In this document: positions 1 through 64,000 of the stretch, one piece after another
How the letters are laid out: each line of letters begins with the position of its first letter
Position numbering within the stretch: the stretch's first letter is position 1
Assembly: GCF_017875835.1 (NCBI RefSeq)
Contig: NZ_JAGING010000001.1
Location: forward strand, 248,001 to 312,000
DNA length: 64,000 nt
Direction: 5' to 3'
Source of the DNA: Psychrobacter sp. PL19
Lineage (GTDB): Bacteria; Pseudomonadota; Gammaproteobacteria; Pseudomonadales; Moraxellaceae
The notes under the pieces: generated by a model
What the model saw: the letters and a program-made list of their open reading frames with translations, nothing else
Told to the model about the DNA's origin: nothing
The model's database searches: none
Program-made: the position numbers and the translations under genes

Positions 1-403
1 TAGCGGTCGAGCCAAACGCTAGCCCCACGCCAAATAGCAGCCCGACACCCATAGCCGCTATAATAGGACTGCTGGTACTCGAGGTCATAGCGGCTAGTAA
101 TGGCAGTTGAACAATACAAGCGATAGCATGAGAAATAGCAGATAGCGACAACACATGGCCCGCCTTTAATAAGGCTTGCCTTGGGGTTTTGATATCTTGC
201 GATAAACGTCCGCCATACCAGTAGCCAACTGCTATTGCAATCAGTACCATCGCCAATATGACGCCGGTGATAGAGATGGACGAGCCAATATAAGTCGCTG
301 ATATCCGAATCGCATAGATCTCGATACCGAGACCGGCAAAGCCTTCGAGTAGCGCGATGACCAAACATATCCCTAAGACTTTTCTTTGCATAAAATGACT
401 CAT
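1..403 (-). CDS. Polytopic membrane protein, N-terminal part only (spermidine synthase-associated membrane domain type)
   Basis: The window edge cuts this minus-strand gene; only its first 134 codons are visible, read directly from the bases. The protein begins MSHFMQRKVLGIC and shows about four hydrophobic segments (roughly residues 8-30, 38-60, 84-105 and 112-134). The first segment, with LLEGFAGLGIEIYAIR followed by a GG-R-L turn after helix 2, resembles the membrane half of fused MFS/spermidine synthase-like proteins. A second ATG at 391 is an alternative start; neither has a clear ribosome binding site. Membrane location is well supported. The family assignment rests on this motif alone, and a different small transporter is possible. 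Confidence 0.5.
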   Translation of the reverse strand, partial: MSHFMQRKVLGICLVIALLEGFAGLGIEIYAIRISATYIGSSISITGVILAMVLIAIAVGYWYGGRLSQDIKTPRQALLKAGHVLSLSAISHAIACIVQLPLLAAMTSSTSSPIIAAMGVGLLFGVGLAFGSTA

Positions 404-510
404 CAGCGTGACAACTATTTATACAAGGAGTTTACACTATGTTAAATGGGCAGGATGATGCGACTTACTATTTATAGCGTTCAATTATTAACAAAGCTTG
501 AAATATGAAG

Positions 511-535
511 AAAGCCAAACGTTAGGTTTGGCTTT
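511..535 (-). terminator. Hairpin downstream of the second pilin gene
   Basis: A perfect 10-bp stem (AAAGCCAAAC / GTTTGGCTTT) with a 5-nt loop. It lies about 130 bp after the stop of the pilin gene at 668-1030, in that gene's reading direction. The trailing U-run is short, so termination strength is uncertain. Confidence 0.55.
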
Positions 536-558
536 CGAATACTGAGATTAGCGATGTT

Positions 559-627
559 GTAGGCTGCTGCTTTAGCCCAGCATTATGATATTGCAAAGTT
601 ATGAGCTGGGCTAAAGCCACAGCCTAC
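559..627. repeat. Inverted repeat with 22-bp arms
   Basis: Arms at 559-580 and 606-627 (GTAGGCTG..GCTTTAGCCCAG and its near-complement) match at 20 of 22 positions around a 25-nt spacer. It lies just downstream of the pilin gene at 668-1030. A diverged single arm recurs at 1181-1206, downstream of pilA. It could act as an RNA hairpin terminator or be a small mobile repeat. Confidence 0.7.
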
Positions 628-667
628 CTCCTTGCCTACGCTCTCTGTTAGAAAAAAAGATAAAAAT

Positions 668-1030
668 TTAAGGCAATACGCGACAAGGTGCTCCATTAGG
701 AATATCGCATTCAATTTGAGCGTTTAAAGAAGATTTGACAGTAGCTATAATTTTTTGTTGAGTATCCAACGTCCAGCCTGTGGCATCGGTAATAGACTGA
801 CAGGCACCTGTAACCGGTGCTACAGGAAGTGTGCTATCGTCTTGGTCATTTAGTGTATGGAAAACCTTATTACTATAGCCTTTAACTTCTAACAGACAGG
901 CACCACTCTGAGCATTTCCAACGTATGAACGATAGCTTGGTATGGCAATAGCTGCCAAAATACCAATGATAACGACTACTATCATGACTTCTATTAGTGT
1001 AAAACCATCTTGAGTCTGCTGGAAGTCCAT
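668..1030 (-). CDS. Type IV pilin-like protein (second, non-PilA pilin)
   Basis: A 120-residue prepilin. The leader is 8 residues plus Gly9, then F10-T-L-I-E14, the prepilin peptidase site with the conserved Glu at +5. A hydrophobic helix follows to about residue 31. The globular part has four cysteines (45, 77, 108, 116), enough for two disulfides; the last pair near the C-terminus resembles a pilin D-loop. It is much shorter than the neighbouring PilA (151 aa) and differs outside the helix. It has its own sigma-54 type promoter (1065-1080) only about 35 bp upstream of the ATG, and PilA's terminator separates the two genes. It could be a minor or alternative pilin, for instance a DNA-uptake pilin; the sequence does not decide. 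No strong ribosome binding site precedes the ATG. Confidence 0.85.
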   Translation of the reverse strand: MDFQQTQDGFTLIEVMIVVVIIGILAAIAIPSYRSYVGNAQSGACLLEVKGYSNKVFHTLNDQDDSTLPVAPVTGACQSITDATGWTLDTQQKIIATVKSSLNAQIECDIPNGAPCRVLP

Positions 1031-1064
1031 AAACTATCATAAATATATTTAATTAACACTACAC

Positions 1065-1080
1065 AGCAGTAACCATGCCA
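1065..1080 (-). promoter_or_regulatory. Putative sigma-54 (-24/-12) promoter for the pilin at 668-1030
   Basis: Read on the minus strand from 1080: TGGCATG, GTTA, CTGCT. The GG and GC dinucleotides are spaced exactly as in the RpoN consensus TGGCACG-N4-TTGCA. Transcription would start near 1054, giving a leader of about 24 nt. The pilA promoter at 1820-1835 shares the same unusual CTGC -12 element. Confidence 0.6.
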
Positions 1081-1124
1081 AAACTCTCATTTATTTCTAT
1101 AAAATTATGATTATCAAACAATAA

Positions 1125-1153
1125 AAAAAGCTAAACATGACGTTTAGCTTTTT
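1125..1153 (-). terminator. Rho-independent terminator of pilA
   Basis: Stem AAAAAGCTAAAC / GTTTAGCTTTTT with a 5-nt loop, about 75 bp past the pilA stop. A-tract and T-tract flanks would let it work on both strands. It isolates pilA from the next pilin gene. Confidence 0.8.
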
Positions 1154-1180
1154 AGGTAATATGTAGCGTGTTTGGACTAT

Positions 1181-1206
1181 GAGCTAGTCTAAAGTAGCAG
1201 CCTGCG
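1181..1206. repeat. Diverged single arm of the 559-627 inverted repeat
   Basis: The stretch AGCTAGTCTAAAGTAGCAGC at 1182-1201 aligns with the right arm of the inverted repeat at 604-627 with a few mismatches. It occupies the same position, downstream of a pilin gene, suggesting that the two pilin units arose by duplication including their 3' flanks. Confidence 0.45.
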
Positions 1207-1227
1207 CTTACTGCTCATCTTAAACTA

Positions 1228-1683
1228 TTAAGGGGCGGTGCAACCGGATGGTAAGAAATCTGTAGCAATAGTAGACTTACATACGAAAGTACCTGCGACT
1301 GTACGATCCAAGCGAATAACTGGTTCTGCTGCCGCTGTTGTTGCTAAACGTCCCGGATTTTTAATAATACATGAAATCGCGCCTTCCGTTTCTGTGGCTG
1401 CACCTGAACCGTCAGTATTAGCTGTAGGTGGTTTAACTGCCATAGTGGCACAATTACCTGTCGGTGTTTGGCCTCCTACAGCTGCTAGGTCCAATGCTTT
1501 AACACCTTCATTATAAACTAATTCATAATTCGTTTTCAATGCCGCCACTTCGGCTAGAGCAGATGAAGCTTTTGCTTTAGCGGTATAATCCTGGTAAGCA
1601 GGAATCGCAATCGCAGCCAAGATACCGATAATAGCAACAACGATCATTAGTTCGATTAGGGTAAAACCTTTTTGAGCGTTCAT
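1228..1683 (-). CDS. pilA: Type IV major pilin PilA
   Basis: Major structural subunit of type IV pili. The 151-residue precursor starts MNAQKG with cleavage after Gly6. [25 protein letters not shown] gives the classic N-terminal assembly helix with Glu at +5. The C-terminal domain carries cysteines 78, 105, 135 and 148; the last two form the D-loop pair typical of pilins. The ATG at 1683 is chosen because AAAGG sits 7 nt upstream and yields a normal 6-residue leader. An upstream in-frame extension to 1743 would add a non-standard leader. A strong sigma-54 type promoter lies at 1820-1835. The role follows from the family and the adjacent pilus genes; PilA rather than a minor pilin is inferred from size, leader and dedicated promoter. 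Confidence 0.88.
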
Positions 1684-1743
1684 AAGCATGCCTTTGTAAT
1701 AAGGTGATGACCGGTTGATTGTTACGCTATTTAGCGTCACCAA

Positions 1744-2141
1744 CTGCCATTAATGATTAATATTATAAATGTCAGTCGAAGTTAATAATTTAACATGCTG
1801 ACTGTCTTACTATTATTGTTGCAGGTAGCGTGCCAATTTTTTAGTATTCCTGAGAAATGCGACAAGTATTCTTACTTTAGTGGTCTTATAATGCTTGATT
1901 AAGATACTGGAAGCCTTGTATAGCAAATTAATCGTCTTATATCGGCAAAAAAGTCTAACGCGTGAACGGTAGGCTCTATTTATGGTCATCCTTATCTTAA
2001 CAAAGTTTATTCAATTGTTAATATTGCGCTATTATTGCTAAAAATTGTCACTTTAGGTAAGTTTTATGCGTATATTGTAAGTTTATATGACGTTTTTTGT
2101 CAGGTATGGCCAGTAATAGCCAAAGTTTCATTAGCGATAAC
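1744..2141. other. Intergenic region upstream of pilA
   Basis: About 400 bp without a gene. It holds the pilA sigma-54 promoter (1820-1835) and AT-rich DNA upstream that could host a PilR-type activator and IHF. No clear terminator for the preceding minor pilin operon is visible. Confidence 0.6.
1820..1835 (-). promoter_or_regulatory. Putative sigma-54 (-24/-12) promoter of pilA
   Basis: On the minus strand from 1835: TGGCACG, CTAC, CTGCA. This matches the RpoN consensus at every position except the first T of the -12 element, with correct GG-to-GC spacing. Transcription would start near 1809, giving a leader of about 125 nt before the ATG at 1683. pilA is a classical RpoN/PilR-dependent gene in Pseudomonas, and rpoN is present in this window. 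Confidence 0.78.
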
Positions 2142-2561
2142 TTAGTTCCACTCATTACCCGTGCCACAAACTGCTACTCGGCATTTTATGCCTTGATAAT
2201 TAAGACTTAGTGCCCCGTCACCCACCATCTGAGTATTAGGTCTAGGCGTCGCAGTGATCGTCCATTTTGCGGTCAGTGGATCTGGACTAATAGCAATACT
2301 ATATAGCGCACTACCCTGTCTAGGGTAATCGCCTTCAAGACCTGTCTTTAACGCATTACTATATTTACCTTGCGCCAGCTTACGACTGTTAATCTCGCTG
2401 GCAATATTGTGCATCTCACTCATCATATCAGTACGTTTGGTCTTGATAACATAGCGTTGATAATTAGGATAAGCGATAGCAGCAAGTATACCGATGATAG
2501 CGACGACAATCATCATCTCTATGAGAGTGAAGCCACTGGATTGTTTTAGTGCAATAGACAT
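2142..2561 (-). CDS. pilE: Type IV pilus minor pilin, PilE-like (distal)
   Basis: A 139-residue prepilin with cleavage after Gly10 ([17 protein letters not shown]), Glu at +5 and the usual N-terminal helix (YPNYQRYV follows). The C-terminal pair Cys127/Cys132 in CRVAVC is the short disulfide loop common in PilE-type minor pilins. It is the last gene of the fimU-pilV-pilW-pilX-pilY1 operon, 56 bp after a second PilE-like gene. Minor pilins of this type join the tip complex that primes pilus assembly. Two PilE-like genes in a row is more than Pseudomonas has; which is the orthologue cannot be told here. Confidence 0.82.
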
Positions 2562-2617
2562 AATATTTCCATTATTATTTAGTGCTTTAGCTTATCTATT
2601 ATTATTTTAGAAGTTGA

Positions 2618-3169
2618 TTACCAGATTTCCTGTCCAATGCCACAGTTTACTGAGATATTAGAGGTTGCTCTATCTTTACTTTTACACTGTAAGCCTGTGC
2701 TATTGGTCATGATGATGTAAGCGTTTGAACTTACTAGTGACGCACTTGGTTCTGCTAGCATACGCCATGCGTTGCCTGCAGTAGAATAACTACTGCTCGT
2801 AGGTGCTAAGCTATTGCCAGTACTGCTATCTACTAGAGTAATCTTGTAGCGATAATTTGTGATATCGCTACCCGCCGGCTCATAGATAGTTTTGTTGACA
2901 GGTTTATCATCATAACCATAACTAATAGTGCCATCATTAGCCAATTGTCTTGGCTGAAAGCCTTTATAAGTCAGGGCAGTAGCGCGCCAACGGTTGAGCT
3001 CTATCTCCAACTGTTGCATACGTACTTGCGCTTGTGACTCCGCGTTTTTTACAACATATTGCCGGTACGACGGAATAGCGATAACTGCTAAGATAGCTAT
3101 AATAGATACCACGACCATCAGCTCAATGAGCGTAAAGCCTGACTGGTGTTTTAGCGCTTTTATGCTCAT
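2618..3169 (-). CDS. Type IV pilus minor pilin, PilE-like (proximal to pilY1)
   Basis: A 183-residue prepilin cleaved after Gly11 ([17 protein letters not shown]) with Glu at +5 and SYRQYVVKN after the hydrophobic helix. It is longer than its neighbour, with a Ser/Thr-rich central region and a C-terminal cysteine pair (162 and 176) spanning a 13-residue loop. The ATG has AGGA 7 nt upstream and follows the pilY1 stop by 12 bp, so it is translated from the same mRNA. It probably forms part of the initiation complex with PilV, PilW, PilX, FimU and PilY1. Confidence 0.82.
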
Positions 3170-3181
3170 ATAACTATCCTA

Positions 3182-6100
3182 TCAGTCTACTTCGTACCAT
3201 ATTTTTGGCTGTAGAATAAAACGATCATTAAATATCAAACTAGGAGCAGTTCCGTTACCAATTAATTGATCACCAGCTGTCAAACCTTGTGTCAGACCTT
3301 GAGGATTAGGGTCGTAAACACCCTTACCGCTATCTGTTCCAAACCCGACTCGATCATTAGTACTTTCAATCAATGTCTGCGTACCAATAAGCAAGCGTTG
3401 ATTAGAAAGGGTCGAGCTACGTGGTCCTAGAGTAAGCTCTTGGATGCCTTTACCTGCCCTAATAAATCCGCCAGTACCGTTCTTAGAACCTATATCAGTA
3501 CAGATACCGTAAGGTAAGCAATAAAGCTGTCTCTCTGAACCACCGGTGATTTTGGCAGAACAAGAGTCTACAGCACCGTAGCTCATATCCGGATTATAAA
3601 CTGTCGTATACAGGAAGCTGTCGACCACTTCAGATTTACCAATACCTTTGGTATATCTGACATTACCGTAGCCGTCAAAACGAGTCAGAGGATAGTACCA
3701 ACCCTGTTTTGTGCCTGCTTGCAAGATACTAATAACTGAATTTTTTTGAGCCAATGTATATCCTGAAGCAGTAAGAGTACCTATGGCTGATGGTAGTTCG
3801 ACTAAGTCACTATTTCTTGAACTATCACCTACCAAGTCCACTACTGTCTGACCACCAGCAGTGGTAAAATTGCTAGCATAAAAGATATTGTCTGCCTTGG
3901 TCACGTCACTATCTATAATACCGTAGAGCCTATCGGCTTTGCTGATATCGCGTATCTTAGATAAAGGCGAGCTACGATCCCCTGAAATCATATTAACTAA
4001 TGCAAATAGTGTGTTGGTTGTCGGGTTACGATAGAAGCTCACAACGGGACGCTGGTAAAAGCGATAGCTGTATTTCGTATCGTTACCTGTATAGGCACTC
4101 TTGAGAACACGAGTGACTCGGGTGTTGGTGAAAGAAGATTCAGGTGATGTTGTTGTTGATGAGGTAGGCTTAACAAAACCAGCATTGGTAAAATCAGCAC
4201 GAAATAGTTGACCCCCTAGATCTGCAAAATAAATATGATCCATAAAGCCATCATTGTCACGATCTAAGGTAGTGATACCAGCAACAATACTATTTGTCAT
4301 GGTAGCGACGGTCTTTGATGGACTCCCACTACTAGAGGCAGACCATAATAGCTCACCTGTTTTGGCATTTATGATGTATACCGCATTACCTTTAGTCAAA
4401 GCTATTCCTGAACATCCACTGCTTAATGAAGTATCTGTCACGCCAACTTGAAAACCTTCGTTTTCATAACACGTATCGTAACCACCACCGAACACCAATA
4501 CATCAGTTCCAGTGTCCGAGGTACTGGTTTTTATTTTAGCTTTGGTAGGCTTTGACCAAATCTGGCCCATACGACTAAAACCTGTAGTCGTTGGCGTAAT
4601 AGAAAACATCATGCTAGGGTTATCATTATCATGGATATCTAGACCATAAAAAGCCTCACCACCCATGCGTAAACCGCCGTAAGCAAAGAGACCTTTGTTA
4701 CCAGTCTTGTCAATATTGACTTTTTTAGCAGGAAAATCATACTTATAATCAGCGGTTACTAACCAAGGAGCATCAATACCAAAGTTCGGTGACCCTAGAG
4801 CAGCTTTAGTTGCGCCTTTAATGAGTGAATCTAACTGACTTGAGTTTTTTAACATCTCTTTTGGAACAATGACAAACTTCTCTTTGCCACCATTACCGCC
4901 AGTACTTGAATTGTCAGCATTAACTAAATGCAAACCACCTTCGGTTGAGCCAAACAACACATAATCATCACGCGTAGTAGTAACTTTACCATCAGCATCT
5001 AGCGTTGCAGAATACGATACTGAAGCAGGAGTAGAATGTATCGTAGCACCCAACACTTTAATCGGTTGGGTCGCATTAGCATTGGTAAGTGTCATATCTT
5101 TGACATCTATCGTTGTCGCAGGGAGGTTTTCAAACCCTAAAAAATTTAGTAGCTTTCTTAAAGTTGTTTGATTATAGGTACTCGTATCGTTAAAAGAAGT
5201 ATTAGTTAATACAGCATTATTAACCAATACTTTCCCTGAACCATTAACACTTACCTTTTTTAGGACTGGTTTTTTATCAATGACACTAATCCAATCCTCT
5301 ACATACAAGGTTCTGACTGAGGCAACACCAGAGGCAGGCGTATTTAATTGTGAGTAAAATCCCCCAGACTCTACTTTGTCATTGGCACTAGGATAGTTCT
5401 GATCTGACCACAAGTCTTGTGCCGCTGGATTTAGCTCACCCGCTATATTTTTGAATAATTTGATATTATTCTTACCAAAGAGCGTGCCTTCATTTAGACT
5501 ATACTTTTTCATATTGCCTTCCCAAATCACTGCATTATCAGCTACTTTGGGTTGTATAGTTGGGTAGTAGGCAACAGCGAGCTGACTATCAGCACGATAA
5601 GGATCATCTGGAATGATAATAGTACCTGATGGCGTAGACGGTAAGGTTTGATTCAAATCACTTACAAAGGTTATGATACTGTTGACAATATCGTCTGTAG
5701 ACTGAGCCGAATAAAATCCTCCTTCACCGAAGCCACCGACACCTGGTAAAGAAGTATTCGCTTTTTCGCCCCAATTACAAGCATTTTTAGCATCAGTATT
5801 AGTAATATTTTCGCAATTATAAAAATCACGATTTGCTGTAACACCTGTTTTTGGATTGGTATAAGGAAGGTTGCGAATGACTCGATCTACTGGAGGCTTA
5901 GCTGCATCTATAGCTCTATTAACATCAAAGACTGAACCAAAACCAACCACTGCGGTGAATATTTCTCGATCTGTACCCAATGGATTCTTTGTTGGGTCAC
6001 GTAAGGCTTGGGCAAATGCGCCGACTTCGGGCATACCATTATTGTTTTGACTACCATTAGGCAATGTGACTGACGGTAAACTGAACGATGAAGAGCCTAA

Positions 6101-7288
6101 AGCGGATTTCATTAAAGGTAGAGGGTTGGGAGAGCTATTCGGCTCACCATCGGTCAAAAAGTAAATACCACGTCCATCGCAGCTAGAGGGCGATGATAGT
6201 GGACTAATATAATTGGCTCCAGATTTTGAATCTCTGGTAGATTTTGCGAAACCACTGTATCCTAAGTCTTCTGCAGATTGTGAATTTTTTATTAAGCAGA
6301 TAAATAAGTTATTGTTTTGGCATGAGGCAAATTTAAAACCTGCTGTACTTGTAATAAATGAATTAACAAAATATTGCGAACAGTTTAAACCATTATTATT
6401 CCAACTCGAACATTCATAATATATATTAAGGTTATTTACCTTAATATACTCTTCTCTAAAAGAAGGAAACGAAGCCGACGTATTCTTCCCTAGCATATAT
6501 GCACCGACTTCAGCATAGGCATTAGCTGTCGGTGTTCCGTTCTCTCCTATTAGTGCTGCAACTGCTCTTTTAATATCATTACGTTGTGCTTGATCAACTA
6601 GCTTTGCGGGTACAACTATCTTACCGCTCGTGCCATCAGCACTTGTATATATATTATTAATGCCACTTTGTGTAGAGTACTGACCAATACCAATAGCTAC
6701 TTTATTAGCATCTATTTGAGTATTATCCATCAAGGTAAAGAGTGCATCTTTTAGACGAGTTAAGCGATCATAAAACTTGTCTTTGTAGTAATATCTATTA
6801 CTACTACCAGATGTTATAACGCCGTATTCATTACCAATTAGAGGGTTGGCAATGGTCGTATCACAAATGGCAAAACTATAATCGTTATTACCAGAACCAT
6901 CATTAATCCCGCAACGATACCACTGGTTTTCAGGGGCAGGAGACAAGCGATAAAAGTACCTATTATTTGTCTCACAATATCTTCTAGGATAAGTTGGTGT
7001 AGTGGAAGAGTCTTCAGTTCTAACTCTATTAGAAGATACTCCTGAAGGCATGTCGCAGGCATTTATAGTAACGTTAGCAGCCATACTACCTGAAGTATCC
7101 AACATCATAGTAATCGTAGTTTTACCGCCTTCAGCAGCTTTGTATATTTCTAAATCACCGATTTTTTTACCTAATACATCTGCACTTGCTACCGATACAG
7201 ACATCATAGAAGCCACGACAACGACTAAACACTTCAGTGATAACGCAATTTTGTCAGTAGCTAGCGGTATGTTGTCAAGTCGTTTCAT
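3182..7288 (-). CDS. pilY1: PilY1, type IV pilus tip-associated adhesin / assembly factor
   Basis: A secreted protein of 1368 residues acting at the pilus tip in adhesion and in control of extension/retraction. Residues 1-36 are a signal peptide ending SVASA. A von Willebrand A-like domain begins at about residue 60 with the MIDAS motif DTSGS (64-68), and FLTDGEPNSSP supplies a later metal-site strand. The C-terminal half is a beta-propeller-like PilY1 domain with the calcium loop DRDNDGFMD near residue 1005 followed by ADLGGQLFRADF. The ATG at 7288 (AAGGA 8 nt upstream) is preferred to an upstream TTG at 7318. pilX lies 42 bp upstream and a PilE-like gene 12 bp downstream. Length and domain order match the family; the N-terminal third is species-specific. 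Confidence 0.93.
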   Translation of the reverse strand: MKRLDNIPLATDKIALSLKCLVVVVASMMSVSVASADVLGKKIGDLEIYKAAEGGKTTITMMLDTSGSMAANVTINACDMPSGVSSNRVRTEDSSTTPTYPRRYCETNNRYFYRLSPAPENQWYRCGINDGSGNNDYSFAICDTTIANPLIGNEYGVITSGSSNRYYYKDKFYDRLTRLKDALFTLMDNTQIDANKVAIGIGQYSTQSGINNIYTSADGTSGKIVVPAKLVDQAQRNDIKRAVAALIGENGTPTANAYAEVGAYMLGKNTSASFPSFREEYIKVNNLNIYYECSSWNNNGLNCSQYFVNSFITSTAGFKFASCQNNNLFICLIKNSQSAEDLGYSGFAKSTRDSKSGANYISPLSSPSSCDGRGIYFLTDGEPNSSPNPLPLMKSALGSSSFSLPSVTLPNGSQNNNGMPEVGAFAQALRDPTKNPLGTDREIFTAVVGFGSVFDVNRAIDAAKPPVDRVIRNLPYTNPKTGVTANRDFYNCENITNTDAKNACNWGEKANTSLPGVGGFGEGGFYSAQSTDDIVNSIITFVSDLNQTLPSTPSGTIIIPDDPYRADSQLAVAYYPTIQPKVADNAVIWEGNMKKYSLNEGTLFGKNNIKLFKNIAGELNPAAQDLWSDQNYPSANDKVESGGFYSQLNTPASGVASVRTLYVEDWISVIDKKPVLKKVSVNGSGKVLVNNAVLTNTSFNDTSTYNQTTLRKLLNFLGFENLPATTIDVKDMTLTNANATQPIKVLGATIHSTPASVSYSATLDADGKVTTTRDDYVLFGSTEGGLHLVNADNSSTGGNGGKEKFVIVPKEMLKNSSQLDSLIKGATKAALGSPNFGIDAPWLVTADYKYDFPAKKVNIDKTGNKGLFAYGGLRMGGEAFYGLDIHDNDNPSMMFSITPTTTGFSRMGQIWSKPTKAKIKTSTSDTGTDVLVFGGGYDTCYENEGFQVGVTDTSLSSGCSGIALTKGNAVYIINAKTGELLWSASSSGSPSKTVATMTNSIVAGITTLDRDNDGFMDHIYFADLGGQLFRADFTNAGFVKPTSSTTTSPESSFTNTRVTRVLKSAYTGNDTKYSYRFYQRPVVSFYRNPTTNTLFALVNMISGDRSSPLSKIRDISKADRLYGIIDSDVTKADNIFYASNFTTAGGQTVVDLVGDSSRNSDLVELPSAIGTLTASGYTLAQKNSVISILQAGTKQGWYYPLTRFDGYGNVRYTKGIGKSEVVDSFLYTTVYNPDMSYGAVDSCSAKITGGSERQLYCLPYGICTDIGSKNGTGGFIRAGKGIQELTLGPRSSTLSNQRLLIGTQTLIESTNDRVGFGTDSGKGVYDPNPQGLTQGLTAGDQLIGNGTAPSLIFNDRFILQPKIWYEVD

Positions 7289-7330
7289 GACGATTATCCT
7301 TATGGGAGATAAGTACAATGAGTAAATTAA

Positions 7331-8191
7331 CTAAGATGTTGGTGAGAGTACACATTTTGGATTTAATGTGCCTTTACCAAATGGAATACATACGGTAGAG
7401 GAAGATACGTTCTCAACATCCGCTTGCTCATATAACATTTTGCTTGGGGTTGTAGCCGCTAACATACACTCATTCAATGATTTTTTATTCGCTGCTACAT
7501 TAGCCTTGATACTAGTTTGCTCAAAGCACTTATCACTACTTACTTTAGGTTCACTATAGGCAGGTAGTGCAGAAGTGGCTCTAATGTCGAATTTGTATTT
7601 TTTACTGGTTCTATCCTCGACTTCTTTACCAACAACCACATGCCCAAACCTTTCGGCATTAGGACTGGTGGGAGTGACTGTAACACTCATCTGAGTCATA
7701 ACGGTTTGTCTAGCACTTGTATAGTCGCCTGCTTTTGTATAATCGCATATACCACTGTTCATACTGCTCCAGTATCCACCATCAGGTTGTCTAACTGTCG
7801 CATTTGCTGTCAAATATCTTTTTGTACGGGGATTGAAGCAATAGATAAATTCGTTTTTTGCATTATTTGGATTCAATAAAAAATGACCAAATACGCCTGC
7901 CACACTTACCACATCCTGGTATTCAGAAGTGGTTGGACTACCATTAATCATCATCTCTAACTTTTGGTTAGCGCTATCTGATGACTGTAATAAAACCGTA
8001 TTGATTTGATCACTAGTCGCAACTTTAAGATTTGTATTGCTTTGTCTAACCGCTATTGCACCTGCTAGCATTATAAGCACTAAAAACAACAAGACCACTA
8101 TCAGCGTTGCGCCTCGCTCGGAGCTCCGATATGTCATGTTCATATTGATATTTTTTCCTGTTGCGCTTGATGAATAATAGCGATGAACCAT
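7331..8191 (-). CDS. pilX: Type IV pilus minor pilin-like assembly protein PilX
   Basis: A 286-residue protein with a 27-residue leader ending in RG, then ATLIVVLLFLVLIMLAGAIAVRQS as the only hydrophobic segment. The Glu at +5 of normal pilins is replaced by Val, as in other PilX/GspK-like tip pseudopilins. AGAGAGG 6 nt before the ATG supports the start. It lies between pilW (22 bp gap) and pilY1. PilX is thought to work with PilV, PilW and PilY1 in priming pilus assembly. Sequence beyond the helix is poorly conserved, so the name rests on N-terminus, size and position. Confidence 0.83.
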   Translation of the reverse strand: MVHRYYSSSATGKNINMNMTYRSSERGATLIVVLLFLVLIMLAGAIAVRQSNTNLKVATSDQINTVLLQSSDSANQKLEMMINGSPTTSEYQDVVSVAGVFGHFLLNPNNAKNEFIYCFNPRTKRYLTANATVRQPDGGYWSSMNSGICDYTKAGDYTSARQTVMTQMSVTVTPTSPNAERFGHVVVGKEVEDRTSKKYKFDIRATSALPAYSEPKVSSDKCFEQTSIKANVAANKKSLNECMLAATTPSKMLYEQADVENVSSSTVCIPFGKGTLNPKCVLSPTS

Positions 8192-8213
8192 TTTTAGCCT
8201 CTCTACTAAAACG

Positions 8214-9197
8214 TTATAAGCTAGTACTTATGCTTATCACACGTGCGTTGCGCAATAAAGTTGTAGTCTCATAAGTGGTACGTACTTGTTTTTGACGGCT
8301 GGTATCTGTTTTTAGTACGTTGCTTTGACCTAATAAGGTAAACGATGTTTGATCATCACTACCTAATATAGGAGTGCTACCGTGAACAATAAAACCCATC
8401 TTAATAGACGTTATGGCAGGCTTATCGGCTGTTATTTTAAGATAGGCACTGCTAGGTAAATACATCATCTGTCCTACGCTAGTAGAGGCTGTTGCTTGTG
8501 TACCCAATAAAACTTTAAACTGATCAACATTCACCATAAACTCTTGTCCTGCTTGACCAAAGTTACGCGAATCACTTGCTGATGTCACAACTTCTATGCC
8601 ACCTGTTTTATTAACGCGCCCTGCGTCACAGGCTAATACTAAATTTTTGATAGCGCCACTGCTAGTATTGCCCGTTGCTAGTCGCAAAAAATAACGCTCA
8701 ACGATGATATCGTTAACAGCAGCAACCGACCCTTCACAGTCTCTCAGTGGACTGCCTGTTATATTTATATACTGAATAGTCAATTGATCACTATTTATAG
8801 CTGTGTTGGAGATACCTGTCCATCCGTTTGTGCCGTTAGGAGTATCACCAGCACGTCTCGTTAGATAGTCTGTATTAATAAGAGGTGCAGAGGTAATACC
8901 AAGGTTAGCACCCGTTAATACAACACCACCATTGACTGTGGTACCGTCGATTTGAGTAGAAGGATTGCCTAAATTTGCTAAGCGAACATTTTTTTCTAGC
9001 TGCTGTAATCCAAATACACTTGCATCTTGTAATTCACTGCCACTAGATTGGATACTACTCGTTCTTATATTAACTATATATATTTGTATAACAGCCGCGG
9101 AAATGAGAAGTCCCAGCACTAAAGAAACCATTAACTCTATTAATGTAAAACCTGCCTGACGGTCGTAAATATATTCATAATTATGATTGGATAGCAT
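8214..9197 (-). CDS. pilW: Type IV pilus minor pilin-like assembly protein PilW
   Basis: A 327-residue prepilin with cleavage after Gly16 ([28 protein letters not shown]) and Glu at +5. The ATG at 9197 is chosen because GGAGG lies 7 nt upstream and the start overlaps the pilV stop by one base (TGATG), implying translational coupling; a start at 9221 would lack this. The size and the VNVDQFKVLLGTQ-type central region fit PilW, a component of the pilus initiation complex. It sits fourth from the operon's 3' end, in the order conserved in Acinetobacter and Pseudomonas. Confidence 0.88.
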   Translation of the reverse strand: MLSNHNYEYIYDRQAGFTLIELMVSLVLGLLISAAVIQIYIVNIRTSSIQSSGSELQDASVFGLQQLEKNVRLANLGNPSTQIDGTTVNGGVVLTGANLGITSAPLINTDYLTRRAGDTPNGTNGWTGISNTAINSDQLTIQYINITGSPLRDCEGSVAAVNDIIVERYFLRLATGNTSSGAIKNLVLACDAGRVNKTGGIEVVTSASDSRNFGQAGQEFMVNVDQFKVLLGTQATASTSVGQMMYLPSSAYLKITADKPAITSIKMGFIVHGSTPILGSDDQTSFTLLGQSNVLKTDTSRQKQVRTTYETTTLLRNARVISISTSL

Positions 9198-9763
9198 CAG
9201 TAAGCCTCCATAATGAAGCACTCTGCTCCATTCTTATAAGTGCCGTTGGCATTGGCACAAGCATTTGCTAAAGTATCATCTAATGCCACTGTGGTATCTC
9301 CCCAGGTAGCCACAAAGCATTGACGTTCTTGGTTGCCTGACGTACCAGGACAACCATCAGGTACTAAGCCAATAGTAATGTCATTTGCAGTTGCATATGA
9401 TTTAATTAATAACCCATCACGTGTCGCAAGTTGATTGATAGTACAACTATCTGCTGGTATGGGTACAGTACTCGTATTCTTCACGCAACTATCTTTTGTT
9501 ATACTCACACTACCAACACTTATAGAATCCGAAGCCCCATTTATCGCTGTTTTAAAGGCTGCAATACCACTTGGATTAGCACGCATAGTTTCCGCCCCTC
9601 CTCTCATGATAGTCAAAGAGCGTGTACGCATTAAGCTTTCATCTGTTGCCTTGATTGCCGACATTTGCATGGCTGTAAATCCCAGTACCGCCACTGCCAA
9701 TAACAGTAACGCCACTAGTACTTCCACCAATCCGACACCACGCTGCGAGATAAAACTGTTCAT
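9197..9763 (-). CDS. pilV: Type IV pilus modification / minor pilin PilV
   Basis: A 188-residue prepilin with leader MNSFISQRG and mature start VGLVEVLVALLLLAVAVLGF, the divergent but typical PilV N-terminus with Glu at +5. The MQMSAIKATDESLMRTRS segment after the helix is also characteristic. The ATG at 9763 overlaps the fimU stop (ATGA) and has GGAGG 9 nt upstream, so it is preferred to the GTG at 9769. PilV belongs to the minor pilin set that nucleates pili. Confidence 0.9.
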   Translation of the reverse strand: MNSFISQRGVGLVEVLVALLLLAVAVLGFTAMQMSAIKATDESLMRTRSLTIMRGGAETMRANPSGIAAFKTAINGASDSISVGSVSITKDSCVKNTSTVPIPADSCTINQLATRDGLLIKSYATANDITIGLVPDGCPGTSGNQERQCFVATWGDTTVALDDTLANACANANGTYKNGAECFIMEAY

Positions 9764-10257
9764 GGGCACGTTCCTCCCAACTTGTTAGTAATGTTCGCAA
9801 TAGTACTGACTATAATTTGTCTAGGGCTGATACTAGTATTACTATCGCAAATGGTATAAGTTCTCTCATTTGTGGTTTTACTAGGCTTGAACTCAATACT
9901 ACTTTGTGTAGAATTTATCGTACTTTTGCTATCATATTGATAAGTAGCCACTATGTTTAATTTTTGATCTAGGCCAGGATCTCTGATGATAATAGTACCT
10001 AAAGCCGTGCCATTGTTATTAACGCTCAAGGTCAAAACTTGCCGACGGATGACACTTTCAACTTTAGCTTCTTTTAGAGCATTCGTTAAAGTTGCCGTCG
10101 TTGACTTGATCCGCTGATTGGCCAGCTGAGTACTGATATTGGGCGCGGCAATACTCACGATGATGGCCAGCACGGCAATAGTGACCATCAACTCAATTAG
10201 GGTAAATCCTAAACTGGTCGTGAATCGGTATGACAAGCTATTAACAGGTGCGCTCAC
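9760..10257 (-). CDS. fimU: Minor pilin FimU/FimT (GspH family)
   Basis: A 165-residue prepilin with cleavage after Gly17 ([27 protein letters not shown]). The GspH/FimT pattern follows: LANQRIKSTTATLTNALKEAKVESVIRRQVL and a Cys-containing beta-strand near the end. Translation probably begins at a GTG: AGGA lies 7 nt upstream, while the nearby ATGs run into a stop. It is the first gene of the minor pilin operon. FimU-type proteins couple the minor pilin tip complex to the major pilin; FimT relatives can bind DNA in transformation. Position favours FimU. Confidence 0.87.
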   Translation of the reverse strand: MSAPVNSLSYRFTTSLGFTLIELMVTIAVLAIIVSIAAPNISTQLANQRIKSTTATLTNALKEAKVESVIRRQVLTLSVNNNGTALGTIIIRDPGLDQKLNIVATYQYDSKSTINSTQSSIEFKPSKTTNERTYTICDSNTSISPRQIIVSTIANITNKLGGTCP

Positions 10258-10607
10258 ATCATATTCCTATATATAAGCGCCGCTAGTTATGAGTGCCACT
10301 AGCTATAAATGCCGCTAATCGTTCAATGGTAATTAACACCTTATTTTTAAGGTGTCTATTCCTACTCTAATTTATCGATATTATATGGTTTATTTACTAA
10401 AACTATGGTTAATGATTTTATATTACAACCAGTGCAATTCTTGTTCCATAATTACTAGTCGTTGCTGTATATAAGAGAAGACTGCGATTGCCTCTAATGA
10501 GATTAAACACAAGTTTAGACCCACTGTATAAATAATATAACGTTAAGATAGTACATAAGCAACACGCTAGTGGTGAGAGATGATGGGGCTATGATTGTGG
10601 AATATGG
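10258..10607. other. Intergenic region upstream of fimU
   Basis: 350 bp, AT-rich, no supported ORF. It must contain the operon promoter, but I found no sigma-54 motif with correct GG/GC spacing here, unlike the two pilin genes. Confidence 0.5.
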
Positions 10608-11444
10608 TTATTGACTGCCATGAGCGAGGGTATAAGCGGAGAGGTGGTAAGCATTAGTGGGATTAGAAGAAATGTGCGAATTTGCTTCTGAGGAGCCAGT
10701 AGACTGATTATATAATGTGCGTCCTAGCGCTTGTAAGCTAGCACCTGTTGTGGCCACATCATCAAATAACAAAAAGCGCTTAACTGGTGGATTTTCAGTT
10801 AAGGCAAAGGCATCGTTTAGGTTGCTTAAGCGTTCAGCGCGGCTCAATCCTTGCTGACTGATAGTATCATCGACCCGCTGTATGCCTTGCCACAGTGGTA
10901 TTTGCCAATGCTTGGACAGTTGCGCGGATAAAATACTGACCGGATCAAAGCCACGTTTGATCAACCGCTGATTGGTAGTCGGCATAGCAACAATGACACT
11001 GTTATCACGATGACAACCATGTGGCCGTGGCAGTTGACGCAAGATGTGTAGCAATAAAGGCAGCTTGGTCATATCTTCATGCTGCTTAAAGGCACGGATG
11101 ACTTGGCGTATAGGGTAGTCGTAATAGCTAGCTGCTTGAATGGGCAGCGCGGTGCCAGCAGCAAGATCAACATGAAAGGGTTCGGGTAGCCACGCGATGC
11201 TGTTATGACAGCGCGGACAGAGCAGACCGCTACTAAAACGGTTATTAAATCGACGGCGCAGGTTGGCAATAAAGGAATGATTGGTATGTAAGGTACGTAA
11301 GGTATGTAAGATATCAGTATGTGGCGGATTTTCGGTGGTGGGTTGCGGATTAGGGGCGCTGCGATAAATGCGGCATAGCTGGCAGTTTACCCTTAGATAC
11401 TCTGCCAACCATAGTCCACTTTGGTAAGGTGCTAAACGTCGCAT
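10608..11444 (-). CDS. comF: ComF family protein (competence-associated phosphoribosyltransferase-like)
   Basis: A 278-residue cytosolic protein. Cys21/Cys24 and Cys76/Cys79 form a probable zinc-binding double CxxC module, separated by a long insertion (residues 28-72) that usual ComF proteins lack. The C-terminal phosphoribosyltransferase fold carries the PRPP motif LLFDDVATTGAS at 225-236, and SYYDYPIRQVIRAFK is the typical ComF central helix. ComF is required for natural transformation in several bacteria, acting after DNA uptake. The adjacent type IV pilus genes fit a competence role. It appears to be monocistronic. Confidence 0.9.
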   Translation of the reverse strand: MRRLAPYQSGLWLAEYLRVNCQLCRIYRSAPNPQPTTENPPHTDILHTLRTLHTNHSFIANLRRRFNNRFSSGLLCPRCHNSIAWLPEPFHVDLAAGTALPIQAASYYDYPIRQVIRAFKQHEDMTKLPLLLHILRQLPRPHGCHRDNSVIVAMPTTNQRLIKRGFDPVSILSAQLSKHWQIPLWQGIQRVDDTISQQGLSRAERLSNLNDAFALTENPPVKRFLLFDDVATTGASLQALGRTLYNQSTGSSEANSHISSNPTNAYHLSAYTLAHGSQ

Positions 11445-11514
11445 AAAACACCATACCTGTTATTTAGGCAACAACATAAATTATTCAATGACATAAGCCA
11501 TTCAACGACGTAGT

Positions 11515-12927
11515 CTACAAACCTTTCCAGTCATTCAACACTATCCCTAAACCGACGGTAGTATTTTCATGGTTGTAGTCAATGAGAGACTCGCCATAAC
11601 CATGGAACACTTGCAAATAGCCATTCACATTACTGGTTAAGGGATAAACATAGTCAAGCTGTACTGCGCCCTTATCCGTCTTGGTATTGTAGCGTACTGT
11701 GCCACCGATGCTTTGTTTACTTGGCAAGTTATATAAGAAAGTTACATCGCCATAACCCATGAAGTCTTCGATATCAGAGTTGTCATCATCACTGCCATTC
11801 TCTTCACCTATTCGCGTCCAAAGTTTTGGTAGAATAGAAAAATTGCCCCATTCAGCAGCACCCATCAAAAACACCCGATTCCACGAGCGTGATAGAGGAT
11901 CAGACTGCCCATTAGAATGATGCGACGCCCCTGCCCCTAGCATGCGCAAGCGTCCACCAAACGGTAAGTTGGCTTTCACAGGCTGAGTGATGAACACTTC
12001 AGGCTCATAATCAGTGGCACGAAAAGGTCGTGAGTTGTCTTCATTGTAGACCTGCCAATGCGACTGCTGAGTATAAGCAAACCACATATCAGCGCTGGTG
12101 CCAAATAGATCTTCAGCGACTTTGGTTTTAAGAGACACTTGTAGCTTCAGCTCGGTAGAGCGCATTTCATTGGAGGTGAAAGGCTCTTCTAGCTGTCGAG
12201 TCGGGCTACCAGGATTACGGTTGGGTTTGAAATTATAAAAATAAGGTAACAAATACATGGGACGATGCGGACGTACCGAATAAGTGCCACGCTCACTGTT
12301 TTTATCTAAATCATAGGCTAGACTTAGTGCGCTGAACTTGTCGATATCATCTTGAGTAACGCCCACTTCTTCTAAAATTTGCGCTTCATCTTTGACAAAC
12401 TCACCCGTTTCCAAGTTGCCTTGGGTGAATGGCTGGTTGGTCGCCGACAGGGTTTTGGCGTCGTCGCCTGCAGCAGCATTAATGGTAATCACATTCTCAG
12501 CTAATACTACTTGTGGATTGCCTGAGAGCGTACTTTGAAAGGTTTTTACTAGATCTACCGGCTGCTTAATAGTAGTGTAACTTGGGGTTTTGCCTTCTTG
12601 CGACACCTTATCAAAACAGGCTAGCCGCGCCGCACTGGTCTGCACTTGAGTGCATTCAAAAAACAATCGAGTCTGCTGAGCAACAAAGGCATCATTAGCC
12701 AGTTCACTGTCATTAAAGTCAGCATTAGGATTGTTTAAACCCTTATAAATGGCCTGTGGCGATTCAGAGGCATTTATCGCTAGCGGTTCTACCTTCGATG
12801 AATCGTTAGTGGCTGCTTGTGCTGATAACGCAAAACAGCTGAGCGTCAAACCAATAGCCATAGTTAAATAAGTCGGCGTACCTTGATAGTTAATGCTTTG
12901 GCGCGGTGAATTCATACTGGCAAACAT
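11515..12927 (-). CDS. pldA: Outer membrane phospholipase A (OMPLA)
   Basis: A 470-residue outer membrane beta-barrel lipase. A signal peptide ends near residue 38 (LSAQA). The barrel domain in the C-terminal 260 residues contains HHSNGQSDPLSRSWNR at about residue 334, the family motif with catalytic His and Ser. Alternating aromatic beta-strands and the end WKGL are consistent with OMPLA. It is far longer than the E. coli enzyme (about 290 aa), owing to about 190 residues of extra N-terminal sequence, where LACFDKVSQ is a recurrent Moraxellaceae pattern. The ATG is preceded by AAGGA. It hydrolyses acyl chains from misplaced outer-leaflet phospholipids, maintaining asymmetry. Confidence 0.92.
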   Translation of the reverse strand: MFASMNSPRQSINYQGTPTYLTMAIGLTLSCFALSAQAATNDSSKVEPLAINASESPQAIYKGLNNPNADFNDSELANDAFVAQQTRLFFECTQVQTSAARLACFDKVSQEGKTPSYTTIKQPVDLVKTFQSTLSGNPQVVLAENVITINAAAGDDAKTLSATNQPFTQGNLETGEFVKDEAQILEEVGVTQDDIDKFSALSLAYDLDKNSERGTYSVRPHRPMYLLPYFYNFKPNRNPGSPTRQLEEPFTSNEMRSTELKLQVSLKTKVAEDLFGTSADMWFAYTQQSHWQVYNEDNSRPFRATDYEPEVFITQPVKANLPFGGRLRMLGAGASHHSNGQSDPLSRSWNRVFLMGAAEWGNFSILPKLWTRIGEENGSDDDNSDIEDFMGYGDVTFLYNLPSKQSIGGTVRYNTKTDKGAVQLDYVYPLTSNVNGYLQVFHGYGESLIDYNHENTTVGLGIVLNDWKGL

Positions 12928-13336
12928 AGATGTCCTTTATCTTACTGGCATTGCAGCCAGCAGAGTATCTGAGGTAACTAACATATGAGGTAACTAACAT
13001 ATGAGGTAACTAACATAAAAGTTATCGTAACCGCTAACATAGGAAATAGAATAAACGATAGTAAAAATGAGCTAGAAAATAAACAGGACTTGGATATTGA
13101 GAACAGCAACAGTGACTTCAAAATTGTTGATTTATTGTAACGAAAATGTGTCCCAGTTGCTAGCAGCGATTGAGCATTCTATGGTCATTTTATAGGATAT
13201 ATTTTTTGGCTTGGAATTGATTGATAATTAGTTGATATTTAGTTTATAGTTAGTTGATAGTTAGTTGATAGCAACTTAACAGCTGGCTGATAATAGGGGA
13301 TGCAGGCAACTATAATCAACTGTCATGCCTGAATGA
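12928..13336. other. Intergenic region upstream of pldA with short tandem repeats
   Basis: About 410 bp without a gene. It holds a three-copy 16-bp repeat (12971-13017) and an AT-rich run of loosely repeated TTAGTTGATA units (13217-13275). No clear promoter was assigned. Confidence 0.55.
12971..13017. repeat. 16-bp direct repeat, three copies
   Basis: GAGGTAACTAACATAT is repeated head to tail at 12971, 12987 and 13003; the last copy is one base short. It lies 44-90 bp upstream of the pldA start, within its probable promoter or leader. Confidence 0.95.
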
Positions 13337-13996
13337 TTATTGATAGCGTACGCCATTACTGTCAATCCAGCCGCCTTGACGGCGAGCAGCCGGATCGTGA
13401 TGGGTCCAGTGTACCAAGCCGCCCTTATTATTATAAACATACTCGCCATAAAAGCTCAGCGAAGTTCCTTTGGAAACCTCAGCGACCCGCGGTGCCAAAT
13501 CGATATTGTGTACCAACAATACCGTCTGCTTCGGACTAACCCCCTCAAGCTCGACCAGTATTTTTTGATGGCGGCTACCGTCGTTGTCGTCAGGCAAGGC
13601 CTTGATAATTATCCCACAACCTTTAACCTGTCGGTCTGATTGCTGTGCTTTAAAAGCATTGACTAGCGTCTCATTTTGACAGGCAGTAGCAACCGTTATG
13701 ACGCTGAAATCTCTGTTAACGTCTACGCCGCTTGCTATCGCCTCATCGGTTGGTGCGTCTGCGTAAGTAGGAACGATATCAGAGAATAAATCATCCTCAA
13801 CTACAGCACTGACCCCATCATTATTAACGGGTTGGTCAGTGCTGCCTTGGAGGTTGTTTTGCTGGTCAGCAGACACGGAGTCGCTTGGTTGGCAGGCGCT
13901 AAGCAGCACTACACTAACAAGCAAACCCGTCAGTACGCCAATTGATAAATGCTGCGTTGGCCTGGCAACTGTAGCTACCACATTAAAAATAGTCAT
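13337..13996 (-). CDS. DUF3465-containing lipoprotein
   Basis: A 219-residue protein with an N-terminal hydrophobic stretch and the lipobox LLSAC (Cys35), so it is probably a lipoprotein. Residues 36-90 are an acidic, low-complexity linker. The C-terminal domain (about 115-219) contains HNIDLAPRV, FYGEYVYNNKGG, VHWTHHDP and GGWIDSNG, the recognisable DUF3465 pattern. The fold of that family is OB-like; its biochemical function is unknown to me. It stands alone, with a repeat element on one side and pldA on the other. Confidence 0.8.
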   Translation of the reverse strand: MTIFNVVATVARPTQHLSIGVLTGLLVSVVLLSACQPSDSVSADQQNNLQGSTDQPVNNDGVSAVVEDDLFSDIVPTYADAPTDEAIASGVDVNRDFSVITVATACQNETLVNAFKAQQSDRQVKGCGIIIKALPDDNDGSRHQKILVELEGVSPKQTVLLVHNIDLAPRVAEVSKGTSLSFYGEYVYNNKGGLVHWTHHDPAARRQGGWIDSNGVRYQ

Positions 13997-14076
13997 AGAG
14001 ATAGAGTCAATTTATCTGGATAGTCTTAAGGGTATGGTTGAGTAAAAACTAACGTTATACCTTGGTAGCCATAGTT

Positions 14077-14204
14077 TATAGATGAACTACCTTAAAAACG
14101 CTAGGGTACTGCTGGTATAAGATTTTTGTAGCCTCTGTCTGGGTAGGCACAGCAAGCAAGAAAATTTTATACCAGTGGCTCTGTTTTATATTGAATCAAT
14201 TATA
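14077..14204. mobile_element. MITE-like palindromic repeat, copy A
   Basis: The core at 14107-14178 begins GTACTGCTGGTATAA, contains CCTCTGTCTGGGTAGGCACA and the run AGCAAGCAAGAAAA, and ends TTATACCAG. The outer ends (TATA..GATGAAC and GAATCAATTATA) are degenerate inverted repeats. Related copies lie at 21313-21453 and 43864-44009. It sits between the DUF3465 gene and dsbD, outside genes. Confidence 0.8.
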
Positions 14205-14231
14205 TCAATCTATACCCCTCAGCATATTGCG

Positions 14232-16448
14232 TTATTTATTGAGTCTAGTCAACGTCTGTTCAAACTCTTGCCGACCCACTTCACCCACTTGCTTCGCAAC
14301 TAGCTGATCCTCTTGATAGTACAGTAGCGTTGGGGGACCGAATAGCTGATAACGCGCTAAAATAGCTTTAGAGTCAGCGCTGGTCTCAGTGATGTCTAAT
14401 TTGACCAGCTTCCAACCCTGCATTTGCGCGGGACGATTATAGAATAAATTTTTATCCATAATACGGCACTCAATACACCATTCAGCGGTGACATCGACCA
14501 AGACTTTAGGGGTTGCAGCAGTGATGAGGTCTAGCTGTGCTAGGGTGGTAATAGTCTCATCGGTCGATTTATTATTACCTATAGATTGACCATCAGTCGA
14601 TTGGAGCATCATTGACGCCGCGCCTAATGACGCTAACGGATGCAAGCTATCATCATTACCCAGTGCTGCACCGATGATCAAACAGGCCGCCCAAATACCC
14701 GCTACCATGCCCAGTGCTTGCGTGAGCATTCGGCCTTTACCGATCCAGCTCCATGCCCATGTCACAACCACCATGAACCATAGTGCCCATATCAGTAGCA
14801 TTACTGGCGAGATAAAGACCCGCTCAATCAATAGCAGGGCAACTGCGAATAACAATAAGGCAAAACCTTGCTTGACCCAGTCCATCCACTCGCCAGCTTT
14901 CGGTATAATTTTCCCTTGGGTAGCCCCAATTAATATCAACGGTGCTGATAAGCCAAAGCCCAGCATAAATAAAGCCACAAATCCTAGTAACGGACTACCG
15001 ATGGTAGACACCGCCAGTAGTGCCCCAAATAATGGTGCGGACACACAGGGTGAAACGATCAAGGCGGATAAAAACCCAGCCACTAGACTGCCGCCGGTAC
15101 TACCAAGCTTGCTATCACCCGCTTGACTTAAGCCTTGCATTTTACGGGTAATGAATCGTGGTAAACGAACCGTAAATACTCCAAGCATATATAGGCCGAG
15201 TAATACAAATATAATAGCAAAGCTGATTAAGATAATGGGATTTTGTAGCCAGCCGATGATACCTAATGACTCGCCAAATACCGCAATCAATGCCCCCAAG
15301 ATACCGTAAGCAGTGGCGACCCCTATGGCATAGCTAGTGGTTAAGATAACCCCTCTTTTGACCGTTGGGTTTTCCTCACGCGCGACGATATTAGCGACGA
15401 TGGGCAACATCGGTAGTACGCATGGGGTCAAGGCCAAGCCCAGACCCGCTAAAAACAATAAGCCTAAGGCCAACCACGGATGAGAAGCCAGCCCAAACGG
15501 ATCGCTTTCTACTAAATTATCGACTGCGCCGGCATCACCGTCAGTAGCGTCACCTAATACGCTACCATCTGCCCCAGAAATTGTATTGGCAGTGTTTTCA
15601 TTTAGAGCGCTGTCTTCTAGAGAGCTGTATTCTAAAGAATCATCATCTATCAAGGCATAGTCAATAACCTCATCATCGGTTAGCGCTTGCCCCGCGTCAG
15701 ACGTGAGGCCATTAGCATCAGTTACATTGCTAATTGCTGCTGTCGTCGTACCTGCAGCTACCACTCCATTCACAGGATTAAGGTTTTCTTGGGCGTTATT
15801 CGCAAGATTATTTTTAGTTGCAGAGTTTCTGGCAGCAGTGCCGACGTTATTTACCGCGGACTGTTGCGGTGCAGCCGCAATATTGACGGTAGTTTTGATC
15901 TTTTCAGGTGGATAGCACAGGCCTGCATACGCACAACCTTGCCAACCAATGACAATTGCTGCACTATTTAGCGCTTTGCCATTACTGCTGGTCAGCGTGG
16001 TGGTCGCCACTACATTGGCCTGATCAAAGACGGCTACTTGTCCATATGTTGGATCATCAATTGACTTAGGAGACTGACTAAAGCTAAAAGGCCCGGCGGT
16101 CACGCCAGCAGGCAAGGTTAGCTTAATTTGATCTCTATAGACATAGTGCTCAGGCGTGATATCAAAGTTAATGGCCAACCGGGTGCCAATACTGGCAGGT
16201 TTGCTGCTACTACTGACTTGAAAGGCTTTATCCACTGGCAAAAATTTAGGCTGGGTATCCGTTTTTTTGCTACTAAATAGATCGCTCAACCCTGCCGCTT
16301 GGGTTGTCATTGACGTCGCAGACAGTCCAGTAAGCAACGAGCTACCAGCAATAACAAATGCCAATAAATAAGACTTTTTTGCAGGGCCATTTGTAGTTAG
16401 CGACGATGCTTTTAATGATGGGATGCTGTCTGGGGTCTTGATGGACAT
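14232..16448 (-). CDS. dsbD: Thiol:disulfide interchange protein DsbD
   Basis: Inner membrane protein of 738 residues that moves electrons from cytoplasmic thioredoxin to periplasmic thiol proteins. A signal-like segment (28-52) precedes the periplasmic alpha domain, which has the redox pair Cys172/Cys178 in GWQGCAYAGLCYPPEK. Residues 195-315 are an Asn/Asp/Ser-rich linker absent from the 565-residue E. coli protein. The transmembrane domain has the two redox cysteines in LTPCVLPMLP and VSPCVSAPLF. The C-terminal thioredoxin-like domain carries WCIEC (Cys658/Cys661). All six functional cysteines are present. A free copy of its alpha domain is encoded 48 bp upstream on the same strand. Confidence 0.95.
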   Translation of the reverse strand: MSIKTPDSIPSLKASSLTTNGPAKKSYLLAFVIAGSSLLTGLSATSMTTQAAGLSDLFSSKKTDTQPKFLPVDKAFQVSSSSKPASIGTRLAINFDITPEHYVYRDQIKLTLPAGVTAGPFSFSQSPKSIDDPTYGQVAVFDQANVVATTTLTSSNGKALNSAAIVIGWQGCAYAGLCYPPEKIKTTVNIAAAPQQSAVNNVGTAARNSATKNNLANNAQENLNPVNGVVAAGTTTAAISNVTDANGLTSDAGQALTDDEVIDYALIDDDSLEYSSLEDSALNENTANTISGADGSVLGDATDGDAGAVDNLVESDPFGLASHPWLALGLLFLAGLGLALTPCVLPMLPIVANIVAREENPTVKRGVILTTSYAIGVATAYGILGALIAVFGESLGIIGWLQNPIILISFAIIFVLLGLYMLGVFTVRLPRFITRKMQGLSQAGDSKLGSTGGSLVAGFLSALIVSPCVSAPLFGALLAVSTIGSPLLGFVALFMLGFGLSAPLILIGATQGKIIPKAGEWMDWVKQGFALLLFAVALLLIERVFISPVMLLIWALWFMVVVTWAWSWIGKGRMLTQALGMVAGIWAACLIIGAALGNDDSLHPLASLGAASMMLQSTDGQSIGNNKSTDETITTLAQLDLITAATPKVLVDVTAEWCIECRIMDKNLFYNRPAQMQGWKLVKLDITETSADSKAILARYQLFGPPTLLYYQEDQLVAKQVGEVGRQEFEQTLTRLNK

Positions 16449-16496
16449 GAAGGGCTACCTATTTATTACTAATATTTGAATCGACCTATTCAATAT

Positions 16497-17069
16497 TTAT
16501 TTGCGGGACACCGTAATATCAACCGTGGTTTTAATCTTCACTGGTGGGTAGCATAATCCTGCTTCTGCACAGCCTTGCCAACCAATAATAAGCGGTGCAT
16601 TCTTCGCCCCTTTACCATTATTGGTGGTCAAGGTCGTGGTTGCCACGACGCTTTTTTGCGTAAACACCGGTACCTGACCAAAAGTTGGATCATTAATTGA
16701 GACTGGCGGCTGACTAAAAGTAAACGGGGTGGCGCTCACGCCTTTAGGAAAATTTAAAGTGAGCTGGTCTTTATAAACATAATGACCTGGCGTGATATCA
16801 AAAGCGATCGATAAACGCGTGCCCTTGGCCATCGCTTTAGAACGACTACTCACTTGAAAAGCTTTATCAACAGGCAAAAACTTCGATTGCGCCGTATTGC
16901 CATTATTACCAAATAGATCACTTAGACCTGCAGCCTGAGTAGTCATAGAGGTCATTAATAAGCCGGTCATCAACGAAGTACTTGCGATGACCAGCGCCAG
17001 CACATAAGTCTTTTTAGAGTCTGGTTTTTTTGTTGGTACTGTTATTAATGCTGGCGTCTTAATTGACAT
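16497..17069 (-). CDS. Stand-alone DsbD N-terminal (alpha) domain protein
   Basis: A 190-residue probable periplasmic protein nearly collinear with residues 1-190 of the downstream DsbD. The two share the start MSIKTP, the export segment ending MTTQAAGLSDLF, KFLPVDKAFQVSS, and the redox motif GWQGCAEAGLCYPP (Cys167/Cys173). It then stops before the membrane domain. This is a tandem partial duplication with both cysteines kept, so it is unlikely to be a dead fragment. It could shuttle electrons from the DsbD membrane domain to other substrates. AAGGTAGG precedes the ATG. It is probably co-transcribed with dsbD. Export as a soluble or N-terminally anchored protein cannot be told apart. Confidence 0.85.
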   Translation of the reverse strand: MSIKTPALITVPTKKPDSKKTYVLALVIASTSLMTGLLMTSMTTQAAGLSDLFGNNGNTAQSKFLPVDKAFQVSSRSKAMAKGTRLSIAFDITPGHYVYKDQLTLNFPKGVSATPFTFSQPPVSINDPTFGQVPVFTQKSVVATTTLTTNNGKGAKNAPLIIGWQGCAEAGLCYPPVKIKTTVDITVSRK

Positions 17070-17173
17070 AAATACCTACCTTTGACGGTTAATGTTTAAA
17101 ATCAAAACTTACTGTTGATAGCAGGGTCACTAAGGACAAAAGACTGTCTAGCGCAGTATTGAACTTGTCATGT

Positions 17174-17206
17174 CTATTGCTATTGCTATTGCTATTGCTA
17201 TTGCTA
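17174..17206. repeat. Hexanucleotide ATTGCT tandem repeat
   Basis: TATTGC/ATTGCT units repeat without interruption about five times. The array lies about 105 bp upstream of the DsbD-alpha start codon, outside any gene. Confidence 0.95.
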
Positions 17207-17245
17207 CCACGGCGTATAATAGTAAAAATACCAACCAATAACGCC

Positions 17246-17329
17246 TTATTGATTGGTACTTATTGATTGGTACTTATTGATTGGTACTTATTAGTTGGTA
17301 CTTATTGGTTGGTACTTATTAGTTGGTAC
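17246..17329. repeat. 14-bp tandem repeat, six copies
   Basis: TTATTGATTGGTAC occurs three times identically (17246, 17260, 17274), then as variants TTATTAGTTGGTAC, TTATTGGTTGGTAC and TTATTAGTTGGTAC. The 14-bp unit is not a multiple of three and no ORF uses it. There are no spacers, so this is a VNTR-like locus rather than a CRISPR. Confidence 0.95.
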
Positions 17330-17513
17330 TCATTAGCTATTAAATAGCCTGTTACGAACTGCTGTACTATTTGATATTTGGTTGCTTGATATCAAGTTAT
17401 TTGCCACTGAGCTTATTTATACGAATGACTTGCTGCTGTATTTTTTATAATGAGTTGCTTATTGATAGGTCATTTAGTATTAAGCTGTCTATAATAAATA
17501 ACGCTAAGCACCA

Positions 17514-18035
17514 CTACAGTCGGGTATAAATATCCGTATCTTGGCCTTCGCCACCTTGCTGTTCATCAGCCCCTAAAGAAAACAAATCATAAGGCCGACC
17601 TTCGCTGCCTGGAGCGACATACTGCATGTCGCTTTCCCAACCATCAGTAGGATAACCGCCTTTGATATAACCCCCTTCAGGATAATTTTTGGCGTCGGCG
17701 GGCGGCGTAGTGAGCGCATCCAGACCTTGAGCGGTGGTGGGATAACGCGAATTATCTATTTTATACATGTCTAGTGCGTTAGATACTGTCGCTAGCGCGG
17801 TCTCTGTCGTTTTTACCCGCGCTTTATCGCTTTGTCCGACTACTTTTGGTACGACTAGGCCGGCAAGAATGGCTAAAATGACAATCACCACCATAATTTC
17901 AATCAGGGTAAAGCCAGACTGACCTTGATGCATCTGGGCTAGCGTTTGGCGACCGTCAATGGCAGAATCAGACGGCTTATTATTAATCATGCACGGCTCG
18001 ATAATATTTGGTTTGATTTGAGTATTCATGGTCAT
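17514..18035 (-). CDS. gspG: Type II secretion system major pseudopilin GspG
   Basis: Major pseudopilin of the type II secretion pseudopilus. Prepilin cleavage is at [35 protein letters not shown] with Glu at +5. The conserved GspG body follows: TALATVSNALDMYKIDNSRYPTTAQGLDAL, a GGY-KGGYPTDGW loop, PYDLFSLGADEQQGG and a C-terminal acidic calcium-binding type loop. The leader is unusually long, about 41 residues from the ATG at 18035. An in-frame ATG at 17933 would give a 7-residue leader but has no ribosome binding site, so the start is uncertain. The gene stands alone; gspF lies 600 bp upstream and gspE 8.6 kb away. Confidence 0.92.
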   Translation of the reverse strand: MTMNTQIKPNIIEPCMINNKPSDSAIDGRQTLAQMHQGQSGFTLIEIMVVIVILAILAGLVVPKVVGQSDKARVKTTETALATVSNALDMYKIDNSRYPTTAQGLDALTTPPADAKNYPEGGYIKGGYPTDGWESDMQYVAPGSEGRPYDLFSLGADEQQGGEGQDTDIYTRL

Positions 18036-18050
18036 AATAGATGTCGTCAC

Positions 18051-18663
18051 TGTTAGAAGCTGGTGCTTAAATAATGTAGAGATGAGTGCTTAAACGATTG
18101 TTACTATAGACCATGATTTTGTATTTATCTACTCTTCGCCGCGGATTATTGCCCAATCAATATCAAAATATAGCTCTTTGCATAGCCTTCGATAACACCT
18201 TTGCGCGATAGTTTAATCGTAGCGCGCTACCCTACTATTACTCTATCGTCACCCTATAGTTATTACTTAATTATGGGTACTTAAAAAGTGATAATATTAG
18301 AAGAATGCTGTTTCTAACAACATTCATTGCTAATACAAGTAATCTAATGCAGGTAACATAATACAATAAAACATAATAACGGCGACTATAGCTCAACTAC
18401 TAGATGACTGGTAGTAAAAGCAGGGGCTAGACAACAATCTACAACATTAAGAAAAAATTAAGAAACCTAAATATAGGTTAAGATTAATTATTAAATCAGA
18501 AATAAATAGCAAAATTAATTTGGCATAAGGGCAGCGAGGGGATAGGTTTTAGAAGCCACAACTGAACGCCTAGAATTGTACAATAATAGGGTAACAGCTA
18601 AGAAGCCTTTTCTAAAATAGCAACGTAATAAAAATTAGAATTTAGCGTAATACGGAGTTGAAC
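18051..18663. other. Gene-free interval between gspF and gspG
   Basis: About 610 bp, AT-rich, with stops in all frames. A near-perfect hairpin (GAATGCTGTT / AACAACATTC) lies near 18303-18326 without a U-run. I see no RNA gene or protein here; it presumably holds the gspG promoter. Confidence 0.5.
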
Positions 18664-19866
18664 TTAACCTGCTAGATCGTTCATATTCACAATCGGTAAC
18701 ATCACCGCCATCACGATAATCATGACTACCACACCCATCAAGACTAACATCAGTGGTTCAAGTAACGACAATAAGGTACTGATGAAGTTGGTTGCTTCGG
18801 CTTCTTGCATATTAGCTGCTCGGCTTAGCATACTCTCAAGCTCACCTGAATTCTCACCACTTTTGATCATTTGCACCATCATCGGTGGAAAATATCGCGA
18901 TTTATCAAGCTGGCTGGACAAGCTTGCGCCTTCCGTTACTCTATCAGCGGCATGGATAATAGTTTTTTGAATATGTAGATTGGTCGTGACCGCCGCCCCA
19001 ATGTGTAATGCTTCTATCAAGGGCACGCCTGAGCGCACCAATATTGCAAGAGTACTGGCAAAACGTGCCGCGTTGAGACCTTTAGAAAGTCGAGCCAATA
19101 TCGGTAATTTAAGTACAATGCTATCTATGGTCAGCTTACCCGCTTGGGTTTGAGCAAAGCGATAAGACAAAAAAGCCGCACCACCTAATACCAGTAGCAT
19201 TAGCCACCACCACTGAGTGATGACATTTGACAAGGTAAGCACTATTTGAGTAATCAAGGGTAGCGCTTGCTCGGACTGCTCAAATACCTTGACAATTTTG
19301 GGCACCACAAAGCTCATCAGCCCCATGATTACGCTTACTGCCATTACCATCAGCACTATGGGATAAACCATGGCGCCTTGGATTTTCTTTTGTAGGGCAA
19401 AGCGATTTTCAGTGTAATCTGCCAGCTGATTTAAAATGAGATCCAAATGACCAGACTTTTCGCCAGCAGCAATAGTGGCGATATATAGGGGCGGAAAGCT
19501 AGCGGCCTGCTCTAAGGCGCGTGCTAGGGTTAAGCCTTCTAGGACGTACGAGCGCACAGCAAGCATTAAAGACTTAATGTGGGTTTTTGGCGATTGCTTG
19601 GCGACTGCTGCCAAGGTTTCTTCAAGGGGAATACCAGCCGCCAGCAACACTGACAGCTGCCGGGTTAATAGGGCCATCTCATAAGCAGAGGGTTTTTTAT
19701 GGCGGCTCTTATTCCGGCTTTGCTTATCATGAACCGCGCTGACTTCGACTGGTGTCCAGTGTTTGTCCCGCAGCTGCTGACGCACTTGCCGCGCAGAATC
19801 CCCTTCGAGCAAGCCTTTTTGGGCCCCGCCTTGGTCATCAAGCGCTTTAAAATGATAAGCAGTCAT
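18664..19866 (-). CDS. gspF: Type II secretion system inner membrane platform protein GspF
   Basis: A 400-residue polytopic protein that anchors the secretion ATPase. It opens with YHFKALDDQGGAQKGLLEGDSARQVRQQLRDK, the GspF N-terminal signature. Two homologous cytoplasmic T2SSF domains follow (about 65-190 with LLTRQLSVLLAAGIPLEETL, and 265-390 with FASTLAILVRSGVPLIEAL). Transmembrane helices lie near 165-190, 213-240 and 370-395. Length matches the family. Its usual partners gspE and gspG are not adjacent. Confidence 0.93.
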   Translation of the reverse strand: MTAYHFKALDDQGGAQKGLLEGDSARQVRQQLRDKHWTPVEVSAVHDKQSRNKSRHKKPSAYEMALLTRQLSVLLAAGIPLEETLAAVAKQSPKTHIKSLMLAVRSYVLEGLTLARALEQAASFPPLYIATIAAGEKSGHLDLILNQLADYTENRFALQKKIQGAMVYPIVLMVMAVSVIMGLMSFVVPKIVKVFEQSEQALPLITQIVLTLSNVITQWWWLMLLVLGGAAFLSYRFAQTQAGKLTIDSIVLKLPILARLSKGLNAARFASTLAILVRSGVPLIEALHIGAAVTTNLHIQKTIIHAADRVTEGASLSSQLDKSRYFPPMMVQMIKSGENSGELESMLSRAANMQEAEATNFISTLLSLLEPLMLVLMGVVVMIIVMAVMLPIVNMNDLAG

Positions 19867-19976
19867 AGCGGCAGATGTCCTAGGGCGGTCAAAAACAGAC
19901 AGTATAGGGGTGGTTATTTTTAGCGGTACTCAATGTAGTAATGATAAGTGTCGTAAAAACAAGTAGAGTTGTACAT

Positions 19977-21059
19977 TTAGAACAGCGGTGTGGAATCGCT
20001 ACTATCCGGCATCAACCCTTGCAATAACAACACATCTAAATGCTGTTGTTGTAATTTTTTATCGAAGTCATTGACCTCAGCGATTAGCATTTTTTCAATA
20101 CGCTTATCAGTAGCATAGACACTGAGGCGGGCGCAGATAACGGCCAACTGATAGATACGTTTTTTACAGTAGCTGTCCAGCCCTTGTAGCAACCGCACCA
20201 TGTGCGGGGTCTCCAGACTGGCATAATCATAATCGCCAACGACTTGCTCACCCAGCGTAGTGACGCCATAGCTGATAGACAAATGAGCAAAGAAATAGCA
20301 GCTGAATAAATAGCCAACCACATGACCGATATAATAACCGCGATCATAAGTGAAACTACTGACCCCAAAATGACCCAACACATAGCTGTTAAGACTGGCT
20401 TGGTCTTGGATAGGCTTGGGATGCTTAAGCTTACCTACGGTAGGAAAGCGTAGCGGATTATGACCATCTTGAGTAGCGAGCTGCCAACCTGCTGGCTGCT
20501 GGGCGGGCATATGACTCACAATGTCAGCGATAATGTCATCAACCACATGCAACTGTTGCCATAAACGCTCTAGCGGTTCGGTATCAAGCAAACCACGCTT
20601 ATCGAGCTGCTGTGCAAGCATATAGTGCTGATATTCTACGAACTGAGTTTTGATGGTTTGCACCAAATAAGTCGGGCGTGTATTGGCAGACGCTAGATAT
20701 AATAGCTGCGTACGCTGATGCTGCGTACGGTAGAGCGCCACCCGTTGGCTTGCGACACTAGTCTCGCTAGTATCATTAGTCAGGCTTTGATTGGCAGATA
20801 TTTGAGCAGAAGCGCTGTTAGCAGATAATGTTTCAGTAGACGCGGCTTCAGTAGATTTCACCACAGCAGACTGCAACGTAAATAGCGCTAATAAAGTAGC
20901 TTTATCAGGTATTATAGGCGGGCTATTTTGTTGCTTATGCTGCGGCACATTCTTTGGATTGTACGGATTACTTTTAAGTTCGTCTTCATCTACAGCAGAC
21001 GCAACAAGGCCTTGTTGGCTACTTGGCTTAAAAATTGGATTAAAGGTCGGTTGGGTCAT
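19977..21059 (-). CDS. Protein of unknown function
   Basis: A 360-residue protein I do not recognise. Residues 1-115 are hydrophilic and low in complexity (Ser/Thr/Gln-rich, with SANSASAQISANQSL), probably disordered. Residues 115-360 look mainly helical and contain RTQLLYLASANTRPTYLVQTIKTQFVEYQHYMLAQQ, then YYIGHVVGYLFSCYFFAHLSISYGV, a short aromatic hydrophobic segment that may be a buried helix rather than a membrane span. There is no signal peptide. It lies 110 bp upstream of gspF on the same strand and could share its transcript, but nothing shows a secretion role. No ribosome binding site stands out. Confidence 0.6.
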   Translation of the reverse strand: MTQPTFNPIFKPSSQQGLVASAVDEDELKSNPYNPKNVPQHKQQNSPPIIPDKATLLALFTLQSAVVKSTEAASTETLSANSASAQISANQSLTNDTSETSVASQRVALYRTQHQRTQLLYLASANTRPTYLVQTIKTQFVEYQHYMLAQQLDKRGLLDTEPLERLWQQLHVVDDIIADIVSHMPAQQPAGWQLATQDGHNPLRFPTVGKLKHPKPIQDQASLNSYVLGHFGVSSFTYDRGYYIGHVVGYLFSCYFFAHLSISYGVTTLGEQVVGDYDYASLETPHMVRLLQGLDSYCKKRIYQLAVICARLSVYATDKRIEKMLIAEVNDFDKKLQQQHLDVLLLQGLMPDSSDSTPLF

Positions 21060-21542
21060 AGCATACTATTACCAGCAGAAAATAAACGTCACCCGAATGA
21101 CACGGTATTACCATAAAAACGAGCTACCCCGCCTAGGCGACTGACTACTATATAGTACCTGAACCTAAGCAAATTGTCAGCTTTGCAGCCTCCAAGAAAT
21201 GATTGGCAACAAAATACCCTCAAAGCCTACTTTTCAAAGACTTATTCTCGAAGAATCACTCTTAAAAAATCATTCTCAAAAAAAAGAGCATTAGAGCATT
21301 AAGGTCATTTGATATATAGTTAAAATACCTTAAAAACGCGATGATACTGCTGGTATAAGCTTTTTGCCGCCTCTGTCTGCGTAGGCACAGCAAGCAAGAA
21401 AAACGTATGCCAGCAGTAGGTTATGTATCGATATTACTTTTCATTGACTATATAAACGTAGAAATAGGCGCTATGGCCAAAAGACAGGCACAAAAAAATG
21501 CCAAATATGGCACTGACTGTGTAAATGAGGGGATAAAAAATA
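21060..21542. other. Intergenic region with a MITE-like copy
   Basis: About 480 bp between the tRNA cluster and the unknown gene. It holds repeat copy B (21313-21453) and a run of A-rich near-repeats (AAGAATCACTCTTAAAAAATCATTCTCAAAAAA type) at about 21247-21285. No gene is supported. Confidence 0.6.
21313..21453. mobile_element. MITE-like palindromic repeat, copy B
   Basis: Core arms TACTGCTGGTATA (21345-21357) and TATGCCAGCAGTA (21406-21418) flank GCCTCTGTCTGCGTAGGCACA and GCAAGCAAGAAAAA. Outer ends begin TATATAGTT and finish GACTATATA. The right flank (ATGTATCGATATTACTTTTC) recurs at 48683-48705 and, inverted, at 54583-54617. The element lies about 90 bp downstream of the last tRNA. Confidence 0.85.
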
Positions 21543-21619
21543 TGGGGCGACTGATGGGACTCGAACCCACGACAACCGAGATCACAACCCGGGGCTCTAC
21601 CAACTGAGCTACAACCGCC
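21543..21619 (-). tRNA. tRNA-His (GTG)
   Basis: A 77-nt cloverleaf with encoded CCA. It has an 8-bp acceptor including the extra G-1 paired with C73, which is diagnostic for histidine tRNA. The anticodon loop TTGTGAT gives GTG, and the T-arm is GTGGGTTCGAGTCCCA. It is the third and last gene of the Pro-Arg-His cluster. Confidence 0.97.
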
Positions 21620-21658
21620 ATAACTATTGCCAATAATAGGCAAGATTTTCAGGCTAAA

Positions 21659-21735
21659 TGGTGCGCCTGGCAGGATTCGAACCTGCGGCCACCTCCTTAG
21701 AAGGGAGATGCTCTATCCAGCTGAGCTACAGGCGC
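21659..21735 (-). tRNA. tRNA-Arg (TCT)
   Basis: A 77-nt cloverleaf with acceptor GCGCCTG/CAGGCGC, discriminator A and encoded CCA. The anticodon loop CTTCTAA reads TCT (AGA codons). It is the middle gene of the cluster, 39 bp from tRNA-His. Confidence 0.96.
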
Positions 21736-21812
21736 TCTTAAGGGCTTTTTATATATTCAGGCTACAGTCAAAATACATATACTAAAATATCACAGACTAA
21801 ACCATTATACAT

Positions 21813-21833
21813 AAAAAAAAGCCTGTAAGGCTC
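21813..21833 (-). terminator. Hairpin with U-run between tRNA-Pro and tRNA-Arg
   Basis: On the minus strand, AGCCT-tac-AGGCT is followed by eight T. It lies between two tRNA genes of one apparent transcript, so it may be a partial attenuator or a processing hairpin rather than a full stop. Confidence 0.6.
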
Positions 21834-21843
21834 TTAAAATAGA

Positions 21844-21920
<77 letters not shown>

Positions 21921-22008
21921 ATGTACTCTATTATCTCGATAGTTTATTGATTAACTGGTCGTTGGCATTGCCGCTAACTGGTTAATGTTCCTCGCTATCG
22001 AGGTGCAC

Positions 22009-22037
22009 ATATTAAAGGGTAAGGTAGCTTGTGTCAA
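22009..22037 (-). promoter_or_regulatory. Sigma-70 promoter of the tRNA cluster
   Basis: On the minus strand: a perfect -35 TTGACA, a 17-bp spacer and -10 TAATAT. It is about 90 bp upstream of tRNA-Pro. A small palindrome CCTCG-ATAG-CGAGG follows at 21990-22003, near the expected start of transcription. Confidence 0.8.
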
Positions 22038-22165
22038 CAGCTATTTTTGATTAATTTAATAAACTTGCCTAAATTTTATATAACTGTAGAGAAACACTGT
22101 TCCAGCAGGAAAAATTTTACTCAGCGGTATCGTTAGGGAGGGCAGTTTTCATCTAGTAACAGTCA

Positions 22166-23878
22166 TTACTCGTTGTTTAAATCATTGTTTAAGTCACTGT
22201 TTAGGCCGCTGTCCAAATTTTGCTGCGGCCAACCATTAGGTGTTCCAGTCAGGACATTAAACGGCATTAGCCATAGCTTAGCGTAACTTGCATTATCGCT
22301 ACCCCCACTATCCAGGTAGCTCTGTTGACTTAACGCTAGCGGTTGCCGAGTGTTGTCTGTTACCGGATATACCAGCCAGACTTGCTGTGCCTGATAGGCC
22401 TGCGCATAACTGCTCAACTGATAAGCATCACTAGCGCTGATAGCACCTGAGTGAGACAAGTGTTTCCATTTAATATCAATAACATGGCTGTGAACGCGGC
22501 TACAAATATGCGAATTATCGGCTATAGCGTCATTAACATCGGCATGATAAATCAATAAGTCAGGACGGATAGATAAGCGTGCTTGACCTGTCATATCACT
22601 GAGCCACAGCCGTTGCGGTTGATATAATGCTTGATAAACAGGATCAAGCTGACTGAATATCCTCGCTATACGCTGACTGGCCCATTGCTCAAAGGCCTGA
22701 TTCATATCAATTAATAAACATAATCGCGGCGGTGTTATGGCTTGTCTTAGTAAGGTTTGGGTATTGATCCCACTACCAGAGTCTGAACTTGACTGCTGTA
22801 ATAACCAATAGGCCAAGTCTAATAATTGCTGCACTGATTGTAATTGCTGTTGCTGCAACGGCTGAGCGTTGAGTTGACGCTTTGCTTGCTGATATATCTG
22901 CTCTAATGACCGCCGCTCATGATGACTAAGCGCTGCAATCTGTCGCCACGGGGACAATGCTGCAGAAAATAATGTTGCTTGTGCATAACTGTGATCAGGG
23001 CTGGCATGGTGTTTATAATAATTTTTATTGTCGGCGCTCTGATTCTCGGTGCTTTGATTATCGATGTTTTGATTATCGATGTTTTGATTATTGATGTTTT
23101 GATTATCAATAAAACTTGAGTGCTTAAGCTTGGATTGACCATAGCTTAATCCCCCCTGCACCATTGCTTCGATTAGCAGCAATGCACTTTTGATCAATCG
23201 ATTACTCAACATATCTGGGCTCAGGACGCTAGTCTCACACATAAACTTGTGCGGTTGAGTACTGTTGCGCCGTAGTTGCTCCTTAATGAGCAGTTTGCCT
23301 TGAAGTGAGGACTGATTATGAATCTGCGCCTGATAATGCTTAATAGGCTGATAACGAGACAGACGCTGTAAAAACTGCGCGACCAACCACTGCGATAGCG
23401 GCGGTGCTGGTATCGGTAAAGGCGCTACATTATTACTCAATTGACCTAAGTTTTTGGTATTAGGCCGCTTGCGGTTATTGCCATCAGTCAAATCTGACAG
23501 CATACGCTGTACCCATTGACGAGTCTGTAAAATATCACTGTGGTTTCTAGGCTGCCGTGTGCCTTGTTCTCCGACAGGCTTGGGCAATATTTCAAGAGTC
23601 AGGCCACTAGGCAGTAAAATAAGTCCAATATAGTGACCCACTTTAAGCTGCCATTGTCCGCGTTGGCGCTTAATACTAAATACTGCGAACTCTTGGGTGA
23701 GCAGCCATGTAAAGTCAGAATCTTGTGCAAAATCATGACTGGTTAAACGTTGATGCTCGAATACAGTGATGATCAATGCATCAGAGGTATAAGGGGTATC
23801 AGGGGTATCAGGGGTATAAGGAGTATCGATACTTAACATAGGCTTATTTGCAGAATCATTTTGATTGCTATTCATCAT
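22166..23878 (-). CDS. mcrC: McrC-like nuclease subunit of a McrBC-type restriction system
   Basis: A 570-residue partner of the adjacent McrB-like GTPase/ATPase. The N-terminal half (residues 35-130 with VFEHQRL, GLILLPSGLTLEILPKP) matches the McrC substrate-channel region. The C-terminal PD-(D/E)xK nuclease shows RPDLLIY (near 445) and VIDIKWK (near 470), supplying the D...DxK residues. McrC stimulates McrB and cuts modified DNA. Two low-complexity inserts are unusual: a TPDTPYTSD-type repeat at residues 18-33, and an Asn/Gln-rich repeat of NIDNQ units at about 258-285. The start follows the mcrB stop by 9 bp, consistent with translational coupling; no clear ribosome binding site is seen. 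Confidence 0.88.
   Translation of the reverse strand: MMNSNQNDSANKPMLSIDTPYTPDTPDTPYTSDALIITVFEHQRLTSHDFAQDSDFTWLLTQEFAVFSIKRQRGQWQLKVGHYIGLILLPSGLTLEILPKPVGEQGTRQPRNHSDILQTRQWVQRMLSDLTDGNNRKRPNTKNLGQLSNNVAPLPIPAPPLSQWLVAQFLQRLSRYQPIKHYQAQIHNQSSLQGKLLIKEQLRRNSTQPHKFMCETSVLSPDMLSNRLIKSALLLIEAMVQGGLSYGQSKLKHSSFIDNQNINNQNIDNQNIDNQSTENQSADNKNYYKHHASPDHSYAQATLFSAALSPWRQIAALSHHERRSLEQIYQQAKRQLNAQPLQQQQLQSVQQLLDLAYWLLQQSSSDSGSGINTQTLLRQAITPPRLCLLIDMNQAFEQWASQRIARIFSQLDPVYQALYQPQRLWLSDMTGQARLSIRPDLLIYHADVNDAIADNSHICSRVHSHVIDIKWKHLSHSGAISASDAYQLSSYAQAYQAQQVWLVYPVTDNTRQPLALSQQSYLDSGGSDNASYAKLWLMPFNVLTGTPNGWPQQNLDSGLNSDLNNDLNNE
23029..23113. repeat. In-frame tandem repeat inside mcrC
   Basis: Units of about 15 bp (TGTTTTGATTATCGA type on the plus strand) repeat several times, encoding NINNQ, NIDNQ, NIDNQ, STENQ and SADNK on the minus strand. 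Units are multiples of three, so copy-number change would keep the frame. Confidence 0.85.
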
Positions 23879-23887
23879 TTATAGTGA

Positions 23888-25312
23888 TTAATACAGGCGT
23901 TGATAGATAGAGGACAGCACGAACTCACCAGTGTTTGCGACAAGGTCTGGATTAACTCTATACCCACCAGTGCTCATCGACTGGCCTAAAAAGGCATTTT
24001 GACCTGCGAACATTGGGGCTTGAGCTTTGATATTAGGCTGGTTATTGAGAGGGTCGTCTGTCGCCACCTGGTTATCCTGGATAAACTGTGCGCTATAGGG
24101 CTGCTGCTCGTCTTTAAACAGGTACTGTAAAATGGCGATTTGCCCGCCAGCGGCTTGCGCTAACTGCGGAATAACCTGTTCAACCAATACCGACTGCAGC
24201 TGACTTAAATTCTGTACTGAGAACAAAAACGCATGGCCTAATTGTGCTTCCTGACCTAGGGTTTGCATAATGCGCTGGTTTAAGCCAGATAACAGCTTGG
24301 CCAAATCAATCGCTGCTGACTTCTGCTCTGCCGAATTTTCATAAACATTGATACTGGGTAATAGCTCTGGCTGCGGCGGACAGTCAATAAAACGAAAACG
24401 CCGACGCAAGGCCATATCGAGTGGCGCTAACGAATGATCTTGAGTATTCATAGTGGCGTAAATATCGACATTCGCAGGGACGCTAAACGGACGCCCAGAA
24501 TAAGCCAGATTAACTTGCATCGCATTTGGTAATCCGCTGCGTTTGTCTGCTTCGATCAAACTGAGTAGCTCGCCAAATACCCGAGAAACGTTGGCACGAT
24601 TGATTTCATCGATCAATATTGCATAGCGCTGTTCAGGATCTCGAGCAGCGCGCTGACACAATGCCAAAAACGCCCCATCTTGGATATCGTAGCTGATTTG
24701 TGCTTGTCTATTGATGCCAATCACAGGCCGAATGCCTTCTACAAACTCTTCATAACCATAGGCTTGGTGGAAGCTAACCATACTGAAGCGCTGCTTACTA
24801 AGACCCTGATTGTGCTTGGTTATATTGTCACGCTGTGCTTGCTTAAATTCTGTTAGCTGCTGCGATAACGTCGTTAATAGCGCCATACTCTCTGGTAATA
24901 GATACCATGCCCCGCTCTCATCTTTATCGAAATAAGCTTGGCTGGCTCGGTTTTTATAAGTCACCGTTTGCGACGTTACAGAACTGTGTATTTGCAGCAC
25001 TGACCATGCGGTGTTGCTTAAGTTTTTGTCGCGAGAATTTTGTGCCGCTTTGGCAATAAAAAATTCGTGAGCAACAATCTCAGGAACCTTGACCAGGTCC
25101 TGATGCTCAGTTTTAAATTCTAAAAATATCAAGCACAATACGTCACGCCAGCTTAAATCTTGTAGTAACTGTGCGAGCATCTGGTCATCGTCCGCTGTAG
25201 GAAAATAATCGGTGTATTGCTTGGCAATTTGTAACAAGCGGTAGGTTTTACCAGTACCAGCGACCCCAGTATAAATAATATTTACAGCGTCATTGATGGA
25301 CAGGTCATTCAT
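23888..25312 (-). CDS. mcrB: McrB-like AAA+ GTPase/ATPase of a McrBC-type restriction system
   Basis: A 474-residue motor subunit. Walker A GVAGTGKT is at 16-23. The McrB-specific FHQAYGYEEFVEGIRPV is at 180-196, Walker B ILIDEINRAN at 231-240, sensor ATMNT at 285-289, and an arginine-rich segment DMALRRRFRF at 298-307. Unlike E. coli McrB there is no N-terminal methylcytosine-binding domain: the AAA+ module starts at residue 10. Instead about 100 residues (50-150) are inserted between Walker A and the FHQAYGYEEF motif, with VPEIVAHEFF, KNLSNTAWSVLQIHS and AYFDKDESGAWYLL, resembling a winged-helix-type module. How it selects DNA is therefore open. It is first in a two-gene operon with mcrC. 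Confidence 0.9.
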   Translation of the reverse strand: MNDLSINDAVNIIYTGVAGTGKTYRLLQIAKQYTDYFPTADDDQMLAQLLQDLSWRDVLCLIFLEFKTEHQDLVKVPEIVAHEFFIAKAAQNSRDKNLSNTAWSVLQIHSSVTSQTVTYKNRASQAYFDKDESGAWYLLPESMALLTTLSQQLTEFKQAQRDNITKHNQGLSKQRFSMVSFHQAYGYEEFVEGIRPVIGINRQAQISYDIQDGAFLALCQRAARDPEQRYAILIDEINRANVSRVFGELLSLIEADKRSGLPNAMQVNLAYSGRPFSVPANVDIYATMNTQDHSLAPLDMALRRRFRFIDCPPQPELLPSINVYENSAEQKSAAIDLAKLLSGLNQRIMQTLGQEAQLGHAFLFSVQNLSQLQSVLVEQVIPQLAQAAGGQIAILQYLFKDEQQPYSAQFIQDNQVATDDPLNNQPNIKAQAPMFAGQNAFLGQSMSTGGYRVNPDLVANTGEFVLSSIYQRLY

Positions 25313-25841
25313 AACTTAACTCAGCACTAAAAAAGGGTTAAAAACAAAGCAGTAAAAATATGCATACTGTTTTTTGATAGGATTACCGATGTGATGTCAT
25401 AAGGGTAAGCGAGCAGGCTTGGGGGCTTGCGAACAAAGAATTTGAGCCTTGTCCTTCCAATCCATATACCAGCTAACGATCATTTTTATGTACGGTGGCA
25501 GATGACACTCAAGAGCCATCCAGATACATTTCTACACGTCCACTACTATCAGTTACCTTACTATTATTTTATGACTGTAGCAGTTTATGGTAATAATAGC
25601 AGGCATGCTTAAGTTAATGTACCATAGTTAACAACAGCCTTAAGCGGTCTCAAAAGACAGTTACTTAGAGCATAGATGCTATCTTGACCCTGTATCGAGT
25701 TCGATATAACGGCCAAAAGTTAATATCAGTTGATTATTTTTGATCAATCGTATTATCGTTGAACTCTGCTCAACCCCTGTTTTATCTAAATGCCTGTTTT
25801 ATTTAAGCGATTGCCCCCTAATTCAAGTTGAGGAATTTTGT
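25313..25841. other. Intergenic region between mcrB and the DUF4442 gene
   Basis: About 530 bp containing the divergent promoters of mcrBC (minus) and the DUF4442 gene (plus). Short ORFs here lack ribosome binding sites and recognisable sequence; I see no gene. Confidence 0.5.
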
Positions 25842-26552
25842 ATGTCAGGATTACTAAAAAAGTTACCAGCCAAGCTGTCTACTAAATTGCCAGCCAAGAT
25901 ATCTGACGCCCTCAGTCCAACTGCAGAACCAAACAGTACGCTCAAACCCATAAACAATCAATTTACCAAGTTGTTATCGGTCACTAAGTATTTACCTACG
26001 GGTGCGCGCTCTACTATTTTATCCAAAGCCTTTGGCAAGGTCGTACCGTATGTGGGCACGACTGGTGTTTATTACGAAACAGTAGACCCTAATAAAGTGG
26101 TGGTCAGTCTAAATAATAGCAAAGCAGTCCAAAACCATATTGGCTCTATCCATGCGGTTGCCATTACCCTACTGGCCGAGACTGCCACTGGTTTTATATT
26201 GGGACTGAACCTACCTTCCGATCGAGTACTATTGGTTAAGTCCTACTCAGTCAATTTTTATCGCCCACTTAAAAAAGGTCAGGTTGCCGCTGTTGCTACT
26301 TTGTCTGACGAGCAACGCTTAGATATCTTGAATACGCCTAAAGGCGAAATGGTCATTCCCTGTGTCATAAATGACCGCGAGTCTGATAGTGATCGTGACC
26401 CCATCACCGTTGAAATGACCTGGGCCTGGGTACCTAAAGCTGAGCTAGAAGCGCGTCGCCAAGGCAAAAAAGACAGTGCCTCATCGACTACTCAGAACAT
26501 TGATGACTATAAAGGTGAGAATGAAAATGTTAGTGCGAATACAACAAATTAA
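25842..26552 (+). CDS. DUF4442 hotdog-fold (thioesterase-like) protein
   Basis: A 236-residue protein whose residues 45-205 resemble the DUF4442/PaaI-like hotdog family: LLSVTKYLPTGARSTILSKAFGKVVPYVGTTGVYYE, then NHIGSIHAVAITLLAETATGFILGLNLP, where the NHIGSIHA segment marks the central helix of the fold. Hydrolysis or binding of acyl-CoA is inferred from fold only. The first 30 residues are Lys/Pro/Ala-rich (KLPAKLSTKLPAK repeats) and the C-terminal tail is Asn/Asp-rich. The ATG at 25842 is chosen for GAGGA 7 nt upstream; the frame is open further upstream to 25740. It is monocistronic. Confidence 0.72.
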   Translation: MSGLLKKLPAKLSTKLPAKISDALSPTAEPNSTLKPINNQFTKLLSVTKYLPTGARSTILSKAFGKVVPYVGTTGVYYETVDPNKVVVSLNNSKAVQNHIGSIHAVAITLLAETATGFILGLNLPSDRVLLVKSYSVNFYRPLKKGQVAAVATLSDEQRLDILNTPKGEMVIPCVINDRESDSDRDPITVEMTWAWVPKAELEARRQGKKDSASSTTQNIDDYKGENENVSANTTN

Positions 26553-26564
26553 TTCCTAGAGACA

Positions 26565-26581
26565 GCCGCTTATCAAGCGGC
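26565..26581. terminator. Small hairpin between convergent genes
   Basis: GCCGCTT-atc-AAGCGGC, a perfect 7-bp stem 12 bp after the DUF4442 stop. There is no U-run on either side, so termination is only a possibility. Confidence 0.35.
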
Positions 26582-26673
26582 AATAGCAGCACACGCTCAA
26601 CAGTCTAATATTATCGATATGTAGCGCGATGCTGACCAATTATTCTATAGACTCTTTTTAACCAATTACTTTA

Positions 26674-28212
26674 TCAAAGAATAGCGTCATCGGTTAAGGC
26701 GCTTTCTTTGGTCACCCGCAATACTTCCTCTAAGGTAGTACGTCCCGCTATCACTTTATGCAAACCATCAGCACGAATGGATGGGGTCTGTTGCCGTGCA
26801 TAGGCTTCTAATTCATATTCTGCGGTATTGCTATGAATCATCCGTCGCAATGCATCATCAACAGGGACCACTTCATATATTGCGGTTCTGCCTTTAAAGC
26901 CGGACTGATTACACTTATCACAGCCAACGGCTCTAGGCAGATTAATTACGGTTTCTACCGAATCTACACCCTCTGTTCCAACACCAATTTCAGCAAATAA
27001 TTTTGCTTGCTCAGGATCTGCCTGTTGCCACGTATGGCAATGTAGACACAGAGTACGTACCAGGCGCTGCGCGACCACGCCAATCAGTGACGACGATAGT
27101 AAAAACGGCTCAATACCCATATCTTGCAGACGAGTCACCGCGCCAATAGCCGTGTTAGTATGCAGAGTCGATAATACCAAATGGCCGGTTAATGACGCTT
27201 GTACCGCGATCTCAGCAGTTTCAATATCACGAATCTCACCCACCATCACCACATCTGGATCTTGACGTAGCATTGCGCGCAGACTTTTAGCAAAGGTCAT
27301 ATCGACCTTGTTATTAACTTGGGTCTGCCCAATACCATCTAATTGAAACTCAATGGGATCTTCGGCGGTTAAAATATTACGCGTTTGGTCATTAAGATCA
27401 GTCAAAGCAGCATATAAGGTAGTGGTCTTACCCGAACCTGTAGGGCCAGTCACTAGGATGATGCCATGAGGTCGATGAATTAAGCGTTTAAGCTCACTAT
27501 AATCGTTATCTAGCAATCCTAGATACGTCATATTAAGATGACCGGCTTGTTTGTCCAACAAACGCATCACTACCCGTTCGCCGAAGCTGGAGGGTAAAGT
27601 AGATACCCGCACATCGACTTCGCGCCCGGCCAGTCTTAAGCTAATACGTCCGTCTTGCGGCACGCGCTTTTCGGCGATATCAAGTTTAGCCATGACTTTG
27701 ATACGTGACACCAATAATGGGGCCAGTTGGCGTTTGGGTGTGATGATTTCTTTGAGTTCGCCATCGACCCGAAAACGCACTACCAGTCGCTTCTCAAAAG
27801 TTTCAATATGAATGTCTGAGGCGTTAAGGCGAATAGCTTCTGATAGCAATGCATTAATCAGGCGAATAATGGGGGCATCATCCTGCTGATCCATCAAGTC
27901 TGCAGTTTCAGGGACGCTATCCGCTAAGCTATCAAGGTCAGGGTGATCTTCAAGCCCAGCGGCAATGTGCTGTGATTCGCCAGTATTACCAGCGTAGGCC
28001 GCGTTCATGCGCTTTTCGAAAGCATCTGAACCGACACTTTCGTAAGTAGGTATACCGCGGACGCCTTGCTGCTGCAAAAACCGTACGGCCTCATTGATGG
28101 CAGATAACGGCGTTGCTGTAGTCAATATCAGTGTTGGCGGCAGCGCAGGATCAATAGCAAGAATAGCCAACAGCTGATGGCGTTTTGCGAAACTGTACGG
28201 CAGTTGCATCAT
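26674..28212 (-). CDS. gspE: Type II secretion system ATPase GspE
   Basis: A cytoplasmic hexameric ATPase of 512 residues that drives pseudopilus assembly. The order is an N-terminal N1E-like region, RFRVDGELKEI at about 147-156, Walker A GPTGSGKT at 256-263, the Asp box and Walker B (QDPDVVMVGEIRDIETAEIA), and a His box (GHLVLSTLHTN). A zinc module has CLHC and CDKC pairs near residues 393-440. The four cysteines and LSSSLIGVVAQRLVRTLC separate it from PilT and fit GspE; PilB is the main alternative. It pairs functionally with gspF (18664-19866) and gspG (17514-18035), which lie beyond the mcrBC and tRNA genes. Confidence 0.9.
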   Translation of the reverse strand: MMQLPYSFAKRHQLLAILAIDPALPPTLILTTATPLSAINEAVRFLQQQGVRGIPTYESVGSDAFEKRMNAAYAGNTGESQHIAAGLEDHPDLDSLADSVPETADLMDQQDDAPIIRLINALLSEAIRLNASDIHIETFEKRLVVRFRVDGELKEIITPKRQLAPLLVSRIKVMAKLDIAEKRVPQDGRISLRLAGREVDVRVSTLPSSFGERVVMRLLDKQAGHLNMTYLGLLDNDYSELKRLIHRPHGIILVTGPTGSGKTTTLYAALTDLNDQTRNILTAEDPIEFQLDGIGQTQVNNKVDMTFAKSLRAMLRQDPDVVMVGEIRDIETAEIAVQASLTGHLVLSTLHTNTAIGAVTRLQDMGIEPFLLSSSLIGVVAQRLVRTLCLHCHTWQQADPEQAKLFAEIGVGTEGVDSVETVINLPRAVGCDKCNQSGFKGRTAIYEVVPVDDALRRMIHSNTAEYELEAYARQQTPSIRADGLHKVIAGRTTLEEVLRVTKESALTDDAIL

Positions 28213-28484
28213 AGAGGCGACCTGATAAGTGAGAAAGCGTGGTGGATCTAATATAAAAAACGTTGAGCGCTTAAAGGATTAAATCTAATAAACAACATAA
28301 GTAAGCCCGCATGAGTTTGTTATACTAACATTTTGTTTTGCTCAGCTAACATACCATTTACGATGCTGATTTATTTTTGCATTGAAGATGTCATTTGCCC
28401 CTTATCCTTGATATCTTACCTTGATGTTTGTTCTTATTTTAAGTTTTTATCTTTTATAGCTCACTTGTTATTAAGGTTCCACAT

Positions 28485-29321
28485 ATGTCACAAGTCATGA
28501 CCTCATCTGCGGTTAACGCTGCCAACCCCATCTCTCTTGCTCAAGATACCTTTACCGTTGGTAGTCGGACGTTTTCGTCACGGTTACTCGTAGGTACGGG
28601 CAAGTATAAAGACATGACCGAAACTGGCATAGCGATAGCTGCCTCGGCAGCGGAGATAGTGACTGTCGCCATCCGCCGTACTAATATTGGCCAGAACAAG
28701 GATGAGCCTAACCTGCTTGATGTCATTTCACCGGATAAATATACTATATTACCTAATACTGCTGGTTGCTTCGATGCCGAAACCGCAGTACGTACCTGCA
28801 AGCTCGCCCGCGAGCTGCTCGGTGGTCATAACCTCGTTAAACTGGAAGTATTGGGCGATGAAAAAAGCCTCTATCCTAATATAATGGAAACCCTTAAAGC
28901 GGCCAAGGTATTAATTGATGATGGCTTTGAAGTGATGGTTTATACTTCGGACGATCCGATAGTCGCCCAAGAATTAGAGAGTATGGGCTGTGTGGCCATT
29001 ATGCCGCTTGGTAGCTTGATCGGTTCTGGCCTTGGTGTACTCAATCGCCATACGCTCAGTTTGATTATAGAAAATGCTAAAGTCCCTGTACTGGTAGATG
29101 CTGGTGTTGGTACCGCCTCGGATGCAGCAATTGCTATGGAGCTTGGCTGTGATGGCGTACTGATGAACTCAGCGATTGCCAATGCCCAAAATCCAGTACT
29201 GATGGCGCAGGCAATGAAACACGCTATTTGGGCAGGTCGTGAGGCGTTTTTGGCAGGTCGTATGCCGATGCGTAAAATAGCACATGCCAGCTCACCGCAG
29301 ACCGGATACTTTTTTCAGTAA
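28485..29321 (+). CDS. thiG: Thiazole synthase ThiG
   Basis: A 278-residue enzyme that builds the thiazole phosphate moiety of thiamin from deoxyxylulose 5-phosphate, dehydroglycine and ThiS thiocarboxylate. Family motifs present: [61 protein letters not shown] (Schiff-base lysine region), [12 protein letters not shown] and [33 protein letters not shown] 8 nt upstream supports the ATG. No other thi gene is adjacent; thiS is 24 kb away at 53099. The substrate enzyme dxs is 3 kb downstream on the other strand. I saw no TPP riboswitch motif upstream. Confidence 0.96.
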
Positions 29322-29376
29322 AATAAGTACTTCATAGCTTGCTGTCATAAATTTTTGAGTAGCCATTTTTTAAGTG

Positions 29377-29402
29377 ATTAGCTGTCAGCTAATAGTCTTT
29401 TT
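29377..29402 (+). terminator. Possible terminator after thiG
   Basis: ATTAGCT-gtc-AGCTAAT followed within 5 nt by five T. It is a weak AT-rich stem, 56 bp after the stop. Confidence 0.4.
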
Positions 29403-29545
29403 AATGACCGTTTAATAGGGAAAATTTAATAATAAAAAGCGAGTAATGGAATACTAAAAAAACTTAACTTAACCGCTGTTGGTATTGATGCGCCGTCATA
29501 ATGGCCACTTATAACGCACAGCTCATTGACCTTAAAGGACACGCC

Positions 29546-30940
29546 ATGCGATTGTTGACGGCAGTTGATCAATTATTCTTACTTCTTGAGTCGCGTAAAC
29601 AACCCATGCACGTTGGTGGTTTATTCTTATTCGAATTACCAGCAGGTGCACAGGACGCTGATAGCAATTTTGTCTATCAGTTGGTAAAGCAGATGCAAAC
29701 GTCTACGGTGCCGCCAAGTTTCCCATTTAACCAGGTGCTCGAGCATCTATTGTTTTGGGAACAAGATGAGGACTTCGATGTTGAGCATCACTTTCGCCAT
29801 ATCGCCCTACCCAAACCAGGGCGCGTCCGCGAGCTGCTCACGTACGTTTCAAGAGAGCATGGGCGCTTGCTAGATCGTGCCATGCCATTATGGGAATGTC
29901 AGGTTATCGAAGGTATTGTGCCCGAGTCCGACGATAGCCCAGAACGCTTTGCATTATATTTTAAAATTCATCATTCCTTAGTTGACGGCATCGCGGCCAT
30001 GCGCCTTATTCAAAAGTCGCTGTCACAGTCCCCAACCGAGCCCATGACTCTGCCGGTGTGGTCGCTAATGACGCGCCATCGTAACCAAGTTGATGCCTTA
30101 ATTCCCGCTGCTCGCTCTGTGAGACGCATTATTAAAGAGCAACTGTCCACTATCAAACCCGTGTTTACCGAGCTATTGGACAATATCAAACATCATGGTG
30201 ATGACGATTATGTCGGTACCTTCGATGCACCAATGAGTATCTTTAATCAGCGTATCTCAGCTTCTAGGCGAATCGCCGCACAATCTTATGAGATGCAACG
30301 CTTTAGCAATATTGCTCATGAGCTGGGTGTCAGTATGAACGATGTGGTTTTGGCAGTGTGCGCAGGCGCTATTCGCCGTTACTTGTTATCGATGGACGCC
30401 TTACCAAGTAAGCCACTCATTGCGTTTGTGCCGATCTCATTGCGCCGTGATGACAGCTCAAATGGTAATCAGATTTCATTTTTATTGGCCAATTTAGGCA
30501 CACATTTGGATAATCCTATAAGCCGACTACAGCTGATTCACCGTAGCATGAATAGTGGTAAACGCCGTTTTAGCCGGATGAATCAAGCACAGGTTATTAA
30601 CTACAGCGCTATCTCTTATGCCTGGGGAGGCTTCAACTTGTTGACCGGTCTGTTCCCCAAAAGACAAGCCTTTAACCTCATTATTTCTAACGTTCCTGGC
30701 TCCAAAAAGCCGCTGTACTGGAATGGCGCACCACTCAAGGCCTTGTATCCCGCCTCTATTATATTTAACGGCCAAGGAATCAACATTACCCTTGCCAGCT
30801 ATTTGGATAAAATTGAATTTGGGATTATCGCCTGTAGTAAGCTGCTACCGCATGTGCAAGATATGTTGACCTTGATTGATGAAGAACTAGAGTTATTGGA
30901 ACATGTCAGTAAAGAGAAGCCGTTAGAGTTGCCTGAATGA
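29546..30940 (+). CDS. Wax ester synthase / acyl-CoA:diacylglycerol acyltransferase (WS/DGAT)
   Basis: A 464-residue acyltransferase that makes storage wax esters or triacylglycerol from acyl-CoA. MRLLTAVDQLFLLLESRKQPMHVGGL is the family N-terminus. The active-site motif HHSLVDG lies at about 142-148, the second conserved block includes FVPISLRRDD, and NLIISNVPGSKKPLYWNGAPL is the PLW-type block. The ATG at 29546 has AAAGGA 6 nt upstream and gives the usual N-terminus, so it is preferred to 29501. Such enzymes are common in Acinetobacter and Psychrobacter. Ester versus triacylglycerol preference cannot be read from sequence. It is monocistronic, ending at a strong terminator. Confidence 0.93.
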   Translation: MRLLTAVDQLFLLLESRKQPMHVGGLFLFELPAGAQDADSNFVYQLVKQMQTSTVPPSFPFNQVLEHLLFWEQDEDFDVEHHFRHIALPKPGRVRELLTYVSREHGRLLDRAMPLWECQVIEGIVPESDDSPERFALYFKIHHSLVDGIAAMRLIQKSLSQSPTEPMTLPVWSLMTRHRNQVDALIPAARSVRRIIKEQLSTIKPVFTELLDNIKHHGDDDYVGTFDAPMSIFNQRISASRRIAAQSYEMQRFSNIAHELGVSMNDVVLAVCAGAIRRYLLSMDALPSKPLIAFVPISLRRDDSSNGNQISFLLANLGTHLDNPISRLQLIHRSMNSGKRRFSRMNQAQVINYSAISYAWGGFNLLTGLFPKRQAFNLIISNVPGSKKPLYWNGAPLKALYPASIIFNGQGINITLASYLDKIEFGIIACSKLLPHVQDMLTLIDEELELLEHVSKEKPLELPE

Positions 30941-30983
30941 CTTTAGTAGTTATTCATTATGATAGTGTTAATAGCAGCACAAT

Positions 30984-31019
30984 AAAAAAGCTGACTCCAA
31001 TAGGAAGTCAGCTTTTTTT
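30984..31019. terminator. Bidirectional terminator between the WS/DGAT gene and suhB
   Basis: AAAAAAGCTGACT / AGTCAGCTTTTTT with about a 10-nt loop, placed between two convergent genes. Confidence 0.92.
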
Positions 31020-31046
31020 AACACTAAAATTTTGAGAGGTGACTAC

Positions 31047-31874
31047 TTATACCGCATCACGCCATGTCGGTACGACTATTTGCATCAGTGGTTTTAGCAA
31101 CTTCACATTACAGGCAAAGATCGAACCGGTTTTCATAGAATCATGGGCGCCAGTATGATCGACAACCACACCGCGTGCTTCGGTAACGATAAGCTCACCG
31201 GCCGCGATATCCCACGGTTTAATAGACATCTCAAAGTAACCATCAAAACGACCGGCCGCGACATAGCACAAATCTAATGCGGCTGAGCCTAAACGACGAA
31301 TTTGACCGCCCGCTTCACAGACTTTTTGTAGGCTTTCAAAATGTTCTTTAGCGTAAGAAATAACTTCGCCATTACGCTTACGCTCAAGTGGGTGACCAGT
31401 CGTAAACAGACCACCTTCGAGAGTTTTGCGCTCACTAACGCTGATACGGCGCTGGTTTAAACGCGCACCTTTACCACGACTGGCAGAGAACATTTCATCA
31501 CGAACGGGGTCATAGACCACACCATGCTGAGTGACACCTTTATGCTGCACTGCAATAGATACGCAGAATTGTGGCACACCGTGAACAAAGTTTTTGGTGC
31601 CATCTAACGGATCAATAATCCAGCACCAGTCAGCATCTTCGCCTTTACCCTCTTCCATACCAAACTCTTCACCCAAGAACGAATGGTTTGGATAACTGGC
31701 TTTCAGGGTCTCAATGGTCAGCTCTTCACTAAATCGGTCAATGCGCGTAACCAGTCCATCAAGGCCTTTGGATTCGATATCCAGCTCAATTTTGTGGCGG
31801 TTTTGATGCGCGTATAAAATCTCTTTACCGACTTTTTCGGCAGCACGCGCTGCGATAACGACCATGGGTTCCAT
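31047..31874 (-). CDS. suhB: Inositol-1-monophosphatase family protein SuhB
   Basis: A 275-residue magnesium-dependent phosphatase. Metal-site motifs: GEEFG, WIIDPLDGTKNF (the DPLDGT signature) and, near the C-terminus, KPWDIAAGELIVTEARG. In enterics SuhB also joins the rRNA antitermination complex; whether that applies here is unknown. The ATG at 31874 (AGG 6 nt upstream) starts MEPMVVIAARAAEKVG, the normal SuhB start; the frame is open 28 codons further upstream. Confidence 0.92.
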   Translation of the reverse strand: MEPMVVIAARAAEKVGKEILYAHQNRHKIELDIESKGLDGLVTRIDRFSEELTIETLKASYPNHSFLGEEFGMEEGKGEDADWCWIIDPLDGTKNFVHGVPQFCVSIAVQHKGVTQHGVVYDPVRDEMFSASRGKGARLNQRRISVSERKTLEGGLFTTGHPLERKRNGEVISYAKEHFESLQKVCEAGGQIRRLGSAALDLCYVAAGRFDGYFEMSIKPWDIAAGELIVTEARGVVVDHTGAHDSMKTGSIFACNVKLLKPLMQIVVPTWRDAV

Positions 31875-32192
31875 AAATAACCTATTTGCTTGATGAATGA
31901 ATAAAACGAACGAATAATACCAATTAATAATGCTAATCTGGTGTTTGCAACTTGCCAACTGGCCGTTGTCTCACACCATTTTTGCACGCTCTCAAAAATC
32001 TTAACGTCATTGTACTAAAAATATTAAGTAGAGACGAAAAAAATCGTCGTGCTCACCAAGCTAACCATCATTAATGGTTGCCATCACACAGCGCAAGTTT
32101 TAAAACAGTCAGCACCTACGGCTAGCAGGCGTTATTTTCATCTATTTAACTTAATACTTTTACGGTAAAACGATTTTAAAATAAATCCTAAC
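31875..32192. other. Intergenic region upstream of suhB
   Basis: About 320 bp, no gene. It contains a small palindrome AACCAT-N5-ATGGTT (32063-32079) and AT-rich DNA; it presumably holds the suhB promoter and the dxs 3' end. Confidence 0.5.
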
Positions 32193-34325
32193 TTATGACA
32201 GCAGACGCTGGAGCTGCTTAACGACACCGACAACATCCAAACCACAATCTGCTAATTGCTCAGCTTGCGAGCCATGCGCTAAAAAGCGGTCGGCAATGCC
32301 AATATTACAGATTGCCGGACGGTTATTCTTAAAGGCAGCAGACTCATTAAGCAAATACTCATTTACGGCACTGCCTGCACCGCCCATAATCATATGCTCT
32401 TCTAAAGTTGCAATATGAGTGATTCCTTGCACCAGCAAGCGCTCTAATAGTTCAACATCTAAAGGTTTCACCCAGCGCATATTCACCACTTGCACCTGAC
32501 AGTTGTCGACAGCATCATTTATATTATGGTCTATTTCAAGAGTAGACGTTTCATGAGTACCTGGCTCTAAACGAGCAGCGGTCAATATTTCTGCAGCGTG
32601 CTGCGCGGTTGCGACCATGGTGCCAAATGCAAGCAGCGCTAATTTAATTGGCGCATTCTCAGAGCCTAAGGTTGACTCTATCAGCGCTTGACCGACTTTA
32701 TAGTATTGCGCGGGGCGTATAATTGTCGCACCCGTACCACTACCACGTGGATAGCGTACCGCCGTACACCCTTGGTATTCATAACAAGTGTTGAGTAACT
32801 GATAGCATTCATTTTCATCTTTGGGCGCCGCAATCAGCATATTAGGGACGCAGCGCAAAAATGCAAAATCAAATACGCCAGCGTGAGTCGCACCATCTTC
32901 ACCGACTAGCCCGGCACGATCGATAGCAAACGTCACATCAAGATTTTGTAGCGCAATATCATGAATAAGCTGGTCGTAGCCACGCTGCAAAAATGTCGAA
33001 TAGATTGCTACGATCGGCTTGACACCCTGCGTTGCCATACCACCAGCCAACGTGACGGCATGTTGCTCGGCAATAGCCACATCAAAAAACCGCTCTGGAA
33101 ACTGACGGGCAAACTCGATCATCCCCGAACCTTCTTCCATAGCCGGAGTAATCGCTAGTAGCCTATCGTCCTGAGCGGCTGTGTCACATAAAAACTGTCC
33201 AAATACTTGTGAGTATTTTAAAGCAGGCGTGCTTTTTGGCTTATGGCTGTTTGCTGGCTCATGGCTGTCTACTAGCTCACGGCTGTCTTCAACAGGTAAT
33301 TTACTAATCGCGTGATAACCGACTGGGTCTACCTCAGCGGGCGCAAAACCTTTACCTTTAGTGGTATAAATATGAACTAGAACTGGGCCTTTAACTTGTT
33401 TCGCTAATGATAAAACGCGCAATAGCTCAGGGATGTTATGGCCATCGAATGGACCAAAATAAGTAAAGCCAATCGCTTTAAATAAATTATCTTCTAATTG
33501 CGCTACATCACGTTGTTCTTTATGACGCTTACGTCTAGTAAAAGCCTGCATAATTGGACGTTGGCGTAATACGGGGGCACCTGACTCTGAAATATTGACC
33601 TGATACCCTGACTCCCACAGCATCGCTAAATGCCGTGAAAACCCACCAATAGAGCAGGATATCGACATATCATTATCATTCAAAATCACTAATAGATCAG
33701 CGTCCTGTTGCACCGCATCATTCATCGCTTCAAAGGCCATACCGCCTGTCATAGCGCCATCGCCAATCACACAAGCGACTGTCTGCGCACGCCCTTGGTA
33801 GCGTAGCGCTAGACTCATACCAAGGCCGGCTGAAATCGAGGTCGATGAATGTCCAACCCCAAAAGTGTCATAGACAGACTCTATACGCTCAGGGAAAGCC
33901 GTCAAGCCGCCTTTGGCACGTATGCTACCTAGCTGATCACGGCGACCAGTCAAGACTTTATGAGCATAAGCTTGATGACCCACATCCCAAACAATCTGGT
34001 CTTGGGGCGTATCTAACAAATAATGTAGCGCAATGGTCAGCTCAACCACGCCTAAATTTGCCCCAAAGTGTCCCCCACTTTGACCCGCTGAATACAACAG
34101 GAACAGCCGCAGCTCATCAGCCAAGTTTATTAGCTGAGCAGTGGTAAATATTTTAAGATCAAGAGGCGCGTCAATAGCGTCAAGCAAGGGTGTACGAGGG
34201 CGCTCACGTGGAATCTGAGTGAATGTCTGTTGCAAACTTGATAGATGTGCAGCAGAATCAGAGGCAGATGGCCCATGTGACGACGTTGGTGACCGAGACT
34301 GTGAGGAAAGAGGTGACTGCTGCAT
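32193..34325 (-). CDS. dxs: 1-deoxy-D-xylulose-5-phosphate synthase
   Basis: A thiamin diphosphate enzyme of 710 residues that condenses pyruvate and glyceraldehyde 3-phosphate, the first step of the MEP isoprenoid route and a source of the thiamin and pyridoxine precursor. Motifs: [32 protein letters not shown], the ThDP site [26 protein letters not shown], and the catalytic glutamate region [14 protein letters not shown]. It is about 80 residues longer than usual: residues 1-45 are Ser/Pro-rich, and an insertion near 345-365 has [11 protein letters not shown] repeats. It appears monocistronic. The start is uncertain for want of a clear ribosome binding site. Confidence 0.95.
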
Positions 34326-34893
34326 AAACCGTACGATACCTACTCATCTACTGACAAGATGCTATCTTGCCATATCATTATGCACCGTTATCGTATTGAT
34401 ACGGCTACGTTAATAAAGTTTTTAATACTATTTTATAAGGTTGAGATTTATGGGGTTGAGATTTATATAACCGTAAATTTAACTACAAGCGACGTTAAAC
34501 TGACTACCAGCTCATAATAAATTACGATGTGTCTTTTTATTTTATTTTATTACTAGGTGTTTACTATAGTGCCACCAATCATTATATCTTGTTATATTTG
34601 GTCAATATTAGGCGTTAATGACGATACAGTAATTTAAGGACAAAGACTTGTCACTGTATCCTCCAAAATAGTATGGCATAATAGCATTTTTTTTAAACGG
34701 CCGCTTTAATCATCGTGAGTAGTCTGTGAACTTTGTGTGTTTTTATCGCAAATTCACTAAGCGTGCTATTCTTACGAACAGGTTATACTAATAAACACTA
34801 GCCATAATAATATGGTTATCACGACATAGCTATTATAACATGGCTATGCCAGACCCCTCTACCGCCACGATGATCGGCTTATGCAGGACATTA
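34326..34893. other. Divergent promoter region dxs / ribA
   Basis: About 570 bp, AT-rich, without a supported gene. It contains a direct repeat GGTTGAGATTTAT (34439 and 34454). No FMN riboswitch signature was recognised before ribA. Confidence 0.5.
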
Positions 34894-35568
34894 ATGTCAT
34901 ATCAATTTATCACCAGTGCCAAATTACCTACTCGTCACGGCGAGTTTGATATTCATATCTTTGAAAATGAAGACGGTCAAGAGCACGTAATGCTTACGGT
35001 CGGTTTACCGGTTGTAGATAGCGCCATCGCTACTACCATGGCCAATAATAATGGCGATCATAAGCTGGCAGAGCCCCTCATTCCACTGATACGTATTCAT
35101 TCTGAGTGCTTAACAGGAGACGCTTTTAGCTCGTTAAAATGTGATTGCGGTGCCCAGCTCAATACCGCCATGCAGGCAATCCAAGAGACTGGCTGTGGCG
35201 CTGTTTTATATTTGCGTCAAGAAGGCCGTGGTATTGGGCTGACCAATAAAATTCGCGCCTATGCCCTACAAGAACAAGGCCATGATACCCTAGATGCTAA
35301 TCTGATGTTAGGGTTGCCCGCTGATGCGCGTACTTATGAGATGTGTGGGCCAATGCTGGCACATATCGGTGTTAATGAGGTACGCCTTATCACCAACAAT
35401 CCAGATAAAGTCGCTTATTTAACCGAAAATGGTATTAATGTGGTTGAACGCGTGCCGCTGGTGGTGGGCGTTAATGATATCAATGCCAGCTATTTGGCAA
35501 CCAAGCGTGATCGCATGGGGCATTTACTCGACAAAGAGCTCTATACAGAAAAGCACCATAATAAATAA
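34894..35568 (+). CDS. ribA: GTP cyclohydrolase II
   Basis: A 224-residue first enzyme of riboflavin synthesis. It starts [24 protein letters not shown], the normal family N-terminus, with AGGA 5 nt upstream; an in-frame ATG at 34840 has no ribosome binding site. Zinc ligands lie in [21 protein letters not shown], and GTP/catalytic residues in [27 protein letters not shown], with the NNPDK block near the end. It is a stand-alone RibA, not fused to RibB. hemF follows by 50 bp and is probably co-transcribed. Confidence 0.95.
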
Positions 35569-35597
35569 CGTTACTATTCACATCACACATCACATAA

Positions 35598-36659
<1,062 letters not shown>

Positions 36660-36820
36660 TCCTTATTGGCATAATCAAAGACTAATTAAACAAACAAATG
36701 TTTTACTGGACTACTTATTTTCACAACTATAGCGCTTCGTACCTATAAACAAAGCCTAGTTGAACGGTAGTGTATTGTTTGTAACCAGACCCGTTCTCAA
36801 TCAAACAACGGCTACACCGT

Positions 36821-36853
36821 AAGTAAGGTCAGCTGTGATAGCTGACCTTACTT
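36821..36853 (+). terminator. Perfect 14-bp hairpin downstream of hemF
   Basis: AAGTAAGGTCAGCT-gtgat-AGCTGACCTTACTT. It lies 160 bp past hemF and lacks a U-run, so it may be a terminator, an mRNA-stabilising hairpin or an operator. Confidence 0.5.
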
Positions 36854-36997
36854 ATATAAGTTTCATATGTGTTTATAGTTTTTCATGATGTATAAATAAT
36901 TTTAGTCGGTTTTTTAGGAGTTGCTTTAACCACTACCAACCTAGTAGGTAGAACCTTATTCTTATATTGGATTTTGGATTAAATTTGTTTACATACA

Positions 36998-37037
36998 GCA
37001 CGTGACTCACGTGCATTACTTATAACTGTCACAGTTA
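36998..37037. promoter_or_regulatory. Pair of palindromic operator-like sites
   Basis: GCACGTGA-c-TCACGTGC (36998-37014) is a perfect palindrome. Nine bases later TAACTGT-c-ACAGTTA (37023-37037) is another. Each has an odd centre and dyad symmetry typical of dimeric regulator sites. They lie 165-205 bp upstream of the cytochrome gene start. The regulator is unknown. Confidence 0.5.
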
Positions 37038-37202
37038 CGTTTTTGGCAATACTTTTAACAACCTGCTAACAAAGAAAAAATTAAGAAAACCAGTCGTTTT
37101 AAAACTTTATTTTAAAACATTTAATGGCAGTGATTTAATTTGTTGGCGAGCATTTATTTGCTTCGGCATCTTATGAAAAGCCACATATAAGGGAGTCTAC
37201 AC

Positions 37203-37676
37203 ATGTCACGGATTCACAGTAATAAATCGTTAAATTCTATTGTTGGTATCACTTTAATGACCGCCTTACTGGGTCTAACTGCTTGTAGTGCCCCTGCTAA
37301 CCCTGATGTCAAAGCACGTCAAAACATAATGAAAAACTATGGCGATGCGATGGGTGTCATGGGTGATATGATGAAAGCGCCGGATACTTTTGATGCGGCA
37401 ATAGTCAAAGAGCAAGCCGCCTTCTTAGCCAAGGAGTCTAAAAGCCCTTGGCGTCATTTTGAGGACCAAGAAGCCGTTGGTAATGCTACCGAAGCCGTTT
37501 GGTCAAATGCTGATGACTTCCGCACTAAGTCAGAGAACTTTCAACAGGCAACCGCTGAGCTGAACAATGCTGCACAGACAGCGACTAGCGTTGACGGTTT
37601 TAGGCCTGCCTTCGGCGCTGTTGGTAAAAGCTGTAAGTCTTGCCACGATGACTACCAAGTAAAAAAAGAGGACTAA
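37203..37676 (+). CDS. Cytochrome c-prime family lipoprotein
   Basis: A 157-residue haem protein. A lipobox LLGLTAC places lipidated Cys28 after the signal segment, so it is membrane-tethered. A helical bundle follows, with KARQNIMKNYGDAMGVMGDMM at about 37-57, then a C-terminal CKSCH haem motif (Cys143, Cys146, His147), the hallmark of cytochrome c-prime/c556. GGGAG 7 nt upstream supports the start. Its role may be electron transfer or NO binding; the sequence does not decide. It is monocistronic, with a strong terminator 75 bp downstream. Confidence 0.88.
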   Translation: MSRIHSNKSLNSIVGITLMTALLGLTACSAPANPDVKARQNIMKNYGDAMGVMGDMMKAPDTFDAAIVKEQAAFLAKESKSPWRHFEDQEAVGNATEAVWSNADDFRTKSENFQQATAELNNAAQTATSVDGFRPAFGAVGKSCKSCHDDYQVKKED

Positions 37677-37752
37677 TATCTAACTGGGTATTGTCTATTT
37701 ACTGTTAACGATAGAACCTATAACGCGGCAAACAGACCATCGTTTAGCACGT

Positions 37753-37788
37753 AAAAAACCGCCAATATACAAGATATTGGCGGTTTTT
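37753..37788. terminator. Bidirectional terminator
   Basis: AAAAAACCGCCAATAT / ATATTGGCGGTTTTTT with a 4-5 nt loop, between the cytochrome gene and the convergent gloA. Confidence 0.93.
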
Positions 37789-37949
37789 TATTTTGAACTA
37801 AAAAGATTAACAAGTAAAAACAACTTCAAGATATTTTCACTATTACTATCTTGCTTATTCAGCTTATTGACGACCGTTCTTACAGAAGGGTCGCTCAAGT
37901 CCAGTGTACGTATTGGCAACGGTATATTGATGCCGGCGGTATCAATGAA

Positions 37950-38513
37950 TTAGCCCATCAAGTCCGCTTGTACAATTTCAATCCAATAGCCATCAACGTC
38001 TTCGATAAAGGCGATGTTTTTCATGCTGCCCTGTTCAGGACGTTTTTTGAATGCCACCTCATGGCTATCGAACCAAGCTACTGCGGCAGGCAGGTCAGGT
38101 ACACTAAAGCAAATGTGGCCAAAACCCTGCGGCTCTTGGTTACCATTATGATAGCTAAAGTCATCTTGGGTTTCGGTACCGTAGTTATGAGTCAGTTCTA
38201 AAATACCGCGCTGACGAAAAGTATAAATCGCTAAGTCATCACCAGCTGGTAGATTATCACGCTCGTCGTCGGTCAATTTTGCGAGAAAATAAAGATCAAA
38301 CTCCATTTCAGGAAACTTCTTTACCGCTAATAATGTCATGCCTAGCACACCGGTATAAAATTCTAATGATTTGGCGGGATCTTTTACCCGTAACATAGTG
38401 TGGTTAAAAGTAAAACCACTGGTTATCGCCGCAATAGGCTGAACACCAGCCGCCCGAATACTATTGTCAGGTTGGGGGCTGATTGAGGTTGAATCCGATG
38501 TAGAGTTAGACAT
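37950..38513 (-). CDS. gloA: Lactoylglutathione lyase (glyoxalase I)
   Basis: A 187-residue metalloenzyme that isomerises the methylglyoxal-glutathione hemithioacetal to lactoylglutathione. Metal ligands are visible in FNHTMLRVKDP (His), GILELTHNYGTE (Glu), GFGHICFSVPDL (His) and GYWIEIVQ (Glu). YTGVLGMTLL and FPEMEFDLYFLA are also family blocks. The first 35 residues are a Ser/Asp-rich extension absent from E. coli GloA. It is convergent with the cytochrome gene. Confidence 0.95.
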   Translation of the reverse strand: MSNSTSDSTSISPQPDNSIRAAGVQPIAAITSGFTFNHTMLRVKDPAKSLEFYTGVLGMTLLAVKKFPEMEFDLYFLAKLTDDERDNLPAGDDLAIYTFRQRGILELTHNYGTETQDDFSYHNGNQEPQGFGHICFSVPDLPAAVAWFDSHEVAFKKRPEQGSMKNIAFIEDVDGYWIEIVQADLMG

Positions 38514-38646
38514 AAATATTATTATCCTAATTATAAAAATGTATTAAATAAAGTGAATGCACTGTCTTGTTATAAAAGTCGTCCTATCACGAAATCAAAC
38601 TCAGCAAAGGGATCGGCATATCAAACCAATAATAGGACAGATGTCT

Positions 38647-38686
38647 ACCCTATCATAGTTAAAAAACAAATTTTTATTGATAGGGT
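38647..38686. other. Stem-loop between carbonic anhydrase and gloA genes
   Basis: ACCCTATCA (38647-38655) and TGATAGGGT (38678-38686) are perfect complements, and inner A/T runs could extend the stem. It lies 32 bp after the carbonic anhydrase stop and could end that transcript. Confidence 0.4.
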
Positions 38687-38717
38687 GTTGTAAACTTATG
38701 GAGCTTATTTATATCAA

Positions 38718-39356
38718 CTAGCTGTCTAAAAAGCGTACCTTGCCAGTCTCTAAATCGTATTCAGCACCGACAATTAACAGCTGCCCATTACTTGATAAGT
38801 CCTCTAAAATGCGCGAACCATGCTTAAGCTGGCTGACGGACATACGCACGTTGGCACGGATTGAGCGATCAACCAGTTGATCAGTATCGATATCTTGACC
38901 ATTAGCAGTGGCCAGTTCGTGCAAGTTATGAACGCTGGGGCGAATACGATCGACGATAGATTGTAGATTGGGTGAGTAATGTTGATCCGGATTAATCAGC
39001 GCCTCCACACAGGCGGTCACCGCGCCGCACTGTGAATGCCCAAGTACCACGACCAATTGGGTACCAAACGCCTCGGCTGCAAATTCGACTGAGCCAATTT
39101 GTGAAGGCGCGACCACATTACCAGCCACACGAATGACGAACAGGTCGCCTAAACCTTGATCAAAAACAATCTCTACCGGCACGCGTGCATCAGAGCAGCC
39201 TAAGATAATGGCCAAGGGGTCTTGATCTTTAACCAACTCTGGCCGCTTTTGCATCATCGGATCAGCGTTGTTAAGACTGTCGACATAGCGGGTGTTGCCT
39301 TCTTTAAGAAGCTCCAATGCTTCTTGACCTGTTTTTGGGCGCGTATTAGCAGTCAT
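38718..39356 (-). CDS. Beta-class carbonic anhydrase
   Basis: A 212-residue zinc enzyme interconverting CO2 and bicarbonate. Zinc ligands Cys54, His107 and Cys110 appear in LGCSDARVPVE and VVLGHSQCGAV; Asp56/Arg58 form the catalytic dyad. GLGDLFVIRVAGN and the C-terminal VGAEYDLETGKVRFL also fit. No signal peptide, so cytosolic. AAGGA 6 nt upstream supports the start. Confidence 0.95.
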   Translation of the reverse strand: MTANTRPKTGQEALELLKEGNTRYVDSLNNADPMMQKRPELVKDQDPLAIILGCSDARVPVEIVFDQGLGDLFVIRVAGNVVAPSQIGSVEFAAEAFGTQLVVVLGHSQCGAVTACVEALINPDQHYSPNLQSIVDRIRPSVHNLHELATANGQDIDTDQLVDRSIRANVRMSVSQLKHGSRILEDLSSNGQLLIVGAEYDLETGKVRFLDS

Positions 39357-39754
39357 GAGGTGTCCTTGAGGATACTGAGTGATAAAAATAATAAGTGGCT
39401 TTAACGATTATTAGGCTAACTCTTTTTAACTAAAAATTTTTAGCCCTAAAATGATTGTATAGGAATAAAAGTAAGGAAATATTAAAAAATTTACTTTCCC
39501 AAGAATATTTTCTACGTGTAGTAGCCTCTTGCTTTCGATGAGAAGCCATACAAATCATATCAATGACCACGCTATAGCCTGCGTAATTGGTAACGAACTT
39601 GCACTAATAGTTAGTGATGGTTTGTTATAATACGCAGCTATTAGACCGCGCTTACACTTATACCAAAGCACTTTTTATACCGCTTATACCGCGCTCGCTA
39701 TCGACAGCCCTATTCAAGTGGTACTAATACCCTGGTATTTTAGGAATTTATCTC
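39357..39754. other. Intergenic region upstream of the pot operon
   Basis: About 400 bp with no gene. It holds the divergent promoters for carbonic anhydrase and the potA-like operon, including a sigma-54-like motif at 39588-39603. Confidence 0.5.
39588..39603 (+). promoter_or_regulatory. Candidate sigma-54-like promoter upstream of potA
   Basis: TGGTAAC, GAAC, TTGCA has the right GG/GC spacing and a perfect -12 box, but the -24 box deviates (TGGTA for TGGCA). Transcription would start near 39615, 140 bp before potA. A chance match is possible. Confidence 0.35.
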
Positions 39755-41095
39755 ATGCCTGACTCCCCTGCAAACGTGCCTGCAACTGCTATGCCCTCTC
39801 ATGCCAGTTCTGGCACTAATGCCATCGATACCATCGATACCATCGATACCATGGCGACTGATGTGCTATTACAATTGACCGGGCTAAAAAAGACCTATGA
39901 TGAGACTGAAGTATTAACAGACATCAATCTGAATATTAAGCGTGGTGAGTTTTTGACTCTACTTGGGCCATCAGGGTGCGGTAAGACTACCTTGCTGCGC
40001 CTAATTGCAGGTTTTGAGCAGCCGACAGCGGGGGCCATTTATTTAGAGGGCGTACAAATGGCTGGGTTGCCAGCCGATAAACGTCCAGTGAATACGGTAT
40101 TCCAGCAGTACGCGCTATTTCCGCATATGACCGTGGCACAAAATGTTGCGTATAGTCTTAGAATCAAAAAAGTTCCCAAAGACGAGATTCAAACGCGCGT
40201 CCGCGATATTCTAGCGATGGTACAACTTGGCCATTTGGCCAACCGCAAGCCGCAAGATTTATCCGGCGGTCAGCAGCAACGGGTTGCTATCGCGCGCGCC
40301 GTCATCAATCGTCCTAAATTACTACTACTGGATGAACCCCTGTCAGCGCTCGATCATAAACTGCGTTTGCAAATGCAGTCAGAGCTCAAGCGCTTGCAAC
40401 GCGAGCTAGGTATTACCTTTGTGTTTGTTACTCACGATCAAGAAGAAGCGCTGTCAATGTCAGATCGCATTGCGGTGATGAAAGATGGTAAGTTTCAGCA
40501 AATTGGCACCCCAATTGAGATTTATGAAACCCCAGCAAATTTATTTACCGCCAAATTCATCGGTGAGACCAATCTCTTTAAGGCAGAAGTACGGGGCGTT
40601 TATCCAGATCAGCCAGATCGCGATGGCCAGGTAACCAACGGCCGCATTGCCGTGGAAGTCTGTGAGTCGCAAGCGCAAGAGGGCCCAACCACCTTACGCA
40701 ATCTACGCCGTCCTGACTTTGCAAACGAGATAAAAGTTGGTGATATGGTTAATCTGCTATTGCGCCCTGAAGATTTACGTATTTATGAAGTCGATGACAG
40801 TGCCCATAGCGGACTACTTGGCCACGTTATTGAGAGTAACTATAAAGGCAGTACTTTAGACTCTATTATTGAGCTACAGAACGGCCATATCATCAAGGCT
40901 TCTGAGTTTTTTGATGAGGACGATCCGAGTTTTGATTATAAGCTGAATGAAGCGGTCAAAGTTTCATGGGTCGATGGTTGGGAATGGGTCTTACCAAATG
41001 ATAACTCTGTTGATGATAAGACCGATAATGAGTCTGACAGTGACATTAATAGTGGCAAGGCCGTTAGCACGACTGTCCAAAAGGATATAAGCTAA
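39755..41095 (+). CDS. potA: Spermidine/putrescine-type ABC transporter, ATP-binding protein (PotA-like)
   Basis: A 446-residue ATPase powering polyamine import through PotB/PotC. Walker [10 protein letters not shown] is at 71-79, the signature [10 protein letters not shown] at 169-178, Walker [12 protein letters not shown] at 190-200, and the H-loop [15 protein letters not shown] follows. The C-terminal TOBE-type domain ([13 protein letters not shown]) is present. The N-terminus carries about 35 extra residues with a TID-TID-TID tandem encoded by 9-bp repeats (39827-39853). AGGA lies 9 nt upstream of the ATG. The stop overlaps the next start (TAATG). Other small cationic substrates are possible. 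Confidence 0.9.
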
Positions 41096-41973
41096 TGGCG
41101 CGCACAAGTTTAAGTAATAAAAGCCCTTTTCGTACCGCGACCCTGTGGCTGATTTGGGGTTGGCTGCTCCTCTTTGCGCTATTGCCGAATTTATTGGTTA
41201 TTGCGGTCAGTTTTTTGACCCGTGACAGTAGTGATTTTATTAGTCTACCGGTTAGCATCAACAGCTATGTGCGCATGATTGATCCGCTGTATTTCGAGGT
41301 CTTTATGCACTCATTGTGGATGGCAGGTATTACTACCGTCATTTGCCTGGTACTTGGCTATCCCTTTGCCTGGCTGGTATCCAAAGCCAAACCACGTTGG
41401 CAACCGCTATTAATGATGATGCTGATACTGCCATTTTGGACCAACTCTTTAGTACGTACTTATGCGCTTAAATTACTGTTTGCCAATAACGGTTTAATCA
41501 ATAAGTTTTTACTGGCTATCGGTATTATTGATAGTCCTATTGATATTTTATATACCCAAGGCGCGGTGATTGCGGGATTAACCTATTTATTATTCCCATT
41601 TATGGTGTTGCCGCTATATGCTGTTTTTACCGACCTACGCAATGATATGCTGCTGGCGTCGCAAGACTTGGGCGCATCAAAAACTCAGACTTTTTGGCAT
41701 GTGGTATTGCCTTTGACTACGCCCGGAATTATTTCAGGTGTGCTGTTGGTATTATTGCCAGCGATGGGTATGTTTTACGTGGCAGATATCTTGGGTGGTT
41801 CACGCAACTTATTGGTCGGTAATATTATCAAAAACCAATTTTTAGATGCGCGTGACTGGCCATTTGGCGCAGCAGCCAGCGTCTTGTTAACCCTAGCTAT
41901 GGCGGTGTTGCTACTTGCTTATCGCGCCAGTAGTCGCCGTATTGGCAAGACTGACTTTAATGAGGTGGCCTAA
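41095..41973 (+). CDS. potB: Polyamine-type ABC transporter permease PotB-like
   Basis: A 292-residue inner membrane permease with six predicted helices. It starts with WLIWGWLLLFALLPNLLVIAVSFL. The ABC-permease EAA loop region is LLASQDLGASKTQTFWHVVLPLTTPGIISG, which contacts the ATPase. LPFWTNSLVRTYALKLLF is typical of PotB/PotH. It overlaps potA by one base and potC by one base, so the three are translationally coupled. Confidence 0.92.
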   Translation: MARTSLSNKSPFRTATLWLIWGWLLLFALLPNLLVIAVSFLTRDSSDFISLPVSINSYVRMIDPLYFEVFMHSLWMAGITTVICLVLGYPFAWLVSKAKPRWQPLLMMMLILPFWTNSLVRTYALKLLFANNGLINKFLLAIGIIDSPIDILYTQGAVIAGLTYLLFPFMVLPLYAVFTDLRNDMLLASQDLGASKTQTFWHVVLPLTTPGIISGVLLVLLPAMGMFYVADILGGSRNLLVGNIIKNQFLDARDWPFGAAASVLLTLAMAVLLLAYRASSRRIGKTDFNEVA

Positions 41974-42827
41974 TGTCTGACTCTCATAAAAGCCAGATTA
42001 TCAAAACCAAACCGCCTCATCAGCCTAAACGTAACAAGTCTACTATTAAGCAAAATATCAAGATTGGCAGTGTCGCGGCAAAAAGCTATCTAGGACTTAT
42101 CTACGCCCTGCTGTATCTACCAATCATTGTCTTGGTCGTTATGTCCTTTAATAAGTCAAAAATTGGCTACAATTGGGGTGGCTTTAGTTTAAGGTGGTAT
42201 GAGTCGCTATTTAAAAACCAAGCCATGCTTGATGCTTTTTGGCATTCCATTGTCTTAGGCTTGGTAGCCGCAACCGTTTCAACCTTAATAGGCACCTTGA
42301 CTGCCTTGGCATTACATCGTTATGACTTTCGCGGGAAGGGTTTATTAAACGGCTTGCTGTTTGTGCTGATGATGTCACCTGAAATTGTCCTTGCCATTTC
42401 TTTGCTGGCTTTATTTTTATTAATTGGTCTACAGTTAGGCTTTGTATCGCTACTATTGGCTCACATTACCTTTTGCCTACCTTTTGTAGTTATCACGGTA
42501 TTTGCACGATTGAGTAGCTTAGATGAGCGGCTGATGGAAGCGGCGCGAGATTTGGGCGCGAATGAATCGACTATGGTACGTACGGTATTAATTCCAGTGA
42601 TACTGCCCGCAGTGATGGCAGGTTGGCTGTTAGCTTTTACTTTATCACTCGATGATGTGGTGGTATCCACCTTTGTTACCGGTCCCAGCTATGAGATTCT
42701 ACCGCTACGTATCTATTCTATGGTGCGCGTGGGACTCAAGCCTGAAGTCAATGCCATTGGTACGATCCTGCTGGCCGCGTCCCTAATACTGGTTATAATC
42801 TCGCAATTACTATTACGTCGGCGCTAA
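41973..42827 (+). CDS. potC: Polyamine-type ABC transporter permease PotC-like
   Basis: A 284-residue second permease subunit. After a basic N-terminal extension of about 30 residues comes YALLYLPIIVLVVMSFNKSKIGYNWGGFSLRWYESLF, typical of PotC/PotI. The EAA loop is LMEAARDLGANESTMVRTVLIPVILPAVMAG, and SLDDVVVSTFVTGPSYEILPLRIYSMVRVG is a conserved end block. No potD-like substrate-binding protein gene follows; the next gene is metR. Confidence 0.92.
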   Translation: MSDSHKSQIIKTKPPHQPKRNKSTIKQNIKIGSVAAKSYLGLIYALLYLPIIVLVVMSFNKSKIGYNWGGFSLRWYESLFKNQAMLDAFWHSIVLGLVAATVSTLIGTLTALALHRYDFRGKGLLNGLLFVLMMSPEIVLAISLLALFLLIGLQLGFVSLLLAHITFCLPFVVITVFARLSSLDERLMEAARDLGANESTMVRTVLIPVILPAVMAGWLLAFTLSLDDVVVSTFVTGPSYEILPLRIYSMVRVGLKPEVNAIGTILLAASLILVIISQLLLRRR

Positions 42828-42933
42828 AGAGCAATGAACGGTGCTGATAATAAGTTTTGAATAAAAAGCCTCACAACCCTATTTATAGTATTTTTCTCCC
42901 TTCATTTTTTTAAATAAGCAGTTAGGTTATTCT

Positions 42934-43824
42934 ATGCTCGAACTTCGTCATCTAAATACTCTAACCGCGCTACGAGCCCATGGTTCACTGGCAGCGGCGG
43001 CCGATGAGTTGCATGTCACTGCCTCTGCGGTATCACATCAGCTAAAAGAGCTGGAAAACTACTATGACATTAGCTTGGTTAATCGCCGAACACGTCCGCT
43101 GACTTTTACTCCAGCAGGCAAAACGGTACTGGCCTTAGCTGACAGTATTATGCCGCAGGTTACCCGTACTAAAGCCAATCTTAAGCGTTTGGCTCACGGT
43201 CAAGCTGGTAGAATGCGCTTGGCCTCTGAATGTCATAGCTGCTTTGACTGGTTAATGCCGATTCTCAATCACTATCGTCGTGAATGGTCAGATGTGGAAT
43301 TAGATTTTGCGACTGGCTTTGAGCCTGAGCCGCATCATTTATTAATGGAAGGTGATATTGATTTATTGATCACTACTAGCAATTTGCCAATAGACGGTAT
43401 CAGCTATCAACCCTTATTTGAATACGAAAGCCGCTTGGTGCTGTCGCCATTACACAATCTAGCAGAGCAACATTTTATTTGCCCAGATGACTTATGTGAG
43501 GAAACCTTAATTGCTTACCCAGTAGAAGCAAAACGTCTTGATATCATCGCCAATTTTATGACACCCGCCCAGGTAAGTTTTAAGAACATCCGTACTACTG
43601 AGCTGACGGCGATGCTTATTCAGTTGGTCGCCAGTGAACGCGGGGTAGCAGCACTACCCGATTGGGTGGTCGCAGAATATGAAAAAAAAGGCTGGGTAGT
43701 CTCTCGCCCATTAGGTACTGGCGTCTTTTGTCAGCTGTATGCCGCTACTCGTGTCTCAAGCAAGGATACGGCTTATATGCAAGGATTCGCCAGTTTATTA
43801 GAAGGGATAAAAAAGCCATTGTAG
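42934..43824 (+). CDS. metR: LysR-family regulator MetR-like
   Basis: A 296-residue transcription factor. The N-terminal winged helix (LELRHLNTLTALRAHGSLAAAADELHVTASAVSHQLKELE) is followed by the LysR substrate domain from about residue 90. HLNTL-RA, RRTRPLTFTPAG, LASECHSCFDWLMPIL and GRGVAALPDWVV-type ERGVAALPDWVV are strongly MetR-like. MetR activates methionine synthesis genes with homocysteine as co-effector. Its targets are not in view. It stands 107 bp after potC and is probably transcribed separately. Confidence 0.9.
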   Translation: MLELRHLNTLTALRAHGSLAAAADELHVTASAVSHQLKELENYYDISLVNRRTRPLTFTPAGKTVLALADSIMPQVTRTKANLKRLAHGQAGRMRLASECHSCFDWLMPILNHYRREWSDVELDFATGFEPEPHHLLMEGDIDLLITTSNLPIDGISYQPLFEYESRLVLSPLHNLAEQHFICPDDLCEETLIAYPVEAKRLDIIANFMTPAQVSFKNIRTTELTAMLIQLVASERGVAALPDWVVAEYEKKGWVVSRPLGTGVFCQLYAATRVSSKDTAYMQGFASLLEGIKKPL

Positions 43825-44127
43825 CCGATATCTGTTGAACTTATTATTTAGGATAACTTTACGTATAGTCAGTTCAAAATAAAATAGATACATTTGTGTC
43901 AGCGTACTACTGGTATAAATTTTTCTTGCTTGCTGTTCGCAAGCGGGACAGAGGCTGCAAAAAATTCATACCAGCAGCACTGTATCTTTTTTAACTTGGA
44001 TCGACTATAGCATCTGGAAAATACAACCTCTAGAACAACCCTCAGAAAACCAGTAACTGTTCGCTATTCCGGTCGTCTGCAATCTAATATTTACTTAAGC
44101 TAGATTCAGTTTTTACAGATAATCGAA
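43825..44127. other. Intergenic region filled by a MITE-like copy
   Basis: About 300 bp between convergent metR and crcB. Half of it is repeat copy C (43864-44009), whose strong palindrome may also serve as the terminator for both genes. Confidence 0.6.
43864..44009. mobile_element. MITE-like palindromic repeat, copy C (best-preserved ends)
   Basis: Terminal inverted repeats of 29 bp: TATAGTCAGTTCAAAATAAA.. at 43864-43892 and its near-complement ending GGATCGACTATA at 43981-44009. The core arms TACTACTGGTATA and TCATACCAGCAGCA enclose TTCTTGCTTGCTGT and GGACAGAGGCTGCAAAAAA, i.e. inverted relative to copies A and B. Ends in TATA are compatible with TA target duplication. There is no ORF inside. 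Confidence 0.88.
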
Positions 44128-44499
44128 TCACAAGATCGACTTAAAAAAGTAAAATCCGAGCGCGGTCGCTAATAATGTTAGCCCAACATGCAAACCTATC
44201 AGCCCTAAACCCGCCAATAATTTACCCGCGTGAATAAAGGTAAAAACCTCAGCGCTAAAGGTACTGAAGGTAGTCAACCCGCCCAAAAAACCAGTGATCA
44301 CAAACAGCCTGACGTTAGAAGACAGTTCACTACCCACCCGCTCAAACCATACTAGCGCTAACCCTATTAACAACCCACCTAAAATATTAGCACCCAAAGT
44401 CCCAAGCGGTATCCAATTATGCAGCGGATTAAAGCGTGCTAGCCATGCCCGCAGGCATGCGCCGATTGCTGCTCCTAAACCGATGGCGAGCCATTGCAT
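44128..44499 (-). CDS. crcB: Fluoride exporter CrcB/Fluc
   Basis: A 123-residue four-helix membrane protein that forms a dual-topology fluoride channel. Family blocks: [31 protein letters not shown] (with the conserved Asn), and [17 protein letters not shown] (phenylalanine-box and STFS motif). AAGGA 7 nt upstream supports the start. I did not find the fluoride riboswitch motif upstream. Confidence 0.95.
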
Positions 44500-44602
44500 G
44501 ATGTCATCCTTTCCTTAATACCTACTATTAATAAGTAGCGTGTTGATCTGTACCATTAATAGATGGCCCTAATAGATACTATTTTGATAAGCACCACACC
44601 TG

Positions 44603-45652
44603 TTACACTGCCGGCAACTCAGTCATTGGCCAACGTGGCACGCAGGTGACAGCCAAATCATCACTCTGGCCTGCTTGCAAGCGCTGATAACCAGCATAAG
44701 CAATCATGGCGCCATTATCCGTACATAATGCGGGTGGCGCATAATGTACGGTGGCGTTTATTTTTGCCAACTCGGTCTCAAGCGTTATGCGTAAATGGCT
44801 ATTGGCACTGACACCTCCGGCTATCACCAGACGGCTCATATCTACCTGCTTAAGTGCTTTGACGCATTTCTTAACTAAGGTATCGACCATCGCATGTTGG
44901 AAGCTCGCTGCTATATCGGCTCGAACTTGTGGATCGCTATCAGAACCTATACCTGAACCAGGGGTGTCTTTAATGAGATTATGGACAGCGGTTTTCATAC
45001 CACTGAATGAAAAATCTAAACCGCGGTGCAGCATCGGGCGCGGTAGATTGTAAGCATTGGGATTGCCGGTCTTAGCAAGCTTGGCAATATTAGGGCCACC
45101 CGGATACGCTAAACCCAGCATTTTTGCCGCTTTATCAAAGCATTCGCCTGCCGCATCATCAATCGACTCGCCTAATATTTCGTACTGGCCCATACCTTGT
45201 GCCGCAATAAGTAAGGTATGACCGCCAGATACTAATAACGATACAAAAGGAAATGCAGGTGGATTGGCGCCCATCAATGGCGCTAATAAATGCCCTTCCA
45301 TATGATGCACACCAATCGCTGGAATGTTCAATCCATAAGCCAGACTGCGACCAAATAGAGCGCCGGTCATCAATGCACCAATTAGCCCAGGGCCTTTGGT
45401 GTAAGCAATAGCGTCAATATCATTTTTACTGATGTCGCATTGATCTAACAGCTCATTAAGTAACGGTACCAGCTTGCGAATATGATCACGGCTGGCAAGC
45501 TCAGGCACCACACCACCATAGACCGCGTGTAGTTCTATTTGCGAATACAACACTTGCCCAAGTAAACCCTGGTTGTCAGTGTCTATCAGCTCACTATCAT
45601 AAATTGCTAGACCTGTCTCATCACAAGAGGTCTCCAAACCCAATACTTTCAT
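44603..45652 (-). CDS. tsaD: tRNA N6-adenosine threonylcarbamoyltransferase TsaD
   Basis: A 349-residue catalytic subunit that transfers threonylcarbamoyl to A37 of ANN-decoding tRNAs. It begins [19 protein letters not shown]. The metal motif HMEGH has His117 and His121, and [44 protein letters not shown] and [13 protein letters not shown] are conserved. The ATG at 45652 has AAAGG 7 nt upstream; the frame is open 28 codons further. The tsaD, rpsU, yqeY group is a common neighbourhood, here interrupted by two cytochrome genes. Confidence 0.97.
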
Positions 45653-45711
45653 GCTATTGCCTTTCTTTGTGCGTGGTTTTATCCATATTAATAAGCGACT
45701 ATTTTTATCCG

Positions 45712-45745
45712 TAAAAAAACCGCTATTGTGAAACACAATGGCGGT
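45712..45745 (-). terminator. Terminator downstream of the cytochrome c5-like gene
   Basis: On the minus strand ACCGCCATTGTG-ttt-CACAATAGCGGT is followed by a run of seven T. It lies between the gene at 45926-46480 and tsaD. Confidence 0.9.
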
Positions 45746-45925
45746 AAGTTTAACAAATTTTCATCGCTAGAGTCGTAACCAGATAATCAGAATAGCTATT
45801 TATAACAATAAACACTGTTTATAACAGGCGATACGGCAGGCCAGTCTGACAGCCTGATTCGTCTACATAGGTTGAACCCTAATATCGGCTAATAGTTAAT
45901 AGCTACTAGCTAGTAGCTATTAACA

Positions 45926-46480
45926 TTAACTGACGGCGGCTATCATATAGTCAACGGCTGCATGGACTTGAGCTTCGCTGACCTCATCATTAGCCTGTGC
46001 TGGCATTTTGTTAAAACCTTTTGCCGAGTGCGTGTATAAGGTTTCTTTACCCTTCGCAAGACGTGGCGCCCAAGCGACCACATCACCGTATTTCGGGGCA
46101 TTGAGTAGGCCATTTTGATGGCATACTTGACAGTTAGATTCGTATAGTTTGGCCCCGGCGTCGACTGCTAATAATTCAGTTTCGGTAGCGATAGGTTCAG
46201 CAGTAACTGCCGCAGTGGGCATAGGCGCTTCAACAACGGCTGGCTCTGCCACCTCACTTGTAGCCGCTTCCTCAGTATTAACGACGGGTTCTTCGACCGC
46301 GACTACTGCAGTTTCGGTGTCACTGACAGCAGCGGTCTCGTCAGTAGCAGTGTTGTCCTCACCACTACAAGCACTCAGCGTTAATAGTAGACTGAGACTC
46401 AGTGCTGACAATGCTAATTTGGCAACTGAGTTTTTATTCATAACATCCTGTTTATTGATAACTTCTTCCTTAATAGTCAT
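45926..46480 (-). CDS. Cytochrome c5-like lipoprotein (copy 1)
   Basis: A protein of about 184 residues. The hydrophobic segment LALSALSLSLLLTLSAC ends in a lipobox cysteine. A long Ala/Glu/Val/Thr-rich spacer (about residues 40-105) follows. The C-terminal class I cytochrome domain has CQVCH, NGLLNAPKYGD, AWAPRLAKGKETLY and a probable axial methionine in GFNKMPAQ. Two starts compete: ATG 46480 with GAGG 8 nt upstream, and ATG 46441, which gives a shorter signal peptide. A close paralogue lies 250 bp upstream (46727-47287). It probably carries electrons between the bc1 complex and a terminal oxidase; this is inferred from the family. Confidence 0.87.
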   Translation of the reverse strand: MTIKEEVINKQDVMNKNSVAKLALSALSLSLLLTLSACSGEDNTATDETAAVSDTETAVVAVEEPVVNTEEAATSEVAEPAVVEAPMPTAAVTAEPIATETELLAVDAGAKLYESNCQVCHQNGLLNAPKYGDVVAWAPRLAKGKETLYTHSAKGFNKMPAQANDEVSEAQVHAAVDYMIAAVS

Positions 46481-46726
46481 GTTCATACCCTCATCTAATA
46501 GGCCATAATAGCAACTACTTGTTAATACTGTTAGTTTTTATTAAGACTATTATTATCTAAATGACAGCTACTAGAAAATTTGTGGATGTAACACTTTCTG
46601 ACAGTCGAATTCAGGTGATTTCGTTGCCAACAAAGTTAACGCTATCGTGTATTTATATAGACTTAACGATATGTAGCCTAGCAGTCATATAGCTTGGTAA
46701 TTTATAGCGGATTCAACGTCACCTTA

Positions 46727-47287
46727 CTAGCTGGCTGCTGCAACCATATAGTCAACTGCTGCATGAACTTGCTCTTCAGTCACTTCAGCATTCACTTGCG
46801 CGTTCATCTGATTAAAACCATTTGCTGCATGGGTGTATAAGGTTTCTTTACCTTTCGCAATACGCGGCGCCCAAGCGGCTGCATCACCATATTTCGGCGC
46901 ATTTAACAAACCGTTTTGATGACAAGCCACACACTGTTTACTGTAAAGTTGAGCACCAACATTAACGGCAAGATCTGCAGGCGCAGCAGCAGTCTCTGCT
47001 GGCGCAGCTCCTGCAGTGTCAGTCGCATCCGGCATATCCGCAGCGGCGGTTAAAGTCGCATCTTCAGCGGCGGCAGTTACCATCGGCGCAGTTTCTGCAA
47101 AACCCATATCTTCGGCTTCAGGAGCATTTTTACGGGCAAGCTCTTCCGCGGCTTCGACTCGATCGACTGCCAAGACTTCACCTGACTCTTTATCACCGCT
47201 ACAGGCACTAATGCTAACGCCTAACGTGACGATCAATGTTGTCCATAGAGCAGTGCTGAATGAGCCTTTTATTACCGTTTTTTTCAT
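46727..47287 (-). CDS. Cytochrome c5-like lipoprotein (copy 2)
   Basis: A 186-residue paralogue of the next gene. The lipobox is ISAC (Cys29). An Ala/Glu/Thr-rich spacer runs to about residue 105, then the haem domain with CVACH, NGLLNAPKYGDAAAWAPRIAKGKETLYTHAANGFNQM and EEQVHAAVDYMVAA. The haem domains of the two copies are nearly identical while the spacers differ, which suggests tandem duplication with drift or length change in the linker. AAGG 8 nt upstream supports the ATG. The two genes are 246 bp apart and may have separate promoters. Confidence 0.88.
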   Translation of the reverse strand: MKKTVIKGSFSTALWTTLIVTLGVSISACSGDKESGEVLAVDRVEAAEELARKNAPEAEDMGFAETAPMVTAAAEDATLTAAADMPDATDTAGAAPAETAAAPADLAVNVGAQLYSKQCVACHQNGLLNAPKYGDAAAWAPRIAKGKETLYTHAANGFNQMNAQVNAEVTEEQVHAAVDYMVAAAS

Positions 47288-47691
47288 CTTAACAACCTTA
47301 GTGAATTTGACGTAAAAGTATAAAACCCTTACTATAATACTGAATTTATCATAGCATAAACTGCGACCAATACGTTATAGTCAGCAAGGGTTTTTTGCGG
47401 GCAATTTATACACTACCGGTCAAAATTTTATTAAAATAATATCAAAAACGTTAAACTAAAAAGCAAATACCTAAACCAATAATGATACGATGAGCACCTT
47501 GATGATTATAATGAATAAATACGCTAAAGGCTTTGACTTTGCTGACATTTTTAGTTAAAATTGCCGCCCTTGTGCTATTGCACGAGACTGTCCTAGTTTG
47601 AGTTGATGCCGATAATTTTGAGATATTACGGCTAAATACTAATACACAACCGAACTAATGCCCTTTTATCTCATCCTCATAAGGAGTCTTC
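47288..47691. other. Divergent promoter region upstream of rpsU
   Basis: About 400 bp without a gene. It contains the rpsU promoter (47533-47561) and A/T-rich DNA that must hold the cytochrome promoter. Confidence 0.6.
47533..47561 (+). promoter_or_regulatory. Sigma-70 promoter of rpsU
   Basis: -35 TTGACT, a 17-bp spacer and -10 TAAAAT, 130 bp upstream of the rpsU ATG. Confidence 0.75.
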
Positions 47692-47907
47692 ATGCCTGCA
47701 GTTAAGGTTAAAGAAAACGAACCAGTTGATATCGCTATCCGCCGTTTTAAGCGTGCCTGTGAAAAAGCCGGTGTCTTATCAGACGTGCGTAAGCGTGAGT
47801 TTTATGAAAAACCAACGCAAGAGCGTAAGCGCAAAAAAGCAGCTGCCGTAAAGCGTTATAAGAAAAAATTACAACGCGAAACTATCCGTACCACGCGTAT
47901 GTATTAA
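47692..47907 (+). CDS. rpsU: 30S ribosomal protein S21
   Basis: A 71-residue basic protein. [42 protein letters not shown] followed by a Lys/Arg-rich tail is the full S21 sequence type. AAGGAG precedes the ATG. It is involved in mRNA selection at initiation. A terminator follows at 48033-48069. Confidence 0.98.
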
Positions 47908-48032
47908 TCGTTTATAACGATTACAGTTTAAGCTTTTCAGTTTAGTATTTGAAACCTTTAAACTAACTGCTAATCTCTAAATATTTTGAGACTTGACAGA
48001 CTAATAAAATTATTCGCAATACTGATATACTA

Positions 48033-48069
48033 ACGCCACTGCTATCTATTGATATCAGTGGCGTTTTTT
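48033..48069 (+). terminator. Rho-independent terminator after rpsU
   Basis: ACGCCACTG / CAGTGGCGT, 9-bp stem with a 14-nt loop, then six T. Confidence 0.88.
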
Positions 48070-48180
48070 GTGCTACAATTTTTATTATTACCTCTATTTA
48101 AGAAGCTGTCATTACCAAGCTTGCTCTCATCAATCCGCTGTCATATAAAACCTATTAACCCATAAGGAATAATAATAGCC

Positions 48181-48630
48181 ATGAGCCCACTCAAACAACA
48201 TTTAGCAGACACTATCATAAAGTCTATGAAAGCGCGCGAGATTGAGCGTGTTAAAGTATTGCGTAATGTGCAAGCGGTCATCAAGCAAATCGAGATCGAT
48301 CGTCGTACGGGACTTGATGATGCTGACGTATTAGAAGTGCTACAAAAACAGCTCAAACAGCGCCATGAGTCATTGACTATTTTTACTGAAAATGACCGTG
48401 AGGATTTGGCGACCAAAGAGCAGTTTGAAATTGATATCATTAACGAATTTATGCCCAAACAAATGGATGACGCCGAGCTTTCAGTTTTAGTGAACGCTGA
48501 AATTGCAAAACAAGGCGCAACCTCAATGCGTGATATGGGTAGTGTCATGGCCGTGCTAAAAGATAAAGCCGCTGGTCGTGCTGATCCTGCGTTGATATCG
48601 AAACTCGTGAAACAAGCACTCCAAGGTTAA
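48181..48630 (+). CDS. yqeY: GatB/YqeY domain protein
   Basis: A 149-residue cytosolic protein. MSPLKQHLADTIIKSMKAREIERVKVLRNVQAVIKQIEID, then EVLQKQLKQRHESLTIF, EFMPKQMDDAELSVLV and DMGSVMAVLKDKAAGRADPALISKLVKQAL follow the YqeY pattern, related to the tail domain of GatB. It probably helps tRNA-dependent amidation or another tRNA function; the exact role is not known. The position after rpsU is conserved. Confidence 0.93.
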   Translation: MSPLKQHLADTIIKSMKAREIERVKVLRNVQAVIKQIEIDRRTGLDDADVLEVLQKQLKQRHESLTIFTENDREDLATKEQFEIDIINEFMPKQMDDAELSVLVNAEIAKQGATSMRDMGSVMAVLKDKAAGRADPALISKLVKQALQG

Positions 48631-48649
48631 AGCCTTATCAAAGCTTGGG

Positions 48650-48716
48650 CACGGCAAGCAAGAAAAACTTATGCCAGCAGTAGGTTATGTATCGATATTA
48701 CTTTTTATTGACTACA
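48650..48716. mobile_element. MITE-like repeat, copy D (right half only)
   Basis: CACGGCAAGCAAGAAAAAC, TATGCCAGCAGTAGGTTATG and the right flank TCGATATTACTTTTTATTGA match copy B almost base for base, but the left half is absent. The break lies 20 bp after the yqeY stop. Confidence 0.8.
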
Positions 48717-48774
48717 TGACTTTTAGTATCAAGTTTCAACGCGCCCTATATTCAAGCCATTAAAATATGCAAAC

Positions 48775-48808
48775 AACCGCTTAAAGCTTATAGTTTTTAG
48801 CGGTTTTT
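48775..48808 (+). terminator. Possible yqeY terminator overlapping the end of the protease gene
   Basis: AACCGCT / AGCGGTT with a 17-nt loop and a T-run, reading on the plus strand. It overlaps the 3' end of the convergent gene. Confidence 0.4.
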
Positions 48809-50388
48809 ACGGCTCTAATTTCTGCATTAATACTCGCTAATAACGGACGGGCACTAGTGGCTTGCGCCGTAGTTTGCATCTGTTCAGTCAGCTGCTTTGC
48901 TTGAGTAAGTGATATGAGTGCCGCGTCATAACGCCCACTCCATAGCTGATCATGACTGCGATAACGTAGCGCATTAATAGTCGCAATATGTGCGATTTGC
49001 GGTGAAGCGGTGGTTTTGGCTAATTTCTCATTAGCTAATTGCAGACTCTGCCAGGCATAGCGATCGCTTGGCTGCTGCTCGGTCAGCGGTTTTAGCAATG
49101 CTTGTGCTTGGATAGGCTGATTGCTATTGGTCAGCGCTTCTGCTAAATAGAGGCGTAAGTCACGGCGCTCAGGATAAAGACGCTGCTGACGCTGTAATAC
49201 CTCAGCGGCCTGCTGCCATTTATCTTGTTCACTCAGTATTTGACTATGTGTGATAGACAAGAGAGGCTCTAATACTTGCCGCTGCGCACTTGGCAAGGCA
49301 GTGAGCTCGCTCATAACCTCATTAGCCTCTTCAAAGCGCTGTTGCTCACCGTACCAATGCATTAAGGCAATTTTTGCCCCCAAGCTGTTCTTCGCTGCGG
49401 TCGTTAGCGCGGTTTTTGAAACATGCTTACCGGTACTTTGTACCCGCCAATAGAGCAAGTCAAATAAAGCTTGATGGCGCTGCTGCTGATTTAATGACAG
49501 TGAAGGATAACGCTGAGCACGACTTTGCGCTTCACTTAGACGCTCATTACTTAGAGGATGCGAGCGCACAAAGCTCGGTAAAAATCGATTTTCAATTTGA
49601 TTGAGCTGACTTTGTTGATTCAGCGTGGTGAAGAACCGCGGCATCGCCCGAGGATCGTAGCCAGCTTGAGTCATTATCTGCATGCCCACCCGATCAGCCT
49701 CACGCTCATTACTACGGCTAAAGGCCATGCTAGTATTCATCGCCAGGGTTTGGCTACCCATCATCACTGCCGCGGCAGCATCTCCATCAACTGCCGCTGC
49801 CGCAATAGCCGCCAATATTCCGCCTACTTGCATGAGTAAAGCTTTTTGACGCTCATCTGCCGCAAATTCATAATGCCGCTGGCTGATATGCGCGACCTCA
49901 TGCGCCACTACGCTAGAGAGCTCGTCCATACTGCCTGCAGCCAATATCGTGCCTGTATTAATACCAATAACACCACCCGGCGCGGCAAACGCGTTAATAC
50001 TGGGATTATCGATGATCACTAGTGCTAATGGTGCCTGCTGCCGTGCTTGCGCGTTGAGTCGCCAAGTGATGCCTTGTACGGTTTCTTGAATCCAAGGGTC
50101 ATGTTCCATCTTGACGCGGCCGTTAATATTTTGTAGTGACCATTCGCCAATGAGCTTATTTTGATACTGTTCATTGAAACTTAGCCCTTGACCACGCAAA
50201 CTAGGTAACGCTAATTCATCTAAATCTGATGCTTGCCAAGTACCATACGTCGAGGCAGTTACGGATGGCGCTGATGATGAAGGCAAAGGCGCAGCCTGGC
50301 TATAATTACTCGCTAATGCTGCAATCGCCAATAACACTGTGGAGAAGCCTGCTGACAAGCGTATTGATGATCCTAATGATAAAAACAT
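48781..50388 (-). CDS. bepA: M48-family periplasmic metalloprotease with TPR-like tail (BepA-like)
   Basis: A 535-residue protein. The signal segment (FSTVLLAIAALASNYSQA, to about residue 32) directs export. The zinc protease domain has HEVAH at 163-167 and the downstream glutamate in SNEREADRVGMQIM. The C-terminal 230 residues are helical with TPR-like pairs. The layout is that of BepA/YfgC, which assists or degrades stalled LptD and BAM clients in the outer membrane. The ATG at 50388 is preferred to an upstream TTG at 50490, which would bury the signal peptide. Confidence 0.88.
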   Translation of the reverse strand: MFLSLGSSIRLSAGFSTVLLAIAALASNYSQAAPLPSSSAPSVTASTYGTWQASDLDELALPSLRGQGLSFNEQYQNKLIGEWSLQNINGRVKMEHDPWIQETVQGITWRLNAQARQQAPLALVIIDNPSINAFAAPGGVIGINTGTILAAGSMDELSSVVAHEVAHISQRHYEFAADERQKALLMQVGGILAAIAAAAVDGDAAAAVMMGSQTLAMNTSMAFSRSNEREADRVGMQIMTQAGYDPRAMPRFFTTLNQQSQLNQIENRFLPSFVRSHPLSNERLSEAQSRAQRYPSLSLNQQQRHQALFDLLYWRVQSTGKHVSKTALTTAAKNSLGAKIALMHWYGEQQRFEEANEVMSELTALPSAQRQVLEPLLSITHSQILSEQDKWQQAAEVLQRQQRLYPERRDLRLYLAEALTNSNQPIQAQALLKPLTEQQPSDRYAWQSLQLANEKLAKTTASPQIAHIATINALRYRSHDQLWSGRYDAALISLTQAKQLTEQMQTTAQATSARPLLASINAEIRAVKTAKNYKL

Positions 50389-50888
50389 TGGTAGCCGCCC
50401 GTTACCTTGTCGATATACAGGCGACTGCGCATTGCTTCGATGCTTATCGTATGGGCCTTTGTCTATAGACTGACAATTAAAATAGTACAATTGCGTATCC
50501 TATGCGATTATTTATAACCGGGTTAGTTATAACGCGATTAGTTATAAGGTCAGTTTCGACTATACGAGCTTGTCGCTATGAGGTCAATTCTAGTATGAGC
50601 TTGACTACCAATGTCTAAGCAGTGCGTCACTCTTGTGCAACATTGCTATGCGATGCTTTTGGCCTGTAGCAACAGTTGGCCTACTATTTTTATCCTGTCT
50701 TTATTGCAGCTGACTTTCGTATTGGCTGTCCTTTTATTCTAACTTACACAGTCATAGTAATGACAACTGCAAACAGCTGCAATTGCTAAGCGCTGATTTG
50801 TTATGATAGTAAATCTATAACACCGCTATTATGAAAATCAAATATTCAACACTGAGTATTAAAAGTTAATATGATAAAGGTATCATTT
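50389..50888. other. Divergent promoter region bepA / TusA-like gene
   Basis: About 500 bp, no gene supported. It contains short repeats (TTAGTTATAA at 50521 and 50537) and a distant 10-bp inverted pair ATTGCAGCTG / CAGCTGCAAT (about 50702 and 50774). Confidence 0.5.
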
Positions 50889-51389
50889 ATGTCTGTTGCT
50901 AACGATTCATCAACCACCATGCACGCGCCTTATCAATTAAGTCTGGCGCAGACATTACCTAAGTCTGAGCAATGTAATATTACCTCATTGCTAACCTTAT
51001 TGCCGACTGGCTTATTAACCGCTGGCTCATTAACTAATAAGTATATTAAAGATATCCAGCTAGACGGTGATGACGGGCAAAAAATAGCGTCTATTACTAT
51101 CAAAAACCTAGTAGATGGACGCGGACTTGCCTGTCCAATGCCATTATTGAAGACTAAAGTGGCATTGCGCGGTGTGGCAACCGGCGAATCACTATACGTG
51201 GTTGCCACCGACCCTAACTCTCAAGCTGACATCATCGCATTTTGTCAGCAAACTCAGCAAACAGCTATGGCTGACACTCTATTATTATTAATTAATCAGG
51301 TGACTGACAGTTCAGTCACTGGTAGCGCCTCTACTCAAACGCTCGATACAATATTTCACTTCATCATTACTAAAACTGATAGCAACTAA
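50889..51389 (+). CDS. TusA/SirA-like sulfur-carrier family protein with N-terminal extension
   Basis: A 166-residue protein. Residues 74-130 match the TusA family: VDGRGLACPMPLLKTKVALRGVATGESLYVVATDPNSQADIIAFC. Cys82 sits in the family's CPxP-type motif (CPMP). True TusA is about 80 residues; here about 70 extra N-terminal and 35 C-terminal residues flank the domain, and the N-terminal part resembles no family I know. Sulfur-relay chemistry is inferred from the conserved cysteine only. The start at 50889 has AAAGG 8 nt upstream. rpoH follows by 103 bp. Confidence 0.8.
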   Translation: MSVANDSSTTMHAPYQLSLAQTLPKSEQCNITSLLTLLPTGLLTAGSLTNKYIKDIQLDGDDGQKIASITIKNLVDGRGLACPMPLLKTKVALRGVATGESLYVVATDPNSQADIIAFCQQTQQTAMADTLLLLINQVTDSSVTGSASTQTLDTIFHFIITKTDSN

Positions 51390-51492
51390 GTAACGCTATC
51401 CTTTACAATTAAGATAACGACATCTTTTAAGATAGAGAAATCTTTCATCGACAACTTTGCTTACTTATTCAATTTTAATCAAGGTCAAGAAT

Positions 51493-52527
51493 ATGGCTAC
51501 TGACTCGACGACGACATCGCAAAGTAATGACCCGCAAAATGGCAATAGTCCTGCTACTGAAACCAACCCAGCCCGGGAAGCGGCGCTGAAGGCAGCAGCA
51601 CAGCGCCCACCTTATGATGCCAGTGCGCTCGAAGACACTAGTACACGTGACTTAGTGCCTGCCATGCCTACGCACTTATCTGCGCCTGGAGTGAATGTAG
51701 GTGCCTATATCAACACTGTACACCAAATCCCAATTTTGACCCCCACCCAAGAGCAAGAGCTAGCACACCGCTATTATGACGAAGGCGATGTTGAGGCTGC
51801 GCGCTTATTGGTGATGTCCCATCTACGTTTTGTCATTCATATTGCTCGCAGTTATTCTGGCTATGGCTTACCGCAAGCCGATTTGATTCAAGAAGGCAAC
51901 TTGGGTTTGATGAAGGCAGTCAAACGCTTTGATCCCAATAAAGGCGTACGCTTGGTCTCCTTTGCAGTGCATTGGATTAAAGCTGAAATTCATGAGTTTG
52001 TGATTCGTAACTGGCGTATTGTCAAAGTGGCGACCACGAAAGCCCATCGTAAATTATTCTTTAATCTACGCAGTTTAAAGAAGACCAACAATCAGCTAAC
52101 CTTAGAAGAAGCGGATGCTATTGCTCAAGATCTTAATGTTACCCGTAAGCAGGTCCTAGAGATGGAGTCGCGCCTGACCTCTTATGATGCCTCATTCGAG
52201 ACCCAATCTAGTGATGATGACGATGGCCGTTATGCCCCGCAGTTGTTCTTAGAAGATGGAATCGATCCTGCCGAAATGGTGGAGGAGTCTGATTGGGAAG
52301 AGAATAATTCTTCAGCCCTGATCGCCGCCATGGATACGCTAGATGATCGCTCACGTGATATCGTTGAGCAGCGCTGGCTTACCGAGCAAAAATCTACTTT
52401 ACACGAATTGGCGGCCGTCTATTCGATATCCGCAGAACGGGTACGTCAAATCGAAAAAAATGCTATGGATAAAATCCGCGATGCAATGACCATCGAAAGT
52501 GTCATCTTACCGGATGACATACAGTAG
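51493..52527 (+). CDS. rpoH: RNA polymerase heat-shock sigma factor RpoH (sigma-32)
   Basis: A 344-residue sigma-70 family factor. Conserved region 2 has LVMSHLRFVIHIARSYSGYGLPQADLIQEGNLGLMKAVKRFDP, then VRLVSFAVHWIKAEIHEFVIRNWRIVKVATTKAHRKLFFNLR, which includes the RpoH box. Region 4.2 is STLHELAAVYSISAERVRQIEKNAMDKIR. The first 65 residues, Asn/Thr/Ala-rich, exceed the about 285-residue E. coli protein. The ATG at 51493 has AAGG 8 nt upstream. It directs transcription of chaperone and protease genes under heat stress. Confidence 0.96.
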   Translation: MATDSTTTSQSNDPQNGNSPATETNPAREAALKAAAQRPPYDASALEDTSTRDLVPAMPTHLSAPGVNVGAYINTVHQIPILTPTQEQELAHRYYDEGDVEAARLLVMSHLRFVIHIARSYSGYGLPQADLIQEGNLGLMKAVKRFDPNKGVRLVSFAVHWIKAEIHEFVIRNWRIVKVATTKAHRKLFFNLRSLKKTNNQLTLEEADAIAQDLNVTRKQVLEMESRLTSYDASFETQSSDDDDGRYAPQLFLEDGIDPAEMVEESDWEENNSSALIAAMDTLDDRSRDIVEQRWLTEQKSTLHELAAVYSISAERVRQIEKNAMDKIRDAMTIESVILPDDIQ

Positions 52528-52638
52528 ATAGCTATTAGCATTAGATCGCTACTAAATCGCTACTAAGTAGTCAGCAAATAGCTAGTAAATACGACTAGGT
52601 AATTGACTATAAATCCATTAAATATTAAGAGTTTGACG

Positions 52639-53013
52639 ATGGTAAATTGGATAGGTATTGCGGCGATTAATATGGCCATTGCCGTGGCTCTAGGCGCATT
52701 TGGAGCCCATGGTCTAAAGAATATGGTTAATACCCAGCAGCTCGAATGGTGGCATACCGCAACGCTTTATCTATTCGTGCACGCGCTTGGGTTATTGCTT
52801 GTCGGCTTACTGATTCGATTAAACTATGCTACCCAAACGACTGCCTGGCTGCTACAAATTGGGGTCATTATCTTCGCTGGTAGCTTATACGCGATGACGC
52901 TCGGTGCGCCGCGCTGGTTTGGTGCTATTACGCCTATTGGTGGTGTTACAATGATTGCAGGCTGGGTGTGGCTAGCGGTAACGACATTCCGCTTGGGTAA
53001 TTCTGTGGGCTGA
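52639..53013 (+). CDS. DUF423 small membrane protein
   Basis: A 124-residue protein with four hydrophobic helices. NMAIAVALGAFGAHGLKN and the later LYAMTLGAPRWFGAITPIGGVTMIAGWVWL are the DUF423 (YgdD/YwdK) signatures. Function unknown. The ATG at 52639 has a weak AAGAG upstream; a TTG at 52603 is a worse alternative. It lies between rpoH and thiS. Confidence 0.88.
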   Translation: MVNWIGIAAINMAIAVALGAFGAHGLKNMVNTQQLEWWHTATLYLFVHALGLLLVGLLIRLNYATQTTAWLLQIGVIIFAGSLYAMTLGAPRWFGAITPIGGVTMIAGWVWLAVTTFRLGNSVG

Positions 53014-53098
53014 ATATTCTATAAATTAAATACTGAAATAGGTAATAGGTTCAAAGCACTCAATGAAGAGCACTTTAAACAATTAGGAAGCAAGCATT

Positions 53099-53299
53099 AT
53101 GAGTACTATTAGCGTTAATGGCAGAACCTTACAGACAACGCATCAAACCGTGCAGTTAGTGGTTAACGAGCTTGGGCTTAGTAAAGGTCGCTATGCGGTT
53201 GAAGTTGACGGTGAACTTATTCCTAAGAGCGAGCTGAGTCAACTACGAATTATTGAAGGTATGAACATCGAGGTAGTACAAGCAGTGGGTGGTGGCTAG
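53099..53299 (+). CDS. thiS: Sulfur carrier protein ThiS
   Basis: A 66-residue ubiquitin-like protein ending VVQAVGGG, whose C-terminal Gly-Gly is adenylated by ThiF and turned into the thiocarboxylate used by ThiG. ISVNGRT at the start and ELSQLRIIEGMNIEVVQAVGGG at the end are typical. thiG is 24 kb away. A terminator follows 42 bp downstream. Confidence 0.93.
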   Translation: MSTISVNGRTLQTTHQTVQLVVNELGLSKGRYAVEVDGELIPKSELSQLRIIEGMNIEVVQAVGGG

Positions 53300-53722
53300 T
53301 TGGTAAGGTATGACTGCTTTTTAGTTTATAACACCTCGTAAAAAAAGACCTCAAACGTATTGCACGTCTGAGGTCTTTTTTCTTAGTAAGGATTAAGTGT
53401 AAGGGTTACGTTTCTAAGGGTAAAAAGCTCACGTTAAATAAACCTAATCCAATTAACTGACTTGTTAAGATGGTTTATCGCCATAACAACTGTGACTTTA
53501 TTTTTATAATTATCGACAGTTACTATTGCTACTAAATGCACGTTAACAAATCGGCCAAATGATTAAATATTACTTGTCTTTAATAGTTTTCTATTTTTTA
53601 ATGACTTAACTTTTTAACGACTCCCTATTTTCTAATGACTTTCTATTTAAATCTATTTAAATTTAAGGTAGCTTCTTTAATGGCTTCTTGTTGTCTCTAC
53701 CTAGCTTAGGACAGTACCAAGC
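53300..53722. other. Intergenic region between thiS and hpf
   Basis: About 420 bp between convergent genes. Apart from the thiS terminator it is very AT-rich, with loosely repeated TTTTTAATGACT units (53587-53645). No gene seen. Confidence 0.5.
53341..53381 (+). terminator. Strong terminator after thiS
   Basis: AAAAAAGACCTCA / TGAGGTCTTTTTT with an inner ACGT pair in the loop. The sequence is symmetrical and could work in both directions. Confidence 0.92.
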
Positions 53723-54103
53723 TTAGATAACTGGCGCAACGTCAGCAACGTCGTTGTCGGTATAACGCCCATCACGACCAGCACCTTGAACTTTTTTGCG
53801 CTCTTGTCGAGTTTTATATTTTCGTACTTGTCTATCGAGTTTGTCCGCCATTTCATTAATAGCTTTATACATATCATCATCAAGAGCTTGTACGAACATT
53901 TCTTGACCCGAGACTCGCACGATGGCTTCGGCTTTATGGCTCTTTTGACCGCCATCACTTGCGCCGCTATTGTCTAGCGATAGTATGACTTGAATACTCT
54001 GTATCTGATCAAAGTGACGCTCTACTTTGGTTAGTTTTTCACGAACCGCGGTATTCATGGCATCGGTAATGCTGATATGGTGACCACTGATAGAAACATT
54101 CAT
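53723..54103 (-). CDS. hpf: Ribosome hibernation promoting factor (HPF/YhbH family)
   Basis: A 126-residue short-type HPF that binds the 30S decoding region and promotes inactive 100S ribosomes. MNVSISGHHISITDAMNTAVREKLTKVERHFDQI and SHKAEAIVRVSGQEMFVQALDDDMYKAINEMADKLDRQVRKYKTR are family-typical. The ATG at 54103 has AAGGA 7 nt upstream; the frame is open 21 codons further. It lies downstream of rpoN on the same strand, the usual arrangement, although 574 bp separate them here. Confidence 0.95.
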   Translation of the reverse strand: MNVSISGHHISITDAMNTAVREKLTKVERHFDQIQSIQVILSLDNSGASDGGQKSHKAEAIVRVSGQEMFVQALDDDMYKAINEMADKLDRQVRKYKTRQERKKVQGAGRDGRYTDNDVADVAPVI

Positions 54104-54677
54104 ATTGTTGTCCTTGTATTTATAGCTAATAACCAACAGGTGAGTCAGCATTCCCGCCTCTTCCACCTTGCCTTATCAATAACTATCGTCAGCTTATCAA
54201 GTAATGGTAGCGTGTCCTTTTTTATCGCTGTTCCTTACTAGGGTAAATAAGCTGCTTGGTTTTTGTTATTGATATGCCTCTAATTTGTCATGAAATCTAA
54301 ATAGTAGCAAGATGGTATATTGTAATTATATGTAATAAAAACTGTTGTTTACTTTATCTTTCTATATAATCGAAAACTTTTCTTTTTTATGTTTATTTAC
54401 CTTTACGATACATTTGAGTGACCTTGACCCTATCGATAATAATAGAGTAAGTATTAAGTAATACAGCTCGCTAACCTTCATAACAATTTGATAAACATTG
54501 ATCGTATTGATGACACCAAAACGCTTAAAGTTACTCATTGATTTTCGTCATAGGCCTTTATTAATGTTTTTATATCAGTCAGCTATAGTCAATGAAAAGT
54601 AATATCGATACATGACATACTAACGAACCCGCTTGAAATGGGTCTGATTGTTGACGACAAACTATATTTTTTGTGGG
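54104..54677. other. Interval between rpoN and hpf
   Basis: About 570 bp, unusually long for this gene pair. It holds repeat fragment E (54583-54617) next to the rpoN stop and otherwise AT-rich sequence with no gene; hpf probably has its own promoter here. Confidence 0.5.
54583..54617. mobile_element. MITE-like repeat, fragment E
   Basis: CTATAGTCAATGAAAAGTAA and the following TATCGATACATGAC are the reverse complement of the right flank of copies B and D. Only this about 35-bp end is present. Confidence 0.7.
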
Positions 54678-56477
54678 TTAGTATTTTTGTTTACGCTGGG
54701 TGGATGAGCCAATATTCATAGCTTCGCGATATTTGGCAACTGTGCGCCTTGCGATATCAATACCATCTGCTAATAACTGCGCTTGTATACGACTGTCAGA
54801 TAGTGGTTTTTTAGGATTTTCATCGGCTATAAGCTGTTTAATCATAGCGCTAATAGCAGTTGAGGAAACGTCGCCATCATTACCACTGACGTGTGATGAG
54901 AAGAAATGTTTCAGCGAAAACAAACCTTGTGGGGTTAAAATAGTTTTACTGGTGGTAAGACGTGAAATCGTAGACTCGTGCAAGTCAACCTCCTCTGCGA
55001 TGTCTTTTAAAATAAGGGGTTGCATGGCGGTAGCACCATACTGCAAAAATTTCTGCTGTCGGTGCACGATACTGCTAGCAACCTTGAGTAAGTTCTGATT
55101 ACGCTCTTCAATACTACGAATGAATAGCCGCGCGTCAGTGAGGTTTTCACGTAAATATTGATTGTCTGGACTGTCATCACCACGCTTGACCAAACTAGCA
55201 TACTCTTGATTAACGCGTAATTTCGGTAAAGTTTCAGGATTAAGGCGAACGTGCCAGCCGTCCTCTAGCACCATATTGTCCACAGCACTGTTATCTATAG
55301 CACTGTTACCCATAGCATTGTTATCAGCGGTATTGTTATTAAGGTGGTTGCGACGCATGGGCGTTACCAATACATCGGGGATATCGTAGCTGGCAGGCGG
55401 TAGCGTATAGTCAGGCTGACTGCTCTGAAAAGACAATCCCGGTGCGGGATTTAAGGTGCGCAATAGACTCAGTGCTGGGGTAATATGCTCAGGTAACAGT
55501 CCGGTTAGCTCAATCAAAGCCTTAATATTGTTGCTAACCAGATGCTCACTTGCGGATAATAACGCCCGCGCAGCACTCAGATGCTCGATATCAGGATCCA
55601 GCTTCGATAACTGAATGGCCAGACACTCGTTAAGATTGCGTGCACCGACGCCTAGCGGATCACAAGACTGAATGACTCGCAGTACTGCCTCTATCTCGTC
55701 GTGTTCAACCGAGGCTTGCCACTGATAAAAGCTTGCCATAGTAGCAAAGCTTTGTAGTAGCTCATCAATATCAAGCCGAACAAACCCCATATCATCCATA
55801 GAGTCCATCAGGTAGTCTGCTATCAGCATATCCGTCTCTGAGAGACGTTTAAAATTGAGCTGCCAGCGCACATGATCTTGAATAGTAGCGCAGGTAGCGC
55901 CCTGATAACTATCAAGCTCATCGTAGTCTGAAGGTGCAACAGCGGTAGAAGCGCTGCTATTACTAAAGTTACTCGTATCAAAGCGGCTATAGTCGTTACT
56001 GTCATTAATGCTGTCATTAATACCTTGATAGTCGCTGTCATGAACATAATCATCAGTAGCGCTGTGGTCTATAACATCACCATCAATACTTGCTTGCTGC
56101 AAGCTATCGTCATAATCATTAAAGCTGTCATCATAATCACTAAACGTATCGTTAGAAGAGTTATCGTCATATTCAGTAGTATTAGGACGCTCGTCATCAT
56201 TAGTTGAGGCAGTAGATGACTCCATTGTCGTATTATTATTCCACATCTCAAGTGTCAAGGATTCGCTTAGCGGGTCTCCTACTGCATCACTACTGTCTTC
56301 ATAAGCATCTTCGTCATCCTCGACTCGTTCAAGCAGCGGATTACTATCCAGCTTGGCCTGAACCTCTTGCGCAAGCTCAAGACTAGAGAGCTGCAGCAGT
56401 TTGATGGCCTGCTGCATTTGCGGCGTGAGCTTTTGCGAAGTACTTAGCGTGGCCGCCAATCCAAATGACATACTCAT
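54678..56477 (-). CDS. rpoN: RNA polymerase sigma-54 factor RpoN
   Basis: A 599-residue sigma factor for -24/-12 promoters. Region I is glutamine/leucine-rich (LTPQMQQAIKLLQLSSLELAQEVQAKLDSNPLLE, 16-49). The core-binding region has DCDPLGVGARNLNECLAIQL-type sequence. The helix-turn-helix is ILKDIAEEVDLHESTISRLTTSK, and the RpoN box ARRTVAKYRE is at 576-585. Residues 52-190 form a very acidic Asp/Ser/Asn-rich region II with DYDDSFNDYDDS repeats, about 100 residues longer than the usual family member (about 480). Another Asn-rich patch lies near 380-400. The pilin promoters at 1065 and 1820 are likely targets. Confidence 0.96.
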   Translation of the reverse strand: MSMSFGLAATLSTSQKLTPQMQQAIKLLQLSSLELAQEVQAKLDSNPLLERVEDDEDAYEDSSDAVGDPLSESLTLEMWNNNTTMESSTASTNDDERPNTTEYDDNSSNDTFSDYDDSFNDYDDSLQQASIDGDVIDHSATDDYVHDSDYQGINDSINDSNDYSRFDTSNFSNSSASTAVAPSDYDELDSYQGATCATIQDHVRWQLNFKRLSETDMLIADYLMDSMDDMGFVRLDIDELLQSFATMASFYQWQASVEHDEIEAVLRVIQSCDPLGVGARNLNECLAIQLSKLDPDIEHLSAARALLSASEHLVSNNIKALIELTGLLPEHITPALSLLRTLNPAPGLSFQSSQPDYTLPPASYDIPDVLVTPMRRNHLNNNTADNNAMGNSAIDNSAVDNMVLEDGWHVRLNPETLPKLRVNQEYASLVKRGDDSPDNQYLRENLTDARLFIRSIEERNQNLLKVASSIVHRQQKFLQYGATAMQPLILKDIAEEVDLHESTISRLTTSKTILTPQGLFSLKHFFSSHVSGNDGDVSSTAISAMIKQLIADENPKKPLSDSRIQAQLLADGIDIARRTVAKYREAMNIGSSTQRKQKY

Positions 56478-56834
56478 AGGTAGGTTATTGCACTCCAGAA
56501 TTATTATTATTGTGATGATAAATCTGCTGACAGCTTTGATTAATAAATTTGGCTAAGGCAGTCTTGGCATCTGCAGTTTACCCAAATTTGACGGAGAGCT
56601 TAGATGCATCAGGTCATGACGATAGCATTTTTTGTCATATTTTTGCTATGATAATTTATCTCTTACCTGATAATTAAGCTTTCTTATCTTTTGTTAGTAG
56701 CAATCAGCTGAGTGGTCATTAAGAGTCAGTTCAGTTTTTAGCGACTAACAAACCCCCTCTACAGTCAGCAAAGCACATAAAAACATCAATAAATATAACC
56801 AAAGCAACGCTCATAAATATAACCGAGAAAAACT
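56478..56834. other. Divergent promoter region rpoN / amidase
   Basis: About 360 bp with no gene. AT-rich; no unambiguous promoter assigned. Confidence 0.45.
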
Positions 56835-57800
56835 ATGAATAACACTGAAATGAGTAGCACTAAAATAAATAGCACTAAAATAAACGGTGCTCAAAATAAC
56901 AGTCAGAATAAAAATAAAAATGCGCTGACCATAGCTGCCGTACAGCTGAACAGTCAGCAAGATATTGAAGCCAATCTCGTCAATATCCAAGCTGCCATTA
57001 AGGACGCCGCCAGCCAAGGTGCTACGCTTGTGGTGTTGCCTGAAAACTGCTGTAGCATGGGACAGCAGTTTGCGACTGCCGAGCGTTTTGAAGCGCTATC
57101 TGCGACGCTAGCAGATTATGCCCGTCAACAGGGTGTCTACCTAATTGCCGGCACGCTACCCTGTCTGTATCGCCCTGATGGCGTCACAGTGCCTGATGGT
57201 CGATTGCGTCAAGTCAGCCAGCTGTTTGCCCCTGACGGCAAGCAAGTAGCGCGCTATGACAAAATTCATTTATTTACCGCCACCGTCGCCGATAAGCAAG
57301 GCAGCTATAATGAAGCAGCAACGTTTGAGCCCGGTACGCAAACTGTGGTCGCAGCGCTAAAAGCTAATGAGTCGGTTTATAATTTAGGTATGATGGTTTG
57401 TTTTGATTTGCGCTTCCCAGCACTAGCACAGCGTCTGCGCCAAGCGGGTGCTGATATTCTCAGCGCTCCTTCTGCCTTCACTTACCTGACTGGTCAAGCG
57501 CACTGGTCGCTATTGCTACAGGCGCGCGCCTTAGACAGTCAATGTATGGTTATTGGGGCCGCTCAAGGCGGTGACCATATTTATAAGGATGGCAATATTC
57601 GCCAAACATGGGGGCATTCGGCAATTACGGCTTATGACAGCAAAATCATGACTAGTTATGATGACAGCGAACTTAACCGCCAAAATACAGATCAAGGTAG
57701 CGCTAAGGACTACGCACTGGTACTGGCCACTTTAGATAAACCCGCACAAGAACAAGCACGGCAAAAGCTACCCATATTCCAATGTCATCGGTTAGCATAA
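56835..57800 (+). CDS. Nitrilase-family carbon-nitrogen hydrolase (Nit1/omega-amidase-like)
   Basis: A 321-residue amidase. The catalytic triad is Glu70 (VVLPENCCSM), Lys143 (RYDKIHLF) and Cys189 (MMVCFDLRFP). LRQAGADILSAPSAFTYLTGQAHWSLLLQARALDSQCMVIGAAQGG follows the Nit/deaminated-glutathione amidase pattern. The first 29 residues are an Asn/Ser/Lys-rich extension with SSTKINSTKIN repeats encoded by a 15-bp tandem. The substrate may be deaminated glutathione or a short omega-amide; not certain. It is monocistronic, divergent from rpoN and convergent with xerC. Confidence 0.88.
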   Translation: MNNTEMSSTKINSTKINGAQNNSQNKNKNALTIAAVQLNSQQDIEANLVNIQAAIKDAASQGATLVVLPENCCSMGQQFATAERFEALSATLADYARQQGVYLIAGTLPCLYRPDGVTVPDGRLRQVSQLFAPDGKQVARYDKIHLFTATVADKQGSYNEAATFEPGTQTVVAALKANESVYNLGMMVCFDLRFPALAQRLRQAGADILSAPSAFTYLTGQAHWSLLLQARALDSQCMVIGAAQGGDHIYKDGNIRQTWGHSAITAYDSKIMTSYDDSELNRQNTDQGSAKDYALVLATLDKPAQEQARQKLPIFQCHRLA

Positions 57801-57991
57801 GATAACATCAAGCAAGCCACTATATTCGCGCTACACGGTCACTCTCAATTAGCACATTAGATATATATTCTGTACTCAATGTCCTTGTGCCGCTTTTATG
57901 TTTAGCAGTATTTATATCATTTGTTTAAAATGCAACGCTGACAAAGCACTTTTATAGCTTAGCGATATTGAATGTAATGACTAAGATTTTG

Positions 57992-59011
57992 CTATGAGTC
58001 TGGTTCTTTTTGCGCATGGGTCGCTCGAGGATGGGCGCGGTCATAAACTTGGGTCAGCTTCGCAAAATCGACATGAGTATATATTTGCGTGGTGCTGATA
58101 TCACTATGTCCCAGCATTTCTTGTACTGCACGCAGATCCCCGCTACCTGACAGCATGTGCGAGGCAAAACAGTGGCGTAGCAAATGTGGATACATATTTT
58201 GAGCAATACCAGCGCGCGTTGCAGCGATTTTTAGGCGTTGCTGAACCGCACGCGTTGATAGCCGAGTCCCTAGTTTTTCACTGATGAATACTGCGCTGTC
58301 CTGCTGCTCAACCCACAGATTACGATGTGGTAAATAGTGAATGATCGCGGCAGCCGCCTTAGATCCTAACGGTACTAAACGCGTTTTATTGCCCTTGCCG
58401 GTGACGCGTACCCGTAAGTCGGATAAATCTACATCTGCCATATCCAGCGCTACCAACTCGCCAACACGCAGACCGCTGCTATAAAGCAGTTCAAACATCG
58501 CCTTATCACGCAACCACAATCGCGCTTGTTCTGGCGTATCGGGAATCGCCTGATCCAGAAGCTGGGTCAACAAGTCAATGTCAGCAATCGAGGGTAACGG
58601 TCGGGGGCTGCGTTTCAGCTGATAGCCAGTCGTTGGATTGATACGTGCCAGCTGCTCTTCAATCAGCCAACCATAAAAATGCCGGATAGCTGACAGCTCT
58701 TGCTGCACACTGGCCAGCGCGAGCTTGTCTTCATCGAGGCGCTGACTAATATGCTGGGCCAATTGACGTTTATCACAGCGTGTCCATGTCAGCCGCTTAC
58801 CACGCAAAAATAACGCGAGCTGATTCACTCCAGAAAAATAAGCCGTTAAGGTATGTGCCGAATGATTACGTACGGCCAAAGTATTAAGCCAGCGGTGTAC
58901 CGGTGACAATAGCTCTCGTAGAGTCTGATCTGACTCTATTGTTGCTGCTAATTCTGCTGATATCCATGACCTTTTCGGGGTCGCTCGCAGTTTTTCGTTA
59001 GAAATAGACAT
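57992..59011 (-). CDS. xerC: Tyrosine recombinase XerC
   Basis: A 339-residue site-specific recombinase that resolves chromosome dimers at dif with XerD. The N-terminal SAM-like core-binding domain (about 30-130) precedes the catalytic domain: Arg in LYSSGLRVGELVALDMADVDL, Lys in GKGNKTRLVPLG, HLLRHCFASHML, and GHSDISTTQIYTHVDF with the nucleophilic tyrosine. It is about 40 residues longer than E. coli XerC at the N-terminus. The ATG at 59011 has AGGTG 6 nt upstream. The neighbours dapF and lysA are the conventional xerC context. Confidence 0.93.
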   Translation of the reverse strand: MSISNEKLRATPKRSWISAELAATIESDQTLRELLSPVHRWLNTLAVRNHSAHTLTAYFSGVNQLALFLRGKRLTWTRCDKRQLAQHISQRLDEDKLALASVQQELSAIRHFYGWLIEEQLARINPTTGYQLKRSPRPLPSIADIDLLTQLLDQAIPDTPEQARLWLRDKAMFELLYSSGLRVGELVALDMADVDLSDLRVRVTGKGNKTRLVPLGSKAAAAIIHYLPHRNLWVEQQDSAVFISEKLGTRLSTRAVQQRLKIAATRAGIAQNMYPHLLRHCFASHMLSGSGDLRAVQEMLGHSDISTTQIYTHVDFAKLTQVYDRAHPRATHAQKEPDS

Positions 59012-59067
59012 ACCATTCACCTAGCAGTATCACAGTCAATTAACAACACATTCAAAGTTGCCACTTG

Positions 59068-59955
59068 TTAGCTGTCAGGATTAAGCTTCATGCCAACTTG
59101 CGCCATCAGACCATCTGGACTAAAGACCCCTTCATAGACAAAAGCAGTCGGACCAGTCATCATCACCGAGTAACCAGGCTGCCAGCGAACAACCATGCTG
59201 CCGCCATACAGCTGGGCACGCACATCCTCGCCCTCATCGAGCCAACCTTGTCGTATACCGATCGCTACTGCCGCACAAGCACCGGTGCCACACGCTTGGG
59301 TCTCACCAACGCCGCGCTCATAAACTCGTAGACGGATATGCCGCTGATTCATTATTTGCATAAAACCAACGTTAACTCGATTAGGAAATGCCGGATGCGA
59401 CTCGATAGCCTTGCCTAATTTTTCGACCTCCGCGTCTAGTACGTCATCAACCTTGATCACCGCATGTGGGTTGCCCATATTAGCCACATACAGCCGAACC
59501 GGGGTGCCTGCCACATCAAGATGATAGGCATTTTGAATTTTGGTAATGGCTTTGGGCGTGAACGGAATCTCATTGGGTTCAAACTTAGGTTTGCCCATAT
59601 CAACTTCTACCCAACCGTAACGATCGGTGGTTAGGGAAATAATACCGCTGGCGGTTTCAACCCGTAGCCGCTGCTTGAATGACAATTTACGGGCTTGCAC
59701 AAAGCGGGCAAAACAGCGCGCACCATTACCACATTGCTCAATTTCTGTACCATCGGCATTAAAGATGCGATAACTAAAATCCACATCAGGCCGCATGGGG
59801 GGTTCAACCACTAGCAATTGATCAAAACCAATCCCCAAATGACGATCGCCTAATAATTGCACCAAATCCTTGGTCAAGTCTAAGCGCTGGGTCACCAAAT
59901 CAATGACCATAAAATCATTGCCCAGACCATGCATTTTGGTAAATTCTATTAGCAT
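59068..59955 (-). CDS. dapF: Diaminopimelate epimerase
   Basis: A 295-residue PLP-independent racemase converting LL- to meso-diaminopimelate for peptidoglycan and lysine. MLIEFTKMHGLGNDFMVID is the family start. The two active cysteines lie in EQCGNGARCFARF (Cys75) and ETQACGTGACAAV. VDMGKPKF and YVANMGNPHAV are conserved. It lies 57 bp upstream of xerC and is separated from lysA by a terminator. Confidence 0.97.
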   Translation of the reverse strand: MLIEFTKMHGLGNDFMVIDLVTQRLDLTKDLVQLLGDRHLGIGFDQLLVVEPPMRPDVDFSYRIFNADGTEIEQCGNGARCFARFVQARKLSFKQRLRVETASGIISLTTDRYGWVEVDMGKPKFEPNEIPFTPKAITKIQNAYHLDVAGTPVRLYVANMGNPHAVIKVDDVLDAEVEKLGKAIESHPAFPNRVNVGFMQIMNQRHIRLRVYERGVGETQACGTGACAAVAIGIRQGWLDEGEDVRAQLYGGSMVVRWQPGYSVMMTGPTAFVYEGVFSPDGLMAQVGMKLNPDS

Positions 59956-60069
59956 ATCCTTGTGTCCTATCCTATTTTTATGTATTCGTTATATTAGCAC
60001 GCTGTCTGGCACAATGATATTTATCACCGTGCTCAACTATCGACTTATTTTTGCTAAAATTCCTGGCAT

Positions 60070-60098
60070 AAAAAACCCATCGTCATCACAACAATGGG
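60070..60098 (-). terminator. Terminator after lysA
   Basis: Minus-strand stem CCCATTGT / ACGATGGG (one G-U pair) with a 7-nt loop, followed by about six T. Confidence 0.8.
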
Positions 60099-60188
60099 CC
60101 ATTTTTATATGGTTATTAAAGCAGTCATCAATGGAAGGTTACGAGTCTGGCCACATTAGATTGACTCGTTTATCACTTAAAGTTGAGA

Positions 60189-61535
60189 TTACTCTTGCCA
60201 CAGACTTTCATTCGCATATAGCGCTTCAACTGTTTCACGTTTTCCGATCAGTTGATGACGATCATCAGCAACCATCACCTCGCTGGCACGTGGACGCGAA
60301 TTATAGTTGCTACTCATAGCAAAACCATAAGCGCCAGCACCGGTTATCGCCAAGATATCGCCTGTCGACAAAGATAATAAGCGATCTTTTGCCAAAAAGT
60401 CGCCGGTCTCACAGACAGCGCCAACGATGTCCCATGGCTGTGTACCGTCAGTTTCAATACCTTTATTCGGCAATATGTTAGGAATTACTGCCATTTCAGC
60501 TTGATAAAGAGCAGGACGAATCAAGTCATTCATCGCTGCATCAACAATGGCAAAGTTCTTATGCTCGGTAGGTTTTAGCACATCAACACGAGTCAGTAAC
60601 ACGCCAGCATTGGCAACGATACTGCGACCTGGCTCAAAAAACACTTTTAACCCCAGTTCACTAAGCTTTGGTAATAATGCAGCAGCAAATTCAGCAATAG
60701 ACACTGGGGTCTCATCAATATAACGCACACCCAAGCCCCCACCCAAGTCGACATGTTGCAGGGTAATGCCCTTATTACCTAATTTATGAATCAGCTCAAC
60801 AACCTTATCTAAAGCCGCAATAAACGGTTCGACCTCCGTTAACTGCGAGCCAATATGGCAATCGATACCAACGATATTAATATGTGACAAACCGGCCGCT
60901 TGCTCATAGACCGCGACTGCATCTTCGTGAGCGATACCGAACTTATTATCTTTAAGACCTGTCGAGATATAGGGATGGGTCTTGGCATCGACGTCTGGAT
61001 TAACCCGCAACGATATGGGTGCGATTTTATCCAACTGCGCTGCCACTTCATTAATCAACGCCAACTCACTGATTGATTCAACATTAAAGCAGCCAATACC
61101 TTGAGTTAGCGCATATTCGATATCGCCAAAGGTTTTGCCCACGCCTGAAAACACCACGCGAGAGACATCGCCACCGGCCGCGAGTACACGCATCAGCTCA
61201 CCACGAGAGACAATATCAAATCCCGCACCCGCTTGCGCTAGCACACCCAACACCGCTAGATTGGAATTGGCCTTGACCGCATAGCAAATCTGATGATCAA
61301 CAGTGGCAAAGCTGTCACTATAGGCTTGATAAACATCCAATATCGCCTGCTTTGAATAGACGTAACACGGCGTATCGTAACGCTTTACCAATTCGGTAAT
61401 ACTAACTTGTTCCATGCATAACCCATCATCGCTATAGTGTAGCGCTGACAAATGGGCGGTTAAGGCTTTGGGGTCGATATACAGCCCGTTCTCAGTTTTG
61501 ACGGTCACGCAAGCTTGCAGCTCAGAATTACTCAT
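60189..61535 (-). CDS. lysA: Diaminopimelate decarboxylase
   Basis: A 448-residue PLP enzyme for the last step of lysine synthesis. The PLP lysine lies in ICYAVKANSNLAVL, the specificity/PLP-phosphate elements in GIDCHIGSQLTEVEPF, HVDLGGGLGVRY and FEPGRSIVANAG, and the subunit-interface active-site cysteine in GAVCETGDFLAKDR. GAYGFAMSSNYNSRPRASEVMV is the family end. The ATG at 61535 gives the best N-terminus; the frame is open 21 codons upstream, into repetitive DNA. Confidence 0.97.
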   Translation of the reverse strand: MSNSELQACVTVKTENGLYIDPKALTAHLSALHYSDDGLCMEQVSITELVKRYDTPCYVYSKQAILDVYQAYSDSFATVDHQICYAVKANSNLAVLGVLAQAGAGFDIVSRGELMRVLAAGGDVSRVVFSGVGKTFGDIEYALTQGIGCFNVESISELALINEVAAQLDKIAPISLRVNPDVDAKTHPYISTGLKDNKFGIAHEDAVAVYEQAAGLSHINIVGIDCHIGSQLTEVEPFIAALDKVVELIHKLGNKGITLQHVDLGGGLGVRYIDETPVSIAEFAAALLPKLSELGLKVFFEPGRSIVANAGVLLTRVDVLKPTEHKNFAIVDAAMNDLIRPALYQAEMAVIPNILPNKGIETDGTQPWDIVGAVCETGDFLAKDRLLSLSTGDILAITGAGAYGFAMSSNYNSRPRASEVMVADDRHQLIGKRETVEALYANESLWQE

Positions 61536-61878
61536 ATCTCTCTCTAATTTAATCAGGTTATCAAGGTTAAAGAATAAAAACCCACAACAAGCATTCAAGC
61601 GTTGTTGTCGGATTAAACTTGCCTGCTATACAGTCGTTCAAGGGACAGCTTAAAATCTCCCCGCCACCACTCAACACACTCAACACACTCAACACACTCA
61701 ACACATTCAACACATTCAACACATTCAACACATTCAACACATTCAAAAGGGTAAGCGTCATAATTATTAATAATCATGCAAATCAATAATCATAAAAATC
61801 AGTAATCATGCAAAGCAATAGCCATACAAATCAATCATCATGCAAATCAATAACTGTAAGAATAAGCAGTCATGCAAC
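61536..61878. other. Repeat-filled gap between lptM and lysA
   Basis: About 340 bp where these genes usually lie close together. It contains an 8.5-copy 9-bp array (61670-61746) and a following stretch of degenerate AATCATGCAAATCAAT units (61770-61880). No gene. Confidence 0.6.
61670..61746. repeat. 9-bp tandem repeat (CTCAACACA / TTCAACACA), 8.5 copies
   Basis: Four units of CTCAACACA are followed by four of TTCAACACA and a partial unit, with no interruptions. The clean block change from C to T suggests recent expansion in two steps. On the minus strand it is open in one frame, reading NVL/SVL repeats, but without a plausible gene. Confidence 0.97.
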
Positions 61879-61880
61879 TT
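61770..61880. repeat. Degenerate 16-17 bp repeats (AATCATGCAAATCAAT type)
   Basis: Related units begin near 61771, 61787, 61804, 61820, 61836 and 61867, with substitutions. It directly adjoins the lptM stop and precedes the 9-bp array. Confidence 0.65.
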
Positions 61881-62211
61881 AATAGTCGTTAGGATCATCA
61901 CTAGCGTCTGGCAACACCTGCTTTTGCTCTAGATAACGTGATTTTTGATAGTCGTCATCGTCGATACCAGCAAAGGCGGCATCTTGCGGGTTGCTAGTAC
62001 TATCCAATACCTCTGAGTTTGTGTTGTCTGAACTCATGGCGACCGTTTGACTGCTAGTATCAGCTAAGTATAGGGCACCTTTTTGCCCACAGCCAGTTAC
62101 CCCGAACATAACGGTACTACCAATAATTAAGGCATGAATAGCTTGACGACTAATGGTAACAGATAAGCTATTCTTATCCGCAGAATTTGCAGCGCGGCAT
62201 ATATTGAACAT
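61879..62211 (-). CDS. lptM: LptM (YifL)-like small lipoprotein
   Basis: A 110-residue protein with a hydrophobic segment ending in the lipobox GVTGC (Cys41), directly followed by GQKGALYLAD. This CGQKGxLYLP-like motif defines the LptM family, which in E. coli mimics LPS to aid LptD maturation in the outer membrane. The tail is acidic (AGIDDDDYQKSRYLEQKQ). The 35-residue leader before the lipobox is long, so the start may lie further in. Position upstream of lysA is conserved in many gammaproteobacteria. Confidence 0.83.
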   Translation of the reverse strand: MFNICRAANSADKNSLSVTISRQAIHALIIGSTVMFGVTGCGQKGALYLADTSSQTVAMSSDNTNSEVLDSTSNPQDAAFAGIDDDDYQKSRYLEQKQVLPDASDDPNDY

Positions 62212-62845
62212 AGGGTAGGTAACCTTGCAACCGTGTGAACAGGATAAAAGAATGATGAATAATAAACAGTTTGTGACTTAAGTTTTGACCACATTATAAT
62301 TGATTTAATCATAGCATTATTCGGTAAAGCTGTGCACACCTTGCGTTTGTTTGGTTGATCATTTTGCTGTCTATAAGGGCTACTTAAGTGTAATAAAAAA
62401 TGTGTGTTGGCTTATATCGGGCTTTTTATATTAATTATGAGCCATTCAATACCACTAGACTGTATTGCAATTAAACAAAAGTTGGTTTAAAAGCGTTTCG
62501 ACAAACTTTCTTACAATTTCATTACTGGCTGTCGTGCCTTTATAATGTCTAATGGCTCCCAGCTATATCAGTGAACAGTTGTTGCAAGCTCTTGACGCCT
62601 ACTCATGCTAAACCTTATAGTTGTTGTGGTGTAAATGCGTAACTATGTTACATTATACTCAGAACTTGTCGCTACAATCGAGAGCTAGCATGCTCCTACA
62701 AAGGCGATAAATGAGCACTAGTCAGTAAACTGTTAGATTGGATATTGCTTACACCATTGTCATGGCAGGTTTACTGGTTTTATTTGTTCGACGGATATCA
62801 ATCCGCTATGATTCACTACTTATCAACATAATCTAAGGATAGAGC
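62212..62845. other. Divergent promoter region lptM / ackA
   Basis: About 630 bp without a supported gene. Small palindromes include GTAAC-tat-GTTAC near 62637 and CGGAT-N4-ATCCG at 62792-62805. No certain promoter or RNA. Confidence 0.5.
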
Positions 62846-64000
62846 ATGAGCGACGGCGCCACCAATCCCTCTTATAACGATCAGAACATTGACCAGTCAA
62901 CATTGACCAACCCTACCTTGGTCCTTAATTGCGGTTCTTCTTCCATCAAGTACGCGCTGATTAGCGAAGATGAGTCAACCCGTATCGTTGGACTTGCTGA
63001 AAACTTAGGCCTCGATACCGCTCGTATTAAACACACGGCCCTAAACGGCGAAAAACTTGAAATTGCTATTCCCGGTGGTCGTCATGAGTTGGCGTTACAA
63101 AAAATCCTTGCCCTACTTGAGCAGTATCATTTCGTCGCTGTTGGTCACCGCGTGGTTCATGGCGGCCGTGAATACTCAGAAGCCGTCCGCGTTGATCAGC
63201 ACGTGTTAGAAGAAGTCAAACGTCTAAAAATTCTAGCCCCTCTGCATAATCCTGCCAATGCTCTTGGTATTGAAGCCGTACAAGCCATCTATCCTGATAT
63301 TCCACAGGTGGTGGTATTTGATACGGCCTTTCACCAAACTATGCCGCCAGTAGCCTACCGTTATGCTATTCCAAAAGTGTTATATGAAGAAGAAAAAATC
63401 CGCCGTTACGGCTTTCATGGTACCTCACATGCTTATGTTTCAGAGCGTGCTAGCCTGATTACAGAAGCTAAAGGCCCACATGGTTGGTTAACCGCTCATT
63501 TAGGTAATGGTTGTTCAGCAGCGGCTGTTTATGATGGTAAAAGCTTAGACACCAGTATGGGTCTCACGCCGCTCGAAGGCCTAATGATGGGTACCCGTAG
63601 TGGTGATGTCGATCCTAGCTTACATATCCATCTAAAGCGTCAGCTTGGTATGAGTCTAGAAGAGATTGACAAGATGCTTAATAGCGAAAGTGGCCTGCTC
63701 GGTATTTCAGGCTTGTCAAATGACTTGCGTACGGTTGAGCAAGCGGCGAATGAAGGGCATAAAGATGCGCTACTTGCTATTGAGATGTTCTCTTACCGTG
63801 TTGGTAAGTATCTGGCTAGCCTGAGCTGTGCATTACCTGAATTTACCGGTATTGTTTTCACTGGCGGTATTGGCGAAAACTCAGCGACCACCCGCGTCCG
63901 TATCTTAGACGTTATGCGCCACTTCGGGATCAGGTTTGATAAAGATAAGAATGCATCCCTGGTCGGCGGTAGCGAGGGCAGCTTCCACAATCAAGACAGT
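62846..64000 (+). CDS. ackA: Acetate kinase (C-terminus beyond window)
   Basis: The frame is open from the ATG at 62846 to the right edge (385 codons, no stop), so the gene is cut by the window. It interconverts acetate + ATP and acetyl phosphate + ADP. Residues seen: VLNCGSSSIKYALI (phosphate-binding), GHRVVHGG, HNPANALGIEA, VFDTAFHQTMP, RYGFHGTSHAYVS, HLGNGCSAAAVYDGKSLDTSMGLTPLEGLMMGTRSGDVDP and FTGGIGEN. About 22 extra N-terminal residues (Asn/Ser-rich) precede the core. AAGGA 6 nt upstream fixes the start. pta probably follows outside the window. Confidence 0.96.
   Translation, partial: MSDGATNPSYNDQNIDQSTLTNPTLVLNCGSSSIKYALISEDESTRIVGLAENLGLDTARIKHTALNGEKLEIAIPGGRHELALQKILALLEQYHFVAVGHRVVHGGREYSEAVRVDQHVLEEVKRLKILAPLHNPANALGIEAVQAIYPDIPQVVVFDTAFHQTMPPVAYRYAIPKVLYEEEKIRRYGFHGTSHAYVSERASLITEAKGPHGWLTAHLGNGCSAAAVYDGKSLDTSMGLTPLEGLMMGTRSGDVDPSLHIHLKRQLGMSLEEIDKMLNSESGLLGISGLSNDLRTVEQAANEGHKDALLAIEMFSYRVGKYLASLSCALPEFTGIVFTGGIGENSATTRVRILDVMRHFGIRFDKDKNASLVGGSEGSFHNQDS

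What the first reader, a model, noticed from the sequence alone, without database searches (positions are those of the whole stretch)
22166..25312. McrBC-type system whose McrB lacks the N-terminal recognition domain
McrB begins directly with the AAA+ core (Walker A at 16-23). It carries about 100 residues between Walker A and the FHQAYGYEEFVEG motif, resembling a winged-helix module (KNLSNTAWSVLQIHS). In E. coli McrB, specificity comes from an N-terminal methylcytosine-binding domain. Here target choice must come from the insertion, from McrC, or from a partner not in view. McrC retains its PD-(D/E)xK residues. This is the best candidate in the window for a less-described defence variant.
Basis: partly seen in the sequence, partly recalled or inferred. 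Interest (0 to 1): 0.55.

Follow-up and report, generated by a model that had tools for sequence, protein, structure and literature searches.

The report
Genus-wide McrBC with winged-helix insert
This bacterium and all the relatives examined in its genus keep, at one fixed chromosomal spot, a stripped-down version of a DNA-cutting defence machine, which hints that it does a steady job for the cell and is not just passing through like most such systems.

Summary
The gene pair is real. McrB (474 aa) starts 15 residues before Walker A with no room upstream for an N-terminal domain. McrC keeps its nuclease residues.

The same insert sits at the same place in distant McrBs that also carry N-terminal domains, including an Enterococcus McrB with the MrcB_N reader. 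It is a module of an McrB lineage, not a substitute invented for the lost domain; insertions in McrB are in print.

The surprise is distribution. McrC is in 104 of 105 genomes of the genus. In 103 of 103 neighbourhoods mcrB lies beside the same divergent DUF4442 gene, with mcrC and tRNA-Pro/Arg/His downstream except at contig ends. McrB distances follow flanking genes, selection is purifying, catalytic residues are invariant in 102 McrCs. A second genus keeps the pair at another fixed locus (4 of 4). C5-methyltransferases, by contrast, occur in 43 of 105.

Most likely it is a resident McrBC motor nuclease engaging DNA through its winged-helix ring. A domesticated housekeeping role is not excluded.

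The parts
23888..25312 (-). mcrB-like gene, 474 aa, AAA+ NTPase without N-terminal domain
   Evidence: Walker A 16-23, Walker B IDEINR, NxxD signature MNTQD, FHQ motif; best solved relatives T. gammatolerans and E. coli McrB; AlphaFold2 mean pLDDT 68.6
24794..25207 (-). insert of McrB (residues 36-173) holding a predicted winged helix
   Evidence: AlphaFold2 alone pLDDT 89.3; PDB matches MarR, forkhead, PerR and similar; homologous inserts in distant McrBs; median dN/dS 0.112
22166..23878 (-). mcrC-like gene, 570 aa, PD-(D/E)xK nuclease partner
   Evidence: PF10117 E 2.7e-35; D440, D468, K470, E397 invariant in 102 of 102
21543..21920 (-). tRNA-Pro(TGG), tRNA-Arg(TCT), tRNA-His(GTG), same strand, directly downstream of mcrC: conserved neighbour, not part of the machine
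   Evidence: ARAGORN; the same three in 99 of 103 neighbourhoods, two show tRNA-Pro only and two none
25740..26552 (+). DUF4442/4HBT-type gene, divergent conserved neighbour of mcrB
   Evidence: PF14539 E 5.2e-25; next to mcrB in 103 of 103 neighbourhoods

Best explanation
It is an McrBC-type motor nuclease in which McrB has no N-terminal reader domain and carries a winged helix inserted between Walker A and the FHQ segment. Shown by sequence and model: intact NTPase motifs, intact nuclease residues, winged-helix fold (predicted), two-gene arrangement, fixed place and vertical inheritance in the genus. Inferred: McrB forms the usual hexamer, the six winged helices engage DNA around the ring, McrC docks in the pore, stimulates NTP hydrolysis and cuts. 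Most likely it acts as a resident restriction nuclease against incoming DNA with a feature that the host lacks, but not against 5-methylcytosine in general. Which feature is unknown.
For: Motifs and catalytic residues conserved in 102 McrB and 102 McrC of the genus. Fold of the AAA+ part matches solved McrB, Z up to 18.4 over 282 residues. Insert modelled as a winged helix. McrC 104 of 105 genomes; McrB 97 of 97. DUF4442 neighbour 103 of 103, McrC downstream 102 of 103, the miss at a contig end. Mantel r of McrB with McrC 0.95, with g19977 0.94, with DUF4442 0.85. dN/dS medians 0.134 McrB, 0.18 McrC. Winged helices are shown modification readers in other type IV enzymes, and NTD-wH-NTPase/McrC pairs are named but untested (PMC11037411, passages).
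Against: No restriction activity or DNA binding was tested. The insert occurs with separate N-terminal readers elsewhere, so it may be structural and not a reader. Genus-wide fixation is unlike patchy restriction systems. The DNA-engaging step rests on fold alone; winged helices also bind proteins. 43 of 105 genomes carry a C5-methyltransferase family gene and 20 of 105 a D12 (Dam-type) gene, which argues against general 5mC or Gm6ATC targets.
Confidence: 0.55

Rival explanations
1. Domesticated housekeeping McrBC: the pair was taken over for a chromosomal task (for example processing of replication, recombination or transformation intermediates), which is why it is kept at one locus in the whole genus.
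For: 104 of 105 genomes and 103 of 103 same neighbourhood; co-divergence with neighbours; purifying selection close to that of flanking genes; a second genus keeps it in recO-pdxJ-miaE-mcrB-mcrC-hemE order in 4 of 4; co-option of an McrB protein is known for PcdA (PMC10602043, passages).
Against: Unlike PcdA the NTPase and nuclease sites are intact and McrC is kept. No link to a pathway was found. One low-quality genome (G274) has a broken mcrB, in one of four copies of the second genus mcrB has an in-frame TGA, and 1 of 6 genomes of a third genus gave no match.
Confidence: 0.3
2. Ordinary E. coli-like 5-methylcytosine restriction by a different reader (McrC extra segments or a distant partner gene).
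For: Clear McrB/McrC homology.
Against: No third gene in the unit; 43 of 105 genus genomes including this one carry PF00145 C5-methyltransferases, so a general 5mC target would attack self DNA. The contexts those enzymes methylate are unknown, so this is not decisive.
Confidence: 0.1
3. The insert is only a structural or protein-binding part of this McrB lineage and DNA is gripped by the AAA+ pore and McrC; the pair is a sequence-nonspecific, perhaps end- or structure-dependent, nuclease.
For: Insert present together with N-terminal readers in other McrBs.
Against: Strong conservation of its helix 3 and wing residues such as T101, W103, R122, F128, D129, K130, W136, which would also fit a structural role.
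Confidence: 0.25

Closest known systems
Escherichia coli McrBC
   Same: AAA+ core with Walker A/B and NxxD, FHQ segment, PD...DxK McrC partner in an operon; model aligns to 6hz4_D with Z 16.4 over 248 residues
   Different: E. coli McrB has an N-terminal methylcytosine domain and no insert between Walker A and FHQ (PMC11090510 passages)
Thermococcus gammatolerans McrBC
   Same: closest solved fold, Z 18.4 over 282 residues
   Different: has an N-terminal domain; about 24 residues between Walker A and FHQ
NTD-wH-NTPase/McrC pairs (Helbrecht et al. 2024, PMC11037411)
   Same: McrB-like NTPase with a winged helix and an McrC-like partner, as described there
   Different: those are described with an N-terminal domain and the order NTD-wH-NTPase, and were not characterised; here there is no N-terminal domain and the winged helix is inside the AAA+ domain (passages read)
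Enterococcus faecium McrB of plasmid p_AK_C_05 (L269)
   Same: homologous insert at the same position, McrC next door
   Different: 1146 aa with MrcB_N and a long N-terminal part
YdiS/YdjA of Bacillus subtilis (PDB 9a5m; part of BsuMI, recalled)
   Same: 343-residue McrB-like chain with only about 24 residues before the aligned core, Z 14.8
   Different: short chain with no room for such an insert; works in a different restriction unit (recalled)
PcdA of Staphylococcus aureus
   Same: McrB family, lineage-restricted chromosomal gene
   Different: two EVE domains, degraded Walker motifs, no McrC (PMC10602043 passages)

Membership tests
McrB family of AAA+ NTPases | Walker A, Walker B and NxxD signature | tested here: met
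   GVAGTGKT, IDEINR, MNTQD; key positions invariant or nearly so in 102 genus sequences
McrB family of AAA+ NTPases | AAA+ fold of solved McrB | tested here: met
   6ut4_F Z 18.4, rmsd 4.8, 282 aligned
McrB family of AAA+ NTPases | GTP preference | not testable with these tools
   the guanine-reading residues known in E. coli (Asp176, Phe178) and T. gammatolerans (Asn193) lie 22-25 residues before Walker A; this protein has only 15
E. coli-type McrBC restriction system | N-terminal DNA/modification-binding domain on McrB | tested here: not met
   stop codon two codons before the start; at most 87 residues from the nearest upstream stop to Walker A among 102 genus genes
E. coli-type McrBC restriction system | McrC partner with PD-(D/E)xK residues | tested here: met
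   PF10117; D440, D468, K470 invariant in 102 of 102
E. coli-type McrBC restriction system | restriction of DNA with modified cytosine | not testable with these tools
   43 of 105 hosts carry C5-methyltransferase genes, which speaks against a general 5mC target
CoCoNuT / NxD branch (PMC11090510) | NxD signature in McrB | tested here: not met
   N289-T-Q-D292 is NxxD
wH-NTPase/McrC group (PMC11037411) | winged helix in the McrB-like protein plus McrC-like partner | tested here: met
   AlphaFold2 and PDB comparison; McrC downstream
wH-NTPase/McrC group (PMC11037411) | N-terminal domain preceding the winged helix | tested here: not met
   no N-terminal domain; sequence kinship of the winged helices was not tested
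PcdA-type co-opted McrB | degraded NTPase motifs and no McrC | tested here: not met
   motifs intact, McrC kept
A known winged-helix sequence family (Pfam) | significant Pfam or PDB sequence match of the insert | tested here: inconclusive
   none of 25 inserts hit a winged-helix family in Pfam; no PDB sequence match better than E 0.75

The most novel reading that the evidence does not exclude
A complete McrBC motor nuclease has become a core chromosomal function of a whole bacterial genus (and separately settled in a second one), having shed its modification reader while keeping motor, winged-helix ring and nuclease: a domesticated restriction machine with a housekeeping role in handling the cell's own or incoming DNA, and possibly with altered nucleotide choice because the known guanine-reading elements are gone.
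Probability: 0.3. Interest if true: 0.75.

Novelty: new variant of a known kind. Interest (0 to 1): 0.5.

Why it matters
Restriction systems usually come and go. A two-gene McrBC kept at one locus by a whole genus makes it possible to ask what such a machine does when it cannot be a transient weapon. The minimal architecture also makes two open points testable: whether the inserted winged helix alone can aim an McrBC, and how an McrB that lacks the upstream guanine-reading residues chooses its nucleotide.

Tried and rejected
An unnoticed N-terminal domain upstream or out of frame: rejected, the frame is closed and no minus-strand ORF of 60 aa or more lies in 25313-25740.

A recent island at the tRNA cluster: rejected, same order in all 103 neighbourhoods and distances track flanking genes. 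Caveat: the genus has two deep lineages that drive part of the correlation; I did not repeat the test within one lineage.

CoCoNuT/NxD branch and PcdA-like co-option: tested, not met.

Sequence kinship of the insert to a named winged-helix family: nothing in Pfam for 25 members or PDB by sequence. HARE-HTH and the DpnI winged helix were considered from memory; no call listed them, which does not exclude them.

The phylum-wide count of the insert (4 of 299 genomes, two of them in this genus) is a lower bound because the profile leans on this genus. Naming the organism by plasmid matches failed; my impression that the genus is Psychrobacter is recall. A paper search for YdiS/YdjA/BsuMI gave nothing.

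Full report
WHAT IS THERE. Two genes on the minus strand, mcrB (23888-25312, 474 aa) and mcrC (22166-23878, 570 aa), 9 bp apart. McrB has Walker A at 16-23, FHQ at 181, Walker B at 234, the NxxD signature at 289-292. Its nearest solved relatives are T. gammatolerans and E. coli McrB. McrC matches PF10117 (2.7e-35) with D440, D468 and K470. There is no N-terminal domain: one codon lies between the ATG and an upstream stop.

THE INSERT. In the whole-protein AlphaFold2 model (9 sequences, mean pLDDT 68.6) residues 41-160 score 74-93 by blocks of ten. Modelled alone the insert reaches 89.3, with helices 5-15, 20-33, 41-45, 48-56, 63-73, a strand pair 93-95/101-103 and a long last helix. Foldseek gives no significant E (best 0.19), but the ranked matches are mostly winged-helix proteins (MarR, forkhead; also PerR, MntR and histone H1x) with Z 7-9, for example forkhead 5ocn_G 79 residues at 3.1 A. 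The tool's own note says Z under 8 can be a common arrangement, so the fold is likely, not proven, and says nothing of function. No Pfam or PDB sequence family claims it.

THE INSERT IS NOT UNIQUE. The same segment at the same place occurs in McrBs with large N-terminal parts: L099 Geobacter OR-1 (Walker A at 269), L109 Myxococcales (295), L097 (448, weak EVE 0.0034), L098 (345), L076 and L077 (380), viral-contig L113, L114, L116 (381-396), and on plasmids L267 (245), L268 (258) and L269 (737), whose N-terminus is MrcB_N, E 6e-47. Of 94 loci scanned, 8 had a gap of 120 or more, 51 ORFs were shorter, 2 had no Walker A and 33 loci gave no ORF that fitted. Two of the 8 (L120, L157) are again N-less, 422 aa, with a shorter insert. 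A census in print says McrB GTPase domains frequently contain insertions, likely specificity domains (PMC11090510, section 6 read). So the insert is a lineage module, and what is special here is its survival without any other reader.

A GENUS-CORE PAIR. McrB: 36 of 36 genus genomes and 97 of 97 (rows counted by hand; worst E 1.6e-91; no genus genome was seen among the 20 listed non-matches; 98 further non-matches were not listed, but the list runs genus first). McrC: 104 of 105, 97 of 97 among good genomes; the one miss, G276, is 77% complete. I fetched 103 neighbourhoods (the window plus 102; G276 and G277 of the 105 were not fetched). The divergent DUF4442 gene is beside mcrB in 103 of 103; McrC is downstream in 102, the miss L064 being at a contig end; tRNA-Pro, -Arg, -His follow in 99, two more show tRNA-Pro only and two none; gene g19977 is found in 95, most of the other eight being short contigs or short stretches, while L258 is a full-length stretch without it. 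McrB is a full-length ORF in 102 of 103; L265 (G274, 85% complete) has it broken at 225 aa. Protein distances of McrB correlate with McrC (0.95, 27 loci), g19977 (0.94, 26) and DUF4442 (0.85, 22), none of 2000 permutations reaching these values. Median dN/dS: McrB 0.134, insert 0.112, McrC 0.18, DUF4442 0.097, g19977 0.107, gspE 0.033. McrC D440, D468, K470 and E397 are invariant in 102 of 102.

CONTROLS. In the same 105 genomes C5-methyltransferases (PF00145) occur in 43, type I HsdR (PF04313) in 85, at many different places, and D12 methyltransferases (PF02086) in 20. By the matches column about 22 of 97 genus genomes carry a further McrB-like gene, leaving out four whose two rows are one split gene; this is a hand count. 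So other restriction genes are patchy while this pair is fixed. Hosts with C5 or D12 enzymes keep the pair, which argues against a general 5mC or Gm6ATC target.

OUTSIDE THE GENUS. Genus g28: 5 of 6 genomes, three of the five loci in one place. Genus g30: 4 of 4, all in the order recO-pdxJ-miaE-mcrB-mcrC-hemE (names by Pfam; order; one unnamed gene lies between mcrC and hemE); one of the four has a TGA inside mcrB. Both lack an N-terminal domain.

HOW IT MAY WORK. By homology the McrB hexamer hydrolyses NTP, McrC docks, stimulates and cuts. With no N-terminal domain the six winged helices are the obvious candidates to engage DNA; winged helices read N6-methyladenine in other type IV enzymes and NTD-wH-NTPase/McrC pairs are named there but uncharacterised (PMC11037411, passages). 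Nucleotide choice is an open point: the residues that read guanine in E. coli (Asp176, Phe178) and T. gammatolerans (Asn193) (PMC7680126, passages) sit 22-25 residues before Walker A (G201 and G215), and this protein has only 15 residues there.

VERDICT. The 'insert as replacement reader' is weakened. The genus-wide fixation is the real surprise. I found no paper on it: searches 'Psychrobacter + McrBC', 'McrBC + core genome + conserved' and 'McrBC/Moraxella/Psychrobacter/restriction', judged from listings only; the genus name itself is recalled.

Noticed in passing
23035-23110 and 23775-23840: In-frame tandem repeats inside mcrC of this genome (15-bp units giving IDNQN-type repeats, and 9-bp TPD/TPY units near the start); McrC length varies 444-570 aa in the genus.
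   Followed up: no
L265 (G274:C1): The only genus neighbourhood with a broken mcrB ORF (225 aa); genome 85% complete, so decay or assembly error cannot be told apart.
   Followed up: partly
L072-L075: In genus g30 the pair sits directly after miaE, a tRNA-modifying enzyme gene, and in genus g1 directly before three tRNA genes; probably coincidence.
   Followed up: partly
G000:C1:2756759-2758066 (L094): A second, non-orthologous McrB-like gene in the same genome (open frame 781 aa), patchy in the genus.
   Followed up: partly
17514-19866 and 26674-28212: Type II secretion genes F, G and E lie on both sides of the mcrBC/tRNA block (separate from each other); g19977 (19977-21059) between them has no Pfam match but is conserved in the genus.
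   Followed up: partly
L120, L157: Two IMG/VR contigs carry 422-aa N-less McrBs with a shorter related insert, a separate clade in the tree.
   Followed up: partly
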